Below, one piece after another: positions 1 to 64,000 of a stretch of DNA of 64,000 nt (position 1 is its first letter; each line of letters starts with the position of its first letter). The translations under genes and the position numbers were made by a program. The DNA is from Cyanobacterium aponinum PCC 10605 (GTDB taxonomy: Bacteria; Cyanobacteriota; Cyanobacteriia; Cyanobacteriales; Cyanobacteriaceae). The stretch spans positions 3,038,001 to 3,102,000 of the forward strand of contig NC_019776.1 in assembly GCF_000317675.1 (NCBI RefSeq). The letters run 5' to 3'. The notes beneath the pieces are model-generated. The model was not told where the DNA came from, ran no database searches, and saw only the letters and a program-made list of their open reading frames with translations.

Positions 1-630
1 TGGTTGGGTAAATTAATCTCCCCTTCTGCTTTAAAAGCGATGTTAGGAGTAGGTTTATTTGTCATCGCCCAAAGTTTTTTGAGTAATCCTGAATCAGAAG
101 AAATAGAAGTTTTAGACGCAAATATAGCTAGTCATTCGAGAGAAAATCCTCAAACTTGTCTCACTAGCAATGATGGTGAAACTTTTTGTTATACCATAGC
201 CAATACCACTGAGGGGCGATTACTTTCGGGAATTGGGGCGTTATTTTTAGGCATGGTATCTACGGGGTTAGGGGAGTTAAATGGTTATTTCTTGATTCAA
301 CGGTGTAAAGTGCCTTCTCAGGTGGCAGTGGCTACCAGTGTTTTTATCGTGGCTATTACTGCTTTAATCGCATCGGTAGGTCATGTATTACAATTTCTTC
401 AAGCAGGAAATGATGAGTTGATGACAGTATTAAGTTTAGTTATTTTTACTGCACCGGGTGTTTTAATTGGTGCGCAATTTGGTTCAATGGTTGCCTCTAA
501 ATTGTCTCAAAAATTGTTGGAAAGAAGTATGGGTATTTTGTTTATTATTGTAGGTGCGATCGTACTTTTTGAATTGGCGGTTAAAAATCAAGATTTAATT
601 TCTAGTTTTATATATATTAGTATGATATAA
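1..630 (+). CDS. TauE/SafE-family sulfite exporter, C-terminal part (5' end outside window)
   Basis: The reading frame is open from the first base, so the gene starts upstream; the TTG at base 4 is not a convincing start. The visible 209 residues contain several hydrophobic segments. These include a Gly-rich helix with a GLGELNGY motif, a helix around VATSVFIVAITALIASVGH, a helix starting TAPGVLIGAQFGSMVAS, and a final helix ending near the C terminus. This pattern and the internal 'G..S.GLGE' motif are typical of the second half of TauE/SafE (DUF81) membrane proteins, which export sulfite or other organic or inorganic anions. Between the first and second visible helices lies an unusual polar stretch with two Cys residues. 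The substrate cannot be told from sequence. Confidence 0.75.
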   Translation, partial: WLGKLISPSALKAMLGVGLFVIAQSFLSNPESEEIEVLDANIASHSRENPQTCLTSNDGETFCYTIANTTEGRLLSGIGALFLGMVSTGLGELNGYFLIQRCKVPSQVAVATSVFIVAITALIASVGHVLQFLQAGNDELMTVLSLVIFTAPGVLIGAQFGSMVASKLSQKLLERSMGILFIIVGAIVLFELAVKNQDLISSFIYISMI

Positions 631-957
631 ATTGTGTGCCATATCTTCTTATTCTCCTGTTTGTTAAGAGAAGTTAAGGGGAAGTAAATACCATAACTGA
701 AATATAATTGCTGTACAACTGATTTAATGTTTTATTATAACCAAATTCTGAAGGGCAGTTGATCATAACATATTCTAATTAATATAAAATGATTAACTAT
801 TAAAAAAAAATTAGTTCATATTTTATTAAAGACTAATAAATAGTAAAAAAAATTCATTTAAAATTGTACTTTTGTTCATCATTATTTCATAGTCAGACTC
901 CACAATAATAAATAAGAAAAGAAACAAGAAAGTATAAATATATAGGAGAAGACGGTC
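631..957. other. AT-rich intergenic region, no gene seen
   Basis: 327 bases of very AT-rich sequence between the exporter and the small secreted protein. No ORF of note, no tRNA and no clear terminator were seen. The last 20 bases hold the AGGAGA ribosome binding site for the gene at 958. Confidence 0.6.
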
Positions 958-1302
958 ATGAAAAACTTAATTAGTAGTGTCATTTACACTTCAATGTTGA
1001 TCTTAATGGTAAACCCAAGTTATGCTAATGATTTAGCAATGAAAAGTCAGAATTCTCGATTTATAGGCTATGAGACGAATCCTCATAATTTAGTAGATTT
1101 AGGGTATCAAGGTTACTTTAAAGATAGCGGTATTCCCTCTGCAGGTTTATTTCTTCATCAAGTAAATACAGGTAAAATAACTGCTCAAAAGTTAGTGCAA
1201 ATTGGTATTGATAATGGACGTTTATCTGCTGACAAAATTAACGACGATAGTTATATTAATTCTGTTGCTAGTTATTTGCGTCAATTAAATCAAATTCACT
1301 AA
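958..1302 (+). CDS. Small secreted protein of unknown function
   Basis: 114 residues. The N terminus (MKNLISSVIYTSMLILMVNP then SYAND) is a clear Sec signal peptide: two charged or polar residues, a hydrophobic core, and an SYA-type cleavage site near residue 23. The mature part is about 90 residues and mixed in character, with LVDLGYQGYFKDSGIPSAG and a C-terminal region LSADKINDDSYINSVASYLRQL. I do not recognise a domain. An AGGAGA motif lies just upstream of the ATG, and a strong terminator follows at 1330, so it is a single-gene transcript. The product is probably periplasmic or extracellular. Confidence 0.75.
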   Translation: MKNLISSVIYTSMLILMVNPSYANDLAMKSQNSRFIGYETNPHNLVDLGYQGYFKDSGIPSAGLFLHQVNTGKITAQKLVQIGIDNGRLSADKINDDSYINSVASYLRQLNQIH

Positions 1303-1329
1303 ATAGCTAAATATTTTAAGAAAGTATAG

Positions 1330-1355
1330 GATGGGTAAAAACCCATCTTTTTTTA
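1330..1355 (+). terminator. Rho-independent terminator
   Basis: The perfect stem GATGGGT/ACCCATC with a short A-rich loop is followed by a run of seven T. It lies 28 bases after the stop codon of the small secreted protein. Confidence 0.85.
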
Positions 1356-1838
1356 AAATTTTATGCTTTTAAATCAATACTATTAATTAAAAATGATTAT
1401 TTATAAAGAAAATAGAGAGAAAAAACTGGAAAGAAGAGAACAGTTATCATCAAAAATTCATTAGTTAGATGACAATGTTTCAATAAAAAATATTAAAAAT
1501 TATTTAATCATGAGCGGTTCATCGAAAATATTAGAGATAACCGTTCAGCATTTTTTACTTAAAAATGTCATTATAGAAACAGTTATAAAAAGTCAGTAAT
1601 TTTCTGGAGTAATGTTTAAAACTCTTAGCTATTAAGTATTAAAAAGTATTAATATGATAATAGAAAAGCTAATTTGTGTGAGGTTTAGTTAATATAAGAT
1701 TCTCAGATTTTGAGTAATAATTAGAGAAGCAAATAAATATCATAATTTTTACTTAACTAAATATTCTCTAAAGAAATAGTATGACTGACTGCTTATACAC
1801 TCTATCTTTATAAACTCACACTTAAGGAATGAGAATAA
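1356..1838. other. AT-rich intergenic region with one imperfect hairpin
   Basis: 483 bases without an ORF. An imperfect stem (GCGGTT ... AACCGT) lies at about 1514-1543 and is followed by a T-rich stretch; it could be a weak terminator or a 5'-leader structure. The cellulase gene that follows has AAGGAA about 12 bases before its ATG. Confidence 0.4.
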
Positions 1839-4694
<2,856 letters not shown>

Positions 4695-4719
4695 TAATCC
4701 TGAATTAGTCATCTAAAAT

Positions 4720-4772
4720 CCTCCCCTCACTTCCCAAAATTATAAGGAATCAAAGGGGGGAATATTTTTTTT
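4720..4772 (+). terminator. Likely terminator of the cellulase gene
   Basis: The inverted halves CCTCCCC...TTCC and GGAA...GGGGGG are separated by a short AT loop and followed by AATATTTTTTTT. It lies 26 bases after the cellulase stop codon. Confidence 0.6.
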
Positions 4773-5036
4773 ACCTCAGTTGTTGAGCAAGAATGTTTGA
4801 TTTTGACGGGTATCAGGTGTTATATTTCTCTAGCATTGATGATTTAGCAAAAAAATGAAAAGAGGAAAATCAATAAACATACGTTTTCTGTAAATTATTA
4901 TGACTTTGATTTTTCTCCACCACCGCCAGACAATTTTATATCGAACTCAGGTTAATTACCAATTGAGAAGTTTATATCACTTATTGCCTATGAATAGATT
5001 AAAATAAATAATATATACATTTATTTAACTGATTAA

Positions 5037-6308
5037 ATGGATAGTTGCGTAGATTTAAAATTATTTAGCCTTCCTGCAAAACAAGGTAGATGGTTATTAA
5101 TTCCCGTGGGAATAATCGTTTTGCTTTGTTTGGGTAGTGTTTACTCTTGGAGTATTTTTCGTAAACCTCTGGAAACACAATTAAATATAACTGCTACAGA
5201 AAGTTTATTACCTTACACTATCGGTTTATTGTCTTATTCAATTTTAATGCCTATTGCTGGTTTTTTTATTACTAGGATTGGCACAAGAGTTATAACCGCC
5301 ATAGGAGGGTTGATAGTTGGTGCAGGCTATATTTTGGCTAGTTTTGCTCCTAATATTACTTTAATGACTCTTAGTTATGGTGTAATAGCCGGTGCGGGGG
5401 TTGGTATTGCCTATGGTGTGCCGATGGCAGTGGTAGCAAAATGGTTTCCTGATAAAAAAGGTTTGGCGGTGGGTTTAACAATCATTGGCTTTGGACTTTC
5501 TCCGCTTATTAGCGCACCTTTAGCTAATCAATTAATTATCTCTTATGGAGTTAACTCAACCTTAAGAATTTTAGGGATTACTTTTATTATCATTATTTCC
5601 ACAATGGCGATCGCACTTAAGTTACCACCTTCCCATTGGAATCTCTCTTTCTCCTCTACCTCTGTAAATAACGCTTCTGTTATGGTTAACTACACTCCCA
5701 TGTTAAAAACCCCTTCTTTTTATGGATTATGGTTTTGTTATGCCATTGGTGCATTAGTAGGTTTGAGTGCCATTGGAATTTCTAGCCCTGTGGGAGAAGA
5801 AATTATCCAGATTGACTCTAACTTTGCCGCTCGAAGTGTTTCCCTATTTGCTTTATTTAACGGCATCAGTCGCCCTTTATTCGGATGGTTAACAGATCGT
5901 TTTTCCCCTCGTCAAGTTGCGATCGCGCAGCGCCACTTCGTGATCGCATCTTTTACCATCATAATTATAGCTTGTACCCTTATGATTTCTGCTCAAGCAG
6001 GAGATATTGCAACTTATCTAATTGCCTTTTGCCTATTTTGGTTTTGCTTAGGAGGATGGTTAGCCATGGCACCGACAATGACACTCCGATTTTTTAATCC
6101 TGATAACTATGCTCAAAACTATGGTATTGTTTTTACCGCTTATGGTATAGGTGCATTAATTGGCACAGTATTTGTCGGACAGATGCGAGATTTGTTTGGC
6201 AGTTATACTTATGGCTTTTATATTATGGGTTTCTTAGGAATTATTGGTATTTTCATCGCCCAATTTACCCTCAAAAGTCCCCATAGCTCAAAAGATTATC
6301 GTGAGTGA
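5037..6308 (+). CDS. OFA-type MFS transporter (oxalate/formate antiporter family-like)
   Basis: 423 residues with 12 hydrophobic segments in two halves of six, as expected for the major facilitator superfamily. The start LLIPVGIIVLLCLGSVYSWS with a following FRKPLE, the GAGVGIAYGVPMAVVAKWFP loop and the GLAVGLTIIGFGLSPLI helix are characteristic of the oxalate:formate antiporter (OFA) branch. The substrate is probably a small carboxylate, but this is not certain. At residues about 296-302 the chain contains AQRHFVI, encoded by a 21-bp in-frame insertion (about 5921-5941) that looks like a dispersed repeat flanked by two GATCGC copies. It falls in the loop after a helix, so the protein may still work. 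No operon partner is seen. Confidence 0.8.
   Translation: MDSCVDLKLFSLPAKQGRWLLIPVGIIVLLCLGSVYSWSIFRKPLETQLNITATESLLPYTIGLLSYSILMPIAGFFITRIGTRVITAIGGLIVGAGYILASFAPNITLMTLSYGVIAGAGVGIAYGVPMAVVAKWFPDKKGLAVGLTIIGFGLSPLISAPLANQLIISYGVNSTLRILGITFIIIISTMAIALKLPPSHWNLSFSSTSVNNASVMVNYTPMLKTPSFYGLWFCYAIGALVGLSAIGISSPVGEEIIQIDSNFAARSVSLFALFNGISRPLFGWLTDRFSPRQVAIAQRHFVIASFTIIIIACTLMISAQAGDIATYLIAFCLFWFCLGGWLAMAPTMTLRFFNPDNYAQNYGIVFTAYGIGALIGTVFVGQMRDLFGSYTYGFYIMGFLGIIGIFIAQFTLKSPHSSKDYRE
5921..5947 (+). repeat. Short dispersed repeat inserted in frame in the MFS gene
   Basis: GATCGC, then GCAGCGCCACTTCGT, then GATCGC again. Removing 21 bases restores the sequence SPRQVAIASFT without a frame change. The GCAGCG...ACTTCG...GATCGC pattern resembles small HIP1-containing repeats common in cyanobacterial genomes. 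Confidence 0.55.
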
Positions 6309-6406
6309 TAAAGACTTGGGAGATTGGGGGGAAATGAGTTCGGAGTTATTGATTTATTAATTATTCACTATTTACCTTTGTCCTCCCAGGGGGGATAAAG
6401 GGCAGG

Positions 6407-6602
6407 GCTGTTTCATTTTCGAGGAAAAAAAAGAGCGGGAGATAAGGGGAGAGGGAGATGGGGGGATTTTTGACTTGTAGATTTTAAGTAATAGTAAAAA
6501 ATCTTAAAACAATCAATTAATCATTTTAAATTATCAAAAATCATTACTTATTACTCGTTACTTATTAATCTCTCTTAACCAAAAATTTTAGAATGAAACA
6601 GC
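6407..6602. repeat. Possible MITE with GCTGTTTCATT inverted ends
   Basis: The 11-base end GCTGTTTCATT at 6407 is matched by its exact complement AATGAAACAGC ending at 6602, 196 bases away. The inside is AT-rich and noncoding. Flanks contain similar GATAAAG(GG)CAGGG text on both sides, which may be part of the element or a duplication. Only one copy was found in the window. Confidence 0.4.
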
Positions 6603-6664
6603 TCTGGGAGATAAAGCAGGGTTTTTTCATTCTCAAAAATGTCAATTTTTGAAACTAACAAATA

Positions 6665-7052
6665 ACCTCAGTTCGGTTTAAGAATTTCCGATAAGGTTAG
6701 GTGTCAGGTGTCAGGTTGCAGGAACAGCAGGTGGTAGGGGTTTTTAGCAAGGGGCTTAAGCCCCTTGTTTAAGTCAGTTCGGATTAAGGCAATTTTATCG
6801 TTATTTCTAAGAAGCTATAAGGTTTTTTGACTACGAGTTGGTCTGCTTTCAGCTTATCCAAAACTCAGGTTAACAAATAGTAACAGATACAGGAGTTTTT
6901 AAGTATTAATTAATCAATTATTAAGAAAAAACGCTCCCCTCTACTGTGGGAGAGGGGTTGGGGGTGAGGGCAAGATAATTTTGCCCATTGCTTTTTTAAA
7001 GTTACCCTTTTCGCCATCACTCATCGATGAAAATTTATCTCGAACTAAGATT
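6665..7052. repeat. Composite repeat: MITE ends enclosing a second MITE and palindromes
   Basis: The left end ACCTCAGTTCGGTTTAAGAA at 6665 and the right end near 7022-7052 (GATGAAAATTTATCTCGAACT...) are the two termini of the window's main MITE family. Inside lie AGGTNNC heptamers, the palindrome CAAGGGGCTTAAGCCCCTTG (6749-6768), a second MITE type (6773-6870, also found at 35388-35501), and a hairpin block (6910-6986) repeated at 12554-12630. The right end overlaps the stop codon of proB. Confidence 0.7.
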
Positions 7053-8163
7053 AATTATCAAAAATAACTAGATTATCTCGATGAATAACAGTTTCAGGGG
7101 TTTGATAACCTAGAATCTGGGAAATATTGGCGGATTTTTGCCCTTTGACTAAATCTAAATCATCATAACTATAATTAACAATACCCTTGCCGATAATCTC
7201 TCCCTGAGAATTGATGAGATCCACAGCATCAGAAACGCTAAAATTGCCTTCTATAGTAGTAATTCCAGCCGCCAGTAAAGATTTTCCTTGTTTACAAAGA
7301 GCATTAACTGCCCCATCATCTAAATGGATTCTACCCGTGGAAACTAAGCCATTTGCTATCCAACGTTTACGAGCATTTTCTGTTTTTGGTTGAGCCGTAA
7401 ATTTTGTCCCGATCGCCTCTCCTGCTATAATTTTGCTAATATTATAGGGTGTTTTTCCGTTAGTGATAACCGTCGTTACTCCAGCACTAGAAGCAATTTT
7501 TGCCGCCCTTAACTTTGTAATCATACCACCAGTACCCCAACCACTACCTCCTTCACTAACATTTATTTCCAGTTGGGCAAATTCGTCACTATTAACTAGA
7601 TCGATAGGAACGGCAGAGGGTACAATACGAGGGTCTGCCGAATAAAGTTTGTCCACATCCGTTAATAAAAATAACCAATCCGCTTCTACTAAACTCGCTA
7701 CTAATGCCGAAAGAGTGTCATTATCTCCGAATTTCAATTCATCCGTAGCAACAGTATCATTTTCATTGACGATGGGAATTACTCCTAACTCAAACAAAGC
7801 ATTAAAAGTATTGTTTGCATTTACATAGGAGTTTCTATCCATTAAATCCCTTCTAGTTAAGAGAATTTGGGCGATGGGTTGTCCGAGGTTACTAAATAAA
7901 TCATCATAAACTCTGATTAATCTTCCTTGTCCAACGGCTGCGATCGCTTGTTTTATGTTAATATTACGAGGGCGTTCAGTCAAACAAAGTCTCCCACAGC
8001 CTACTCCTACCGCTCCAGAAGAAACGAGAATAACCCGATTACCTTGTTGACGTAAATTTGTGAGAGTTTCCACTAAACTAGCAATAGTTGAAAGGGCTAA
8101 ATTACCTGTTTCCAGTCTGGTTAAGCTAGAAGTGCCAATTTTGACAACTATAGTTTTGGACAT
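7051..8163 (-). CDS. proB: Glutamate 5-kinase
   Basis: 370 residues. Catalyses ATP-dependent phosphorylation of glutamate, the first step of proline synthesis. The amino-acid-kinase fold occupies residues 1-255, with the N-terminal KIGTSSL nucleotide loop, [12 protein letters not shown], and the substrate motif [19 protein letters not shown]-terminal PUA domain (about 275-360) contains [15 protein letters not shown]. The length matches bacterial ProB with PUA. proA is not adjacent; the gene stands alone. The TAA stop (7051-7053) coincides with the terminal inverted repeat of a MITE, so the last codons or the stop may come from the element. Confidence 0.95.
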
Positions 8164-8451
8164 AGAAAAGAAAAATTAAAATTATGAATAATGAATAAAT
8201 ATAGCAATCCTATCTGAGTTGTGTTATTTATTGTGTACTCAAAGATAAGAAGCAAACATTTACATAACAATATTTATAGTATCTTTGAGTTTTTTTCTAA
8301 TAACTAATCAACTAGAAATTATTTAGGAATTTTACACATTATTATCAATTAAATTTTCCAACTGTGTTAACTTTCAAAATGCGTAATTTTGCCTGACAAA
8401 AGGCTTTAATTAACTGAAACGAATATCAAATTACTGCATAAGTATAGATTA

Positions 8452-8524
<73 letters not shown>

Positions 8525-8668
8525 GTTTTTGGTCACTTCTATATTCTAACGATTAGTTTTTGTTTTGGCAAGTTTTTTTGGGGTTTTCTGATAAATTTTT
8601 CTACATTATTTTACAGATGTTACTATGTTACTCACTATCCCCCTCGAAATATTGAACTTTAGTAGTCA

Positions 8669-8716
8669 ACTGACGGCTGTAACTATTAATTTCTCATTGG
8701 ACTGCGTAACGTCAGT
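8669..8716. repeat. 48-bp mini-element with ACTGACG inverted ends
   Basis: Starts ACTGACGGCTGTAAC and ends GCGTAACGTCAGT. The right end is identical to the outer end of the four-helix-bundle elements at 21907, 25412 and 50951. It may be a deletion derivative made of almost nothing but two ends. It lies 4 bases beyond the stop codon of the RND gene. Confidence 0.5.
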
Positions 8717-8720
8717 TGTT

Positions 8721-11700
8721 TTATTTATTTAGGGTTTCTTCTAAGTTTAAAACTTGTTGTACTTCCTCTGCTTGTTCATTTCTCCATAATTTACTTAGCC
8801 AGTGAATAAAGTTATCCACATAACAAAAAATTACAGGAACAACGATTAGTGTTAAAAGAGTGGAAGTTGTAAAACCACCAATAACAGCGATCGCCATTGG
8901 ACTTCTGACTTCTCCATCTGCTCCCCAAGCTAAAGCGATAGGTAACATCCCCGCAATAGTTGAAATAGAGGTCATAACAATGGGGCGCAATCGAGAAACA
9001 CCTGCATAAATAACAGCATCCCGTTGAGATTTTCCTTCTTTCATCCCTGAGAGGGCAAAATCCACTAACAAAATAGCGTTTTTAGTCACTAAACCTAATA
9101 GTAAGACAATCCCAATTAGAGCAAATAAGGCTAACTCTTTTTGGGTGATTAACAATCCTAATAATGCACCACCAATAGAAAGGGGGAGAGCGGCAAGAAT
9201 TGCAAAGGGATAAAGAAAATTACCATAAAGTAAGACTAAAATGGCATAAATACAGCTAATAGCCAAAAATACTGCACTCAAGAAACGAGTAAATACATCT
9301 CTCATAATTTCTGCATCTCCTGCGGGTTCTTCTGACACTTCAGAAGGCAGAGGATTCATAATAGGTAGGGCTTTCACCGCTTCTAGGGCATCGCCGAGGG
9401 AAATACCTTGTAAATTTGCTCCTAATTCTACTTGTCTTTGTCGGTTGTAGCGTTGAATCTCCGCAGGGCCTGTGGCTAAACGAATCGAAGCAACGTTATC
9501 TAAGGTGACTAATGAGCCATCGTTGGTAGGCACTTTTAAGTTTTTGATAGTTTCTATGTTTTGACGATATTCTGGATTAATTTGCACTCTGATGGGAATT
9601 TGTCGATCGCGCAGATTGAATTTTGCTAAATTAGAATCATTATCGCCAATGGTAGCTAAAGAAGCAGTACGAGCGATCGCATTTACAGAAACTCCTAAAT
9701 CTCCTGCTTTTGCTAAGTCTGGTTGAATGATAATTTCTGGTTTAACTAAACTAGCACTGGAAGATACTTCCACTAATCCGGGAATAGACTGCATTTGTTT
9801 TTCCAATTCTTGGGCAGTTTCGGTTAAAATTTGCCCATCATCGCTTTTTAAGACAATGGTAAGGTCTTTACTGCCTCCTCCTGCCCCTTGAGAGCGAAAA
9901 GTAACTCTTGCTCCCGGTATCTGTTTAAATATAGGACGCATCTGTGATTGAAAGTCCTGTAAACTAACCTCTCTATTTTCTTTAGGCAATAAGTTGACGT
10001 ATAACAAAGCATTACTGACATCATTTTCACCAATATTTGCTAAAACATTTTCTACTGCACTTTGACTTGTTAACTTGTTAGTAACATCAAAAACTATTTT
10101 TTCCGTGTTTTCTAAACTTGCTCCGGGAGGCAATTCCACCTCTACTAAGCTCAAACCTTGATCTGGTTCGGTAAATAAACCTTGGGGAATATAAGGGATT
10201 AACTGTAAACTGCCAATAAAGAAGATGAGGGCGATTAAAAGGGTTGAAATTTTGTTACGCAAAGCCCATTTTAACAGGCTACGATAAGGATGCCATTTTC
10301 CTGAAGGGTTTATATCATGATGATTATATCGTTTGTGGGCAGGTTTAGATTTGAGCAAATAAGCACTTAACATGGGAGTCATGGTAGTTGCCACAAGGGT
10401 AGAAAACATAGTTGCAACTGCTACTGTTACTCCAAAAGGTTGGAAAAATTGCCCCGGCACTCCCCCCATAAAGGCAACGGGTAAAAATACTGCCACGATG
10501 GTTGCGGTGGTAGCCACTACCGCCAAACCGATTTCCCTTGCCGCATCCATTGCCGCTTGATAAGGTTTTTTACCCATGTTTAAATGTTGGTCAATATTTT
10601 CAATCATACAGATAGCGTCATCGACTAAATTACCCATAGCCAAAGCTAAAGCCAGTAATGTCATACCGTTGAGGGTGTAATCAAGGGCTTGCATCACCAA
10701 AAAGGTGGGAATAATAGATAATGGTAGGGCTAAACCTGTAATTAAAGTTGCTCGAATATCCCGCAAAAAAATACCGACACTAATTACCGTTAAAATTGAA
10801 CCGATAATTAAAGAGCCAATAGTACCTTCATAAGAATTTCTGATGGCGGTGGCACGGGTGAAAATTAGTTCTATGTTGATGTCATCAGGAAGATTTTGCT
10901 TAATTTGCTCTAGTTTTTTTTCAACATTATCGGCGACAGTGACAAGATTGCTTCCTGTACTGCGCAAAATGGAAAATCCTACTACAGCTTCATTGTTCAA
11001 ATAAGCTGATTGACGGGCTTCGGCAAAACCATCTCTAATTTCTCCTAAATTTTTTAAGGGTATGGTATCACCATTACTGAGAATAATGGGATAATTCGCT
11101 AAATTTCTGACGGTTTGAGCACTGCCAATGGTACGAATATTTTGTTCTCCTTCTCCTAGATTCGATCGCCCCCCAGATAAGTTAAGATTAAGGTTGCGTA
11201 CTTGTTCATTTACTTCTGTAGCTGTAATATTATAAGCCTGTAAACGGGCAGGGTCTAAGTCGATTCTAACTTCTCTATCTTTGCCTCCAATTCTGTTTAC
11301 TTGTGCTACTCCATCCACGTTTGCCAAATCCCTAGCAATACGCCGATCCACCAAATCTGTTAATTCATCCACACTTCTTTTTTCTGAAGATACTACATAA
11401 GTTGCGATCGCACCTCCAGCAAACTCTAATTTTTGGACAATGGGTTCGTTTATATCTGCGGGTAAATCCTGACGAATTTGGGCAATGGCATTACGCACAT
11501 CATTAGTGGCTTGATTTGCATCTGCTTCTAGTTCAAAATTAATGGTAGTAACCGAACGTCCATCATTAACCGTTGAAGAGATACTATCGATAAGATTGAC
11601 GCTAGACACTGCATCTTCTACCTTTTGCGTTACTTGAAATTCTAGCTCCTCAGGTCCTGCACCTCTTTGGGTTATAGTAACTTGAACCACCGGTACATCA

Positions 11701-11825
11701 ATATTAGGTTGATCATTTATTCCTAGTTGAAAAAAAGAAAATAGACCAAAAATACTAAAGAAAAGGAATAAAACTAAGACAGAAACAGGATTTTTAACAG
11801 ACCAAGTGGAAAGATGAAATGACAT
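8721..11825 (-). CDS. RND-family multidrug efflux permease (HAE1, AcrB/MexB-like)
   Basis: 1034 residues, the usual size for an inner-membrane RND pump using the proton gradient. N-terminal helix at about 10-30, large periplasmic loop with VTITQRGAGPEELE and ARLQAYNITATEV, then TM2-6. TM4 carries the proton-relay pair in ALAMGNLVDDAICMIENI (Asp-Asp). A second loop follows TM7, and the C-terminal helices include GIVLLLGLVTKNAILLVDFA and RLRPIVMTSISTIAGMLPIA, both family hallmarks. No membrane-fusion or outer-membrane partner lies next to it, so it must rely on partners encoded elsewhere. ATG start; no strong ribosome binding site seen. Confidence 0.92.
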   Translation of the reverse strand: MSFHLSTWSVKNPVSVLVLFLFFSIFGLFSFFQLGINDQPNIDVPVVQVTITQRGAGPEELEFQVTQKVEDAVSSVNLIDSISSTVNDGRSVTTINFELEADANQATNDVRNAIAQIRQDLPADINEPIVQKLEFAGGAIATYVVSSEKRSVDELTDLVDRRIARDLANVDGVAQVNRIGGKDREVRIDLDPARLQAYNITATEVNEQVRNLNLNLSGGRSNLGEGEQNIRTIGSAQTVRNLANYPIILSNGDTIPLKNLGEIRDGFAEARQSAYLNNEAVVGFSILRSTGSNLVTVADNVEKKLEQIKQNLPDDINIELIFTRATAIRNSYEGTIGSLIIGSILTVISVGIFLRDIRATLITGLALPLSIIPTFLVMQALDYTLNGMTLLALALAMGNLVDDAICMIENIDQHLNMGKKPYQAAMDAAREIGLAVVATTATIVAVFLPVAFMGGVPGQFFQPFGVTVAVATMFSTLVATTMTPMLSAYLLKSKPAHKRYNHHDINPSGKWHPYRSLLKWALRNKISTLLIALIFFIGSLQLIPYIPQGLFTEPDQGLSLVEVELPPGASLENTEKIVFDVTNKLTSQSAVENVLANIGENDVSNALLYVNLLPKENREVSLQDFQSQMRPIFKQIPGARVTFRSQGAGGGSKDLTIVLKSDDGQILTETAQELEKQMQSIPGLVEVSSSASLVKPEIIIQPDLAKAGDLGVSVNAIARTASLATIGDNDSNLAKFNLRDRQIPIRVQINPEYRQNIETIKNLKVPTNDGSLVTLDNVASIRLATGPAEIQRYNRQRQVELGANLQGISLGDALEAVKALPIMNPLPSEVSEEPAGDAEIMRDVFTRFLSAVFLAISCIYAILVLLYGNFLYPFAILAALPLSIGGALLGLLITQKELALFALIGIVLLLGLVTKNAILLVDFALSGMKEGKSQRDAVIYAGVSRLRPIVMTSISTIAGMLPIALAWGADGEVRSPMAIAVIGGFTTSTLLTLIVVPVIFCYVDNFIHWLSKLWRNEQAEEVQQVLNLEETLNK

Positions 11826-11862
11826 AGACTTATAATTTAGGCTATCTTAGGCTATTTTATAG

Positions 11863-11896
11863 ATGCGTGCTACGTAGCCGACCCCTTCGGAATCGC
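11863..11896. repeat. Short dispersed repeat (GCGTGCTACGTAGCC type)
   Basis: A GC-rich island in AT-rich DNA upstream of the RND gene: GCGTGCTACGTAGCC, then GACCCCTTCGGAATCGCT. The form resembles small HIP1-related repeats of cyanobacteria and the insertion at 5921. Confidence 0.5.
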
Positions 11897-12058
11897 TTTT
11901 AGTGTTAATTTTTGTAAACAAATCTAGGAAAATTATAACAAAGTAAATATCGTTTCTTCTTTCGTAACTAATTTGAAATAATTTTTTATTAACATTTTAT
12001 CCTTATCTTCAATAAACAGTGTTAGGTTTAAGTTAGAAACCTTTTTTCGGTGATTTTT

Positions 12059-12355
12059 ATGTCTGAGTCACAATCCTTTTTCAAGTCCACTAGTTATGAT
12101 TTTGAGCAAGAAGTATTAACTCGTTTTCGTGTTCTAGTTGAAATATTACCGAATGAATGTGAAATTCATAGGGAAACTTGGGATTCTCGCACAGTGATTT
12201 GTCTCGATTTTCAGAATTGCCCTTACTCATTGGAAATAGTCAAAGAAAACGTCTCTATTTTATTGAATGTGATGGAAAGATTTGGATTAGCAAAATCAAT
12301 TATTTTTCGAGACGGAAATCATTTAAAGGCTTGGCGAAATTTGGTTAAGAATTAA
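12059..12355 (+). CDS. Small uncharacterised cyanobacterial protein
   Basis: 98 residues from the ATG at 12059; an in-frame GTG lies nine bases earlier but has no better ribosome binding site. The sequence is soluble and mixed, with FEQEVLTRFRVLVEILP, a Cys-containing middle (ICLDFQNCPYSLEIVKENV) and a C-terminal FRDGNHLKAWRNLVKN. No known domain was recognised. It has no close neighbours on the same strand and is followed by a long repeat-rich spacer. Confidence 0.6.
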   Translation: MSESQSFFKSTSYDFEQEVLTRFRVLVEILPNECEIHRETWDSRTVICLDFQNCPYSLEIVKENVSILLNVMERFGLAKSIIFRDGNHLKAWRNLVKN

Positions 12356-12432
12356 TTTTAATGGCTCTATCACTTCTCGTCGTGTAAATTATTAGTGTTT
12401 GGTAGGCAAGAGGCAATAGGCAATAGGGGATC

Positions 12433-12552
12433 ATTAAATAATAATTTATAAACTTTTAGTTTTTATTTTACTATAAACACTATTCAATAAAGGTTATAGA
12501 AGTCCCGTTTTTCTTAAATTTATCATAACCACACTCTGAAGAACCATTTTAA
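12433..12552. repeat. 120-bp direct repeat, copy 1
   Basis: Starts ATTAAATAATAATTTATAAA and runs through TATTCAATAAAGGTTATAGAAGT to ATAACCACACTCTGAAGAACC. A second copy starts at 12962 with the same order of words and about 80-85 percent identity by eye. A shorter related piece starts at about 12684. Confidence 0.6.
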
Positions 12553-12553
12553 T

Positions 12554-12630
12554 TTAATCAATTATTAAGAAAAAACGCTCCCCTCTACTGTGGGAGAGGG
12601 GTTGGGGTTGAGGGCAAGATAATTTTGCCC
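12554..12630. repeat. Hairpin repeat, second copy of the block at 6910-6986
   Basis: Nearly identical to 6910-6986. TTAATCAATTATTAAGAAAA leads into the stem CTCCCCTC/GAGAGGGG, then a second palindrome GGGCAA...TTGCCC. It is noncoding. Confidence 0.7.
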
Positions 12631-12807
12631 TGACTTTGAAAAAACCCTGCTTAAAAGGAGGGGAGAAGAGGAAAACAGAGTTATGAAATAATAATTTATC
12701 AACTTTTAACTTTGATTTAACCTGACCGAAATCTTTTTTGAGAAATAATTAATTTGTCATAACTACTTTAATCGGTTACGGAATTAGTGTAGAATAACAA
12801 ATAGAAT

Positions 12808-12833
12808 ATCGTCTCCTTAGGGGCGATTTTTTT
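12808..12833 (+). terminator. Orphan terminator-like hairpin
   Basis: ATCGTCTC pairs with GGGGCGAT (two G-T pairs) over a four-base loop and is followed by seven T. The nearest upstream gene ends 450 bases earlier. A TGTAGAAT box at about 12789 could act as an extended -10, giving only a tiny transcript, so the role is unclear. Confidence 0.45.
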
Positions 12834-12961
12834 GTGTTTTAGAAGTTGCCATTAAAAAATTAGGCTCTGTTACTTTGAGTGTGTAAATGATTAATTTAGG
12901 TAGTGAATCTGGAAAAACTCTCTGTATGTCCCCTTTTTAGGAAAGAAGGGGAAAAGAGAAT

Positions 12962-13081
12962 TATTAAATAATAATTTATAAATTTTTAGCTTTTATTTTA
13001 CTATTAACACTATTTAATAAACGTTATAGAAGTTATTTTCTATTAATTTATTATAACCACTGTAGAAAAACCATTATATTT
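12962..13081. repeat. 120-bp direct repeat, copy 2
   Basis: Starts TATTAAATAATAATTTATAA and continues through TATTTAATAAACGTTATAGAAG to ATAACCACTGTAGAAAAACC, parallel to copy 1 at 12433. Both copies follow a G-rich stretch with GGGGA(A)AAGAG. Confidence 0.6.
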
Positions 13082-13217
13082 TTATTTAAAAACTATCTTT
13101 GCTTTTTGCTTATCCGAATCAATAATTTATAGATTAATAGTGATAAAGTCAAAATAAAATAGTCAAATATTGCTAAATAGGGAAGAATAAATTTAATTTA
13201 GTGAAGGAGTAATAATT

Positions 13218-14138
13218 TTGAATGAATTAGAAGAAATTTATAAAAAGTTCCATGAAATTAATATTAAACTTAAAAAATTAGAGAAAAAAGCAGACAGAAT
13301 TATTGTTACGGGAGGAAAACTAAATAAACAACCAAAACCAATTAATATTAGATTAGAAGAATTAATCAATATTTATAACTACATACCTCAGATATTAAGT
13401 GAATACGCTACACCAGTTTCTTTGAGTGCTAAAACTTATAGAGAAAAAATAGAGGAGGTTGAGTTAGATTATCAACATAATGGTTATTATTGGGTAATTT
13501 TATTAGAAAATCAAGGAATCAAAAATTATTATTTACTCCCTAATGGTAATATAAAATTCAATTTTGCTCGTTTACAAAACTATATCAATTTTGTATTTAT
13601 CCTTCATGGTAATTTTTTAGATATAGGTAATAATTTTTCCTTGATAAGGTGTGCCACTATCGATATTTTACCGAATGGTTTATCTTGGATTTTAAAAGCA
13701 AAAGGAGAAATAATAAGTAAAATTTCACCATCTGATTTACTATTAAAAGAATTGCTCAAATTTCAAGATAAAGATAAGCAAATTCCAGATAATATTAGCA
13801 AATTACTAGACCTTTTGGATAGCTACTATAATGAAACTTTAAAAATTAAAGATAGATTATATATTGAGTCTGAAAATATTATTGAATTAGAAGAAAAATT
13901 TGTTCAATTAAATGATATATTTATCTCTAATAATAGACAAGTTTATTCTCTTATTGATGTTAAGGAAAAATCTATTCTTGAGAGAGTAATACAAATGAAT
14001 GAGCAATTAAGCGATAAAATAGCCCAACAGGATAAACAAATTCGAGGATTGCGTAGTAATATAGGCTGTTTAAATTTTTTGGTTTTTATTTTGGTGCTAT
14101 TTATTAGTTTTTTCTTATGGGTAGCAATTTCTGCCTAA
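13218..14138 (+). CDS. Coiled-coil protein with C-terminal membrane anchor, unknown function
   Basis: 306 residues starting at TTG. The start is supported by AAGGAG eight bases upstream (13203-13208); no ATG or GTG lies in frame nearby. The first 30 residues are a charged helix (EIYKKFHEINIKLKKLEKKAD). Residues about 80-180 form a mixed domain, and residues 215-285 are long amphipathic helices likely to form a coiled coil (IIELEEKFVQLND, RVIQMNEQLSDKIAQQDKQI). The C terminus is one transmembrane helix (LNFLVFILVLFISFFLWVAI) and two further residues. The topology suggests a tail-anchored cytoplasmic protein. Composition is AT-rich and Lys/Asn/Ile-rich compared with neighbours. I recognise no family. 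Confidence 0.7.
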   Translation: MNELEEIYKKFHEINIKLKKLEKKADRIIVTGGKLNKQPKPINIRLEELINIYNYIPQILSEYATPVSLSAKTYREKIEEVELDYQHNGYYWVILLENQGIKNYYLLPNGNIKFNFARLQNYINFVFILHGNFLDIGNNFSLIRCATIDILPNGLSWILKAKGEIISKISPSDLLLKELLKFQDKDKQIPDNISKLLDLLDSYYNETLKIKDRLYIESENIIELEEKFVQLNDIFISNNRQVYSLIDVKEKSILERVIQMNEQLSDKIAQQDKQIRGLRSNIGCLNFLVFILVLFISFFLWVAISA

Positions 14139-14228
14139 ATGTCTAATGATGGCAATGATAACTTAGAGTCGGCGGTAGAAAGAAAAATAGATAAGGAGAG
14201 AGGAGGGGCAAGTATTGGAGGAAACTAA
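14139..14228 (+). CDS. 29-codon ORF in frame directly after the previous stop
   Basis: The ATG follows the TAA of the previous gene with no gap, and the frame is the same, so readthrough would add these residues. The 29 residues are very hydrophilic (MSNDGNDNLESAVERKID then a Gly-rich end). It may be a coupled micro-ORF or an old C-terminal tail cut off by a stop mutation. Real expression is uncertain. Confidence 0.3.
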   Translation: MSNDGNDNLESAVERKIDKERGGASIGGN

Positions 14229-14360
14229 TTTTTAATTTTTATATGATAAATTAAGTCGTTATTTGTTAACAAACAGACTCGTTTCTGGCACTGGTTTCGG
14301 CTAAAATTCAAAAGATACCTATAGAAGATATTTATTAAATTAAAAGAGTAAACATAATTC

Positions 14361-15752
14361 ATGACAGATTTAACTCCTAGTTCTAGTTTTAGTTTAGCGG
14401 TACATTTAGAATTGTTAAACCGTGCGGGTGCTTTAGCTAAAGTTACAAATGCGATCGCATCTGTGGGAGGAAGTTTAGGGAATATAACCCTGATAGAGAG
14501 AAATTTACAGACAGTAAAAAGAGAGTTGCAGATTGATGCTTCTAGTAGTGACCATGCTGATAAAATTCTTGACGCCATTAAATCCCTAGAAGATGTAAAA
14601 ATACTACAAGTGAGCGATCGCACCTTTGAATTGCATAAGGGGGGAAAAATCCGCATCGAAAATCGCATTGAGATTAAAAACTCCTCTGATTTAGCAATGG
14701 CTTATACTCCCGGAGTTGGTAGAATTTGTAAAGCGATTGCGGAAAAACCGGAAGAAGTCTTTTCTTTGACGATTAAAAGCAACAGTATAGCTATTGTTAC
14801 TGATGGTAGTGCTGTTTTAGGTTTAGGTAACTTAGGGGCGGAGGCGGCTTTACCGGTAATGGAAGGTAAGGCGATGTTATTTAAAGGCTTTGCAGATATT
14901 GACGCATTTCCCATTTGTTTAGCCACTCAGGATGTGGAAGAAATTATTTCCATTGTCAAAAATATCATTCCCGTATTCGGCGGGGTGAATTTAGAGGATA
15001 TAGCCGCACCTCGTTGTTTTGAAATCGAAAAAAGATTACAGGAAGAATTAGACGTTCCCATTTTCCACGATGACCAACATGGTACAGCCATAGTAACAAT
15101 GGCGGCGTTAATTAATGCCCTCAAATTAGTTGGGAAGGAAATTGACAAAATTCGAGTTGTTATCAACGGTGCAGGGGCGGCAGGGGTTGCCATCGCCCGT
15201 TTGTTGAATCAAGCTCAGTGTTATAATATTACACTTTGTGACTCTAAGGGTATTATTAGTAAAGATCGGGAAAATCTCAATGCAGAGAAGCAACTCTTAG
15301 CAGTAGAAAAAGGAGGCACTTTAGCGGATGCGTTGGTTGATGCGGATGTGTTTATCGGAGTTAGCGCCCCCAATATTTTAACCCCTGATATGGTGAAAAC
15401 AATGGCAAAAGATACCATTATCTTTGCGATGGCGAATCCTATCCCCGAAATTCAACCCGAATTAATCAAAGATATAGCCGCCGTTGTTGCCACTGGTAGA
15501 AGTGATTACCCCAATCAAATCAATAACGTTTTGGCTTTTCCCGGTATCTTTCGAGGTGCATTGGATTGTCGTGCTAAAGGCCTCACCACCGAAATGTATC
15601 TTCAAGCCGCAGGTGCGATCGCATCTTTAGTATCTACAGAAGAATTAAATAAAGAACACATAGTACCTTCTGTATTTGATCCCAGAGTTGCCACAGTGGT
15701 AGCGGAGGCGGTGAAAAAAGCGGCAAGAGAAGCAGGAGTGGCGAGAAATTAA
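14361..15752 (+). CDS. NAD(P)-dependent malic enzyme with N-terminal ACT domain
   Basis: 463 residues. Oxidative decarboxylation of malate to pyruvate and CO2. An ACT regulatory domain covers residues about 10-85 (HLELLNRAGALAKVTNAIASVGG). The malic enzyme N-domain follows, with AYTPGVGRIC (catalytic Tyr region) and VTDGSAVLGLGNLG. The metal-binding segment is FHDDQHGTAIV, and the NAD-binding domain carries VVINGAGAAGVAIARLL. The C-terminal part has FAMANPIPEI and GRSDYPNQINNVLAFPGIFRGALD. The ACT domain suggests allosteric control. Three perfect GCGATCGC octamers fall in the coding sequence. No operon partner. Confidence 0.93.
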   Translation: MTDLTPSSSFSLAVHLELLNRAGALAKVTNAIASVGGSLGNITLIERNLQTVKRELQIDASSSDHADKILDAIKSLEDVKILQVSDRTFELHKGGKIRIENRIEIKNSSDLAMAYTPGVGRICKAIAEKPEEVFSLTIKSNSIAIVTDGSAVLGLGNLGAEAALPVMEGKAMLFKGFADIDAFPICLATQDVEEIISIVKNIIPVFGGVNLEDIAAPRCFEIEKRLQEELDVPIFHDDQHGTAIVTMAALINALKLVGKEIDKIRVVINGAGAAGVAIARLLNQAQCYNITLCDSKGIISKDRENLNAEKQLLAVEKGGTLADALVDADVFIGVSAPNILTPDMVKTMAKDTIIFAMANPIPEIQPELIKDIAAVVATGRSDYPNQINNVLAFPGIFRGALDCRAKGLTTEMYLQAAGAIASLVSTEELNKEHIVPSVFDPRVATVVAEAVKKAAREAGVARN

Positions 15753-15814
15753 ACAAAACCAAAATCATTACTTATAATAAATTTATTGGCAACCTAAGTT
15801 AGCAATAAACCTCA

Positions 15815-16694
15815 ATGCACAGAGCGATAAAAGTCAGAATCTATCCCAACAAAACCCAAGCCAAGAAATTATCTCAGGTTATGGGTTGTTGTCGTTGGTG
15901 GTATAACTACGCTCTAAACTTGTGTATTGACACTTATAAAGCTACAGGTAAGGCACTAAAGTAAGTAGCCCTTAATAAGTATCTCCCTAAGCTAAAAAAA
16001 AGAGGAAGATACGGCTTGGTTAGGAGATTGTTACTCACAATGTCTGCAATCAACGACTCTTAATCTGACTAAGGCTTTCAAAAACTTCTTTGAAGGTAGA
16101 GCCAAATACCCCAGATACAAGTCATATCACGGAAAACAGTCTTGTCAATATCCCCAAAATGTCTCGATAGTTGATGGATGTCTCAAAATTCCGCAATTAG
16201 GCTTAGTAAAAGCAGTTATTCATCGGATATTTGAAGGTGAGATTAAGACTGTAACAGTAAGCAAAACGCCCACTGGCAAATATTTTGCTAGTATCCTATT
16301 CGATACCCAACAAGAATTACCATTAGTAAATATGACAGGAAAAATTTGTGGTATAGACTTAGGAATTAAGGATTTTGCTATTGTTCATGATGGCAAAAAA
16401 ACCAGTAAGTATGCTAACCCTAGACACATTGTGAATAATAATCAAGTGGTAGTCGTTGAACAACTGAATATCAAGGGTATGGTTCGTAACCACAAATTAG
16501 CAAAAGCAATAACTGATGTCGGTTGGGGAACATTTATCAACTTCCTAGACTATAAACTCAAGCAAAAAGGTGGGTTATTAGTGGAGATAGATAGATGGTT
16601 TCCTAGCTCTAAAACTTGCTCTCATTGTCATTATCAAATGTCTGAAATGCCATTAGAGATAAGAGAAAAGATGAAGCTCCCGACTCAGCGATAG
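15815..16694 (+). pseudogene. Decayed IS200/IS605 TnpB gene
   Basis: Starts MHRAIKVRIYPNKTQAKKLS, a typical TnpB N terminus. A stop at about 15962 and further frame changes break the first third. The frame from about 16150 to 16430 gives GKICGIDLGIKDFAIVHDGKKTSKYANPRHI, which contains the first RuvC Asp. About 60 residues are then missing before NNNQVVVVEQLNIKGMVRN (second acidic residue). The gene ends after SSKTCSHCHYQMSEMPLEI, lacking the second Cys pair and the third RuvC Asp. A GC hairpin CCCGAC...GTCGGG at 16688-16702 and the sequence GTAGTTCAC ending at 16713 mark the right end of the insertion sequence. No tnpA is present. Confidence 0.85.
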
Positions 16695-16713
16695 TGGTCG
16701 GGTAGTAGTTCAC

Positions 16714-17732
16714 AATGCCCGACATAGACTGCATCAAAACGCACTAAGGTAGTAAATAACCTCAGTTCGGTTTAAGAATATTGGATAAGGGTAGGTGTCA
16801 GGTTTCAGGTTGCAGGTTGCAGGTGTTGAGAGAAAGTAATGAGTAACAAATAATGAGTGTTCGGGGTTTTTAATTCCTAATTCTTAATTTTTCCTTTGCC
16901 CTCCCCCCTCTCGAGGGGGGATATAAGGGGGGTTTGCCTCTTGCCTCTTGCCTTTTGCCTTTTTTTCTCCATCATTCATAGATGAAAATTTATCCCGAAC
17001 TCAGGTTAAATAAGCGTCAGTCGGCTTCTGTGAGTTGATTTCCCACAAGGTATTTTTGTTTTGACAATCTTTCCTCTAGCCAATCTAAGGTGGAAAATAA
17101 GGGGATAAAGGCTTCTTCGTAGGCTTGTTGAGTGGTGGCAAAACCGCATTTATAAACCCCATTGTTAATGTTATGATAAATACGATCGTTAACCTCGTCT
17201 ATTTCTTCTCGGAGATGAGAAGGGTAGTAATCCACCGCTTTCGCACCAATATCATCAAAGGCACTATTAAACATTCTGATTATTTCAGAGGATTCGTTAT
17301 TAACGATGGTGTGAGTTTTTTTATCCCACAAGACGGGAACTGTCACCCTTCCTGTATAGTTAGGATCAGCTTGGATATATATTTGATAAAGATATTGTGC
17401 CTCAAATAATGGATCAGGTATTACGCCTTCTCCTTGGGCGAATGTCCAACCATTTTCCCCATGAACCAATGTACGATCGCAACTGGTATAATATCTTCTA
17501 AGGCTTTTAATTTGCGAAAAATTAAGGTACGATGAGCCCATGGACAAGCTAGAGACACATAAAGGTGATAACGCCCTGATTCGGCTTTAAAACCACTTTT
17601 TCCCGTGATACCGGCGCTGCCATCGGGGGTAATCCAGTTACGAAATTGCGAGGCTTGACGCACAAATTTGCCTTGAGTGGCAGTGGTATCATAACATTGA
17701 TCGTGCCAAACACCTTCAATTAAAAGTCCCAT
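16714..17732 (-). pseudogene. Glutathionyl-hydroquinone reductase / omega-class GST, broken
   Basis: The N-terminal part from 17732 (MGLLIEGVWHDQ, YVSLACPWAHRTLIFRKLK) carries the Cys-Pro-Trp active-site motif of the YqjG/PcpF family. The frame is lost at the C4 run 17457-17460, where one base is missing. The second frame then continues ENGWTFAQGEGVIPDPLFEA, GRVTVPVLWDKK and so on. At 17028 the codon expected to be Trp in TEADWRLF is TGA. A few codons later a 248-bp MITE interrupts the gene, and beyond it TTLVRFDAVYVGH continues the family sequence. The gene is finally cut off by the right end of the IS200/IS605 element at 16713. So there are four separate lesions; the gene is certainly dead. 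Confidence 0.85.
16759..17006. mobile_element. MITE with ACCTSAGTTCGG inverted ends, inserted in the GST gene
   Basis: 248 bases between ACCTCAGTTCGG and CCGAACTCAGGT. The 6-bp direct repeat TAAATA flanks it (16753-16758 and 17007-17012), and the GST reading frame resumes across it. The inside is noncoding and contains AGGTNNC heptamers, a C-rich/G-rich palindrome with CTCGAG at its centre, and TTGCCTC repeats. An inverted copy of almost identical sequence is at 22530-22772. Confidence 0.8.
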
Positions 17733-17914
17733 AAATAAAAGTTATTGATTAGTGATAAGTTAGTTTGCATTATAAGTTGTCTGGTTGAGATAGGGAATGG
17801 GGAATGGGGAATGGGCAATAGGCAATGGGTAAGGGGTTGAATCATAAGGCAAGGGGTTTAAACCCCAAGAATAATAAAAAATGTAAGTTAAATGCGTCTT
17901 AGGTTAGTTAATCT

Positions 17915-19009
17915 TTAATTTAAGAAGGGATAATCGGTATATCCTTCTTCTGCATTGTGATTTCCTTGACCATAAAGAGTTTTCATGTTAACTTCTGTTA
18001 GAGGTGCATTAATGGCTAATCTTTCCACTAAGTCGGGGTTAGCAATAAATGGCCTCCCAAAAGATACTAATGAGGCTTTTTGAGAGGAAATAGCTTTATC
18101 TGCTTTGGTTTTATCATAACCACCGTTAGTAATAATTGTGCCATTGTAGAAGCCTGAAAAAGTGTCTAAGACGGATGGTATGGCATTTTCGTTTTGTAAA
18201 TCCATCTCACTAGCTTCCATTAAATGAACATAAGCTAAATTATACTGATTTAGTGCTTGTAAAACATAGGTAAATAAGGGGATGGGGTTAGAATCTAACA
18301 TTCCGTAAAATGTGTTAGTGGGGGATAATTTAATTCCCACTTTGTTATCACCCCAAACCTCTATTACCGCCTCTACTACTTCTAACAGAAAACGGCTACG
18401 ATTGGCGATCGAGCCTCCATATTCATCTGTACGTTGATTAGAAACATCCTGTAAAAATTGATCAATTAAGTAACCAAACGCACCATGCAATTCTACACCA
18501 TCAAAACCAGCATGAAAAGCATTGAGAGCCGCCTGTTGAAATTCTTTGACAATGGTAGGGATTTCATCGAGATTTAAGGCACGGGGTTTCTCTAATGACA
18601 CTTTACCATTAGGGGTATGTAATTGTCCTTGGGCGGGAATGGCACTAGGTGCGATCGGCATTTCACCTTGTAGTAAAGATGGATGGCTAACTCTCCCACA
18701 ATGCCATAACTGTAGGAAGATTTTACCACCTTGTTGATGGACTTTTTCTACAACTAACTTCCATCCGTCAATTTGGGCTTGATTATAGATACCGGGGCAG
18801 TTAAGATAACCATGGGCAGAAGGAGAAATCATGGTACATTCTGTAATAATCAATCCAGCAGTTGCCCTTTGAGCGTAATATGTAGCCATTGTTTCCGTAG
18901 GAATACCCTCATCGGTTGCCCTCAAACGAGTCATAGGCGCCATAATGATACGGTTAGGCAAAGTGTAACCACCGAGTGAAAATGGAGAGAAAAGATTAAA
19001 GTTTTCCAT
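17915..19009 (-). CDS. Old yellow enzyme family NADH:flavin oxidoreductase (alkene reductase)
   Basis: 364 residues from the ATG giving MENFNLFSPFSLG; an in-frame ATG 18 bases upstream (MWLLIA) is less like the family. An FMN-binding TIM barrel reduces activated C=C bonds with NAD(P)H. Motifs: LPNRIIMAPMTRLRA, LQLWHCGRVSHPS, the substrate segment ELHGAFGYLIDQFL, and RTDEYGGSIANRSRFLLEVV. The C-terminal FMN phosphate site is in FGRPFIANPDLVERL. Oddity: the pair that holds the substrate carbonyl is normally HxxN or HxxH; here it is His-Gly-Ala-Phe, so the second ligand is missing. An AraC-type regulator lies upstream on the same strand, 331 bases away, and may control it. Confidence 0.9.
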   Translation of the reverse strand: MENFNLFSPFSLGGYTLPNRIIMAPMTRLRATDEGIPTETMATYYAQRATAGLIITECTMISPSAHGYLNCPGIYNQAQIDGWKLVVEKVHQQGGKIFLQLWHCGRVSHPSLLQGEMPIAPSAIPAQGQLHTPNGKVSLEKPRALNLDEIPTIVKEFQQAALNAFHAGFDGVELHGAFGYLIDQFLQDVSNQRTDEYGGSIANRSRFLLEVVEAVIEVWGDNKVGIKLSPTNTFYGMLDSNPIPLFTYVLQALNQYNLAYVHLMEASEMDLQNENAIPSVLDTFSGFYNGTIITNGGYDKTKADKAISSQKASLVSFGRPFIANPDLVERLAINAPLTEVNMKTLYGQGNHNAEEGYTDYPFLN

Positions 19010-19027
19010 AGCTATCAGTAACCACAA

Positions 19028-19340
19028 ATATTTTTAAGTGAAAGTATCCATAATTGATGAATCTTTGTCTTGTAGATTATTGCGGTTTAGATGTTTTCTT
19101 GCGGTTTTTTTATTTCCTTTGATAGCTTAAAATTCATGAAAGATATATATGATATAGCACTCTTAAATCATTTGTGAAAAATCAATTATTAGAAAAAAAC
19201 ATCGAAGATACCATCCCTCTTGCCTTTTGCCTGTTGCCTGTTGCCTTTTTTGACAAAATAATTAACACAACCCATTCAGGATTGCTATACTCTTTGTGCC
19301 TTTGCGAGAGAAAAAAACCTAATTATTTGTCTAAATTACT
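19028..19340. other. Intergenic region between the AraC regulator and the reductase
   Basis: 313 bases. Contains TTGCC-rich repeat text (about 19209-19250) of the same type seen in other spacers. The part nearest the reductase is AT-rich and presumably holds its promoter. No ORF or clear regulator site could be assigned. Confidence 0.4.
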
Positions 19341-20204
19341 TTAACTATCACGCAAATCTTTAGGTATTAAATTAAAATGTTTTTTTAACATAACACTCAT
19401 TTGACTTTGAGAAGAAAAACCACAAATAAGGGAAATATGAGCTAAATTTTCATCGGTTTTTTTAATCATTTCAACAGCTTTTTTTAGTCTTTCTTTTAAG
19501 ATATATTGATAGGGACTAATTCCTGTACTTTCTTTAAAGCAACGGATAAAATGATATTCACTTAAGGCTAATAAATTAGCTAATGTGGCGATGGTTATTT
19601 TTTCGTTAAGATTGCTCTTGATATAATCAATTACGATGGATAATTTATGTGGTGCTAAACCACCGTAGTTTGATTTATTAATTGTTTTTTTCTCTGTATA
19701 ATTTGAGATTAAATGTAAACTTAAGGTACTGAAAAGACTTTCTAAATATAAATCATCAATTTCACTAGATTTTTTACTAACAAGTGCGATCGCACCTATT
19801 AATTCTCTCAAAAAATTATCTCTCATTTTAAGATGAGAAATTAACTGAAAAGTTTGTCCATCTAGTAGTTTTTGGGCATAAGAATCGAATAATTTATTAT
19901 CAATAGATAAAAAAATACCTGTGGAATTTTTCCAACTTGCCCAATGATTAATTCCTGCGGGAAAAATCATTAATTCTTCCGTAGAATAACGAATTTCTTT
20001 TAACTTATCGCTATTATGTTTTAGGGTTAAATAACAGATTTGATTAGTAGTTAAACCAATTAAATGACGATCTAAAATTTTAGGTTTTGGATCTTCCCCG
20101 GTGCTATGATAATTTTGATAAACTTGAATAATTCTATGTACAGATTCATGGACGATGGAAGGGGAATTAACAATTACTTGATTAGGCATGAAAAAATTTT
20201 GCAA
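19341..20204 (-). CDS. AraC-family transcriptional regulator
   Basis: 287 residues. The C-terminal 100 residues are the double helix-turn-helix domain: KLSIVIDYIKSNLNEKITIATLANLLALSEYHF for the first motif and the hallmark FIRCFKESTGISPYQYI, then LAHISLICGFSSQSQMSVMLKKHF. The N-terminal domain (about 1-170) is not a recognised sugar-binding cupin by sequence alone and probably senses a ligand. The nearest same-strand target is the old-yellow-enzyme gene downstream, as often seen for AraC regulators next to OYE reductases; regulation is inferred. One GCGATCGC octamer is inside. Confidence 0.88.
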   Translation of the reverse strand: MQNFFMPNQVIVNSPSIVHESVHRIIQVYQNYHSTGEDPKPKILDRHLIGLTTNQICYLTLKHNSDKLKEIRYSTEELMIFPAGINHWASWKNSTGIFLSIDNKLFDSYAQKLLDGQTFQLISHLKMRDNFLRELIGAIALVSKKSSEIDDLYLESLFSTLSLHLISNYTEKKTINKSNYGGLAPHKLSIVIDYIKSNLNEKITIATLANLLALSEYHFIRCFKESTGISPYQYILKERLKKAVEMIKKTDENLAHISLICGFSSQSQMSVMLKKHFNLIPKDLRDS

Positions 20205-20345
20205 CTATTTCATCGAGTTTATCTTAACTCATAAAACTTGTAGGTGACTTTAGCCAACACGGGAAAAGATTTTTTTGGTTTTGATGCTCACAGTGTTGAT
20301 TTTGATTTGATGCGATCGCATCTTAAGTAGAATGAGAAGATAATC

Positions 20346-20372
20346 GAAAAAAATAACCCATTGAAATGGGTT
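20346..20372 (-). terminator. Terminator downstream of ppa
   Basis: Read on the minus strand: stem AACCCATT/AATGGGTT followed by A and seven T. It lies about 110 bases after the ppa stop codon. Confidence 0.7.
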
Positions 20373-20416
20373 TAAGCTATTAGCAAGAAATTGATTTCTT
20401 GTTTTATATTTTTTGT

Positions 20417-20442
20417 GTTGGGCTACACTTCGTTAACCCAAC
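20417..20442. repeat. REP-like palindrome GTTGGG...CCCAAC
   Basis: GTTGGGCTACACTTCGTTAA then CCCAAC forms an imperfect hairpin. The motif is of a type widespread in cyanobacterial spacers. It lies between ppa and its terminator. Confidence 0.5.
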
Positions 20443-20480
20443 TTACCGTTATGACTAAGTGCGATCGCACCTAAATCCCA

Positions 20481-20990
20481 TTATTTATAAGCCTTAACGC
20501 ATTGTTCCACTAAAGGAGCAACTTGATCAATATCTTTCCAACCAAGAATTTGAGTTTCTTTTTTCTCCAAATTTTTGTAGCTACGGAAAAATTCAGCAAT
20601 TTCCTCTAAACGGTGAGGGGCAATATCTTTTAAAGATTTAACATGATCATAGCGAGGGTCTTCGGCGGGTACACATAAAATCTTCTCATCGCGATCGCCT
20701 CCATCAATCATTTCTAACATACAAACAGGACGAGCGGCAATAACACAACCGGGGAAAGTAGGTTCATCCATCATTACCATACCATCAAGAGGATCACCAT
20801 CATCTGCTAAAGTGTTAGGTACAAAACCGTAATCATAGGGATATTTGACTGAGGAGAATAAAACTCTATCTAGGATAAAAGCATTCATATCCTTATCAAA
20901 TTCGTATTTATTTTTGCTACCGCCGGGGATTTCGATTAAAACGTTGATAATACCCTGTTTAGGTTGAGCAGGAATACGAGATAAATCCAT
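20481..20990 (-). CDS. ppa: Inorganic pyrophosphatase
   Basis: 169 residues, the usual length of the bacterial soluble family I enzyme. It hydrolyses pyrophosphate and pulls biosynthetic reactions forward. Motifs: the N-terminal [34 protein letters not shown] with the signature Asp residues that bind Mg, and the C-terminal [18 protein letters not shown]. Start at ATG ([13 protein letters not shown]). Monocistronic with its own terminator. High confidence. Confidence 0.96.
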
Positions 20991-21127
20991 TTTTAATATT
21001 GTCCTTACTTATAGTTAATCAATACGGTTAATATTTAACCATAAAACGAAATTAAGAATTAACAATTTAGAATCAACAAATTTCCTCACTACCCAAATAG
21101 CCCAAATCTAACTTCAAGAAAAAGCCG

Positions 21128-21907
21128 ATGGTATTAACAAAAAGTCCTGCCAGTGAAGCAATAGAACAATTGATAGAACTAGCCCAAACAGGAGAAATTG
21201 ATCCTTGGGATGTCAAAGTAATTGAAATTATTGACCGTTTTTTAGCTGAATTAGGAATAAATGATAGCGATAACCTATCTGTGCAGGAAACTGATTTATC
21301 TCAATCCGGGCAGGTGATGTTATGGGCTTCTAAATTAGTTTTATTAAAAGCAGAAACCCTTGCCAGAATTAGTGAATTAAATCCAGAAGACGAGGAATCG
21401 GCAGAAACAAATATAGAAGATAATCTCGAATTAGAAACAAAACGCTATCAAATTAATGAACTAGACAAAAAAATTAAAAGAAGAACATCTGCTCTACCTG
21501 TTGCCAAAAGAAAAGTGACTCTAGGGGAATTCATAGCCCAACTTCAGTCAATAGAAAAAGAATTACAAGGGAAAAGTAAGACCATAGACCACAATTTGCC
21601 TTTAAATAAAACAAAAAGAGGCTATACCCGTAAACAAGCCCTCAAAACAATTACTGATTTAGCTCATAATGAAAATTTGACCGAATTAGCTGAACAAATC
21701 AATAATTTTCTCCGAGATAATTTAATTACTGTTAATGAGAATAAAATCAAGTTAGAACAACTAATCAGCCATTGGCAAAGTCATAAACAAGAAACAAAAT
21801 CCGATAAAGTCGGAGTTTTTTGGGCGTTATTATTGCTTTCCTCTCAATCAAAGGTTGAATTACATCAACAAGAATTTTATCAAGATATTGATGTTTACAT
21901 TATCTAA
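21128..21907 (+). CDS. scpA: Segregation and condensation protein A
   Basis: 259 residues. Kleisin subunit of the SMC-ScpAB condensin. The N terminus has AIEQLIELAQTGEIDPWDVKVIEIIDRFL and VMLWASKLVLLKAETLA, the usual ScpA signatures. The middle is charged (residues 85-160). The C-terminal winged-helix part ends VGVFWALLLLSSQSKVELHQQEFYQDIDV, as in the family. scpB is not adjacent. The TAA stop (21905-21907) overlaps the first base of a four-helix-bundle mobile element. Confidence 0.92.
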   Translation: MVLTKSPASEAIEQLIELAQTGEIDPWDVKVIEIIDRFLAELGINDSDNLSVQETDLSQSGQVMLWASKLVLLKAETLARISELNPEDEESAETNIEDNLELETKRYQINELDKKIKRRTSALPVAKRKVTLGEFIAQLQSIEKELQGKSKTIDHNLPLNKTKRGYTRKQALKTITDLAHNENLTELAEQINNFLRDNLITVNENKIKLEQLISHWQSHKQETKSDKVGVFWALLLLSSQSKVELHQQEFYQDIDVYII

Positions 21908-21968
21908 CTGACGTTACGCACTTATTCATGTGTTAAGTTAAGGAGGGTTTCAGGTTTCAGGAAATAAT

Positions 21969-22239
21969 CTGACGGGGAGACAATGAAACTGCAGTGAGGG
22001 TAGGTTTTAGGTTTCAGGTTTCAGGTTGCAGGTTTTAAATACATGAACAGTATTTTGTCTTTACGAAATAAATAGCCCGACATATTATCTCAAAATGTTG
22101 ATAATCCAATAGTTTTGCCTATTATTTGAACCATTGAGTAAATAGAGATAATGATAAATATTAGTGGAGACAAAACCTAACACCTAACACCTGCTACCTG
22201 CTACCTATAAGGTTTTTAGAGTTATTGTCCCCCCTTAAG
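21969..22239. mobile_element. 271-bp insertion inside element A flanked by 9-bp direct repeats
   Basis: GGAAATAAT occurs at 21960-21968 and 22240-22248. In element B the same GGAAATAAT is present once, followed directly by the gene start, so this segment is an insertion. The ends CTGACGGGGAGACAAT and ATTGTCCCCCCTTAAGGG form an imperfect inverted repeat (GGGGAGACAAT against GGGGGGACAAT). No ORF of note. Confidence 0.6.
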
Positions 22240-22252
22240 GGAAATAATAAAA

Positions 22253-22877
22253 ATGATTGAACTAAAAAGTTATCGAGATTTAACGGTTTGGCAAAAATCA
22301 ATGGATTTGGTAGTAATATGTTATCAATTAACGTCTCAATTTCCCAAAACAGAAATTTATGGTTTAAGTAATCAAATACAAAGAGCCGCAGTTTCAATTC
22401 CTGCCAACATCGCAGAAGGAAAAGGGAGAAATCATTTGGGTGATTATATCCGTCATCTTTCTATGGCAAATGGCTCACTCAAAGAACTAGAAACTCATTT
22501 GATGATTGTAGGACGATTAGGCTATCTTAACCTGAGTTCGGGATAAATTTTCATCTATGAATGATGGAGAAAAAAGGCAAAAGGCAAGAGGCAAGAGGCG
22601 AACCCCCTTTATCCCCCCTCGAGAGGGGGGAGGGCAAAGGAAAATTAAGAATTAGGAATTAAAACCCCGAACACTCATTATTTGTTACTCATTACTTTCT
22701 CTCAACACCTGCAACCTGCAACCTGAAACCTGACACCTACCCTTATCCAATATTCTTAAACCGAACTGAGGTTATCTTAAAGAGCAAGAATTAAAAGTTA
22801 CTTTAAACAAATGTGAGGAAATTGGCAGAATGTTACATAGTTTAATCGAAAAACTAAGTCAAAAGAAAAAAGGGTAA
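22253..22877 (+). pseudogene. Four-helix-bundle protein (S23/IVP-like family), split by a MITE
   Basis: The first 91 codons read MIELKSYRDLTVWQKSMDLV, YQLTSQFPKTEIYGLSNQIQRAAVSIPANIAEGKGRN and LSMANGSLKELETHLMIVGRL. These are the hallmark segments of the S23 / TIGR02436-type four-helix-bundle family. The MITE end adds NLSSG and a stop. After the MITE (22773) the frame continues YLKEQELKVTLNKCEEIGRM to LSQKKKG and stop, giving about 125 residues when joined. The protein family is known from 23S rRNA intervening sequences and, as Avd, from diversity-generating retroelements; neither context is present. A shortened 97-residue product could still be made. Confidence 0.8.
22530..22772. mobile_element. 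MITE with ACCTSAGTTCGG ends inside the four-helix-bundle gene
   Basis: 243 bases between ACCTGAGTTCGGG and CCGAACTGAGGT. TATCTTA is repeated on both sides (22523-22529 and 22773-22779). Inside: a CTCGAG-centred palindrome with C and G runs, AT-rich text, and AGGTNNC heptamers. The inverse of 16759-17006. Confidence 0.8.
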
Positions 22878-22942
22878 ATTTTTTTGACTTTAAACCTGAC
22901 ACCTGGCACCTGATACCTGACACCTCAAAACAACTTTCTTCT

Positions 22943-24688
22943 CTAGTAATGTGTACCAGATTTACGGTGATGAATAGCGGTTATTCCTGTTTCTGAAAGT
23001 AATTTACCCTGAGTTGCGATCGCATATAATACCCAATGATCACCGCATTCTAAACGATTTTTGACTTCACATTCAAGATAGGCTAAAGCATCAGTTAAAA
23101 TAGGACTACCATTGTCGGCGGTTTCCCAATTAATATTCACAAAACGGTCTTCTCCGGGGGCAAAGGGCTTGAGAAAATGTTTCATTAAATCGATATGTTT
23201 CCCTTCTTCAAGAATATTTAAGACAAAATGACTACCAATAGGTAACAAAGATTCGATCGCTCTTTCTTTGGCTACTGCAATAGTTAAACCCGGGGGCGTA
23301 AAAGTTGCCTGAGACACCCAAGAAGCAACCATCGCTCCCTTTAATTCTTCCCTTTGAGTAGTGACGATAGAAAGAGAACCAATAATGCGCCCTAAGGCTT
23401 GTTCTGTACGGGCTGTTAAGGTATTACTAGCGGCAGATTCCTTCGATTTTAGAGCCTTTTTGCGTTTTTTCAGGGCTTGAGCAAAATCTGTTCCTGCTTC
23501 CTCACAGGTTTTTAAAATTGCTTCAGTGGGCTTAAATTTAACTCTAATGGTGTCAAAACCAAAGCGATAACCCCCATCCTTAAACTTTGATTCCAATAGG
23601 TCTATGGCTTCTCCACTCCATCCATAAGAACCAAATACCCCCACTATCTTATTGCGATCCGCAGTGGCTAAAGCAACACCTAAAGCACTTTGAATTTGAG
23701 TTGGTGCATGACCTCCTAATGTCGGTGAACCGAAAATAAAACCATCACAAGTGGTGATCGCTTCTTTTATTTCTTCACTAGCGGCAAACTCTGCATTGAT
23801 AGATTCTACCCTTACCCCCGCTTTAGTAACTCCCCGTGCGATCGCATTAGCTAAAATAGCGGTATTACCATAAGCAGAAGCATAAACCAAAGCAACATTA
23901 AGAGTTTGATTTTGTTGAGCAGATAACCATTGAGAATATAAACCCGTTAACTCATGTAAACCATATTTCACTAGAGGACCATGACTAGGGGCATAAACCA
24001 GAGCAGAAAAAGGCTTAATTTTTTCTAATGCTTTACTCACCTGATTACTGTAAGGAGCAATGACACAGTCGAAATAGTATCGTCTATCTTCAAAATAAAC
24101 TTGCCAACCTTCATCAAATATTTGATCCCCGCAAACATGAGAACCAAATAACTTATCTGTGTAAAAAATATCAGTCTTTTTATCAAAAGTTAAAAGTTGA
24201 TCAGGATAACGGGGATTGGGAGTAGTAATAAAATCTAATTGATGCTCTTTTCCTAGATTTAATTGATAGTCATTTTTGATGGAAATAATATTTAAAGAAT
24301 AATCTTTAACTGTTTCACTATAGGAGTTTTCAAAAATTTCTCGTAAAGATTTTGCTCCCGTATTAGAGACAATAAAAGTAATTTGAGGGGCTAATTGAAT
24401 TAGTCGGTTTAAAGTAAAAGCACGATTAGGATTGATATGTCCTAAAATCACATAATCAATCTTTTTTAAATCAATTCTTGCCGATAAAGCGGATAAAAAT
24501 ATTTCAGTGAAAGACTCCCCCGGAGGATCAATTAAAGCGGTTTTGTCTGCTTCGATTAAAAAACTATTCGCCGTTGTACCACGACTTAAGCCATATTCTA
24601 CCTCAAACTTTAAGCGTTCCCAAGTTCGAGAACGGAATATTCTCGTATCCAAAGCAATATTACACACTTGTACATCTTTAGATCCCAT
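22943..24688 (-). CDS. flv1: Flavodiiron protein, ligand-poor Flv1 type
   Basis: 581 residues. Cyanobacterial class C flavodiiron protein for photoreduction of O2 with NAD(P)H, usually in a heterodimer. Three domains: metallo-beta-lactamase-like (1-260), flavodoxin (about 265-405, with LVYASAYGNTAILANAIA and GSPTLGGHAPTQIQ), and C-terminal flavin reductase (about 430-581, MVASWVSQATFTPPGLTIAV). The diiron motif HxExDH is degenerate: GHINPNR replaces Glu, Asp and the last His, and the later His-Trp-Pro-Asp is RYPDQ. Loss of ligands is typical of Flv1 and Flv2 and unlike Flv3/Flv4. No flv4 or sll0218-like gene is adjacent, so Flv1 is preferred. The 3' end abuts the truncated element A. Confidence 0.85.
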   Translation of the reverse strand: MGSKDVQVCNIALDTRIFRSRTWERLKFEVEYGLSRGTTANSFLIEADKTALIDPPGESFTEIFLSALSARIDLKKIDYVILGHINPNRAFTLNRLIQLAPQITFIVSNTGAKSLREIFENSYSETVKDYSLNIISIKNDYQLNLGKEHQLDFITTPNPRYPDQLLTFDKKTDIFYTDKLFGSHVCGDQIFDEGWQVYFEDRRYYFDCVIAPYSNQVSKALEKIKPFSALVYAPSHGPLVKYGLHELTGLYSQWLSAQQNQTLNVALVYASAYGNTAILANAIARGVTKAGVRVESINAEFAASEEIKEAITTCDGFIFGSPTLGGHAPTQIQSALGVALATADRNKIVGVFGSYGWSGEAIDLLESKFKDGGYRFGFDTIRVKFKPTEAILKTCEEAGTDFAQALKKRKKALKSKESAASNTLTARTEQALGRIIGSLSIVTTQREELKGAMVASWVSQATFTPPGLTIAVAKERAIESLLPIGSHFVLNILEEGKHIDLMKHFLKPFAPGEDRFVNINWETADNGSPILTDALAYLECEVKNRLECGDHWVLYAIATQGKLLSETGITAIHHRKSGTHY

Positions 24689-25100
24689 AACTAACGTCCC
24701 CGCTATTATTTTCTTTTACCTTCCATTATCTACTATGGTTTGTTTAGGATCAAGCAAACAATATTTATTTATATCAATTGTTTTGATTAATTTCATTTAT
24801 TAAAATCTATTGTAATTAAAATTTAGCGTTGCTCAATCATGGTATGAAATGTACTGAAATTATACCAAAAATTGAGACATCAAAATATTATCACTATTGC
24901 CTATTGCTCACCTAAATAAAAAATCACATCTAAAATCAGCAACACCTAAAATTTTATCTGGAAAACATTATTAAAAAGGTGAAATTATTAAGAAATATAG
25001 ATAATTATTAATGTTATTAACAAAAGATTATTCCCTTAAAAAAAAGGTGTTAGCTTGAGATTTATATAAAAATAAACATTTACATAAAACACTAAAATAA
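24689..25100. other. AT-rich region upstream of flv1, no gene seen
   Basis: 412 bases. The part next to flv1 should hold its promoter. The rest is AT-rich, without an RNA or ORF that I can support. Confidence 0.4.
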
Positions 25101-25274
25101 ATGAGAGATAATCAGGGAAAAGATTTAGTAGGTGCAGGTTTAACCGCCGCTATTGGTGCAGGAATTATTACATCTTATGCGGTTAGTCAAGGACAACACC
25201 CCCTTGTGGCAACGGGAATTACTATATTTTCTGCCCTTTTAGCAGTGATTATTTATCAAGCAGACCTAATTTAA
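25101..25274 (+). CDS. Small membrane protein, 57 residues
   Basis: MRDNQGKDLVGAGLTAAIGAG starts a protein with two hydrophobic helices (about 9-29 and 35-51) joined by SQGQHPL and ending YQADLI. The frame, codon use and small Gly/Ala-rich helices look like a genuine small membrane protein of cyanobacteria. No clear Shine-Dalgarno is present (ACTAAAATAA before the ATG). Function unknown. A MITE begins right after the stop codon. Confidence 0.55.
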   Translation: MRDNQGKDLVGAGLTAAIGAGIITSYAVSQGQHPLVATGITIFSALLAVIIYQADLI

Positions 25275-25276
25275 TT

Positions 25277-25928
25277 AACCTCAGTTCGGTTTAAGAATTT
25301 CCGATAAGGTTAGGTATCAGGTGTCAGGTTGCAGGTTGCAGGTGTTAGGGGATGGGGAGATGAGGTGATGAGGGGATGAGGGGAAAAGGGGAAACAAGTA
25401 ATAAATAAGTAACTGACGTTACGCACTTATTGATGTGTTAAGTTAAGGGAGGTTTCAGGTTTCAGGAAATAATAAATTTTCATCGATGGTGATTTAAGAA
25501 AAGGGCAAAGGGCAATGGGCAAGGGGCAAAGGAAAAATTAAGAATTAGGAATTAAAAACCCCGAACACTCATTATTTGTTACTCATTACTTTCTCTCAAC
25601 ACCTGCAACCTGCAACCTGAAACCTGACACCTACCCTTATCCAATATTCTTAAACCGAACTGAGGTTATCTTAAAGAGCAAGAATTAAAAGTTACTTTAA
25701 ACAAATGTGAGGAAATTGGCAGAATGTTACATAGTTTAATCGAAAAACTAAGTCAAAATAAAAAAGGGTGAATTTTTCTGACTTTAAACCAGACACCTGA
25801 TACCTCAAAACAACAACTAATTATCTTTTTGCGTAACATCAGTAAGTAATAAGTATTCGTGGTTTTTCATTCTTAATTCTTAATTTTTAATTCTTAATTT
25901 ATCCGAACCCCGAACTCCGAACTCCGAA
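25277..25928. repeat. Outer MITE interrupted by element C (nested repeats)
   Basis: The left MITE end AACCTCAGTTCGGTTTAAGA at 25276 is followed by AGGTNNC heptamers. At 25412 another element (C) begins. After it, at 25849, the text TAAGTATTCGTGGTTTTTCATTC is the continuation of the MITE interior (compare GAGTGTTCGGGGTTTTTAAT at 16855). The far end is degraded (TTTATCCGAACCCCGAACTC) and reaches the stop codon of the ABC transporter. Confidence 0.65.
25412..25843 (+). mobile_element. Four-helix-bundle element, locus C (deleted inside, both ends intact)
   Basis: 432 bases from ACTGACGTTACGCACTTATT to TTGCGTAACATCAGT. The 5-bp duplication AAGTA flanks it (25407-25411 and 25844-25848). The first part of the cargo gene is deleted: after the left end the sequence joins MITE text at about 25476. 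The MITE right end and the gene tail follow (YLKEQELKVTLNKCEEIGRM, 25665-25771). A non-functional copy, but the best evidence for the element limits. Confidence 0.75.
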
Positions 25929-28900
25929 CTAACTCTTAACTTTTTGTTGTTGTTGATAAAGATGATAATAACGCCCCTGTAAAGCCATTAACTCATCATG
26001 AGTTCCTTTTTCAGCAATAATTCCGCTATCCATCACCACAATTAAATCTGCACTGCGAATAGTCGCTAAACGGTGAGTAATAAATAAAACTGTGCGATCG
26101 TGGAAAGCATGAATTAGATTATGACAAACTTGAGCCTCTGTATTGTAATCTAAAGCACTGGTTGCCTCATCTAAGACTAACATCCGAGGATTTTGTAAAA
26201 CAGAACGTGCGATCGCAATTCTTTGTCTTTGTCCCCCAGAAAGAGAAGCCCCCCTTTCTCCCACTCTGGTATTGTAACCATTAGCAAGATTCATAATAAA
26301 CTCATGGGCGCAAGCAATTTCTGCCGCCCGAATCACTTCATCAGAACTAGCAGAAGGATTAGTTAAAGCGATATTCTCGAAAATAGTGCCATCGAATAAA
26401 AGACTCTCTTGAGGTACAACCCCCACCTGACGACGGAGAGAATACAGTTCTACTCGGTTAACATCATAACCATCGATTAAAATACGTCCAGATTCTGGTT
26501 CATATAAGCGAGAAACCAGTTTTGTCATGGTACTTTTACCTGCCCCACTTTCCCCTACGATACCCACGAAAGTACCAGCGTTAATGTCGATACTAACGTT
26601 GTTTAATTGTAAAGGACCGTGAGGCTTAAAACGAAAACAAACATTTTCATACTGTAAATGACCATCAATCAAAGGCATCGGTATATTATCTCTATCTTCT
26701 TCTGCTTCTTGAGGATGATCAACAATATCCGCTAAACGTTCTAAAGAAAGGGCTGTTTGTTGGAAGTTTTGCCATAATTGAGCAAGACGTAAAATCGGTT
26801 GGGTAACATAACCAGAAATGATGCGGAAAGCAATTAATTGTCCTAAAGTTAAATCTCCTTGTAAAACCAAATATGCACCCACCCATAACACTAATAACTG
26901 AGACAATTTATTTAAGAAATTACTAGCAGAACCTGCAAGGGTTTGAGTAATAACGGTTTTAAAACCTGTACCCACATATCTAGCATATCTTTCCTGCCAT
27001 TCCCAACGGGATTTTAACTCGATGTTTTGTGCTTTTACCGTTTGAATCCCCGACATAATTTCCACTAAATGGGATTGAGTCGAAGCATTACGTTCGGCTT
27101 TTGCCCTTAATTGACGACGAATGAGAGGGGAAAATATTAGTGTTAACGCCACAAAAATAGGAATGATACCTAATGCCACAAAGGTTAATAAAGGGCTATA
27201 GATAAACATAACCACAATATAAATTACCGAGAAAATAGCATCTAACACCACTGTTAGGGCAGTTCCCGTCAAAAATGACCTAATATTCTCTAACTCGTTA
27301 ATACGGGTGGAAATTTCCCCCACAGGACGCTTTTCAAAGTACCTGAGTGGTAGCCTTAAAAGGTGATCGATGATCTCCGATCCCAAGGTCATATCAATGC
27401 GGTTCGTAGTATCAACGAAGGAATAAGTCCGCAGGGTGCTTAAAATTGCCTCAAAAACCGCTAAAACAACTAAAAATATACCCAATACTTGCAGAGTGTC
27501 GGGGCTATTTTGCACAATCACCTTATCAATGATAATTTGAATCATCAGAGGATTTGCTAAGGCGAATAGTTGCACAAAGAAAGAAGCTATAAATACTTCT
27601 AATAAAACCCATTTATATTTAATGATGGAAGGAACAAACCAATTTAAACCAAATTTTTCTTCAGGGGTTTCTTTTGTTTTTTTCAACAATAAAACTTTCC
27701 CTTCTTGTCCCCACATTTCCAGAAATTCAAGGGTTTTATACTCTCTAACTCCTCTTAAAGTGGGATCGCCTACGATGACCGTTTTTTCATTGGCTGTATA
27801 GACAACAACCAGAGAATCGGACAACTTAGTTAAAAAAGTTCCTTCGAGTTTGCCAAATGCCCCGGCAGGAACACCTATTAGTTGTGCATTTAAGCCGATT
27901 AATTCTGTAATAGCTCCACAAACATCAAGGGATAATGCCCCATTTCTTTGTACTTGCTCTTTAATAATACGTTCTAAAACATCTCCCCGAAAAGGAATTC
28001 GATAATATTTAGATAGCATTCGCATACAAGCAATACCGATTTCGGCTTCACTTCTACCGCTATAGAAAGGATAATCTTTCAGGGGTTTACGGGATTCTGC
28101 TTGAAGAGTGCGAGGTTGTTTTTGTAGAATTTGAGGGTCAGCTAAAGGGATTTCCTCGTTATCCATCAATACAGCAGGGGTAATGGCTGTTTGAGAAGGA
28201 GAATTGTTTTCTTTTCTGTCTTCTTCTGCCCATAAATCTTCTTCCTCATCTTTTTCTATTACTTGCCCATTTTGATTTTTAAGGGGAATAGATTGGGGAA
28301 TGCTCAAGGAAATAAGACGGCAGTTAGTTTCTAGGGTTAAACTTTCATTTATTGTGACTATATCTCCGATGTCGAAACCGTTGATTTTTCCGCTACTTAA
28401 TACCCATTCCTGATTTTCGGGAGGATTTGGAAGGCGATCGCATTTTCCAGCCACTAAATGACAAACTTGAGCTTTATTAACGGCATCTTTAGCGAGGGCT
28501 TTAATATCTCCGTGAGCAATAGCTTTTTTGACCAGTTGAGAGCCTAATAAATCAAATACCTCGATTAAACCTGCTTTTTGCTGATAATAATTTTTTAAAC
28601 TGGAATGCTGTTTAAGTAAATCTAAAAACTTATCTCTATCAATAGTTAGAGCAACCACCTCCGTAGATGCGATCGCAGTTTCTGTCGAAAAGCCCCGCAT
28701 TAAACTTTCCCAACCGATAACACTACCATAACTGAGTAACTGAACACTAACAGGTAAATTATTTCGAGGATCATAAGCAATACAACGAGCTTGACCTTCG
28801 TAAATAATTGCTACATGAGGGGGAATATTATCCTTAACCAACATAATTTGCCCCATTTCGTATTTTAAGGGCTTAAAATGGGGAGATATGACCTCTATTT

Positions 28901-28973
28901 CACTGCGGGAAAGATTATTAAAGGGTTCAACACTAGAAATAAATTCTGCTACTGAACCTGTTGTATAAACCAT
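25929..28973 (-). CDS. Type I secretion-like ABC transporter with cNMP-binding and inactive C39-like domains
   Basis: 1014 residues. Order: cyclic-nucleotide-binding (Crp-like) domain (about 15-135), low-complexity acidic linker, C39 peptidase-like domain (about 300-430), six-helix exporter domain (440-730), and ATPase domain (770-1005) with GESGAGKST, LSGGQRQR and MLVLDEATS. The C39 domain has GRSEAEIGIACMRM where active peptidases have a D/QCG motif, so the catalytic Cys is absent. This matches HlyB-type exporters whose C39-like domain binds unprocessed RTX-type substrates. Likely exports proteins in one step with an adaptor and TolC-like channel encoded elsewhere. The signal-less cellulase of this window is a conceivable substrate. 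The stop overlaps repeat text. Confidence 0.88.
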   Translation of the reverse strand: MVYTTGSVAEFISSVEPFNNLSRSEIEVISPHFKPLKYEMGQIMLVKDNIPPHVAIIYEGQARCIAYDPRNNLPVSVQLLSYGSVIGWESLMRGFSTETAIASTEVVALTIDRDKFLDLLKQHSSLKNYYQQKAGLIEVFDLLGSQLVKKAIAHGDIKALAKDAVNKAQVCHLVAGKCDRLPNPPENQEWVLSSGKINGFDIGDIVTINESLTLETNCRLISLSIPQSIPLKNQNGQVIEKDEEEDLWAEEDRKENNSPSQTAITPAVLMDNEEIPLADPQILQKQPRTLQAESRKPLKDYPFYSGRSEAEIGIACMRMLSKYYRIPFRGDVLERIIKEQVQRNGALSLDVCGAITELIGLNAQLIGVPAGAFGKLEGTFLTKLSDSLVVVYTANEKTVIVGDPTLRGVREYKTLEFLEMWGQEGKVLLLKKTKETPEEKFGLNWFVPSIIKYKWVLLEVFIASFFVQLFALANPLMIQIIIDKVIVQNSPDTLQVLGIFLVVLAVFEAILSTLRTYSFVDTTNRIDMTLGSEIIDHLLRLPLRYFEKRPVGEISTRINELENIRSFLTGTALTVVLDAIFSVIYIVVMFIYSPLLTFVALGIIPIFVALTLIFSPLIRRQLRAKAERNASTQSHLVEIMSGIQTVKAQNIELKSRWEWQERYARYVGTGFKTVITQTLAGSASNFLNKLSQLLVLWVGAYLVLQGDLTLGQLIAFRIISGYVTQPILRLAQLWQNFQQTALSLERLADIVDHPQEAEEDRDNIPMPLIDGHLQYENVCFRFKPHGPLQLNNVSIDINAGTFVGIVGESGAGKSTMTKLVSRLYEPESGRILIDGYDVNRVELYSLRRQVGVVPQESLLFDGTIFENIALTNPSASSDEVIRAAEIACAHEFIMNLANGYNTRVGERGASLSGGQRQRIAIARSVLQNPRMLVLDEATSALDYNTEAQVCHNLIHAFHDRTVLFITHRLATIRSADLIVVMDSGIIAEKGTHDELMALQGRYYHLYQQQQKVKS

Positions 28974-29142
28974 AACTTATCGATAAAAAATTAATAATTA
29001 ATCGTATTTAATATGTGAATTAATCTCAGCAAATATCTGTAGAGTTAATTGTACCGTCAAAATTAGAACTTCTCTAATAATTAAGATTTGGTTAATAAAA
29101 TTCCACCTGAGTTCCTTAAGAAGGAGGCGTTAAGGTGTTGGG
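28974..29142. other. Spacer upstream of the ABC exporter
   Basis: AT-rich; probably the promoter and leader of the exporter gene. A short GAAGGAGGCG stretch occurs at 29120 but no ORF uses it. Confidence 0.35.
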
Positions 29143-29459
29143 TTATTAACTTCATTTCGGTTTAAAAATATCCGACAAGGTTAGGTGTCAGGTGTCAGGT
29201 TGCAGGTTGCAGGTGGTAGGGAGATAAGGAGATGAGGGGAGGGGGTGAGAGGGGGAAACAAGTAATGAGTAATGAGTTAGTTAGGGGCGAATGGCCATTC
29301 GCCCGTACAGGAGTTTTTAATTCTTAATTCTTAATTTTTCCTTTGCCCCTTGCCCATTGCCCTTTGCCCTTTTCTTAAATCACCATCGATGAAAATTTAT
29401 TATTTCCTGAAACCTGAAACCTCCCTTAACTTAACACATGAATAAGTGCGTAACGTCAA
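29143..29459. repeat. Repeat mosaic: MITE left part joined to the end of a four-helix element
   Basis: Starts with a degraded MITE end (TTAACTTCATTTCGGTTTAA), then heptamers (AGGTGTCAGGTGTCAGGTTG), G-rich text, and the perfect palindrome GGGCGAATGGCCATTCGCCC (29286-29305). It finishes with TTATTTCCTGAAACCTGAAA and GAATAAGTGCGTAACGTCAA, which is the left end of the four-helix element in reverse. The end touches the stop codon of the antiporter. Confidence 0.65.
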
Positions 29460-31361
29460 TTAATTAACTACTTTCATCAAAGTTGCAATAGGGATTTCCT
29501 CCACTTCTGGTAATTGACTAAGACTAAAGCGAGAAGAAACCGTATTTCCTGACAGTTGTTTTAAAAGTTGAGGGCGAGAGTCGTGAAGTAAATAAATAAT
29601 CTCATCATTAGGTTGCCATTCCTCCCCAGCACCAACAATTTGCAATTTGCCTTTTCTTTTCAAAAGCAGAGGTAGTAATTCCCCTGAGTTAATCAGGCTA
29701 TTCAAATGTACTGTTTGTAACTCAACTTGAGGTTTGATAATGGTTTTACCTAGTTTAAATTGTCCTTCTTTGAGATATTGATTCCAATCTTTAACTGATA
29801 ATTTAGAAATGAATGCTTGATTAATTTTTTGTTTATTCGTTTTGATTTTGTTTTCTTCATCATTGGGAAATACTGCGAATAATCGAGGCGGAGAAAATTC
29901 TTCTAATGCCCTTTGAGTGATCATTAAGTTAACATCTGCGTTAGTTGTTAAAGCGATAAAAGTACCAAAAGAATCTATCCCTGCTTTTTCTAATAGTTCA
30001 TGATCTAATGCACTACTTTCATATACCGAGAGATTGTCTTGTTTTGCTCTCTCACAATCTTCTTTATCTGTATCAATTAAAACTACTGATTCTCCCTCAG
30101 CTTGAATTAAACTAGCAATCAATCTTCCTAAAGGATTACAACCGACAATCATTGCTCCAGAGGCTTGATCTAAAGTGATTTTCAACAATCTTGCGATCGC
30201 ACCTGCTGTCAATCCCTGTAAAAAGACAGTCATCATAATAGTTAAGAATACTAAACCCTTAATGGAACTGCCACCATTAATCCCATTTTGAGTAAGTAAA
30301 ATAGCAAATAAAGAAGCAACAGAAGCAGACACAATACCACGGGGTGCAACCCAAGCTAAAAAAAACTTTTGTCGCCAATTCATCCCATTACCCCAAGTAC
30401 AAACCAAAATACTTAACGGGCGCACTGCAAACATTAAAATTAAAACCGTGACAACACTACCCCAACCAAGGGCAAAAATACTGGCAATAGATAAATCCGC
30501 CGCTAAAAGAATAAATAAAACGGATACCCCCAAAGTTGTTAACTGCCCTTTAAATCTCAATAACAATCTTTCTTCTGGAATCCCCGCCGCCCTTAAAACG
30601 ATACCTGCGGTAACAGTTGCCATTAATCCAGACTCACTAATAATCATTTGAGAAAGTCCAAAAGTACCCCAAACTCCCGCTAAAACCACGAGATTTTTTA
30701 AATCATCACTGAGGAAGTTAGCTTTTTTTTGAAAAGTGCCTAATAACCAACCACTAATTCCTCCTAAAATCGCCCCAAAACTAAGACGCAAGAGCAAACC
30801 AGAAACAATTTCTAAAGAGTTTGCTGATTGGTTAAGAATCGTATTTAATACAACCACTGCTAAAATAGCGCCCACAGGATCAATTAGTACTCCTTCTCCT
30901 TCCAATAAAGTGGCAACTCTTTTATCCACTGTAACCTGCTTAAGTAGTGGACCGACTACCGTAGGACCTGTCACCACTACCAACGAGGCATATAAAAAGG
31001 CTATTTGCCAAGGAAATTCTGCAAACCAATGAGCCGCCATCCCTCCTCCCAGAAAGGTAATGAGAGTGCCAATAGTTACTAAATTACGGATACTTCCTGA
31101 TACTTGTCCGATTTTATTTAACTCTAAATTTAAGCCCCCTTCAAATAAAATAATGGCAACGGAAAGGGCAACTAACACTTCTAATCCTGAGCCTAGTAAT
31201 TCTGGATGTAGTAACTCCAAACCATCTCGACCGATCGCAATTCCGAAAATTAGCAGGAAAACAATACTAGGGATTTTAAAAAATTCCCCTAATACTTGGG
31301 CGCTAATCCCCGCTACAACGGTAATTACTATTTGTAGGGTAAGAGTAAATGATCCATCCAT
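29460..31361 (-). CDS. CPA1-family Na+(K+)/H+ antiporter with C-terminal TrkA-N domain
   Basis: 633 residues. Residues 1-390 are about 12 membrane helices with the CPA motifs VAIILFEGGLNL, VVVTGPTVVGPLL and GEGVLIDPVGAILAV (ion-binding Asp). A soluble NAD-binding RCK/TrkA-N domain follows (about 400-520; MIVGCNPLGRLIASLIQAEG, LIDTDKEDCERAK), then a TrkA-C-like region (about 540-620). The RCK tail suggests control by nucleotides. It is related to the NhaP/NhaS group of cyanobacteria; which paralogue cannot be said. The start is the ATG giving MDGSFTLTLQIV. The stop TAA is directly followed by a repeat end. Confidence 0.88.
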   Translation of the reverse strand: MDGSFTLTLQIVITVVAGISAQVLGEFFKIPSIVFLLIFGIAIGRDGLELLHPELLGSGLEVLVALSVAIILFEGGLNLELNKIGQVSGSIRNLVTIGTLITFLGGGMAAHWFAEFPWQIAFLYASLVVVTGPTVVGPLLKQVTVDKRVATLLEGEGVLIDPVGAILAVVVLNTILNQSANSLEIVSGLLLRLSFGAILGGISGWLLGTFQKKANFLSDDLKNLVVLAGVWGTFGLSQMIISESGLMATVTAGIVLRAAGIPEERLLLRFKGQLTTLGVSVLFILLAADLSIASIFALGWGSVVTVLILMFAVRPLSILVCTWGNGMNWRQKFFLAWVAPRGIVSASVASLFAILLTQNGINGGSSIKGLVFLTIMMTVFLQGLTAGAIARLLKITLDQASGAMIVGCNPLGRLIASLIQAEGESVVLIDTDKEDCERAKQDNLSVYESSALDHELLEKAGIDSFGTFIALTTNADVNLMITQRALEEFSPPRLFAVFPNDEENKIKTNKQKINQAFISKLSVKDWNQYLKEGQFKLGKTIIKPQVELQTVHLNSLINSGELLPLLLKRKGKLQIVGAGEEWQPNDEIIYLLHDSRPQLLKQLSGNTVSSRFSLSQLPEVEEIPIATLMKVVN

Positions 31362-31729
31362 TATGGCAATCCTGATAGTTCGATATTTTTTTGCTTTATA
31401 AGCTCAGTAGTAAAATACTCCTATACATAGTAACTTAATTATTCGCACTTGCTTTGACTAAAAGAGGGAGACAGAGGTTGCAGGTTGCAGGTGGTAGGGT
31501 GATGAGGAGATGAGGGGAGGGGGTGAGAGGGGGAAGTAGGGGCTTAGGGTTTTGGGGTGGTAGAGTTAATTAAACACTTTTGCCTATTGCCCATTGCCTA
31601 TTGCCTTGTCTTAATTACTAATTGTTACTTGTCATTAGTACCATTTTGAGAGAATATAGTTTTGGTATTTTTATAGCCAGTATGAATTAAAAATAGATAA
31701 ATATTTAAAGATAAAGAGTATTAATTTTT
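31362..31729. other. Divergent spacer between the antiporter and efp with repeat text
   Basis: 368 bases holding the promoters of both genes. Positions about 31477-31560 are heptamer and G-rich repeat text (GAGGTTGCAGGTTGCAGGTG, GATGAGGAGATGAGG) like other MITE interiors but without ends. AT-rich sequence precedes efp. Confidence 0.5.
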
Positions 31730-32287
31730 ATGATTTCTAGTAATGATTTTCGCCCCGGTGTGAGTATTGAATTGGATGGTGGTGTTTGGAGAGTTGTTGA
31801 GTTTCTCCATGTTAAGCCGGGCAAGGGTTCAGCTTTTGTGCGTACAAAATTAAAAAATGCCCAGACAGGTAGTGTTGTAGAAAAAACTTTCCGTGCAGGG
31901 GAAACTGTGCCTCAAGCAAATTTAGATAAACGTACCATGCAACACACCTATAAAGATGGAGATCAATTTGTGTTCATGGATATGGAAACCTTTGAAGAAG
32001 CAAGACTTTCAGAGGAGCAAGTGGGAGACAAAGCAAAATATATTAAAGAGGAAATGGAGGTTAATGTTCTTTTCTGGAATAATACCGTTTTAGAAGTAGA
32101 ATTACCTACTTCTGTAGTATTAGAAGTTATTGAAACAGACCCCGGTGTGAAGGGTGATACCGCAACAGGTGGTTCAAAACCTGCTATTTTGGAAACTGGA
32201 GCACAAATTATGGTTCCTTTATTTATTTCTATCGGCGAAAAAGTTAAAGTAGATACTAGAAATGATAGTTATTTAGGCAGAGAGTAA
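31730..32287 (+). CDS. efp: Translation elongation factor P
   Basis: 185 residues, standard length. EF-P relieves ribosome stalling at proline runs. KOW-like N-domain with the loop [17 protein letters not shown], which carries the Lys corresponding to the position modified in other bacteria. Two OB domains follow, with the EF-P signature ending in [21 protein letters not shown]. The downstream neighbour is accB, an arrangement common in cyanobacteria. ATG start. Confidence 0.96.
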
Positions 32288-32489
32288 TTCTTAATCCTTA
32301 TTAAATATTTCATTCTCAACTAAAGCAGTCAGATCAACTCCATAATATTTATTTATCAGTGTTTTATTTATAATGGTACTGATATTTGATAGGTTAAGAC
32401 TGATTGCTATAAGATTAAATAAATTTATTTTTTCTGTCTTTTTTGTAATAAATTGTAAATACAACTATTAATAATATTATTATTTAACA

Positions 32490-32996
32490 GTGCCAATCGA
32501 CTTTAATCAACTACGAGAATTTATAGAAGCGATCGCAAAAACAGATATTTCGGAATTAGCGATCAAAGAGGGTGATTTTGAGCTAACATTGCAAAAAAAT
32601 TCTCCTTACAGTAACAATGCTGTCTATTCTATTGCTACCCCAGTAAGCCCTCCTCAATCTATAACCCCCGTTCAAGAAAATAATCATGCTGTGGAGGTAG
32701 ATACTCCCTCAACTCCTCCTGCGGAAAAATCTTCTGCTAGTAAAAAAACAGATAATTGGTTAGCTATCACTTCCCCAATGGTTGGTACATTCTACCGCGC
32801 CCCTGCCCCGGGTGAGCCTCCTTTTGTGGAAAATGGCGATCGCATCTCTGATGGTCAAGTAGTCTGTATTATTGAGGCTATGAAGCTAATGAATGAAATT
32901 GAGGCGGAAGTTTCTGGACAAATAATGGAGATTGCGGTAGAAAATGGCGAACCTGTGGAATATGGACAAACTTTGATGTGGGTTGCCCCCAATTAA
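32490..32996 (+). CDS. accB: Biotin carboxyl carrier protein of acetyl-CoA carboxylase
   Basis: 168 residues, starting at GTG ([15 protein letters not shown]). Carries biotin between biotin carboxylase and carboxyltransferase in the first step of fatty-acid synthesis. N-terminal helix region, Pro/Ser-rich linker (about 50-90), and C-terminal biotinyl domain with [19 protein letters not shown] and the biotinylation site [12 protein letters not shown] (Lys between two Met). It lies 202 bases after efp and could be co-transcribed. Confidence 0.95.
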
Positions 32997-33303
32997 AACC
33001 CTCGTTTTTCGGCAAAAATATCGGGTAAGAGCAGGTTTCAGGTTTCAGGTTTCAGGTGGCAGGTTTGACAGTTTGGTTTTTTGAATATTGACTCATTAGT
33101 TATTTATAAACTGGTTTGCATTTAAGTTTTCTGGTTAAGGCAGGGAATGAGAAAGGGTCAATAGCCACTCTTACAGGAGTTTGAGCTATTTAAAAAAAAC
33201 TAAGAAAATCAATTTATTTACTATTTTTGTCAAATTCTATTAATTTTAATTCTGAAATCAAGCGATTAGAAAGTTTTTAAAAAGTGTTTAGGTGTATGAA
33301 AGT
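32997..33303. repeat. Spacer with TTTCAGG heptamer run
   Basis: Between accB and the channel-like gene (convergent). The run at 33032-33065 is CAGGTTT repeated three times and then CAGGTGG. A degraded copy of the GGCCATTCGCCC palindrome region is at about 33160 (AGCCACTCTTACAGGAGTTT). Otherwise AT-rich. Confidence 0.55.
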
Positions 33304-35301
33304 CTATCTAACTCTTACCAAATGGCTTTGAATTTGATTCTGGTGTAATATTTTTTTCAGTCTTACTGCCTGATGGTGATACATTTTTACTGGTAAAATA
33401 CAAGGAATATTATCCATAACTTCCCTCGCTATTTTTAAAGAACATCCTGAAATACGTGCGATCGCACTTGTACCATCAAAAATAGTCATCTTCGACTTAG
33501 CGGACAAAATTTCTAACTGCCATTGTCTTAAATGAGGTTTGCCTAATTCTATGGCTTTTAACCCTTCAATGGTAGCTAAAACAATCAATAAATCTCCCAC
33601 TGCTAAACGTATATCATCAGAAGGTAAAGTAACGCTAGAGGCATCGAGATGACTTTGATAGATGACAGGAATCACTCCATAACCATAGGCAACTTCGGAT
33701 AACAGTAAACCTTGTAAAGTGTCATTCGCTTCAATGTGATATTGAGTAACCAAAATCGTTTGCCGTTGTAAACGAGATAAACCGAGGATATTTTCTCCAA
33801 AAGCCGCTCCCGTAAAAGCCTCCGCCGCCGCTATGTAGGGATCAATTATAGTAGCATGAGGTAGCAGTTGACCTAGATTTTCCGTTAAAGTATCTCCATT
33901 AGTACGAATAACTAACTGACAGTTAGGATTAATTTTTTGACTCAGTAAGGCAATTTCAATATTGATAATGTCATCATCGGTGACAATTACCATACTTTTA
34001 GCTTTTTCTAAATAGGCTAGTTTGAGACTATCATTTAAATTATGACCAGAGATTAAAGGGATTGTTAAAGCAGTAGATATATCTGTAATAGAATTAAGAG
34101 TTATTGCTAATACAGGTTTTTTCAACTCCTGTAGTTTTTCCGCTATTTTCTGCCCCAATCTGCCAAAACCAACTATGATGATATGATTTTCTTTTGGTAT
34201 GGGAGGACGTTTACTATTAAACTGAAATTTAGAAGACAATAAAGCCTCTGTCAACAAAGCATATAAAACCCCCACAAAAGCAGTGCCAGTTAGAGTTAAA
34301 AGAAGACTAAATAATTCTAACCATGAAGGTAAATTAGATAAAGGCTCAAAAGGAGAGAATAAGTCAGCATAACCCCCTAATAACAATATTGCTGTGACAT
34401 AAAATGCGGAAGTAAAACTAATGGATGGATAGTAAAAATGGAAAAGTATTGTCCCAATAATTAATAATAAAAAAACAACTAATGTACATACCAAAGCAAC
34501 TCTTCTAATTTGTTGTTTACGATTCAACTGCCAAAATTCTTTCAGATAGCGATTAAATCGATGTTGAATATGGGTTATGTATTGAATAATATTTTGAAAT
34601 AATTTTCTTTGGGATGAATTGTTGTTATAACCCTTTGTCATTAAGTAGTTATCTTCGGTTTCCACATAAACGATGGTATCTTGGGGTTGCAACTTAGCTT
34701 CAGGATTCCATTGATAGAAATTAACCTCTGTGTCAGGAAAATTATGACGATAATGGGTAATAATACGACGGTGACGGGTATTTAATTCTTCAAGGGATTT
34801 GTAACTATACCAAGGGTGATGAGAAGGCATTTGTAAACGATTAATTCTCATTTTGCCCCCTTCTAAGTCTAAAAAGCCGATAGTGTCTTTTCCTAATGCG
34901 GATAAGGCGTAGGCGTTTGCTGGTAAGTGTTTAGGTTCGTAAGCAACAAAGTTACCTAATTGATTACTTAATAAATAGTTGAGATTTTCTCGATCGCTCC
35001 TTACAATTAAACGAGTATGGGGATTCAATGCACGAATTGCGATGGCAGTTTCAATATTAACTTTTTCAATAGTTGTGACAATTAAAGCCGCTCGAATTTT
35101 ACTAATAGGAGTTTGTAAGAGAATATTCTGTTGACTACAATCACCAATAATTAATTCATCCAAAGATTCGTGCAAATTTTTCACTTCCCAATCAGAGGGA
35201 GGATTTTTTTCAATGGCAATTACTTTCACGCCAAATTTTTTTAAGGCGATTACGCAATGTTGTCCTAAATATCCCAATCCACAGACTAAAAAGTAGTCCA
35301 T
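33304..35301 (-). CDS. RCK-domain potassium-channel-like protein
   Basis: 665 residues. An N-terminal NAD-binding RCK (TrkA-N) domain (FLVCGLGYLGQHCVIALKKFG, residues 1-140) is followed by a linker. Two membrane helices (about 267-290 and 325-352) flank a pore-like segment, then a second RCK domain (about 372-500; HIIIVGFGRLGQKIAEKLQE) and a TrkA-C-like tail (520-590). The order RCK-2TM-RCK resembles K+ channel relatives. The pore segment reads ILLLGGYADLF where K+ channels have T-V-G-Y-G-D, so ion selectivity is uncertain. Probably a membrane transport or sensor protein controlled by nucleotides. No partner gene adjacent. Confidence 0.8.
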   Translation of the reverse strand: MDYFLVCGLGYLGQHCVIALKKFGVKVIAIEKNPPSDWEVKNLHESLDELIIGDCSQQNILLQTPISKIRAALIVTTIEKVNIETAIAIRALNPHTRLIVRSDRENLNYLLSNQLGNFVAYEPKHLPANAYALSALGKDTIGFLDLEGGKMRINRLQMPSHHPWYSYKSLEELNTRHRRIITHYRHNFPDTEVNFYQWNPEAKLQPQDTIVYVETEDNYLMTKGYNNNSSQRKLFQNIIQYITHIQHRFNRYLKEFWQLNRKQQIRRVALVCTLVVFLLLIIGTILFHFYYPSISFTSAFYVTAILLLGGYADLFSPFEPLSNLPSWLELFSLLLTLTGTAFVGVLYALLTEALLSSKFQFNSKRPPIPKENHIIIVGFGRLGQKIAEKLQELKKPVLAITLNSITDISTALTIPLISGHNLNDSLKLAYLEKAKSMVIVTDDDIINIEIALLSQKINPNCQLVIRTNGDTLTENLGQLLPHATIIDPYIAAAEAFTGAAFGENILGLSRLQRQTILVTQYHIEANDTLQGLLLSEVAYGYGVIPVIYQSHLDASSVTLPSDDIRLAVGDLLIVLATIEGLKAIELGKPHLRQWQLEILSAKSKMTIFDGTSAIARISGCSLKIAREVMDNIPCILPVKMYHHQAVRLKKILHQNQIQSHLVRVR

Positions 35302-35387
35302 ACAAATTCAGTCAATCATTAAGTTAGGGGTTGATGAAAAGATGATGTCAGGTTGCAGGTGTTAGGGAGTTCAGAGTTATTAATTAA

Positions 35388-35501
35388 ATCAGTTCGGGTT
35401 AAGGCAATTTTATTCTTATTTTTAAGAAGCTATAAGGTTTTCTGACTACGAGTTGGGATGCTTTCAGCTTATCCAAAACTAGCTTATCCAAAACTCAGGT
35501 T
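35388..35501. repeat. Second MITE type (copy of 6773-6870)
   Basis: TCAGTTCGGGTTAAGGCAAT, then AAGAAGCTATAAGGTTTT, GACTACGAGTTGGG, and CTTATCCAAAACTCAGGTT, in the same order as at 6773-6870. In this copy AGCTTATCCAAAACT is present twice in tandem. The ends resemble those of the larger MITE (AGTTCGG/ACTCAGGTT). Confidence 0.65.
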
Positions 35502-35573
35502 ATTTAATTTTAAATAGGGATGATTAAGGATAGATTAAGCGAACTCAGATAAGATGATTATCGTTTTACTCAC

Positions 35574-36653
35574 TTATTGATATTTTGCAATAATATTTCT
35601 TTGACGATTAAATAAAATAACTCCTATCTTAACAGGAAAATCACTATGATTAAGAATATATTTTTCTGAATTTTTAGCTATTTTTTCAGCTATATAATTA
35701 TATATTTTTTCAGTCCAGTTACTATTATTATTTCTATCAAATTCTCGCAAAATTTCTAATGCTGATTCAGTAGTTTTTGCTGTGAATAATAATCGACAAA
35801 CATCTTGATTTAACCCCAAAAAAGATGCGATCGCAGTTAAAATTTCTAGTCTTCCATCGGCTAAATGATGATGAGTATGAAAAATATTACCGGCTAATTT
35901 GATTAACTTACCATGATAACCAAGAAGAATAATTGATTTAACTTTTGCATGAGAAGCCGTAACTAACATTGAACCTAACCAGTTAGCAGTCTTAACTAAT
36001 TGAGAAGGATTAAAACCTAATTTAACCGCTAAATCCAAACCATTTTCTCCAATACAAAATATCAATTGATCATGATTTTTACTCTTATTAATTAACTCCT
36101 CTTGATATAATTCTAACTGTTCCTTGCTCGTCAAAGGTTGAGAAATTCCACTTGTACCCAACAAAGACAACCCTTCTATTACCCCAAAAGCAGAATTAGA
36201 AGTCTTTTCTGCGAGTTTTTTTCCTTCAGGTAAAATAATTTTTACTTCAACTAAAGAATGATTTTTAAGATTATTTAAAATGTTAAATTCTAGTAGTTTG
36301 TGAGCATAATTATAAATAGCAGATTTTCCCCCTAAATCAATAATTTTTCCCACCCCTTCTCCTCCTTCAATGATAATTTTTGTTTCTTGACTAGGAGTTA
36401 GGGTAACTAAACCCCAAATAGGAGTATTGCGAGTTATATCCAGATTTGTACCCGGTTGAGATCTCGTAATTGCTAATACTTGATTACTACTAATTTTAGC
36501 GATTTGCTCAATAGGAATAATGGCTTTTTCTGGTGGATTAATTAAATCAATTTCTACAGAATTATCCTCCAAATTATTATCTAAATATCTAATACCTGCC
36601 ACTGCTGAGGCTGTGGCAAATACAGGTAATGTATAACCAAAACTACTGAGCAT
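35574..36653 (-). CDS. cbiD: Cobalt-precorrin-5B (C1)-methyltransferase
   Basis: 359 residues. Methylates C1 in cobalamin (anaerobic-type) corrin synthesis using SAM. The N terminus GYTLPVFATASAVAGIRYL corresponds to the family TLPVFA(A)AAA region. Other typical segments are GEGVGKIIDLGG, GVIEGLSLLGTSGISQPLT, CIGENGLDLAVKLGF and LLGYHGKLIKLAGNIFHTHHHLADGRLE. The length fits. No other cobalamin genes are adjacent. AT-rich C terminus. Confidence 0.92.
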   Translation of the reverse strand: MLSSFGYTLPVFATASAVAGIRYLDNNLEDNSVEIDLINPPEKAIIPIEQIAKISSNQVLAITRSQPGTNLDITRNTPIWGLVTLTPSQETKIIIEGGEGVGKIIDLGGKSAIYNYAHKLLEFNILNNLKNHSLVEVKIILPEGKKLAEKTSNSAFGVIEGLSLLGTSGISQPLTSKEQLELYQEELINKSKNHDQLIFCIGENGLDLAVKLGFNPSQLVKTANWLGSMLVTASHAKVKSIILLGYHGKLIKLAGNIFHTHHHLADGRLEILTAIASFLGLNQDVCRLLFTAKTTESALEILREFDRNNNSNWTEKIYNYIAEKIAKNSEKYILNHSDFPVKIGVILFNRQRNIIAKYQ

Positions 36654-36761
36654 CTAATCAATAAATGTAAATCACAAAAAATATAGAATATATATTAACA
36701 TCTAGTGTCTAGGCTTTAAGGGGATATTCCAAGATTTTACCCTTATGTCTAATTATTATGT

Positions 36762-36774
36762 TATAATGTATAAT
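36762..36774 (+). promoter_or_regulatory. -10 boxes of the tRNA-Ser gene
   Basis: Two overlapping-phase TATAAT boxes (36762-36767 and 36769-36774) lie 11-24 bases before the tRNA. No good -35 was seen. Confidence 0.5.
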
Positions 36775-36785
36775 GGCTATCTTTT

Positions 36786-36870
36786 GGAGAGGTGGCAGAG
36801 TGGTCGATCGCGCTCGACTTGAAATCGAGTGACTGGAAACAGTCCGTGGGTTCAAATCCCACCCTCTCCG
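36786..36870 (+). tRNA. tRNA-Ser (UGA)
   Basis: 85 bases, class II tRNA. Acceptor GGAGAGG/CCTCTCC, anticodon stem CTCGA/TCGAG with loop CTTGAAA (anticodon TGA), long variable arm GACTGGAAACAGTC, T loop GTTCAAAT, discriminator G as in Ser tRNAs. CCA not encoded. Confidence 0.95.
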
Positions 36871-36946
36871 TTATCTTAATTAATACAACCTAAGTTCGAT
36901 TGTACAGTAACAAATTATTTGTCATCGGTAATAGATTAGTGTCGTT

Positions 36947-37168
36947 ATGACAAATTTAGTACAAAAAATCCTCAATGATTTGAGGGAAAAAGAGCCATCA
37001 TTCACCGATGCGGACTTTAAGAAGCCTTTTATGGTAATTGCTCATGATGGTATTGTTGAGTTATTGCCTTATCAACGGAAAGATGCGATCAAACTTCTGG
37101 AGGAAGGAAAGTTGATCGTGCCTTTGTGGATTGATCAGATTCATTCTAAGTTAAAAGCAGTTTTATAG
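36947..37168 (+). CDS. Small hypothetical protein, 73 residues
   Basis: MTNLVQKILNDLREKEPSFT starts a soluble protein with a helical N terminus, a central FMVIAHDGIVELLPY strand region and a C-terminal LLEEGKLIVPLWIDQIHSKL. No family recognised. The start ATG has no strong ribosome binding site, but codon use is normal and the frame is clean. It is at the edge of a region of decayed genes and might belong to it. Confidence 0.5.
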   Translation: MTNLVQKILNDLREKEPSFTDADFKKPFMVIAHDGIVELLPYQRKDAIKLLEEGKLIVPLWIDQIHSKLKAVL

Positions 37169-37216
37169 CATGAGAATTAATGTAAATAAAATAGATTAAT
37201 AAAGACTGATAATCTA

Positions 37217-37705
37217 ATGAGTAAAAAATTTTTTAAAGAAAAAATAAAAAATACGGAAACTTTTGAAAGAGCTTATTTATCTGCTATTTTTTTATAGAAT
37301 AAAACAAGACTCATTTTGTAATTTTATTGAGATAGATTTTTATAGACAAAATAAAGAACAATTAAGGAAGGAAGTTGAATTAATTTTTGATAAACCAGAA
37401 ACATATAAAGCAGATACTGCATTTTCATTTTATTTGCCAAAATCCGATATGTTCTTAAGAAGAATGATTTATGTTCCTTTTAAAGACTTAGTTGTTAAGT
37501 AGATGTTTATAATTGTTCTTGCAGAATTATTAGATTTTACATTAATAGAAAGATATTTTTCCTATCGTTTACAAACAGAAACAGAAATAAAAATAAGCGA
37601 AAATAATAACTTTTCTAGTGTACTTTATAAACCTTATTTTGATTGTTATCAAGAATTTAACAACTGGCAATTAGAACAGGTTGAAAGTCAAAAAAAATCT
37701 AAAAA
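37217..37705 (+). pseudogene. Broken gene, possible reverse-transcriptase N-terminal fragment
   Basis: Starts MSKKFFKEKIKNTETFERAY. The T7 run at 37287-37293 shifts the frame; removing one T joins it to YRIKQDSFCNFIEIDFYRQN and so on. An in-frame TAG (37500-37502) then separates KDLVVK from MFIIVLAELLDFTLIERYF. The joined segment FYLPKSDMFLRRMIYVPFKDLVV...LAELLDFTLIERYFSYRL resembles the N-terminal fingers region of bacterial reverse transcriptases (R-x-I-Y-I-P-x-x-x-D followed by a helix). No YxDD catalytic part is present: the sequence runs into an opposite-strand gene fragment near 37705. The family assignment is tentative. Confidence 0.4.
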
Positions 37706-38015
37706 TTTAAACTTAATATCTTTTGCTTGTTCAAAGGGGGATATTTTGAGTCTTTTCTCATTTTGATACCAAATTTTATTAAAATGATCATATCTAATTT
37801 GTCCACCTTTAACTTCTAATATCAATATTCCCTTTTTGGGATGAATAATAATAAAATCAGCTTCTCTGTCTTGAACCACATATTTTATGTGTTGCCACCA
37901 TGTGCCATGAAAAACGATGTATTCATCACTTAAGTGTTTATGAAAAATGTCAAATAGTTTTTTTCCGCATAACTTTTTATTATTGAGGGAAAGTTTCTAG
38001 GGATCATTTGAGCCA
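37688..38015 (-). pseudogene. NERD-domain protein fragment
   Basis: Reads MAQMIPRNFPSIIKSYAEK from 38015. One A is missing in the A7 run complementary to 37958-37964. The frame then continues FDIFHKHLSDEYIVFHGTWW and QDREADFIIIHPKKGILILEVKGGQI. This last part is the conserved nuclease-related (NERD) core: D-F-(I/V)-(I/V)-x-H-P...G-I-L-x-L-E-V-K-G-G. The gene stops after about 105 codons, so the helicase or kinase part usually attached is missing. It meets the RT-like fragment tail to tail. Confidence 0.65.
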
Positions 38016-38079
38016 TGATTAATATATTTTTTTGATATTGATTTAATAGTAATAAGTGTTTTTATTTAACTTTATGATT

Positions 38080-38431
38080 TTAATTCTCTAATTTATCAAT
38101 AGATTCAACTAGAGCTAACAATTCAGGTATATTAGATTGAGTCACTTCCCATAAAATTTGAACATCAACTTCTTTATATTCATGGACAACACGATTACGC
38201 ATTCCCCGAATCGCATTAAAGGGAATTTGAGGATATTTAGCAATAAAATACGGGGGATAAAGCCTATTGCCCAGATGTAAGACGTGGTAGAGGAGGACGT
38301 AAGAAATCCACTACACCGCTATCTGTTGGGTAGGAAGCCCACACCGTAATCTTCGATTCGGTCTTGGGTAGTTCACTAATCAAATTACAGGCTTTTATTA
38401 AATCTAAGATTGCTTCCCGATTTCTGTTCAT
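38080..38431 (-). pseudogene. hepT: HepT-type HEPN toxin gene, interrupted
   Basis: The N terminus MNRNREAILDLIKACNLISE (from 38431) and the C terminus FIAKYPQIPFNAIRGMRNRV then VHEY...SIDKLEN are typical of HepT (DUF86). The RNase motif R-x4-H-x-Y is kept as RNRVVHEY. Between them about 45 residues are replaced by about 115 bases of unrelated sequence with stops. The gene overlaps the end of mntA, as in normal MntA-HepT pairs. The HEPN RNase cannot be made intact. Confidence 0.7.
38262..38376 (+). mobile_element. IS200/IS605 right-end remnant inside hepT
   Basis: On the plus strand a frame gives AYCPDVRRGRGGRKKSTTPL then SVG and stop, which looks like a TnpB C-terminal tail. It is followed by a hairpin (ACCG...CGGT) and the end GGTAGTTCAC, the same terminal word as the IS end at 16713. 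The left limit is approximate. Confidence 0.5.
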
Positions 38432-38738
38432 AGATTATTTGAGAATTGTTTAAAATATTGTTTTTTCTGATCCAGTTATGGCTATTTTCGATCGATCTTT
38501 TTGTCACCACATCAACGGCACGATTAAATAATAAACTGAATTGATGTTCAATGGTATCGAGATCGAAAAAGGTAATTTTGGCATCTTCCGCAAAGGTGAC
38601 TAATAAATCTATATCACTATTTTGATTAAAGTCATCTCTTAAAACCGAACCAAATAAGGCTAATTCGACAATTTGCCATTGTTGACATATCCTATTAACG
38701 TAAGTCCTATCGGTATTTAATCGTTGATAGATGTCCAT
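38385..38738 (-). CDS. mntA: MntA-type nucleotidyltransferase antitoxin
   Basis: 117 residues. The minimal nucleotidyltransferase signature is present: ELALFGSVLRDDFNQNSDIDLLV (GS...DxD). A third acidic position is likely in the IEHQFSLLFNRAVDVVTK segment. Family knowledge: MntA adenylylates and silences the partner HEPN RNase HepT. Here the partner gene is broken, so the antitoxin is left alone. The C terminus may be a few codons longer than usual because the frame runs into the hepT start region. Confidence 0.8.
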   Translation of the reverse strand: MDIYQRLNTDRTYVNRICQQWQIVELALFGSVLRDDFNQNSDIDLLVTFAEDAKITFFDLDTIEHQFSLLFNRAVDVVTKRSIENSHNWIRKNNILNNSQIIYEQKSGSNLRFNKSL

Positions 38739-39140
38739 AGCTTAAATATCAAAACTTTCTACATCGGGTATATTTTCCAAGTTACCATAAAGAAAGTCCT
38801 CTCTTTCTGAATCACTACCATAGTCATTTAAGAAGCAGAAAGCAATCCAGATTCCCAACGTTGAAAGTCAGTTTGCTTTCCATACGGACATTAAGGCGTT
38901 GATTATAGTTAGTCACAGTATAGCCGACATTTTAAAAACCATATGGTTTTATACTAATTTTAGACATCTAATTTGTTAATCTTACTTAATGTGCGATCGC
39001 ATCTCGTTTTAGAGTGGGGACAAGTTATGATTTTGATGTATAAAGATTTGAAGAGTCTTATTTTAAAGTGACACTCATTTGTTATTACGTCATTTAATTT
39101 GTCACTGTACATTTCTTGAGAAAAAAAATTCATTCTCTAC
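38739..39140. other. Upstream region of psbA with a gene remnant
   Basis: On the minus strand 38748-38855 reads WIAFCFLNDYGSDSERED then FLYGNLENIPDVESFDI and stop, without a start codon. It is probably the tail of a lost gene that preceded mntA. The remaining AT-rich part leads to the psbA promoter. One GCGATCGC octamer lies at 38994. Confidence 0.4.
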
Positions 39141-39169
39141 TTGACAACCATATCGCTATTTAGTAATAT
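39141..39169 (+). promoter_or_regulatory. psbA promoter
   Basis: The consensus -35 TTGACA (39141-39146) and -10 TAATAT (39164-39169) are separated by exactly 17 bases. Transcription should start near 39176, giving a leader of about 60 bases before the ATG at 39236. Confidence 0.85.
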
Positions 39170-39235
39170 AAAGACATGGTGATAAATGAATCATCTAATT
39201 TGTACCGAGACAATTAAATAAGAAATCATAAACAC

Positions 39236-40303
39236 ATGACAACAACGATACAAAGCCAACAATTATCTGTTTGGGAGCAGTTTTGTCAGTGGGTCACATC
39301 TACCAACAATCGCTTATATATCGGTTGGTTTGGAGTTTTAATGATCCCTACTCTTTTGACTGCAACCACCTGTTTTATCATCGCTTTTATTGCCGCTCCT
39401 CCAGTGGATATTGATGGTATCCGTGAACCTGTGGCTGGTGCATTACTATATGGTAATAATATTATTACTGCTTCTGTTGTACCTAGCTCAAATGCGATCG
39501 GACTTCATTTTTATCCTATTTGGGAAGCCGCAACTCTTGATGAATGGTTATATAATGGTGGCCCTTACCAGTTGATTATTTTCCACTTCCTCATTGGAAT
39601 TTACTGCTATATGGGCAGACAGTGGGAATTATCTTACCGTTTAGGAATGCGTCCTTGGATTTGTGTGGCATACTCGGCACCTGTTTCTGCGGCTACTGCT
39701 GTTTTGTTAGTTTACTCCATCGGACAAGGCTCTTTCTCTGATGGCTTACCTTTAGGTATCAGTGGCACATTTAATTTTATGTTTGTGCTTCAAGCTGAAC
39801 ACAATGTATTGATGCACCCCTTCCATATGTTGGGAGTTGCAGGGGTATTTGGAGGAGCGTTATTTTCCGCTATGCACGGAAGTTTAGTTACCTCCTCTCT
39901 AGTCAGAGAAACCACTGAAACTGAATCTCAAAACAGTGGTTACAAATTTGGTCAAGAAGAAGAAACTTACAATATTGTCGCCGCTCACGGTTATTTTGGC
40001 AGATTGATTTTCCAATATGCTTCTTTTAACAATAGTCGTGCCTTACACTTTTTCCTCGGTGCTTGGCCTGTAATTGGTATCTGGTTTGCCGCCCTAGCCG
40101 TTTGTTGTTTTGCTTTTAACCTTAACGGCTTCAATTTTAATCATTCTATCCTTGATAGCAATGGTCATGTAATCAAAAGTTGGGCTGATGTGATTAACTA
40201 CGCTAATATCGGCATCGAAGTAATGCACGAACGTAATGTTCACAACTTCCCCTTAGATTTAGCTGGTGCAGAACCCATTTCTGCTCCCATTATCAACGGA
40301 TAA
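39236..40303 (+). CDS. psbA: Photosystem II reaction centre protein D1, D1-prime (microaerobic) type
   Basis: 355 residues. D1 binds TyrZ, P680 and most Mn4Ca ligands. Canonical numbering is one higher than this chain. TyrZ (Y161), D170, E189, H190, S264, H332, E333, H337, D342 and the cleavage site after A344 are all present. Three residues mark the D1-prime form described in cyanobacteria: Ala at 80 (usual Gly), Leu at 158 (usual Phe) and Ala at 286 (usual Thr). Residue 162, next to TyrZ, is Ser instead of the usual Pro, and position 336 is Val. Position 130 is Gln. The C-terminal extension [12 protein letters not shown] is normal. Family knowledge: such copies are usually induced at low oxygen. 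It has its own promoter and terminator. Confidence 0.95.
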
Positions 40304-40341
40304 CTTCATCTAACTTGATTCTCTAATACCATAATTTCTGC

Positions 40342-40375
40342 AAGTACCTTCTAATTTTTTAGGGGGTACTTTTTT
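40342..40375 (+). terminator. psbA terminator
   Basis: AAGTACC pairs with GGTACTT over a T-rich loop and is followed by six T. 38 bases after the stop codon. Confidence 0.8.
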
Positions 40376-40385
40376 GTATTTGGTC

Positions 40386-40612
40386 TTAAAGGGCAAAGGG
40401 CAAATCCCCCTTTATCCCCGGAAGGCAAGGGTAAATAGTTGATAATTAATAACTTCAGTACGGGCGAATGGCCATTCGCCCCTAACTAACTCCTAACTCA
40501 TTACTTGTTTCTCTCTAACACCCCAATACCCAAAACCGTAAGGGTTGAATATATTAAACCTTTACCACCTGCAACTTGAAATCTGACACCTCTTTCCTAA
40601 CTCCAAACTCAA
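40386..40612. repeat. Repeat mosaic downstream of purH
   Basis: Contains GGGCAAAGGGCAAATCCCCC, the palindrome GGGCGAATGGCCATTCGCCC (40464-40483), CTAACTAACTCCTAACTCAT, a TTGAATATATT...AACC palindrome variant (40544-40563), and CACCTGCAACTTGAAA heptamer text. Same parts as at 29143, 47395 and 63375 in a different order. Confidence 0.6.
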
Positions 40613-40623
40613 ATAAAATGTGT

Positions 40624-42162
40624 TTAATGTAAAAAGTGGCGTACCCCTGTAAATACCATCACTAAACCTAATTCGTTAGCCGCTTTAATGGAATCTTCAT
40701 CTCGAATAGAACCTCCGGGCTGAATAATGGCTTTAATTCCAGCTTCACCACAGGTACGGACAGAGTCATCAAAAGGGAAAAAGGCATCACTAGCTAAATA
40801 AGCTCCTTGTGCTTGATTCTGAGCTTGTTCTAGGGCAATTTTAACAGACCCTACACGGTTCATTTGCCCTGCTCCAATTCCTAGAGTAGTACAATTTTTT
40901 GTAATTGCGATCGCATTTGATTTAACGTGTTTAACCACTTTCCACGCAAATAATAGTTCTTTTAAATCTTCTTGGGTGGGTTGTTTTTCTGTCACTACTT
41001 GCCATGACTCAGGTAATTCAATACTTAAATCATTTTCCTGTATCAGAAAACCTCCTGCGATCGCTTTTATGTTATCCTGACTACCAGAGTTTAGATCGGA
41101 TAATAATAATACTCGCAAATTAGATTTTTTCCCTAAAATTGCCTTAGCCTCATCAGTGCAATCAGGAGCAACAATACATTCTAAAAAGATTTTACTCATT
41201 GCCGTTGCTGTAGGGGCATCAATAGGTTGATTTAAAGCGACAATTCCCCCAAAAGCAGAAACAGAATCAGCATTATAGGCTTTATTATAAGCAGTAGCCA
41301 AAGTCTCACCCGTTGCTACACCACAGGGATTAGTATGCTTGATCACTACTGCAGTAGGAGTATCAGAAGGAAACTCACAAATAATTCTTCTCGCCGCCTC
41401 TAAATCCACAAGATTGTTATAACTTAATTCCTTGCCTTGTAATTGTTGTGCACTAGCCCATCCCGTTGCTTCATTTCCACTTTGATACCAACTGGCTTTT
41501 TGATGAGGATTTTCTCCGTAGCGAAGGGTTGTAATTTTATTTCCACCAATACCATAATAGTTTGCTGATTCTGGGTTAACTTGGGCAAAATAGCGACAAA
41601 TTGCCTGATCATAAGCCGCAGTCATGGCAAAGGCTTCCATAGCTCGTTTTTGCCTAAACTCAAGGGTGGTTTTACCTTTATTCTCCCTTAACTGTTGCAA
41701 GTATTCATCATAACTGGCAGGATTACTTAAAATAGTAACATGATGATAATTTTTTGCACTAGCTCTTACCATAGCAGGACCCCCTATATCGATTTGTTCG
41801 ATCGCATCTGCTAAAGTACAGTTATCCTGAGCAATAGTTTTTTCAAAAGGATATAAATTAACAACAACCACATCAAAAGCAGTAATATTATTAGCCTTTA
41901 AATCTTCCTGATGAGATTCCAAATCTAAATTAGCCAAAATACCACCGTGAATACGAGGATGTAGAGTTTTTACTCTTCCTCCTAAAATTTCTGGAGCTCC
42001 AGTATAGTCACTTACCTTAGTTACAGGAATTCCAGCAGATTGTAAAGTTTTTGCTGTCCCGCCACTACTAACAATTTGAAAATCAAACTCTTCTACTAAT
42101 TTTTGTCCTAACTCAACAATACCACTTTTATCAGAAACACTTAATAAGGCTAAACCTTTCAT
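40624..42162 (-). CDS. purH: Bifunctional AICAR formyltransferase / IMP cyclohydrolase
   Basis: 512 residues, the last two steps of purine synthesis. The N-terminal IMP cyclohydrolase (MGS-like) domain starts ALLSVSDKSGIVELGQKLV, with SSGGTAKTLQSAGIPVTKVSDYTGAPEILGGRVKTLHPRIHGGIL. The C-terminal AICAR transformylase has the catalytic KHTNPCG motif, DSVSAFGGI and GAGQMNRVGSVKIA. The end DEDSIKAANELGLVMVFTGVRHFLH is the family C terminus. Not in an operon with purF, which lies 3.7 kb away on the other strand. Confidence 0.96.
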   Translation of the reverse strand: MKGLALLSVSDKSGIVELGQKLVEEFDFQIVSSGGTAKTLQSAGIPVTKVSDYTGAPEILGGRVKTLHPRIHGGILANLDLESHQEDLKANNITAFDVVVVNLYPFEKTIAQDNCTLADAIEQIDIGGPAMVRASAKNYHHVTILSNPASYDEYLQQLRENKGKTTLEFRQKRAMEAFAMTAAYDQAICRYFAQVNPESANYYGIGGNKITTLRYGENPHQKASWYQSGNEATGWASAQQLQGKELSYNNLVDLEAARRIICEFPSDTPTAVVIKHTNPCGVATGETLATAYNKAYNADSVSAFGGIVALNQPIDAPTATAMSKIFLECIVAPDCTDEAKAILGKKSNLRVLLLSDLNSGSQDNIKAIAGGFLIQENDLSIELPESWQVVTEKQPTQEDLKELLFAWKVVKHVKSNAIAITKNCTTLGIGAGQMNRVGSVKIALEQAQNQAQGAYLASDAFFPFDDSVRTCGEAGIKAIIQPGGSIRDEDSIKAANELGLVMVFTGVRHFLH

Positions 42163-42236
42163 TATCTATAATATTTACTGTACAACTTGTCAAACAATAT
42201 TATACTCGTATCTTGTACTTACAGATTCAAATCATT

Positions 42237-42330
42237 GACACTCCCCCGTCAAGCTACTCTGTGAGCGGGGGATTCTAGCTTCGCAGATTCGTAGCTAGAC
42301 GAGTAAACTCGCCCCCGCCTCGACCATCTC
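42237..42330 (-). ncRNA. Putative omega-RNA / right end of the IS605 element
   Basis: At the 3' end of tnpB two hairpins follow each other: CTAGCT...AGCTAG (42275-42298) and TCCCCCG...CGGGGGA (42242-42272). The element ends about 42237 with ACTCCCCCG. This arrangement overlaps the tnpB 3' end and fits the guide RNA scaffold of TnpB, with the guide given by flanking host DNA (below 42237). The RNA itself is inferred; its 5' limit is unknown. Confidence 0.45.
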
Positions 42331-43504
42331 CACTAGCCTTTTCTTGGACGGACTGCCCGACCGCCACTAAATCTAAACCACGATTCCTAATTACTAAAGC
42401 AGAAGCATGATCTCGCCCTGTAATGTAACCACACTCAGGACATTGGTGTACTCGTTCTTTTAAGTCTTTCTTCCCTGTTCTCGCACCACATTCAGGACAC
42501 CCTTGACTTGTGTAACGGTGATCTACTTTGCACAAATAAGTATCCGTTCGGAAACAAACCCATTCCAAAATGTCAATAAACTGTCCAAAACCAAAATCAG
42601 CACTAGATTTTGACAAGAATGACCTTTGCCACATTCGGAAATTTATATCCTCAACAAATATCATCCCTGCATCCTTTACCAAGTGGTGGGAGAGTTTGAA
42701 ATGGTAATCTTTACGATGGGAAGTAGTCTTAAAATGTAACCGAGCAATACGTTTTTGTAACTTTTTCCATCCACAAGACCCTTTCTGTTTCTTTTTCAGC
42801 ATTCTTTGTAGTCTTTTCAACTCCCGTAAATACTTATTTAAGAACCTAGGTCTAGGGATGGATTCATTGTCTGATGTCACCACAGCGCAGATAAAGCCGA
42901 TGTCCAAACCTTTAGGATGTCCATGAGGGATTGGCTGGGGAATATCCACATCTGACTGCAAGGACAATATGACAAAATACCCTGTCGCTTTTCTCACTAT
43001 CCGAGCTTGTTTTACCAAGAAACCATCGGGAATGGGGCGAGATTGTCTAAATTTAACCCAACCTAATTGGGGTAACTTAATTTGATTTCCTTTAATGCAA
43101 TTCTTTAGCATTTGAGGGAAAACGAAAGATCTCATGCGATTAAGATTCTTGAATCGGGGAAAACCTAGATTTTTCTTTTCACGATCCGCAAAAGCACGTT
43201 CTAGGGTCCTTAATACCTGTTGTTCAACCTGAGCATTGACGTCCGCAATCTTTTTGTTTTGCTTCCTGGCTAAAGTCAAGGATTTTGCTTGTTCATTGTA
43301 ATTAGGATATTTTGTCTCAGGTGACAAAATATACTCCTGTTGAATGGAGCAAGCGTTTACAGGTGATTTTCGTGACCGCATCCAGTCGATTCTTTCCAAG
43401 AGCGCAAAATTCCAGATGGAGCGACACACATCTAGCGTGTGTTCTATTTGCTCGATCTGGAATTTACTTGGTTTGAGTTTATACTCGTAGGAAAGATTCA
43501 ACAT
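42275..43504 (-). CDS. tnpB: IS200/IS605-family TnpB (OrfB) RNA-guided nuclease
   Basis: 409 residues. The N-terminal part (YEYKLKPSKFQIEQIEHTL, then an FPRFKNLNRMRSF segment) is the usual OrfB helix-turn-helix/WED region. The RuvC residues are present: GLDIGFICAVV (Asp), IFVEDINFRMWQRS (Glu) and GRDHASALVIRNRGL (Asp). The zinc motif is CPECG...CPECG. The length and the intact catalytic set suggest a working protein. No tnpA (Y1 transposase) is nearby, so the element cannot move alone. Codon use fits the host. Upstream (43505-43660) is the presumed left end, with inverted halves CCCGTTCA...TGAACGGG. Confidence 0.9.
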   Translation of the reverse strand: MLNLSYEYKLKPSKFQIEQIEHTLDVCRSIWNFALLERIDWMRSRKSPVNACSIQQEYILSPETKYPNYNEQAKSLTLARKQNKKIADVNAQVEQQVLRTLERAFADREKKNLGFPRFKNLNRMRSFVFPQMLKNCIKGNQIKLPQLGWVKFRQSRPIPDGFLVKQARIVRKATGYFVILSLQSDVDIPQPIPHGHPKGLDIGFICAVVTSDNESIPRPRFLNKYLRELKRLQRMLKKKQKGSCGWKKLQKRIARLHFKTTSHRKDYHFKLSHHLVKDAGMIFVEDINFRMWQRSFLSKSSADFGFGQFIDILEWVCFRTDTYLCKVDHRYTSQGCPECGARTGKKDLKERVHQCPECGYITGRDHASALVIRNRGLDLVAVGQSVQEKASGDGRGGGEFTRLATNLRS

Positions 43505-43826
43505 TTGGGAAACAATTTACCTTTTCTAACATCTTAAGTTATCTACAAAACTTGTGTCAAAATGTAGATGTCGCTCCATTTTTCTGTTGGTCAAAATTCA
43601 TCCCCCGTTCATTTCAAGGGTATTTTTTCGGGAGAAATTGAACGGGAGTCCTCTTTTGACATCTAAGATAGATTTCAAAAGGGCAATCAATTTGAGTTCA
43701 GAGTTTAAGATAAAAAAGAAATTCCCCCTAAGGGTTGAATATATTCAACCCCTAACACCCTACTAGACACCTGATACCTTATCTCCCTAACACCTAAACC
43801 ATAAACCATTAAGACTAAGTTACAAT
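43505..43826. repeat. Spacer between petH and tnpB with inverted repeats
   Basis: 322 bases. The inverted pair CCCGTTCATTTC/GAAATTGAACGGG lies at 43604-43648 (probable left end of the IS or a terminator). At 43733-43750 is the palindrome GGTTGAATATATTCAACC, also found at 47459. After it comes heptamer text (ACACCTGATACC). The small ORF read across this region is not convincing. Confidence 0.5.
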
Positions 43827-45035
<1,209 letters not shown>

Positions 45036-45453
45036 TTAATCCTTAATATACTCCTGATTTTATGAAATTAAAGTAAAGTTTGTCTTAAATCAATAATGAT
45101 GTCAACTTTTCCACACATCAACATTTTTATTTCGATAGAATCGAGTCAATAATCACTATCAACTTATTGTTAATCTTACATGAAAAAGACTCAGAACTAA
45201 AGCCTGTATATCTTAAACTCTGTTCGATATAAAATTTTTGGGTTGTCTTTTCAAGAAGAGAAAAAAAGACAAAGTTTAAAGTCCTAAATATTAGTTCGAG
45301 TGATTAACATACAAGAATCAAAAAATTTGAAAATTACAAAGGCTTACGGAGTTTGACAAAAGAAAGAGTATTGATTCAAGTTTGAGTAAGATAGTAAGCT
45401 CTAATCTTTTAGAGTTAACTGTTATGATTTTGGAGCTATCTATAATTTATTTA
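45036..45453. other. Upstream region of petH, no gene seen
   Basis: 418 bases of AT-rich DNA, presumably with the petH promoter and a leader involved in isoform choice. I could not assign a promoter or factor site with confidence. Confidence 0.4.
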
Positions 45454-45527
45454 CGGGCGTGGAGGGACTCGAACCCCCGACCTGCTGATCCGTAGTCAGC
45501 CGCTCTAATCCACTAAGCTACACACCC
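45454..45527 (-). tRNA. tRNA-Arg (ACG)
   Basis: 74 bases. Acceptor GGGTGTG/CACGCCC (one G-T pair), D arm AGCTTAGTGGATTAGAGC, anticodon stem GCTGA/TCAGC with loop CTACGGA (anticodon ACG), T arm GGGGGTTCGAGTCCC, discriminator G. CCA not encoded. Confidence 0.95.
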
Positions 45528-45849
45528 AGCTAATTGACACTTATCTATCATAACTGATCAGATTTAAAAAAGCAAGAGAAATTTTCAAAATAGTTGTTAA
45601 TTTCTTTCCCCATTTACTCAATATTTCTACTGGAGAAGATAATACATACACATGAATAACCTTCTACATCCAGAGCTATGACTAATGAGTTCTCTTAATA
45701 ATACTATTTGATGGGAAAAAAGGGAGATAATACTATTGTTTAAGGATTGGTTAAAAAAAAAGACAAATAGCCCGAAAATTCTGTTAAGATCTACCTTGTG
45801 CAATGTCAAAATCATCAACTGATCAGGTAGAGAGAAATCAGGTCAAAAT
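45528..45849. other. Spacer upstream of purF, no gene seen
   Basis: 322 bases between divergent tRNA-Arg and purF. AT-rich; a minus-strand ORF of 63 codons is present but has the look of chance. No regulatory site could be assigned to purF. Confidence 0.4.
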
Positions 45850-47322
45850 ATGAAGGATAATCAACATAATTCATCAGTAAACGAGCATTCTATTTTGTAT
45901 GGGGATAAGCCAGAAGAAGCCTGTGGGGTTTTTGGGGTTTACGCACCAGAAGAAACCGTTGCCAAATTAGCTTACTTTGGTTTATATGCCCTTCAACATC
46001 GGGGACAGGAATCAGCAGGAATTGCTACTTTTGATAATGGTTCTTGTTATTCTTACAAGGATATGGGCTTGGTTTCCCAAGTATTTAACGAGTCTATTTT
46101 AGCAAATTTACAAGGTCAGATTGCTGTTGGTCATACCCGTTACTCTACCACTGGATCAAGTTTGAAAGTCAATGCACAACCTGCTGTTGTTGATACCCGT
46201 TTAGGAAAGTTAGCCCTCGCCCATAATGGTAACTTAGTTAATACTTTAGAATTGAGGCAAGAACTCGATCGCCGCAATGGTCAATACGTTTCTACTACTG
46301 ATTCAGAAATGATTGCGATTATGATTGGGAAAGAGGTGGACACGGGTAAAGATTGGATTGAGGCAGCTATTAGTTCTTTTAAGTGGTGTCAGGGTGCTTA
46401 CAGTTTAGTAATTGGTACGCCTGATGGTATAATTGGAGCAAGAGATCCCCATGGCGTTCGTCCTTTAGTAATTGGTACTATCCGTCAAGAAAATAATATT
46501 AATCGCTACGTTTTGGCTTCTGAAACCTGTGCTTTAGATATTATCGGAGCGGAGTATATTCGAGATGTTGAACCGGGTGAATTAGTCTGGATTGATGATA
46601 ATGGTTTGACCTCTAAAAAGTGGACTGAGGCTTCCAATCCTAAGCTATGCGTATTTGAAATGATTTATTTTGCCCGTCCTGACAGTATTATGGGTCATGA
46701 TAGTTTATATGCTTATCGTCTCAGACTGGGAGAACAGTTAGCAAAAGAGTCTTTGACGGATGCAGATATTGTTATGGGTGTACCTGATTCTGGTATTCCT
46801 GCGGCCATTGGTTATTCTCGTCATTCGGGCATTACTTATCAAGAAGGTTTAATTAAAAATCGTTATGTGGGAAGAACTTTTATTCAACCTACTCAACATA
46901 TGCGTGAACACGGTATCCGCATGAAACTAAACCCCCTTAAGGATGTTTTAGAAGGAAAACGAGTTATTATTATTGATGATTCTATTGTGAGGGGTACAAC
47001 TAGCCGCAAAATTGTTCGTGCCTTAAGAGATGCAGGTGCGATCGAAGTTCACATGAAAATCTCATCTCCTCCCGTTACTCATCCTTGTTTTTATGGTATT
47101 GACACGGATAGTCAAGATCATCTCATTGCCGCTACTAAGAGCGTAGAAGAAATTGCCCGTCAAATAGAGGTAGATTCTTTAACTTATCTCTCAGAGGAAG
47201 GAATGTTAAAGGTTACATCTCAAAATCCTCAGAGTTTCTGTACTGCTTGTTTTAATGGCAATTACCCCATTGAGATCCCAGAGAATATTAAACGTTCTAA
47301 GTTAATGTTGGAAACTGTTTAA
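45850..47322 (+). CDS. purF: Amidophosphoribosyltransferase
   Basis: 490 residues. First committed step of purine synthesis (PRPP + glutamine). A short propeptide precedes the catalytic Cys in PEEACGVFGVYAP (about residue 25), which must become the N terminus. Glutaminase domain with LQHRGQESAGIA, VGHTRYSTTGSS and LAHNGNLVNT. The phosphoribosyltransferase part has the PRPP loop VIIIDDSIVRGTTSRKIV and the family segment GMVPDSGIPA-like MGVPDSGIPAAIGYSR. The C-terminal Cys-rich end (SFCTACFNGNYPI) suggests the Fe-S-containing type. ATG start; AT-rich leader. Confidence 0.96.
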   Translation: MKDNQHNSSVNEHSILYGDKPEEACGVFGVYAPEETVAKLAYFGLYALQHRGQESAGIATFDNGSCYSYKDMGLVSQVFNESILANLQGQIAVGHTRYSTTGSSLKVNAQPAVVDTRLGKLALAHNGNLVNTLELRQELDRRNGQYVSTTDSEMIAIMIGKEVDTGKDWIEAAISSFKWCQGAYSLVIGTPDGIIGARDPHGVRPLVIGTIRQENNINRYVLASETCALDIIGAEYIRDVEPGELVWIDDNGLTSKKWTEASNPKLCVFEMIYFARPDSIMGHDSLYAYRLRLGEQLAKESLTDADIVMGVPDSGIPAAIGYSRHSGITYQEGLIKNRYVGRTFIQPTQHMREHGIRMKLNPLKDVLEGKRVIIIDDSIVRGTTSRKIVRALRDAGAIEVHMKISSPPVTHPCFYGIDTDSQDHLIAATKSVEEIARQIEVDSLTYLSEEGMLKVTSQNPQSFCTACFNGNYPIEIPENIKRSKLMLETV

Positions 47323-47394
47323 TTATTAGTAAGTAGGAGATATTTTAAAGAGGAATTGGGAAAAAAGAACAAGGGGCAATCATTTGAGTTCAGA

Positions 47395-47485
47395 GTTGGT
47401 TGGGGGCGAATGGCCATTCGCCCGTACAGGAGTTAAGATAAAAAAAATGTCCCGTAAGGGTTGAATATATTCAACCCCTACCACC
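47395..47485. repeat. Two palindromes between purF and ppc
   Basis: GGGCGAATGGCCATTCGCCC at 47404-47423 and GGTTGAATATATTCAACC at 47459-47476, both perfect. They lie between the convergent purF and ppc genes and may help terminate both. Confidence 0.6.
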
Positions 47486-47512
47486 TTAATACCCCAACAC
47501 TGAATCCTCATA

Positions 47513-50500
47513 TTAACCGGTGTTACGCATTCCTGCGGCGATACCGTTAATGGTTAACAATGCTCCCCGCAATAACTCCTCTTTGCTGTAACGGAAATGA
47601 ATCAAACCTGCTTTGTTTTGATTGGCGTATTGTCTCAGGCGTTTTAATAACGATACTTGTAAAAAACCTAATGGTACAATCGTACCATTTCTCAATTGTA
47701 CAGACCGTTGTAAATCGGGATCATTATCTAATAATCTGCCCTGTTCGTTGATTTTTAGCACCATTTCTCGACTTAAGTAGTATTCTTTCGCAATTTGGTT
47801 AAATACCTTTAAGAAACGCTCTTTATCTTCAGGTTTTGCTAATTCTTCGATATAGTGACTCGCCATTTGTAAATCAACCTTAGAAAGTGTCATCTCTACT
47901 TTAGAAATCACCATTTTGAAGAAAGGCCATTTAAGATAGAAATATCTTAATAATTTTAAGTTTTCTTCTGGTTCTTGATCTAAAAATTGCTGTAATGCTG
48001 TGCCGACACCATACCAAGCAGGAAGTAAGAAACGGCTTTGTGTCCAACTAAATACCCAAGGAATCGCTCTTAAGGATGATATATCTTTTTTGCCACTACT
48101 ACGACGAGCGGGACGTGAACTTATTTGTAATTTACTGATTTCTTCAATGGGAGTAACAGATAAGAAGAAGTCGAGGAAGTCTGGTTGTTCGTAAATTAGT
48201 TGACGGTAAGCCTTACGGGAAGCAACGGAGATTTCTTCCATGATTTCATTCCAAGGCTCAATATCATCGAATCCACTGCCTAATAAACTAGCTTGAATAA
48301 CCGCAGTGCTAATGGTTTCGAGGTTATACAGTGCTAATTCTGGTAAGGAGTATTTAGAGGCTAAAACTTCCCCTTGTTCGGTAATTTTTATTCTACCGTT
48401 AATGGTGGATGTAGGTTGTGCTAAAATAGCGGCGTAAGCGGGGCCTCCTCCTCTACCGACTGAACCACCTCTGCCATGAAAGATTTTAATGTTTAAGCCG
48501 TATTTATCGCCGATTCTTGCTAGATTTTTCTGAGCTTTGTGAATTTCCCAGTTACTACTCATAAATCCTGAGTCTTTGTTACTGTCGGAGTAACCTAGCA
48601 TTATTTCTTGGAGATTTTTTGGCTCTAATTCCGGTAGATTGAGGAAAGAAGATGATTTGTCCACATTGTCATAACCACCCGCTAAACAAGCACGATAAAG
48701 GGGTAATTCAAATAATTCTGTCATTACTTCTGGTGCTCGTTTTAAGTCTTCTACGGTTTCAAATAGAGGCACGATGCGAATAGTTGTTACTCCCAAAATT
48801 GGATCATATAATCCTGCTTCTTTTGCTAGTAATAATACTTCTAATACATCACTGACATAGTTAGTCATGCTAATAATATAGGTATGACATATATCTAAGC
48901 CAAATTCTAATTGTAATCCTCTTAGAACTTTAAAAGTTTCGATCGTCTCTTTGGTATTATCAGAAAAAGTGACTTCACTGGGGATTAAGGGGCGACGGGT
49001 TTTTAATTCTTGGGTTAACCATGCGGTTTTTTCGTCTTCTGATAATTCATTGTAGGGTTTATCTAAAACTCCTAAATATTCGGCTATTTCATTTAATGCT
49101 TCTGAGTGACGGGAAGAATCTTGACGAAAATCTAAGGGAGTTAGATGGAAACCAAAAATTTCTACCTGACAAATTAAATGCTCTAATTCTTTGCAATTTA
49201 AGCCAGTATGTTCGAGATTAGCTTTAATTAGGTTTAAATCTGTTAAAAAATCGGCGGTAGTGGGATAAACATTATCATCTTTATGAGCTAGTTTAATCGA
49301 CTTTCTTGTTTCGGGATTGGATAAGGCTTCATTTCTTGCTTTTGTATTTTCCAATTTTTGCTCAATATAGGCTAATTTCAAGCGATAAGGCTCTTGACGA
49401 TAACGAACATAATATTTATCATAAACTTCTGGCATAAAGATGCGATCGCGCTCTAGGGAGTCTAACAACTCAGGTAAAACATTACTCCAATGGAGAGACA
49501 AACTGAGAATATCCCCCAACTGATTCACAGAGTCAATATACTTCTCTAACACCAAATTTCTCTGATAACAAGCGGTTGACCATGTTACCTCTGGGGTTAC
49601 AAAAGGGTTTCCATCGCGATCGCCCCCCACCCATGAACCAAAATAGCAGAATTTGTGAGTAGGAGGTTGTAATTTAGGGAAAGTGTTATTCAAAGCCTGT
49701 TTTAATCGAACGAATAGCTCTGGAATGGTATTAAATAAAACTTCTTGGAAGTAGTGTAAAGCGTAATCAACTTCATCTAACACAGTGGGTTTAAACTGAT
49801 GTAATTCATCTGTACGCCACCAAATGCGAATTTCATCTAACAGACATTGACGATAATTTTCTGCCTCCCAAGAGTTAGTTAATCCCATGGCTCGATAAGA
49901 TTCTTCTGCTCTGTCCAGATGCTCTAAAATATAAGAAATACGTCTTTGTTTTTTACGAATAGTATGACGCACAATTTCTGTAGGGTGTGCAGTAAAAACT
50001 AAACTAATATCTAACTCATCCAATAACTTTTGAATTTTCTGGGGTGGCACATTCAAAGTTTTTAAATGGGGAAAAAGCCAGTGAAAAGTTCCACCACTGC
50101 TAGGATTGAGCTTAGGATGAAAATAACTATCCCCATCTATAGAAGAAGTCTTATTATTTACTGACGGTTTTTGGATAGCGTTAACCTGAGCCTCAGTGGT
50201 AGTGCGACGAATAAGTTTTTGTGTTCTTTGTTCGTAGTGCTGTTCAACAATATTAATTAACTGAAAATATAAAGCAAAAGCACGGGCGGCTTTAATGGCA
50301 TCATCTAATTCTAATTCCTCAATCCATTTACTCACAGAAAAATTTTCAGTTTCGGTGGTTTGACCTTCTGGAGAACAAGCCGACTTTAATCTTTCTAACA
50401 AATCTATCAACTCTTGTCCACATTCATTAGCTAATACTGATTCCCATAAATTTTCAACTAATTTCAGTCGGTGGCGTAGTAATAATTCTGAACTCGAATA

Positions 50501-50542
50501 TATACTCAAATCTTCTTGATAATTAGTAGTCACTGAAGTCAT
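47513..50542 (-). CDS. ppc: Phosphoenolpyruvate carboxylase
   Basis: 1009 residues. Fixes bicarbonate onto PEP to form oxaloacetate, the main anaplerotic reaction of cyanobacteria. Catalytic His in [20 protein letters not shown], substrate motifs [11 protein letters not shown] and [19 protein letters not shown], conserved [15 protein letters not shown], and the C-terminal [10 protein letters not shown]. The length fits the cyanobacterial form, and there is no plant-type N-terminal phosphorylation site. Single gene. Confidence 0.97.
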
Positions 50543-50950
50543 AATATTTTTTAGCTTAATCTCTACTTTAACTCTCGATGTTACTTACTGATTTAACCAC
50601 AGAAAAGAAAATATCACTAACCTAAAATGATTCACAGCACACACAGGAGCAAGTTTTTCTCTAGTTTATTTCTTGTCTAGTTACGAACAACTTGCTCTTA
50701 TTTTATTTTACTAATCTAACTTAGGTAGCAATTAATCATTATTAAATAATGAAGATATATTGGTCAAATGGTTATTTTCTCCCCGGTAATAGGAAAACTC
50801 ACCAAATTTTATCTCATCATAGACATTTTTTATATAACCTTATTATCTTAGCTCTAATCCTTTACTCAAGACAGTTTTTTTCGATACATTTTAACTAAAA
50901 GGTCAAGGATAGGAACTCAGAGTATTAGGGTATTAGGAAGAAACTAATTA
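50543..50950. other. Upstream region of ppc, no gene seen
   Basis: 408 bases, AT-rich, presumably with the ppc promoter. The last five bases (AATTA, 50946-50950) are the left target duplication of element B. Confidence 0.4.
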
Positions 50951-51567
50951 ACTGACGTTACGCACTTATTGATGTGTTAAGTTAAGGGAGGTTTCAGGTT
51001 TCAGGTTTCAGGTTTCAGGAAATAATAAAAATGATTGAACTAAAAAGTTATCGAGATTTAACGGTTTGGCAAAAATCAATGGATTTGGTAGTAATATGTT
51101 ATCAATTAACTTCTCTATTTCCCAAAACAGAAATTTATGGTTTAAGTAGTCAAATACAAAGAGCCGCAGTTTCAATTCCTGCCAACATCGCAGAAGGAAA
51201 AGGGAGAAATCATTTGGGTGATTATATTCGTCATCTTTCTATGGCAAATAGCTCACTCAAAGAATTAGAAACTCATTTGATGATTGTAGGACGATTAGGC
51301 TATCTTAACCTGAGTTCGGGATAAATTTTCATCTATGAATGATGGAGAAAAAAAGGCAAAAGGCAAGAGGCGAACCCCCCTTTATCCCCCCTCTCGAGGG
51401 GGGAGGGCAAAGGAAAAATTAAGAATTAGGAATTAAAAACCCCGAACACTCATTATTTGTTACTCATTACTTTCTCTCAACACCTGCTGTTCCTGCAACC
51501 TGAAACCTGAAACCTGACACCTGATACCTCAAAACAACAACTAATTATCTTTTTGCGTAACATCAGT
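50951..51567 (+). mobile_element. Four-helix-bundle element, locus B (both ends and duplication)
   Basis: 617 bases. Left end ACTGACGTTACGCACTTATT, then GTGTTAAGTTAAGGGAGG and four TTTCAGG heptamers. The cargo gene follows at 51031, carrying a MITE insertion, then ACCTGATACCTCAAAACAAC and the right end TTGCGTAACATCAGT. AATTA flanks both sides (50946-50950 and 51568-51572). The MITE right end and the cargo-gene tail are deleted, probably by recombination between CCTGACACCTGATACC-like heptamer runs. No transposase gene is inside, so it must be moved by an enzyme encoded elsewhere. Confidence 0.8.
51031..51324 (+). CDS. Four-helix-bundle protein (S23/IVP-like family), C-terminally truncated
   Basis: 97 residues. 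Almost identical to the product at 22253, differing at only a few residues (for example SLFPKT for SQFPKT, YGLSSQ for YGLSNQ, MANSSL for MANGSL). Hallmark segments: VWQKSMDLVVICYQL, IQRAAVSIPANIAEGKGRN, HLSMANSSLKELETHLMIVG. The last five residues NLSSG and the stop come from a MITE end; the natural tail of about 35 residues is gone. The fourth helix is therefore missing and folding is doubtful. The few changes between copies are partly silent (for example ATC/ATT in YIRHLS), which hints at some selection before or after copying. Confidence 0.7.
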   Translation: MIELKSYRDLTVWQKSMDLVVICYQLTSLFPKTEIYGLSSQIQRAAVSIPANIAEGKGRNHLGDYIRHLSMANSSLKELETHLMIVGRLGYLNLSSG

Positions 51568-51708
51568 AATTAATTATCTTTGCCCTTTGCCCTTTTAACT
51601 TGGCTCTTCATAAATTAGTAGTAAACTAGGCGTGGGACTTCTTTCGACATTAAGTTAAATTATCTTTAACTTCTATAGATATTGATCATACAAACATAAA
51701 AGATTATC

Positions 51709-53208
51709 ATGAACCAATTTAATCAAGAATTTTCCCTCTTGTTAAGGGCTTGTTATCCCCTCATTTATATTCCCAGTCAGGAAGAAGAAAGAGTAGAAAA
51801 AGCGATCGCATCTGTGGCACAAAGTTTAGGTAATCGTCATACATATATTTGGGATTTTGTGGAAGGTTATCAAGATAATCCCAACAATGCTAATTTTGGC
51901 AGACGTAATCCATTACAAGCGTTAGAGTTTTTGGAGAAATTACCTTCTAACACAGGAGGAGTATTTATTTTGAGGGATTTTCACCGTTTTTTAGAAGATA
52001 TTTCTATCTCTCGTAAATTGCGTAATTTAGCTCGTAGTCTCAAAGCTCAACCAAAAAATATCGTTATTATTGCCCCTGAAGTTAATCTGCCCACAGAATT
52101 AAGAGAAGTATTTACCATTGTCGAGTTTGCCTTACCCCAAGCCGAAGAAATCAAGAGTGAAATTCAACGACTTTTATCGGCTACCCGTCAAAATCTTAGT
52201 GAACAATTTTTAGGGGAGTTAGTTCGCTCTGCTCAGGGATTGTCCTTAGAACGTATTAGAAGGGTCATAACAAGGGCGATCGCACAAAATGGCAAATTAG
52301 AAGGGGAAGACGTAGAACTGATACTAGAGGAAAAAAAACAGTCCATACGGCAAACACAAATCCTTGACTACTACCCTACCAAAGAACAAATATCCGACAT
52401 TGGCGGTTTAGACAACCTCAAAGAATGGCTATTGCGAAGAGGAGGGGCATTCAGTGAATCCGCCAGAGCTTACGGTTTACCTTATCCCAGAGGATTACTA
52501 CTTGTGGGTATTCAAGGGACAGGAAAATCATTAACCGCAAAAGCGATCGCCCATCACTGGCATTTACCCCTCTTAAGACTGGACGTAGGAAGACTATTTA
52601 GTGGTTTAGTGGGAGAATCTGAATCCCGTACCCGACAAATGATACAAATAGCTGAAGCCTTATCCCCCTGCATTCTCTGGATTGACGAAATAGATAAAGG
52701 CTTTGCCGGGGCAGACGGTAAAGGGGATTCTGGCACAACTTCAAGAGTATTTGGTACATTTATCACTTGGTTAGCAGAAAAACAAAGCCCTGTTTTTGTG
52801 GTTGCCACTGCCAATAATATTCAAACCCTTCCACCTGAAATACTGAGAAAAGGGCGTTTTGATGAAGTCTTTTTCGTTGGGCTACCCTCCCAAGCAGAAA
52901 GAGAAGCTATTTTTACAGTACATTTAAACAGACTACGCCCCCATAACCTGCAAACCTACGATATTAAACGCCTTGCTTACGAAACTCCAGAATTTTCAGG
53001 GGCAGAAATCGAACAAACTATCATAGAAGCAATGCACATTGGCTTCAGTGAAAACCGAGACTTCACCACCGAAGATATATTAAGTGCCGCTAGTCAAATT
53101 ATACCTTTAGCCCGTACTGCAAAAGAACAGATCGAATTTTTACAAAATTGGGCAACTTCGGGAAAAGCCCGTTTAGCTTCTCGCAGTCAATCTATATTAG
53201 GAAAGTGA
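51709..53208 (+). CDS. ycf46: Ycf46-like AAA ATPase
   Basis: 499 residues. N-terminal degenerate AAA-like region (about 1-200; LLLRACYPLIYIPSQEEERV is the family start). C-terminal AAA+ domain (about 225-470) with Walker A GIQGTGKS, Walker B ILWIDEIDKG, second region of homology NNIQTLPPEILRKGRFDEVFFV. Family knowledge: cyanobacterial and plastid Ycf46 proteins are tied to inorganic-carbon or light responses, but the biochemical role is not settled. Start ATG at 51709. Single gene. Confidence 0.9.
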   Translation: MNQFNQEFSLLLRACYPLIYIPSQEEERVEKAIASVAQSLGNRHTYIWDFVEGYQDNPNNANFGRRNPLQALEFLEKLPSNTGGVFILRDFHRFLEDISISRKLRNLARSLKAQPKNIVIIAPEVNLPTELREVFTIVEFALPQAEEIKSEIQRLLSATRQNLSEQFLGELVRSAQGLSLERIRRVITRAIAQNGKLEGEDVELILEEKKQSIRQTQILDYYPTKEQISDIGGLDNLKEWLLRRGGAFSESARAYGLPYPRGLLLVGIQGTGKSLTAKAIAHHWHLPLLRLDVGRLFSGLVGESESRTRQMIQIAEALSPCILWIDEIDKGFAGADGKGDSGTTSRVFGTFITWLAEKQSPVFVVATANNIQTLPPEILRKGRFDEVFFVGLPSQAEREAIFTVHLNRLRPHNLQTYDIKRLAYETPEFSGAEIEQTIIEAMHIGFSENRDFTTEDILSAASQIIPLARTAKEQIEFLQNWATSGKARLASRSQSILGK

Positions 53209-53495
53209 AGGCAAAGAGCAAAGTAAAAAGAGCAAGGGGCAAACCCCTCTGTGTCTCCCCTTAAAATAAAACCCAATACCCTGCATCCTAAAACCTGAAA
53301 CCTGAAACCTGAAACCTCTTTCCTAACTCCGAACTCTTTTCTCCCCAATCCCAAAACTCCGATTATTGAAATTTAGTTTCTCTATGCTAAATCAAGCTAG
53401 GATATTATCATAGGTAAATAAAGTTGATTGTTTATTTTTAATTATTCTTAAAGCTATCATCGATCAATATATTAAAGTATAAATAATAAGAGTAA
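53209..53495. repeat. Spacer with heptamer repeat
   Basis: After ycf46 there is GGCAAAGAGCAAAG-type text, then CCTGAAACCTGAAACCTGAA (three heptamers, about 53292-53318) and CCTAACTCCGAACTC. The last 130 bases are AT-rich and lead into the response-regulator gene. Confidence 0.5.
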
Positions 53496-54698
53496 ATGAA
53501 TTCTAACGAAAACGCTTCTAATCCAATACCGTTTAAAGAGTTTACTGGTGTCAAACAAACGGGTTTTTTTGAGAATTTAAAACAGCCTCGTTTTAGTGGT
53601 CAACTTCTGCTCACAGGACCTAATCACAGTAAATGGGTATTTTATCTCTATTTAGGAAGATTAGTTTATGCCACAGGGGGAAATCATCCCGTCAGAAGGT
53701 GGCGTCGTAATTTAGTCGCCCATTTACCCAATATCCCCTCTCACATGGCAGCAATTCAAGCAGATGTGGATAGTTTGGATTTAACAGGGGAAAATAATTG
53801 TTGGGAATATGAACTATTATGTTTTTGGGTAGAGCAACAGAAAATCACTCTCGAACAAGCGGCGAAAATGATTCGTCAAAATATTGTTGAGGTTTTGTTT
53901 GATGTTACCCAAGCTATGCAAGTAACTTGTCAGCTAAAACCCGATAAAAACTTGCCTTTTTCTACTCGTTTAGTATTAATTGATGCAGAACAATTAATTG
54001 CAGAAGCTCAAAAATTATGGCAGGCATGGCAAGGGGCGAAAATTGCCGATCGCTCTCCCGATATGGCTCCAATCATCGCACAACCTCAGGAGTTGCAACA
54101 GCAAACGAATCCGCAAATTTATCAAACTCTCAGTCAACTTTTGGATGGACAACAGACTCTGAGAGATTTGTCAGTAAGAATGAAAAGAGATGTTGTTACA
54201 GTGACTCGCTCTCTTTTACCGTATATCCAAAGGGGATTAGTTAGACTAATTGAAATCAATGATATAGAACCGCCTAAATTACCTCAAAAAAATGATTCTG
54301 ACAGTGGTATTCTCAACAATCAGAAAATAACTGTCGCCTGTGTTGACGATAGTCCCTTGATTTGTCAAACCATGGAAAAAATTATCACTGAAGCTGGTTA
54401 CAACTTTGTTGGTATTAATGATGCTTTAAGAGCGATCGCAGTTTTACTATCAAAAAAACCAGATATTATCTTTCTTGATTTGATTATGCCAAATGCCAAT
54501 GGTTATGAAATTTGTAGCCAACTGCGCAAACTAACTTTTTTCAAGCATACCCCAATTGTTATCCTCACAGGAAACGACGGTATTGTCGATAGAGTAAGAG
54601 CGAAGATGGTTGGCTCATCAGACTTTTTAGGTAAACCCATTGATCCTACTTTGGTTTTAGAAACTATCCGTAAACACTTAAAAATCGGGGTTGCTTAA
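53496..54698 (+). CDS. pixG: PatA/PixG-type response regulator (DUF4388 plus receiver)
   Basis: 400 residues. N-terminal DUF4388/PATAN domain (about 10-190; FTGVKQTGFFENLKQPRFSGQLLL, SKWVFYLYLGRLVYATGGNHPVRRW). C-terminal CheY-like receiver (about 277-397) with acidic pocket VACVDDSP and the phospho-acceptor Asp in FLDLIMPNANGYE, then VILTGNDGIVDR and FLGKPIDP. This is the output regulator of pilus-driven phototaxis systems (PixG/PilG/TaxP1). It is first in a pixG-pixH-pixI series. Whether it is the Pix, Pil or another paralogue cannot be fixed from the window. Confidence 0.85.
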   Translation: MNSNENASNPIPFKEFTGVKQTGFFENLKQPRFSGQLLLTGPNHSKWVFYLYLGRLVYATGGNHPVRRWRRNLVAHLPNIPSHMAAIQADVDSLDLTGENNCWEYELLCFWVEQQKITLEQAAKMIRQNIVEVLFDVTQAMQVTCQLKPDKNLPFSTRLVLIDAEQLIAEAQKLWQAWQGAKIADRSPDMAPIIAQPQELQQQTNPQIYQTLSQLLDGQQTLRDLSVRMKRDVVTVTRSLLPYIQRGLVRLIEINDIEPPKLPQKNDSDSGILNNQKITVACVDDSPLICQTMEKIITEAGYNFVGINDALRAIAVLLSKKPDIIFLDLIMPNANGYEICSQLRKLTFFKHTPIVILTGNDGIVDRVRAKMVGSSDFLGKPIDPTLVLETIRKHLKIGVA

Positions 54699-54839
54699 GT
54701 TATTCTTACTTAATCATTGTTTTATGAGGTAGTAAGAATGAATTTCGCAAAAATGACGTTAGGTATTGTTATATCATTATTATTATTATTTAATTATTAA
54801 GCAGTATCCAAATAACAAACATATAGAGGTAATAAAAAT

Positions 54840-55199
54840 ATGGGAAACGCATTAATTGTTGACGATTCTTCCACTGAAAGAAAAATTTTAACAGGTTATT
54901 TACAAGAATTGGGTATTAGTGTTACAACTGCCGAAAGTGGAGAAGAAGCCCTCGAAAAAATCAAAGGTAATACCCCAGACCTCGTCGTTTTAGATGTAGT
55001 CTTGCCGGGGAAAAGTGGTTTTGAAGTATGTCGAGAAATAAAATCAGGTACAAACACGGGTAAAATACCAATCATTATGTGTTCTACAAAAGGTAGTGAA
55101 ATGGACAAATTTTGGGGAATGAAGCAAGGTGCAGATGCTTATATTCCTAAACCAGTGGATAAAGAAGAATTCCTCAGTGCTGTCAAAAAACTGATTTAG
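54840..55199 (+). CDS. pixH: CheY-like response regulator (PixH/PilH type)
   Basis: 119 residues, a single receiver domain. NALIVDDSSTERKILTGYLQE (acidic pair), phospho-acceptor in LVVLDVVLPGKSGFEVCR, the Thr/Ser site in IPIIMCSTKGSE, and the Lys in AYIPKPVDKEEF. PixH/PilH acts as the second small regulator beside PixG. AGAGGT lies before the ATG. Gap to pixG is 141 bases, with only AT-rich DNA. Confidence 0.88.
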   Translation: MGNALIVDDSSTERKILTGYLQELGISVTTAESGEEALEKIKGNTPDLVVLDVVLPGKSGFEVCREIKSGTNTGKIPIIMCSTKGSEMDKFWGMKQGADAYIPKPVDKEEFLSAVKKLI

Positions 55200-55570
55200 T
55201 TGATCAAATTTGCAAAAAATTAGACATCTCCAATGAGTTAATTTTCAATACTATTTAGGTAAAAATTATATTGGCAAAGGTCATAATCTGATGTTACAAC
55301 AATTATTTTTTATTCTTTCTTTCTTGTCAAACTAAAGTTATGTCCTTGAAGATTATAGTTATTGACTCATCTATGATGACAAATCCCCATTACATAAAAA
55401 TATTTGGGGTAGGAGTTGTCTATATTGATTTTATTTGAGTTGTATCACTTTTGGGGGTAAAAATTTTAAAGTGAAAATGGAGAAATAATAGTTGTTATAA
55501 ATTTTTTTGTTATTGTTCGATATATCACGATTTAATACAATATTTTTTTAGATTCGACACGTAAAATACC
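55200..55570. other. Spacer between pixH and pixI, no gene seen
   Basis: 371 bases, AT-rich, unusually long for a chemotaxis-type operon. Could contain a second promoter for pixI. No structured element identified. Confidence 0.4.
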
Positions 55571-56110
55571 ATGAGTGAATCTCCTTTATCTGTTGCAAAG
55601 CCTTCTAGTCAAAATACAACTGTCTTTCAACAACGGTTTCTGAAATTTGTCTTATTACCAGACACTAACTTGATGATTTCTTTGTCAGAAATTGCCGCAG
55701 TGCTAAAAATACCTTTAGGACAAATTATTCCGATTCCTGAAATGCCGTCATGGGTGATAGGAGTATATAATTGGCGGGGGCAAATTATTTGGATGGTAGA
55801 TTTGGGACAATTATTAGGTTTTACTCCTTGGTATCAACAATCAGTGATTGCCTCCAATCATAAAGCAGTTGTTATTCATCCTAGTAATCAAAATTTAAGA
55901 AATAGTGCTTCTGGTGATTTAATTGGTTTAATTGTGAGTGATGTGAATGATATTGAATTGTGTGACACAAGCGATATCCACTCCCCTCCTGCTTCAGCTG
56001 TCACTCCTGAATTAGCACCATTTTTAAGAGGTTATTGGATCAAAAATAATGGTGAAATTGTTGTGACAGTCGATGCAGATGCTATTTTTGCGGCTATGCC
56101 GAAGGAGTAA
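55571..56110 (+). CDS. pixI: CheW-like coupling protein (PixI/PilI type)
   Basis: 179 residues. One CheW domain from about residue 25: FLKFVLLPDTNLMISLSEIA, IIPIPEMPSWVIGVYNWRGQIIWMVDLGQLLGF (hallmark), LIGLIVSDVNDIELC and the C-terminal GYWIKNNGEIVVTVDADAIF. It links an MCP-like receptor to a CheA-like kinase. The usual partners pixJ/pilJ (receptor) and pixL/pilL (kinase) do not follow; a repeat and pheT do. Confidence 0.88.
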   Translation: MSESPLSVAKPSSQNTTVFQQRFLKFVLLPDTNLMISLSEIAAVLKIPLGQIIPIPEMPSWVIGVYNWRGQIIWMVDLGQLLGFTPWYQQSVIASNHKAVVIHPSNQNLRNSASGDLIGLIVSDVNDIELCDTSDIHSPPASAVTPELAPFLRGYWIKNNGEIVVTVDADAIFAAMPKE

Positions 56111-56149
56111 AATATGGGGATTTCGACAATTCAAAGGGTAAAGGGCAAA

Positions 56150-56278
56150 AATGAATAATTAAGAATTAAGAATTAAGAATTAAGAATTAAAAACTCCGAA
56201 CACTTATTACTTTCTTCTAAAACCTGCAACCTGACACCTGACACCTAACCCTATCCGATATTCTTAAACTGAACTAAG
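56150..56278. repeat. MITE remnant after pixI
   Basis: GAATTAAGAATTAAGAATTA tandem text, then CTCCGAACACTTATTACTTT, heptamers (CCTGCAACCTGACACCTGAC), and the end CCGATATTCTTAAACTGAAC then TAAGGTTA. This is one half of the window's main MITE with its right end slightly changed; the other end is absent. Confidence 0.65.
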
Positions 56279-56426
56279 GTTATTTAAATAGATTAAGTCA
56301 TCAGGCAATAAAAATAAATCCTTAGCTTATTCAAATGATTGAGAAAAAATCCTTGTTTACTCACGTTCGAAATTCATTGATAATAGAAGATTAGCTCATC
56401 TATATATAGTAATTTGATATTAAAGA

Positions 56427-58862
56427 ATGCGTATCTCTTTCAACTGGTTAAAAGAATTAGTTAATATTTCCATTACCCCTGAAGAATTAGGCAAAATCCT
56501 TACCATTGCTGGTTTTGAAGTGGAAGACACCGAAGATAGGAGAAGTTGGGCGGATGGAGTTGTTGTCGGAAAAGTAATAAAATGCGATCGCCATCCTAAT
56601 GCTGATAAACTTAGTTTATGTCAAGTGGATATAGGAGAAGAAACCCCTTCCCAAATCGTTTGCGGTGCACCCAATGTGAGACAAGATATATTTGTACCCG
56701 TTGCCACCCTCGGTACTTATTTGCCCAATGTGGATATAAAAATCAAACCTGCTAAACTTAGGGGAGTAGAAAGTAAGGGCATGATTTGCTCCTTAGCAGA
56801 ATTAGGCTTGGCAAAGGAAAGCGAAGGAATTAAAATCTTAGAGGGAGATTTGCAAGTAGGGCAGGATATTCGACCCATTTTAGGCTTAGATGACGTTATT
56901 TTAGACATTACCGCCACTGCTAACCGTGCCGATGCTTTAAGTATGGTGGGAGTTGCCAGAGAAGTTGCGGCTTTGACAGGAGGAGAATTAACCTTACCTG
57001 CCATTAATGGAGACATTAACCCCAATCAGCAGGGAGGATTGACAGCAATCAAAATTGATGAGCCTTCTGCTTGTACGGCTTATATTGGTACAATGATTGA
57101 AAATGTGAAAATCGCCCCTTCTCCTCAATGGTTGCAATGGCGTTTAGAAGCGGGAGGAGTACGCCCCATCAATAATGTTGTGGATGTTACTAACTATATC
57201 TTATTAGAATGGGGGCAACCTTTACACGCTTTTGACAGGGAAAAACTCTACCATATTGCCAACTCTCAAGAATTAACTATTGGGGTGCGTTTTGCTAACG
57301 ATAAGGAAACTTTAACTACTTTAGATGGGCAAAAACGTGATTTACAAGCCCAAAATTTAGTTATTACTGCCAATAATCACCCTGTTGCTTTAGCAGGAGT
57401 TATGGGGGGTGAAGATAGCGAAGTAGATGATAACACCCAGAATATTATTTTAGAGGCGGCTTTGTTTGAGCCTGTGCCTATTCGTCGTAGTGGTAAATGT
57501 CAGGGGATTCGCACTGAGTCTTCTACCCGTTATGAAAGGGGTGTTAATCAGGTGGAGTTAGAAAAAGCCTTGAATCGTGCGGTTTCTCTCATTACCGAAT
57601 TAGCAGGAGGCACAGTTTCCACTCAAATTGTCGCTGATAATCGTAGTAGCAGTTTCCAAAATACCATAGAATTAAGGTGCGATCGCATCTATCAAGTGTT
57701 AGGGAAAGTCAAACAAGAAGAAAAGCTCATTGATGTACCAAAAGAAGATATTGTAAGAATTTTAGAGGATTTAGGCTGTAAACTGGAAGTAAAAAGCGAA
57801 TCTCCCCTAATCTGGCTTGTCACAGTCCCTCCTTACCGTTATCGTGACTTAGAAAGAGAAATTGACTTAATTGAAGAAGTCGCTCGTTTATACGGTTATG
57901 ATCATTTTACCGATACTTTGCCCACTCAATCAGAAGTCGGTTATATTCCCACAAACTTGCAAATTCAACGGAAAATTCGCTCTAGTTTACAAGGGTTAGG
58001 CTTAACAGAATTAATGCAATACTCCCTTGTTAGTGCCAATCAAGCCCAAATAAAAATCGCTAATCCCCTTTTCAGTGAATATTCTGCCTTGCGTAGCAAT
58101 CTCATCGATGGTTTAATCAACGCCTTTGAATACAATCAAGCTCAAGGAAACGGCTATTTAAAAGGTTTTGAAATTGGACGAATTTTTTGGCTCGAAAATG
58201 AAAACAAAGCCGAAGGAGACGCACTAGGAGGCATTATAGGCGGTGATCTATATACCGATGGTATTTGGACAAGAAGTGGTAAACCTCAACCCATGACTTG
58301 GTATGAAGCCAAGGGCATCTTAGAAAGTCTATTCAAGGCTTTAAAAGCACCCATTACCTATAAAGCAGAATCAAACGATAATCGCCTCCATCCCGGACGT
58401 ACTGCAGGTTTATGGTTAAATAAAACTAGAATCGGCGTTTTTGGGCAACTTCACCCCCAGTTATGTCAAGAAAGGGATTTACCTAACTCTGTTTATGTGT
58501 TTGAATTACAATTAGAGCCATTAATCACCTTTTTAGACCAAAAATATTTACAAACCCCCATTTTCAAAGCCTATTCTACTTATCCCTCTGTAGAACGTGA
58601 CTTAGCTTTCTTTGCTTCCACTGATTTAACCGTCGCAGACATCGTTAATGCGATGCGTAAAGCGGGGGGTAAAACCCTTGTGGATGTTAAATTATTTGAT
58701 GAGTATAAGGGAGCAAATGTAGAGGAAGGAAAACGCAGTCTTGCTTTTAGTCTAGTATATCGATCGCCCGATGGTACATTAAAAGATAGTGATGTTGACC
58801 CTATCCATAATAAAATTCGGGATGCGTTGACTAAACAATTTGCTGTTACTTTGCGTAGTTAA
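56427..58862 (+). CDS. pheT: Phenylalanine-tRNA ligase beta subunit
   Basis: 811 residues. Charges tRNA-Phe together with PheS. N-terminal tRNA-binding OB domain (about 40-150; [27 protein letters not shown]), B3/B4 editing region (about 205-400; [25 protein letters not shown]), B5 domain (about 415-500), catalytic-like core (505-690), and C-terminal ferredoxin-fold anticodon-binding domain (about 718-811; [17 protein letters not shown]). Full length. pheS is not adjacent. HIP1 octamers occur inside. Confidence 0.96.
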
Positions 58863-58882
58863 AGTTGGGGAAGAGGTTTGAC

Positions 58883-58930
58883 GGTTGCAGGTGTCAGGTG
58901 GTAGGGGCTGAATATATTCAACCCTTATGG
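58883..58930. repeat. Heptamer and palindrome repeat after pheT
   Basis: GGTTGCAGGTGTCAGGTGGT heptamers, then GGGCTGAATATATTCAACCC, a near-perfect variant of the palindrome at 43733 and 47459. Lies between convergent genes. Confidence 0.55.
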
Positions 58931-58982
58931 GGATGGGTTCGTGTTAATTAAAAACTTTTGCCCTTTACCCTTTGATTGCGAA

Positions 58983-59675
58983 TTAACTGATAATTTTTCC
59001 ATCAGCAAAGTGAATAATTCTTTTGGTTTCTTCTGCAACATCTTTTTCATGAGTCACTAAGATGATGGTAATTTTTTCCTCATTGAGTTGGCGAAAAATA
59101 CTCATAACCTCTTTTGTTGTTTCTGAATCCAAAGCCCCGGTCGGTTCATCTGCTAATAAAATTAATGGATTATTTACTATAGCACGTGCGATCGCAACTC
59201 TTTGCTGTTGTCCCCCAGATAACTGATTAGGCTTATTATTAATCCTTGCTTCTAAACCAACTTTAATTAATGCTTCCGTTGCCTTTTTTTTCCTTTCTGA
59301 TTCAGAAATTCCTGCATATATCATTGGTAACATGACATTTTCAAGGGCGCTTAATTGGGGTAAAAGGTGAAACTGTTGAAAAACAAACCCAATTTGTTCA
59401 TTGCGAATATGAGCTAATTCTTTTCGGGATAAATCCGCCACATTTTTACCATTAAGATAATAATTACCTGCAGTGGGGCGATCGAGACATCCTAAAATAT
59501 TCATCATCGTGGACTTTCCCGAACCAGAAGAACCCATAATCGCACAATATTCCCCTGATTCTATCTTGAGATTGATAGCGGATAAGGCATTAACTTGAAT
59601 ATCACCGCTACCATAAATTTTATAAATGTTATCTAGTTTAATCAAAGGTTGAGGAGTTGAAATAGATGAGTTCAT
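58983..59675 (-). CDS. ABC transporter ATP-binding protein, MacB/LolD type
   Basis: 230 residues. ATPase subunit with Walker A MGSSGSGKSTMMNILGCLD, Q-loop GFVFQQFHLLPQLSALENVMLP, signature LSGGQQQRVAIARAI and Walker B LLADEPTGALDSET. The LGCLDRP...GYY/NG and VMLPMIYAG features are those of the MacB/LolD/FtsE-like family that works with FtsX-type permeases. No permease is next to it; the following gene on this strand encodes a small unknown protein. The substrate is unknown. Confidence 0.9.
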   Translation of the reverse strand: MNSSISTPQPLIKLDNIYKIYGSGDIQVNALSAINLKIESGEYCAIMGSSGSGKSTMMNILGCLDRPTAGNYYLNGKNVADLSRKELAHIRNEQIGFVFQQFHLLPQLSALENVMLPMIYAGISESERKKKATEALIKVGLEARINNKPNQLSGGQQQRVAIARAIVNNPLILLADEPTGALDSETTKEVMSIFRQLNEEKITIILVTHEKDVAEETKRIIHFADGKIIS

Positions 59676-59726
59676 TGTCTGTCACTAAAATTTTAGGATT
59701 TTGTCAAATATCCCCATAAATCTCAT

Positions 59727-60011
59727 TTATAAAGCATCATCATCCACAGTTTCCCACTTACCGTATTTATTTTCATAATAAGCTAAGATGCTATTCACCT
59801 GAGTTTCAATCTCTAATTGATCAGGATAACTAACACTTAAACCTCCTACCTGACTTTGTAAATAATCAAAATCCTTTGCCTTTTGAGGTAGTAATTGGGT
59901 GCTAACTCCTTCCACTTGTCTTAAATGGGCGGCGACTTCTCGATAAACCGCCAAAGGTAAACGATGACAACTAAGATTTTTTTGTTTTTGATTAGTGATA
60001 GTTTGAGACAA
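59727..60011 (-). CDS. Small conserved-looking protein, 94 residues
   Basis: Soluble; CHRLPLAVYREVAAHLRQVE and TQLLPQKAKDFDYLQSQVGGLSVSY, then an acidic C terminus. The VYREVAAHLRQV and ILAYYENKYG segments look helical. I do not recognise a family. It starts at ATG and is 51 bases upstream of the ABC ATPase gene, so the two may be co-transcribed. Confidence 0.65.
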   Translation of the reverse strand: MSQTITNQKQKNLSCHRLPLAVYREVAAHLRQVEGVSTQLLPQKAKDFDYLQSQVGGLSVSYPDQLEIETQVNSILAYYENKYGKWETVDDDAL

Positions 60012-60055
60012 TGTAGTTATTTCCTCCCTATTAGCAATAATAAATAATCATCATA

Positions 60056-60898
60056 TTATCCTTGTGATTCTACAGGATCTTGTTGGACTCCGACAATTTC
60101 TTTGGTAACCTGTTGCCCATACTGTTCCAAAACCACAATACCATTAGAATCATTAATATTCTGATAAACAATTTGATTATTATCCCTTAAGGCAATAGTT
60201 TGAGGATATGTAAAACGAATATCTTTAACTCGAATCATTACCCCAGAATCTTGACTTGACAAAGTATCTCCCACTCGGACACTACGAGTCATATTGTCCC
60301 AAGGAGTTGTCACAAAAGCAATATTCTGTCCTTGTAGATCTGCAATTCCTGAAATAACAATACTCTCAGCCTCTTTTGGTTCAGGTGGAGCGTATGGAAT
60401 AACATTTCCTTCTGCATCAAATTTCTGATCACTAATCGGCGTTCCATCCTTACTCAAAGTAGGATTTTGCGAGTTTCTACCACTGGCAGTATTAGAGTTT
60501 CCAGCATTATTTACCCCTTCTGAAACATTAGACACTGGCTCACGCAAAATAGCTTTAGCAACTGCGGAGGGGGGAACAGGTTGACTAGCAGACACTTTAA
60601 CTACCGCCGGAGGGCGAATAGAACCAAATGGATCACCTCTTCCCTGACTTATTTGGTTAAGTCTCTCTTTAGGATTAGTTGAAGGAATAAGAGCATTAGG
60701 AACACTATTGGTACTGCCCATATTTTCTTCTATAACCGTCTCTTCAGGATTTTCTTGTTGGTTTTCTCCGTCAGGAGTTGGTTGTTGAGGGGGAGTCGGA
60801 GTAATATTAGCTTGATTGTCACTTCCTCCACCACCAAATACACCACAACCTGACAATAATAAAAGACTTAATATTATCAATGGTGATAGTTTTTTCAT
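60056..60898 (-). CDS. Lipoprotein, PilP-like in composition, unknown function
   Basis: 280 residues. Type II signal peptide with lipobox LLLSGCGVFG (Cys at 18). Then a Gly/Asn/Pro/Gln-rich disordered stretch (20-75) and a region with GDPFGSIRPPAVVKVS. The C-terminal domain (about 175-275; ISGIADLQGQNIAFVTTPWD, VRVGDTLSSQDSGVMIRVKDI) is probably beta-rich. The SIRPPAVV and 'GxAxxxGxxxAxVxxP' patterns slightly resemble PilP-type pilus lipoproteins, but this is weak. It lies 44 bases upstream of the 94-residue gene on the same strand, so a three-gene unit with the ABC ATPase is possible. Confidence 0.7.
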   Translation of the reverse strand: MKKLSPLIILSLLLLSGCGVFGGGGSDNQANITPTPPQQPTPDGENQQENPEETVIEENMGSTNSVPNALIPSTNPKERLNQISQGRGDPFGSIRPPAVVKVSASQPVPPSAVAKAILREPVSNVSEGVNNAGNSNTASGRNSQNPTLSKDGTPISDQKFDAEGNVIPYAPPEPKEAESIVISGIADLQGQNIAFVTTPWDNMTRSVRVGDTLSSQDSGVMIRVKDIRFTYPQTIALRDNNQIVYQNINDSNGIVVLEQYGQQVTKEIVGVQQDPVESQG

Positions 60899-61009
60899 TA
60901 TTTTGAGAATATTTTTTCTTTGATCTTAACATTCAAAATTATAATTCCCTATTGAGTTAATGGAAAAGTAAATTCCTCATTCTTTATTACAATTTATTAC
61001 CTTTGCCCC

Positions 61010-61063
61010 TTACCTTTTGCCCTCCCCCCTCGAGAGGGGGGATAAAGGGGGGTTTGCCCTTTA
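61010..61063. repeat. CTCGAG-centred palindrome block
   Basis: GCCCTCCCCCCTCGAGAGGG, then GGGATAAAGGGGGGTTTGCC. The same block lies inside the MITEs at 16900, 22610 and 51380, and at 63385. It is placed between the ppk and lipoprotein genes. Confidence 0.6.
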
Positions 61064-61091
61064 CTCTATTCTCAATCTCCACAGAGAAAAA

Positions 61092-63263
61092 CTAAATCAT
61101 CGTACTGCTATTCAGAGCCATATTCATTAAGACTTCATGAGTATTCAACTCCTTCTCTCCTTCTTTTGCTTCTCTTCTGATATATGTTCCATCGCTTTGC
61201 AATTCCCATGATTGACGATTGTCTGCTAACATAATGCCCAAAATTTCTTGTAATTGTTTCATTAAATCAGGATCTTCAATGGGTGTTACTGCCTCGACTC
61301 GACGAGAAAGATTACGACTCATCCAATCAGCACTACCGATATAAATTTCTTCTTGTCCGTTATTTTGAAAATAAAAAATTCGTGAGTGTTCCAGAAAACG
61401 CCCCACAATACTAATAACCTTAATATTTTCACTCACCCCTTCCACTCCGGGACGTAAAGAACAAATACCCCTGATAATTAAGTCTATTTTTACCCCTGCC
61501 TGAGATGCACGATATAAAGCACGGATAATCTGCACATCTACCAAAGAATTCATTTTTGCTACTATTCTACCAGTACCATTATTTCGACAGTGTTCCGCTT
61601 CCCTTTCAATCATTTCAATCATGCGATCGCGCATTGTTACTGGGGCAACTAATAACTTACGGAAAGATTGCTGTTTAGAGTAACCCGTTAAAAAATTAAA
61701 TAAATCGGTTAAATCTGCCCCTAAATCTTCTCGGCAACTAATTAAACCCACATCGGTGTAAAGTTTAGCGGTTTTAGGATTATAATTTCCTGTGCCAATA
61801 TGCACATAACGACGAATTTTATCTTTTTCTTTTCTGACAACTAAAACAATTTTAGTATGAGTTTTCAAACCCACGATACCATAAACAACGTGTACCCCTG
61901 CTTTTTCTAGTTTTCTCGCCCAAATAATATTATTTTCCTCATCAAAACGGGCTTTCAACTCCACCAAAGCCACCACCTGTTTACCATTCTCCGCCGCATC
62001 AATTAAGGCTTTAATAATAGGAGAATCTCCCGAAGTACGATAAAGCGTCATTTTAATTGCCATGACATCTGGATCATGAGCCGCTTGAGTAATAAACTGT
62101 TGTACAGTAGCAGAAAAAGAATGATAAGGATGATGTACCAATAAATCAGATTTACGAATCATTGCAAAAAACTCATCACTTACATTATCATCACTTTCAT
62201 TAGCCCTAGCCATCTCCAAAGTTTGAAACTGATCAAAAGGAGGGGGTACAATACCATTCCAAGGAACATCTTTTAATTGTGGCAAAGGTAAGCCCATAAA
62301 AGCAAATAAATCATTCAACCCCAATAAACCATCTATTTCATAAATATCCATTTCCTCCAAACCTAGACCCTGCATCAACATTTGTTTAATATTTTCTGGC
62401 ATAGTAGGATGAATTTCTAATCTTACCGCCGAACCCGCAAAATGTCGTTTTCTCAACTCTTGTTTAATAGCTAAAAGTAAATCATCAGCTTCATCCTCTT
62501 GCACCCCTAAATCAGCATCACGGGTTAAACGAAAATTATGACATTCTTGAACATCCATACCGGGGAATAACGTCTCTAAATGATGGGCAATCACTTGCTC
62601 TAAAGGCACACCTACCCAAAGAGGATCATCATCAAGATTACTCACTTGGCACAATTCAGGGGGAAAAGTTACAAAACGAGGAAGAGTTTTAGGAACTTTG
62701 ACCCTAGCGAATAATTCAGCCCCACTGTCGGGATTTTTGACCAAAACAGCCAAATTAAGGCTTAAATTCGACATATGAGGGAAAGGGTGACTAGGATCAA
62801 CCGCTAAAGGTGTTAAAACGGGAAAAATATTCGTATCAAAATAGTTGTTTAAGTATTTTCTCTGTTCTTGATTTAAGTCCACAAAGTTGATGAGATATAC
62901 TTTATGGTTAGTTAATTCTTGCTTGAGATTGTTTTCAAAATTTTCTACTTGTTGCTTAACTAATGGACGTAAACGCTTATTAATATCTTGAATTTGTTGT
63001 AGTGGGGTTCTACCATCAGGGGTTAACTTAGTCACTTCTGCTTCTACTTGTCTTTTTAGTGCCGCCACCCTAACCATAAAAAATTCATCTAAATTAGAAC
63101 TAAAAATTGCAGTAAATTTCAGCCTTTCTAGCAACAAAGTTCTTTCACTTAGGGCTTCTTGTAATACTCGATAATTAAACTCTAACCAACTTAATTCTCT
63201 ATTAAAATAATACTGATGTTCTTCAATGTTAACTACTTGCTCTTTAATTTGCTCAGTTTTCAT
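61092..63263 (-). CDS. ppk: Polyphosphate kinase
   Basis: 723 residues from the ATG that gives MKTEQIKEQVVNIEEHQYYFNRELSW; an in-frame ATG 27 bases upstream adds only MIIILLKIV and is less likely. PPK1 makes and degrades polyphosphate. The N domain begins FNRELSWLEFNYRVLQEA. The catalytic domains contain FPHMSNLSLNLAV, the phospho-His region YVHIGTGNYNPKTAKLYTDVGL, and YIGSADWMSRNLSRRVEAV. No ppx adjacent. The 3' end is followed by the CTCGAG palindrome. Confidence 0.95.
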   Translation of the reverse strand: MKTEQIKEQVVNIEEHQYYFNRELSWLEFNYRVLQEALSERTLLLERLKFTAIFSSNLDEFFMVRVAALKRQVEAEVTKLTPDGRTPLQQIQDINKRLRPLVKQQVENFENNLKQELTNHKVYLINFVDLNQEQRKYLNNYFDTNIFPVLTPLAVDPSHPFPHMSNLSLNLAVLVKNPDSGAELFARVKVPKTLPRFVTFPPELCQVSNLDDDPLWVGVPLEQVIAHHLETLFPGMDVQECHNFRLTRDADLGVQEDEADDLLLAIKQELRKRHFAGSAVRLEIHPTMPENIKQMLMQGLGLEEMDIYEIDGLLGLNDLFAFMGLPLPQLKDVPWNGIVPPPFDQFQTLEMARANESDDNVSDEFFAMIRKSDLLVHHPYHSFSATVQQFITQAAHDPDVMAIKMTLYRTSGDSPIIKALIDAAENGKQVVALVELKARFDEENNIIWARKLEKAGVHVVYGIVGLKTHTKIVLVVRKEKDKIRRYVHIGTGNYNPKTAKLYTDVGLISCREDLGADLTDLFNFLTGYSKQQSFRKLLVAPVTMRDRMIEMIEREAEHCRNNGTGRIVAKMNSLVDVQIIRALYRASQAGVKIDLIIRGICSLRPGVEGVSENIKVISIVGRFLEHSRIFYFQNNGQEEIYIGSADWMSRNLSRRVEAVTPIEDPDLMKQLQEILGIMLADNRQSWELQSDGTYIRREAKEGEKELNTHEVLMNMALNSSTMI

Positions 63264-63374
63264 AACTATTTTTAATAATATGATGATCAAATGATGTACT
63301 TTTGCCTCTCATTATCTTATCTTGAGGGGCTTAACTATCACGTTATGATTAGGTTAATAAGCAATTTAGGCAAA

Positions 63375-63550
63375 CGGCAAACCCCCCTTTCTCCCCTCTC
63401 GAGAGGGGGGAGGGCAATGGTAAATAGTTGATAATTAAGAATTAAAAACCCACAACTCCTGTACGGGCGAATGGCCATTCGCCCCTAACTAACTCCTAAC
63501 TCATTACTTTCTTCTAAAACCTGAAACCTGAAACCCGACACCTTATCTCC
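63375..63550. repeat. Repeat mosaic between ppk and sufB
   Basis: CTCGAG palindrome with C and G runs (about 63385-63415), AATTAAGAATTAAAAACC, the palindrome GGGCGAATGGCCATTCGCCC (63464-63483), and CCTGAAACCTGAAACCCGAC heptamers. The same parts as at 40386 in the same orientation. Confidence 0.6.
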
Positions 63551-63590
63551 CTCTCCCCCCATCCCCTAAACACCCTGAAAACTTATTGTT

Positions 63591-63619
63591 TTGCAAAGCA
63601 GGTTAAAATGGCTTACAAT
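63591..63619 (+). promoter_or_regulatory. sufB promoter
   Basis: -35 TTGCAA (63591-63596) and -10 TACAAT (63614-63619), spacing 17 bases. Predicted start of transcription near 63626, immediately before the SufR-type site. Confidence 0.7.
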
Positions 63620-63626
63620 CGACTTA

Positions 63627-63644
63627 AACAACAAAAATGTTGTT
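63627..63644 (+). promoter_or_regulatory. SufR-type operator
   Basis: AACAACAAAAATGTTGTT is a palindrome containing CAAC-N6-GTTG (63629-63642), the core reported for the Fe-S repressor SufR of cyanobacteria. It overlaps the predicted transcription start of sufB, as expected for a repressor site. Confidence 0.75.
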
Positions 63645-63692
63645 AAACTAAAAAATCAAGAAGATATATTTTAATAATTAATTAACTTAAAT

Positions 63693-64000
63693 ATGAGCGC
63701 TACTGTAAAAAACCTAGTTAATCAGCCCTATAAATACGGATTTATCACGGATATTGAATCAGATACGATCGCAAAAGGCTTAAATGAAGATGTAATTAGA
63801 TTAATCTCCGCTAAAAAAAATGAGCCTGAATTTATGCTTGAATTTCGCCTCAAAGCCTATCGTCAATGGTTACAGATGAATGAACCAAAATGGGCTCATG
63901 TAGGCTATCCCGCTATCGACTACCAAAACATTATCTACTATTGCGCTCCTAAACAGCAAAAGAAAAAATTAAATAGCTTAGATGAAGTTGATCCCACTTT
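63693..64000 (+). CDS. sufB: Fe-S cluster assembly protein SufB, N-terminal part (runs off window)
   Basis: The first 102 codons read [40 protein letters not shown] and [20 protein letters not shown], all conserved in SufB. SufB is the scaffold of the SufBCD complex that assembles Fe-S clusters, the main pathway in cyanobacteria. The rest of the suf operon lies beyond the window. The sufR gene, which in Synechocystis lies divergently just upstream, is absent here: upstream are repeats and ppk. Confidence 0.93.

Follow-up and report, generated by a model that had tools for sequence, protein, structure and literature searches.

A probable microaerobic D1 isoform (D1′) of Cyanobacterium aponinum PCC 10605 and a putative palindromic operator in its promoter

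D1′ is the form of the D1 protein that is expressed under microaerobic conditions (PMC4582080; PMC5061849). According to PMC4500134, Synechocystis psbA1 yields no transcript in air, at low oxygen its transcript follows that of the acsF-II cluster, and the D35H variant of the regulator ChlR binds the psbA1 promoter in gel shift. Low oxygen is reported to induce Acaryochloris psbA1 together with a petC close by, the two being separated by a DUF2892 gene, and Synechocystis slr1181-slr1185 forms a similar cluster (PMC5295598); the same paper cites the view that, in Acaryochloris, D1 of the psbA1 type may be unable to evolve oxygen. Met173 of Thermosynechococcus elongatus PsbA2 has been tied to slower reduction of P680+ by TyrZ (PMC9709244) and Ala286 to the loss of a hydrogen bond to P_D1 (PMC12107152), and Glu130 is given as the rule for high-light D1 (PMC4582080).

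Here we consider a psbA gene of Cyanobacterium aponinum PCC 10605 at positions 39236-40303 (+ strand) of the window, i.e., of the whole 64,000-nucleotide stretch that was analysed. The gene is an intact open frame of 355 amino acids plus stop with an ATG start, and it very probably encodes the microaerobic isoform D1′ of the Synechocystis psbA1 type. With residue numbers anchored on TyrZ as 161, the codons on the + strand read Ala at 80 (GCT, 39470-39472; Gly in standard D1), Leu at 158 (TTG, 39704-39706; standard Phe), Ser at 162 adjoining TyrZ (TCC, 39716-39718; standard Pro), Ala at 286 (GCC, 40088-40090; standard Thr) and Val at 336 preceding His337 (GTT, 40238-40240; standard Ala), as the earlier note had listed them. 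Residues 130 and 173 are Gln and Pro. All Mn/Ca ligands are kept (Asp170, Glu189, His332, Glu333, His337, Asp342 and Ala344), which would argue against extending the non-oxygen-evolving view of psbA1-type D1 to this protein.

Six Photo_RC genes occur in the genome (4.18 Mb, two contigs, 99.99% complete). We take four of them as psbA and, from their lower Photo_RC scores and our own reading, the other two as psbD. Two psbA copies (L001 and L002) encode an identical standard D1 protein with G80, F158, P162, T286 and A336; the window copy (L003) is the third, and the fourth (L004) encodes a rogue D1 with A80, L158, P162, A286 and T336, in which Gln170, Asn332 and Ala333 are found and Asp342 is absent. 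This rogue or sentinel D1 (L004/L144) lies at C1:2635325-2636200; in another genome, G012, the rogue psbA and an alternative petC are neighbours on one contig. The window protein differs from the standard D1 of its genome at 40 of 354 compared positions, including G80A, F158L, P162S, M172L, F186L, T286A, G289A, M293F, R323Y and A336V. Alignment of the four copies, proposed in the earlier note as a check on its reading, leaves Ser162 and Val336 unique to the window copy, while A80, L158 and A286 are shared with the rogue protein. The latter three, taken in that note as the mark of the low-oxygen form, are therefore not diagnostic alone; they occur together in 10 of the 14 proteins scripted as ligand-altered, the rogue D1 of this genome among them, and the standard PsbA1 of T. 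vulcanus is described as having Ala286 as well (PMC12107152).

A letter scan for Tyr-[Ser-like]-x-Gly-Gln-Gly-x-Phe-x-Asp-Gly, run in coded form over a genome collection of 84,980 species, gave 38 stretches among the matches listed, all cyanobacterial by title and including Synechocystis, Pseudanabaena, Nostoc, Arthrospira, Planktothrix, Synechococcus, Cyanobium, Xenococcus and Calothrix; residue 162 was Ser in 37 of them and Thr in one. Ser162 as a novelty was rejected on these 38 stretches from named cyanobacteria. We then compared 141 different proteins of the D1 family, in groups set by residues 162, 170, 173 and 286 (for the tree also 342), which for that reason are not independent evidence. 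Fifty of the 141 combine S162, A286 and D170. Leu186 and Phe293 are each present in 49 of these 50 and Val336 in 48 of the 49 readable ones, while all 58 standard proteins (P162, T286, D170) have G80, F158, F186, M293 and A336; hence L186, F293 and V336, which lie outside the group definition, split the S162 proteins from the standard ones. The 16 proteins with M173 and P162 all have A336, F186 and M293. In a maximum-likelihood tree built from 132 proteins by a quick method, 47 of 48 S162 proteins, the window D1 included, lie behind one branch (SH-aLRT 98), away from the standard and rogue proteins and together with the D1′ of Synechocystis salina (L036); the exception, L067 from Cyanosarcina (S162, M173, A336), is placed among the M173 proteins. 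The assignment to the low-oxygen class in the earlier note is borne out by sequence and tree, and the window gene appears to be one more member of the known microaerobic class. As judged from the alignments, the D1′ branch is marked by A80, L158, S162, L186, A286, F293 and V336. With the Synechocystis-type psbA1 ('group 3') the window protein shares A80, L158, S162, A286, V336, the intact ligands and the branch, but it has Tyr323 for Arg and the gene lacks an adjoining petC cluster. The genome sample comprised 60 relatives and 388 of the class, from which chosen regions were fetched, and protein searches scored the best five candidates or fewer per genome; since genomes were sampled and match listings were partial, no prevalence is claimed.

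Some further proteins deserve mention. In Thermosynechococcus-like genomes (L142:1505-2584, L143 and L147-L149) the M173-bearing PsbA2 forms a joint group with the standard D1 proteins of that genus (support 99), apart from other M173 D1′ proteins, which would point to convergence or gene conversion. The S162-type D1′ of Synechococcus sp. ATX 2A4 (L045) has Tyr at the position of the Mn ligand His332. The best PDB match, chain AD of 8wql, carries the D1′ letters YSIGQGSF and NVHNFP; either D1′ was present in the sample or a D1′ paralogue was used for the model.

The earlier note had treated Ser162 and Val336 as an addition to the low-oxygen mark. As an explanation of the gene, a special donor-side variant of this strain with new redox behaviour is improbable. 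Both residues do differ from the standard D1 of the genome and lie beside TyrZ and an Mn ligand, and P162S has been made in Chlamydomonas, where it was predicted to add a hydrogen bond to the backbone of Asp170 (PMC3020971); PMC3629139 describes the change together with F211S. Against this, Ser162 together with Val336 is found across cyanobacteria; therefore, the pair marks the widespread D1′ branch as a whole, together with Leu186, Val192 and Phe293, and not this copy. Also in favour of such a variant, residue 323 (40199-40201) is Tyr where most D1 proteins have Arg; in the family it varies among Tyr, Gln and Arg, and among the rows compared Tyr recurs only in L075 and L079, Gln is found in L058, L076, L077 and L130, and His in L047, L051 and L060. 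Residue 323 lies in the region of the PsbV/E4 channel, and mutants of D1-Arg323, Asn322, Asp319 and His304 are reported with 63-91% oxygen evolution and loss of PsbV (PMC9732884). Sequence comparison also places the window gene under purifying selection: its core differs from that of the same-genus orthologue by 20 changes, all of them synonymous, and dN/dS is 0.02-0.06 against three of four other family genomes, the fourth being saturated.

A stress or high-light copy in place of a low-oxygen one is slightly less probable still. Such a copy could share the TTGACA promoter that precedes both standard psbA copies, as the window gene does, but residue 130 is Gln, not the high-light Glu, the protein belongs to a separate branch of the tree, and the promoter element described below is rare before standard psbA genes (5/56). 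Least probable is a rogue (sentinel) D1 giving a photosystem II unable to oxidise water: A80, L158 and A286 are common to both proteins, yet the ligands altered in the rogue D1 are all intact in the window D1, a rogue D1 is encoded separately in this genome, and the 10 altered-ligand proteins are set apart in the tree (SH-aLRT 100). Assignment to the Thermosynechococcus PsbA2 type was rejected as well; the window protein resembles PsbA2 in A80, L158, L172, A286 and a related promoter palindrome, whereas PsbA2 has Pro162, Met173, Ala336, Phe186 and Met293, and the window D1 has Ser162 and Pro173.

The D1′ gene is preceded on the + strand by a -35-like TTGACA (39141-39146, 6/6) and a -10-like TAATAT (39164-39169, 4/6) with a spacer of 17 nt, so that 10 of 12 letters match. 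The sigma-70 promoter announced in the earlier note is present, but as a perfect -35 is paired with a -10 of four matches in six, 'consensus' is a little too strong. The scanned stretch holds seven promoter-like sites vs 6.8 in shuffles, no excess over chance; TTGACA-17-TAATAT is kept upstream of the family orthologues. A terminator-like stem-loop followed by a T run lies at 40342-40371 (+ strand).

D1′ promoters of distant cyanobacteria have in common a palindrome, TATAACYATATRGTTATA, about 70-100 bases before the start. In the window, the putative operator TATCGCTATTTAGTAATA (39151-39168, + strand; p 0.03 alone) lies between -35 and -10. The palindrome was first noticed in a visual inspection of S162 upstreams plus three of the M173 form; in M173 upstreams unseen beforehand, 11 of 12 had two or fewer mismatches to the consensus, a result that preceded the matrix test. 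Counting mismatches to AACYATATRGTT, two or fewer were found in 8 of 37 S162 upstreams (several S162 rows being missed), 14 of 15 M173 and 1 of 56 standard ones. For the matrix test, a matrix was trained on 14 M173-form sites, seeded by the eye inspection, and scored against shuffles of each upstream. After removal of 3 short and 14 near-duplicate rows, 46 of 63 S162 upstreams were retained; 3 of the 18 M173 rows were dropped, as were 2 short and 17 duplicate rows of the 75 standard ones, and 6 upstream rows fell in no group. At p<=0.05 the matrix recovered 33 of 46 S162-form promoters and 5 of 56 standard psbA promoters (at about 0.01, 22/46 and 1/56), along with 14/15 in the M173 training set. 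The 13 S162-type promoters that fail include many from GC-rich Synechococcus and Cyanobium. Among such GC-rich D1′ promoters, L038, L046, L050, L063 and L069 show another palindrome-like stretch, e.g., AACGCTAxCGTT, about 90-110 bases before the start, perhaps a drifted operator.

The same matrix separated paralogues of other genes: 9 of 11 alternative petC vs 2 of 18 main petC, and 7 of 13 second acsF (acsF-II) vs 2 of 15 first acsF (acsF-I). Main petC was tested at 18 of 19 loci (L261 was not located) and acsF-II at all 13, L194 gave p 0.060, 'second' in acsF was assigned by score, and the split acsF of G101 and G166 (L206-L209) stood outside the test. The matrix found nothing before acsF-II of L203, L204 and L205, nor before petC of L249. 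It also found no operator before the alternative petC of L251 (G008), which is split in two frames and, for that reason, may be a pseudogene.

Within the C. aponinum genome itself, the site TATCGCTATTTAGTTATA, which precedes a YgaP-like gene (PF11127) and the alternative petC (L217/L241), is identical to the window D1′ site in 17 of 18 positions, and ATAACTATAAAGTGAT lies between acsF-II and hemF. An own-genome search for the drifted motif form with one mismatch gave 5 places, equal to the 5 of the reversed control; therefore, what speaks for an operator is its position, along with the contrasts between paralogues. The exact 12-mer AACYATATRGTT occurs in 4 places of this genome vs 2 for the reversed control, two of them inside long frames, and was rejected as a regulon key. 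One of these four places is in the window, where the perfect palindrome AACCATATGGTT (16 bp as AAAACCATATGGTTTT) lies at 38937-38948, about 290 bases before the start codon; it is related to the ChlR-type palindrome and was not seen at that place in the same-genus orthologue.

The D1′ motif resembles the ChlR box TTMCC-N3/4-GGWAA as given in PMC13421787 and PMC5295598: both are short palindromes, and the form AACC-ATAT-GGTT shares the core MCC-N4-GGW. The targets overlap, too, with psbA1, acsF-II, ho2 and hemN named for ChlR (PMC4500134). However, the outer letters of the D1′ motif differ, its C/G pair is often T/A, and it is present in genomes where ChlR was not found. With the Picosynechococcus protein as query (E 0.001), ChlR was found in none of the six family genomes, our own included, although a distant form could be missed; the same protein matched 4 of 15 genomes. 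A regulator of the MarR family was rejected after only weak matches, which scored better as ArsR; MarR was the wrong family to search, since Picosynechococcus ChlR scores as HxlR by Pfam. RexT was rejected because its published site, ATTCG-N15-CGAAT in PMC13421787, is unlike the palindrome. A literature search, beyond whose reach lay the original ChlR papers and Sicora 2009, met no earlier description of a D1′ operator.

We inspected 21 D1′ regions (the window and L221-L240), of which L232 gave no D1 by script. In L233 and L239, D1′ is followed by acsF, a heme oxygenase and a HemN-like gene; in L234 it lies beside a coproporphyrinogen oxidase of hemF type, two genes from an ArsR-type regulator. 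D1′ of L238 is divergent from an ArsR-type regulator, with two palindromes between the two genes, and in L201 an ArsR-type regulator lies two genes from acsF. A petC is near D1′ in L223. In G049 and G021 about 1-2.4 kb separate D1′ from the alternative petC, which in G049 lies about 2.3 kb downstream. The ArsR protein L177 of the C. aponinum genome resembles those of L201, L234 and L238 and is a candidate regulator by this resemblance, as a lead only.

Taken jointly, we consider it an even chance that the palindromic operator TATAACYATATRGTTATA is common to D1′ genes of many cyanobacteria, of both the S162/V336 and the M173 kinds, to alternative petC and to acsF-II, that the family has a regulator other than ChlR, and that its D1′, petC-II and acsF-II operators have drifted jointly to a GYGAT half-site. 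This regulator is perhaps an ArsR-type repressor related to those of L238, L234 and L201.

By analogy with the described psbA1 genes, we infer low-oxygen induction of the window copy: off in air, on at low oxygen. The switch would be the operator between -35 and -10 that, to judge from the footprints, also precedes the alternative petC and the second acsF, and a protein bound there inside the promoter would hold the gene off in air. Most likely, when oxygen is low, newly made D1′ would take the place of the standard protein in photosystem II, with a second Rieske protein and second cyclase alongside, and the three may constitute one low-oxygen module. Ala286 would remove the hydrogen bond to P_D1. 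Ser162, Leu186 and Val336 as a group could alter the environment of TyrZ and the Mn cluster; that Ser162 and Val336 tune either of them is plausible from their positions. Charge recombination and donor-side proton transfer might thereby be retuned for a reduced, perhaps sulfidic, state. Against the low-oxygen reading count the weakness of the window operator when taken alone, the equal number of places for the reversed control, the failure to find ChlR in this genome and the neighbourhood of the gene, which consists of cbiD, a nucleotidyltransferase gene, purH, TnpB, and petH-like and purF-like genes, with no low-oxygen gene among the neighbours inspected. The TnpB gene, of the OrfB/TnpB-type of IS605, lies at 42275-43504 between purH and the petH-like gene.

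On its own, the window gene is a further D1′ in an established class. The residue key points to two D1′ forms that differ in how the vicinity of TyrZ and the Mn cluster is changed, either by S162 with L186, F293 and V336, or by M173, and thus to a testable pair of solutions, with L067 as one intermediate. If real, the shared operator would aid the search for the low-oxygen photosynthesis regulon where a genome lacks ChlR and could serve as a DNA bait for the missing regulator.
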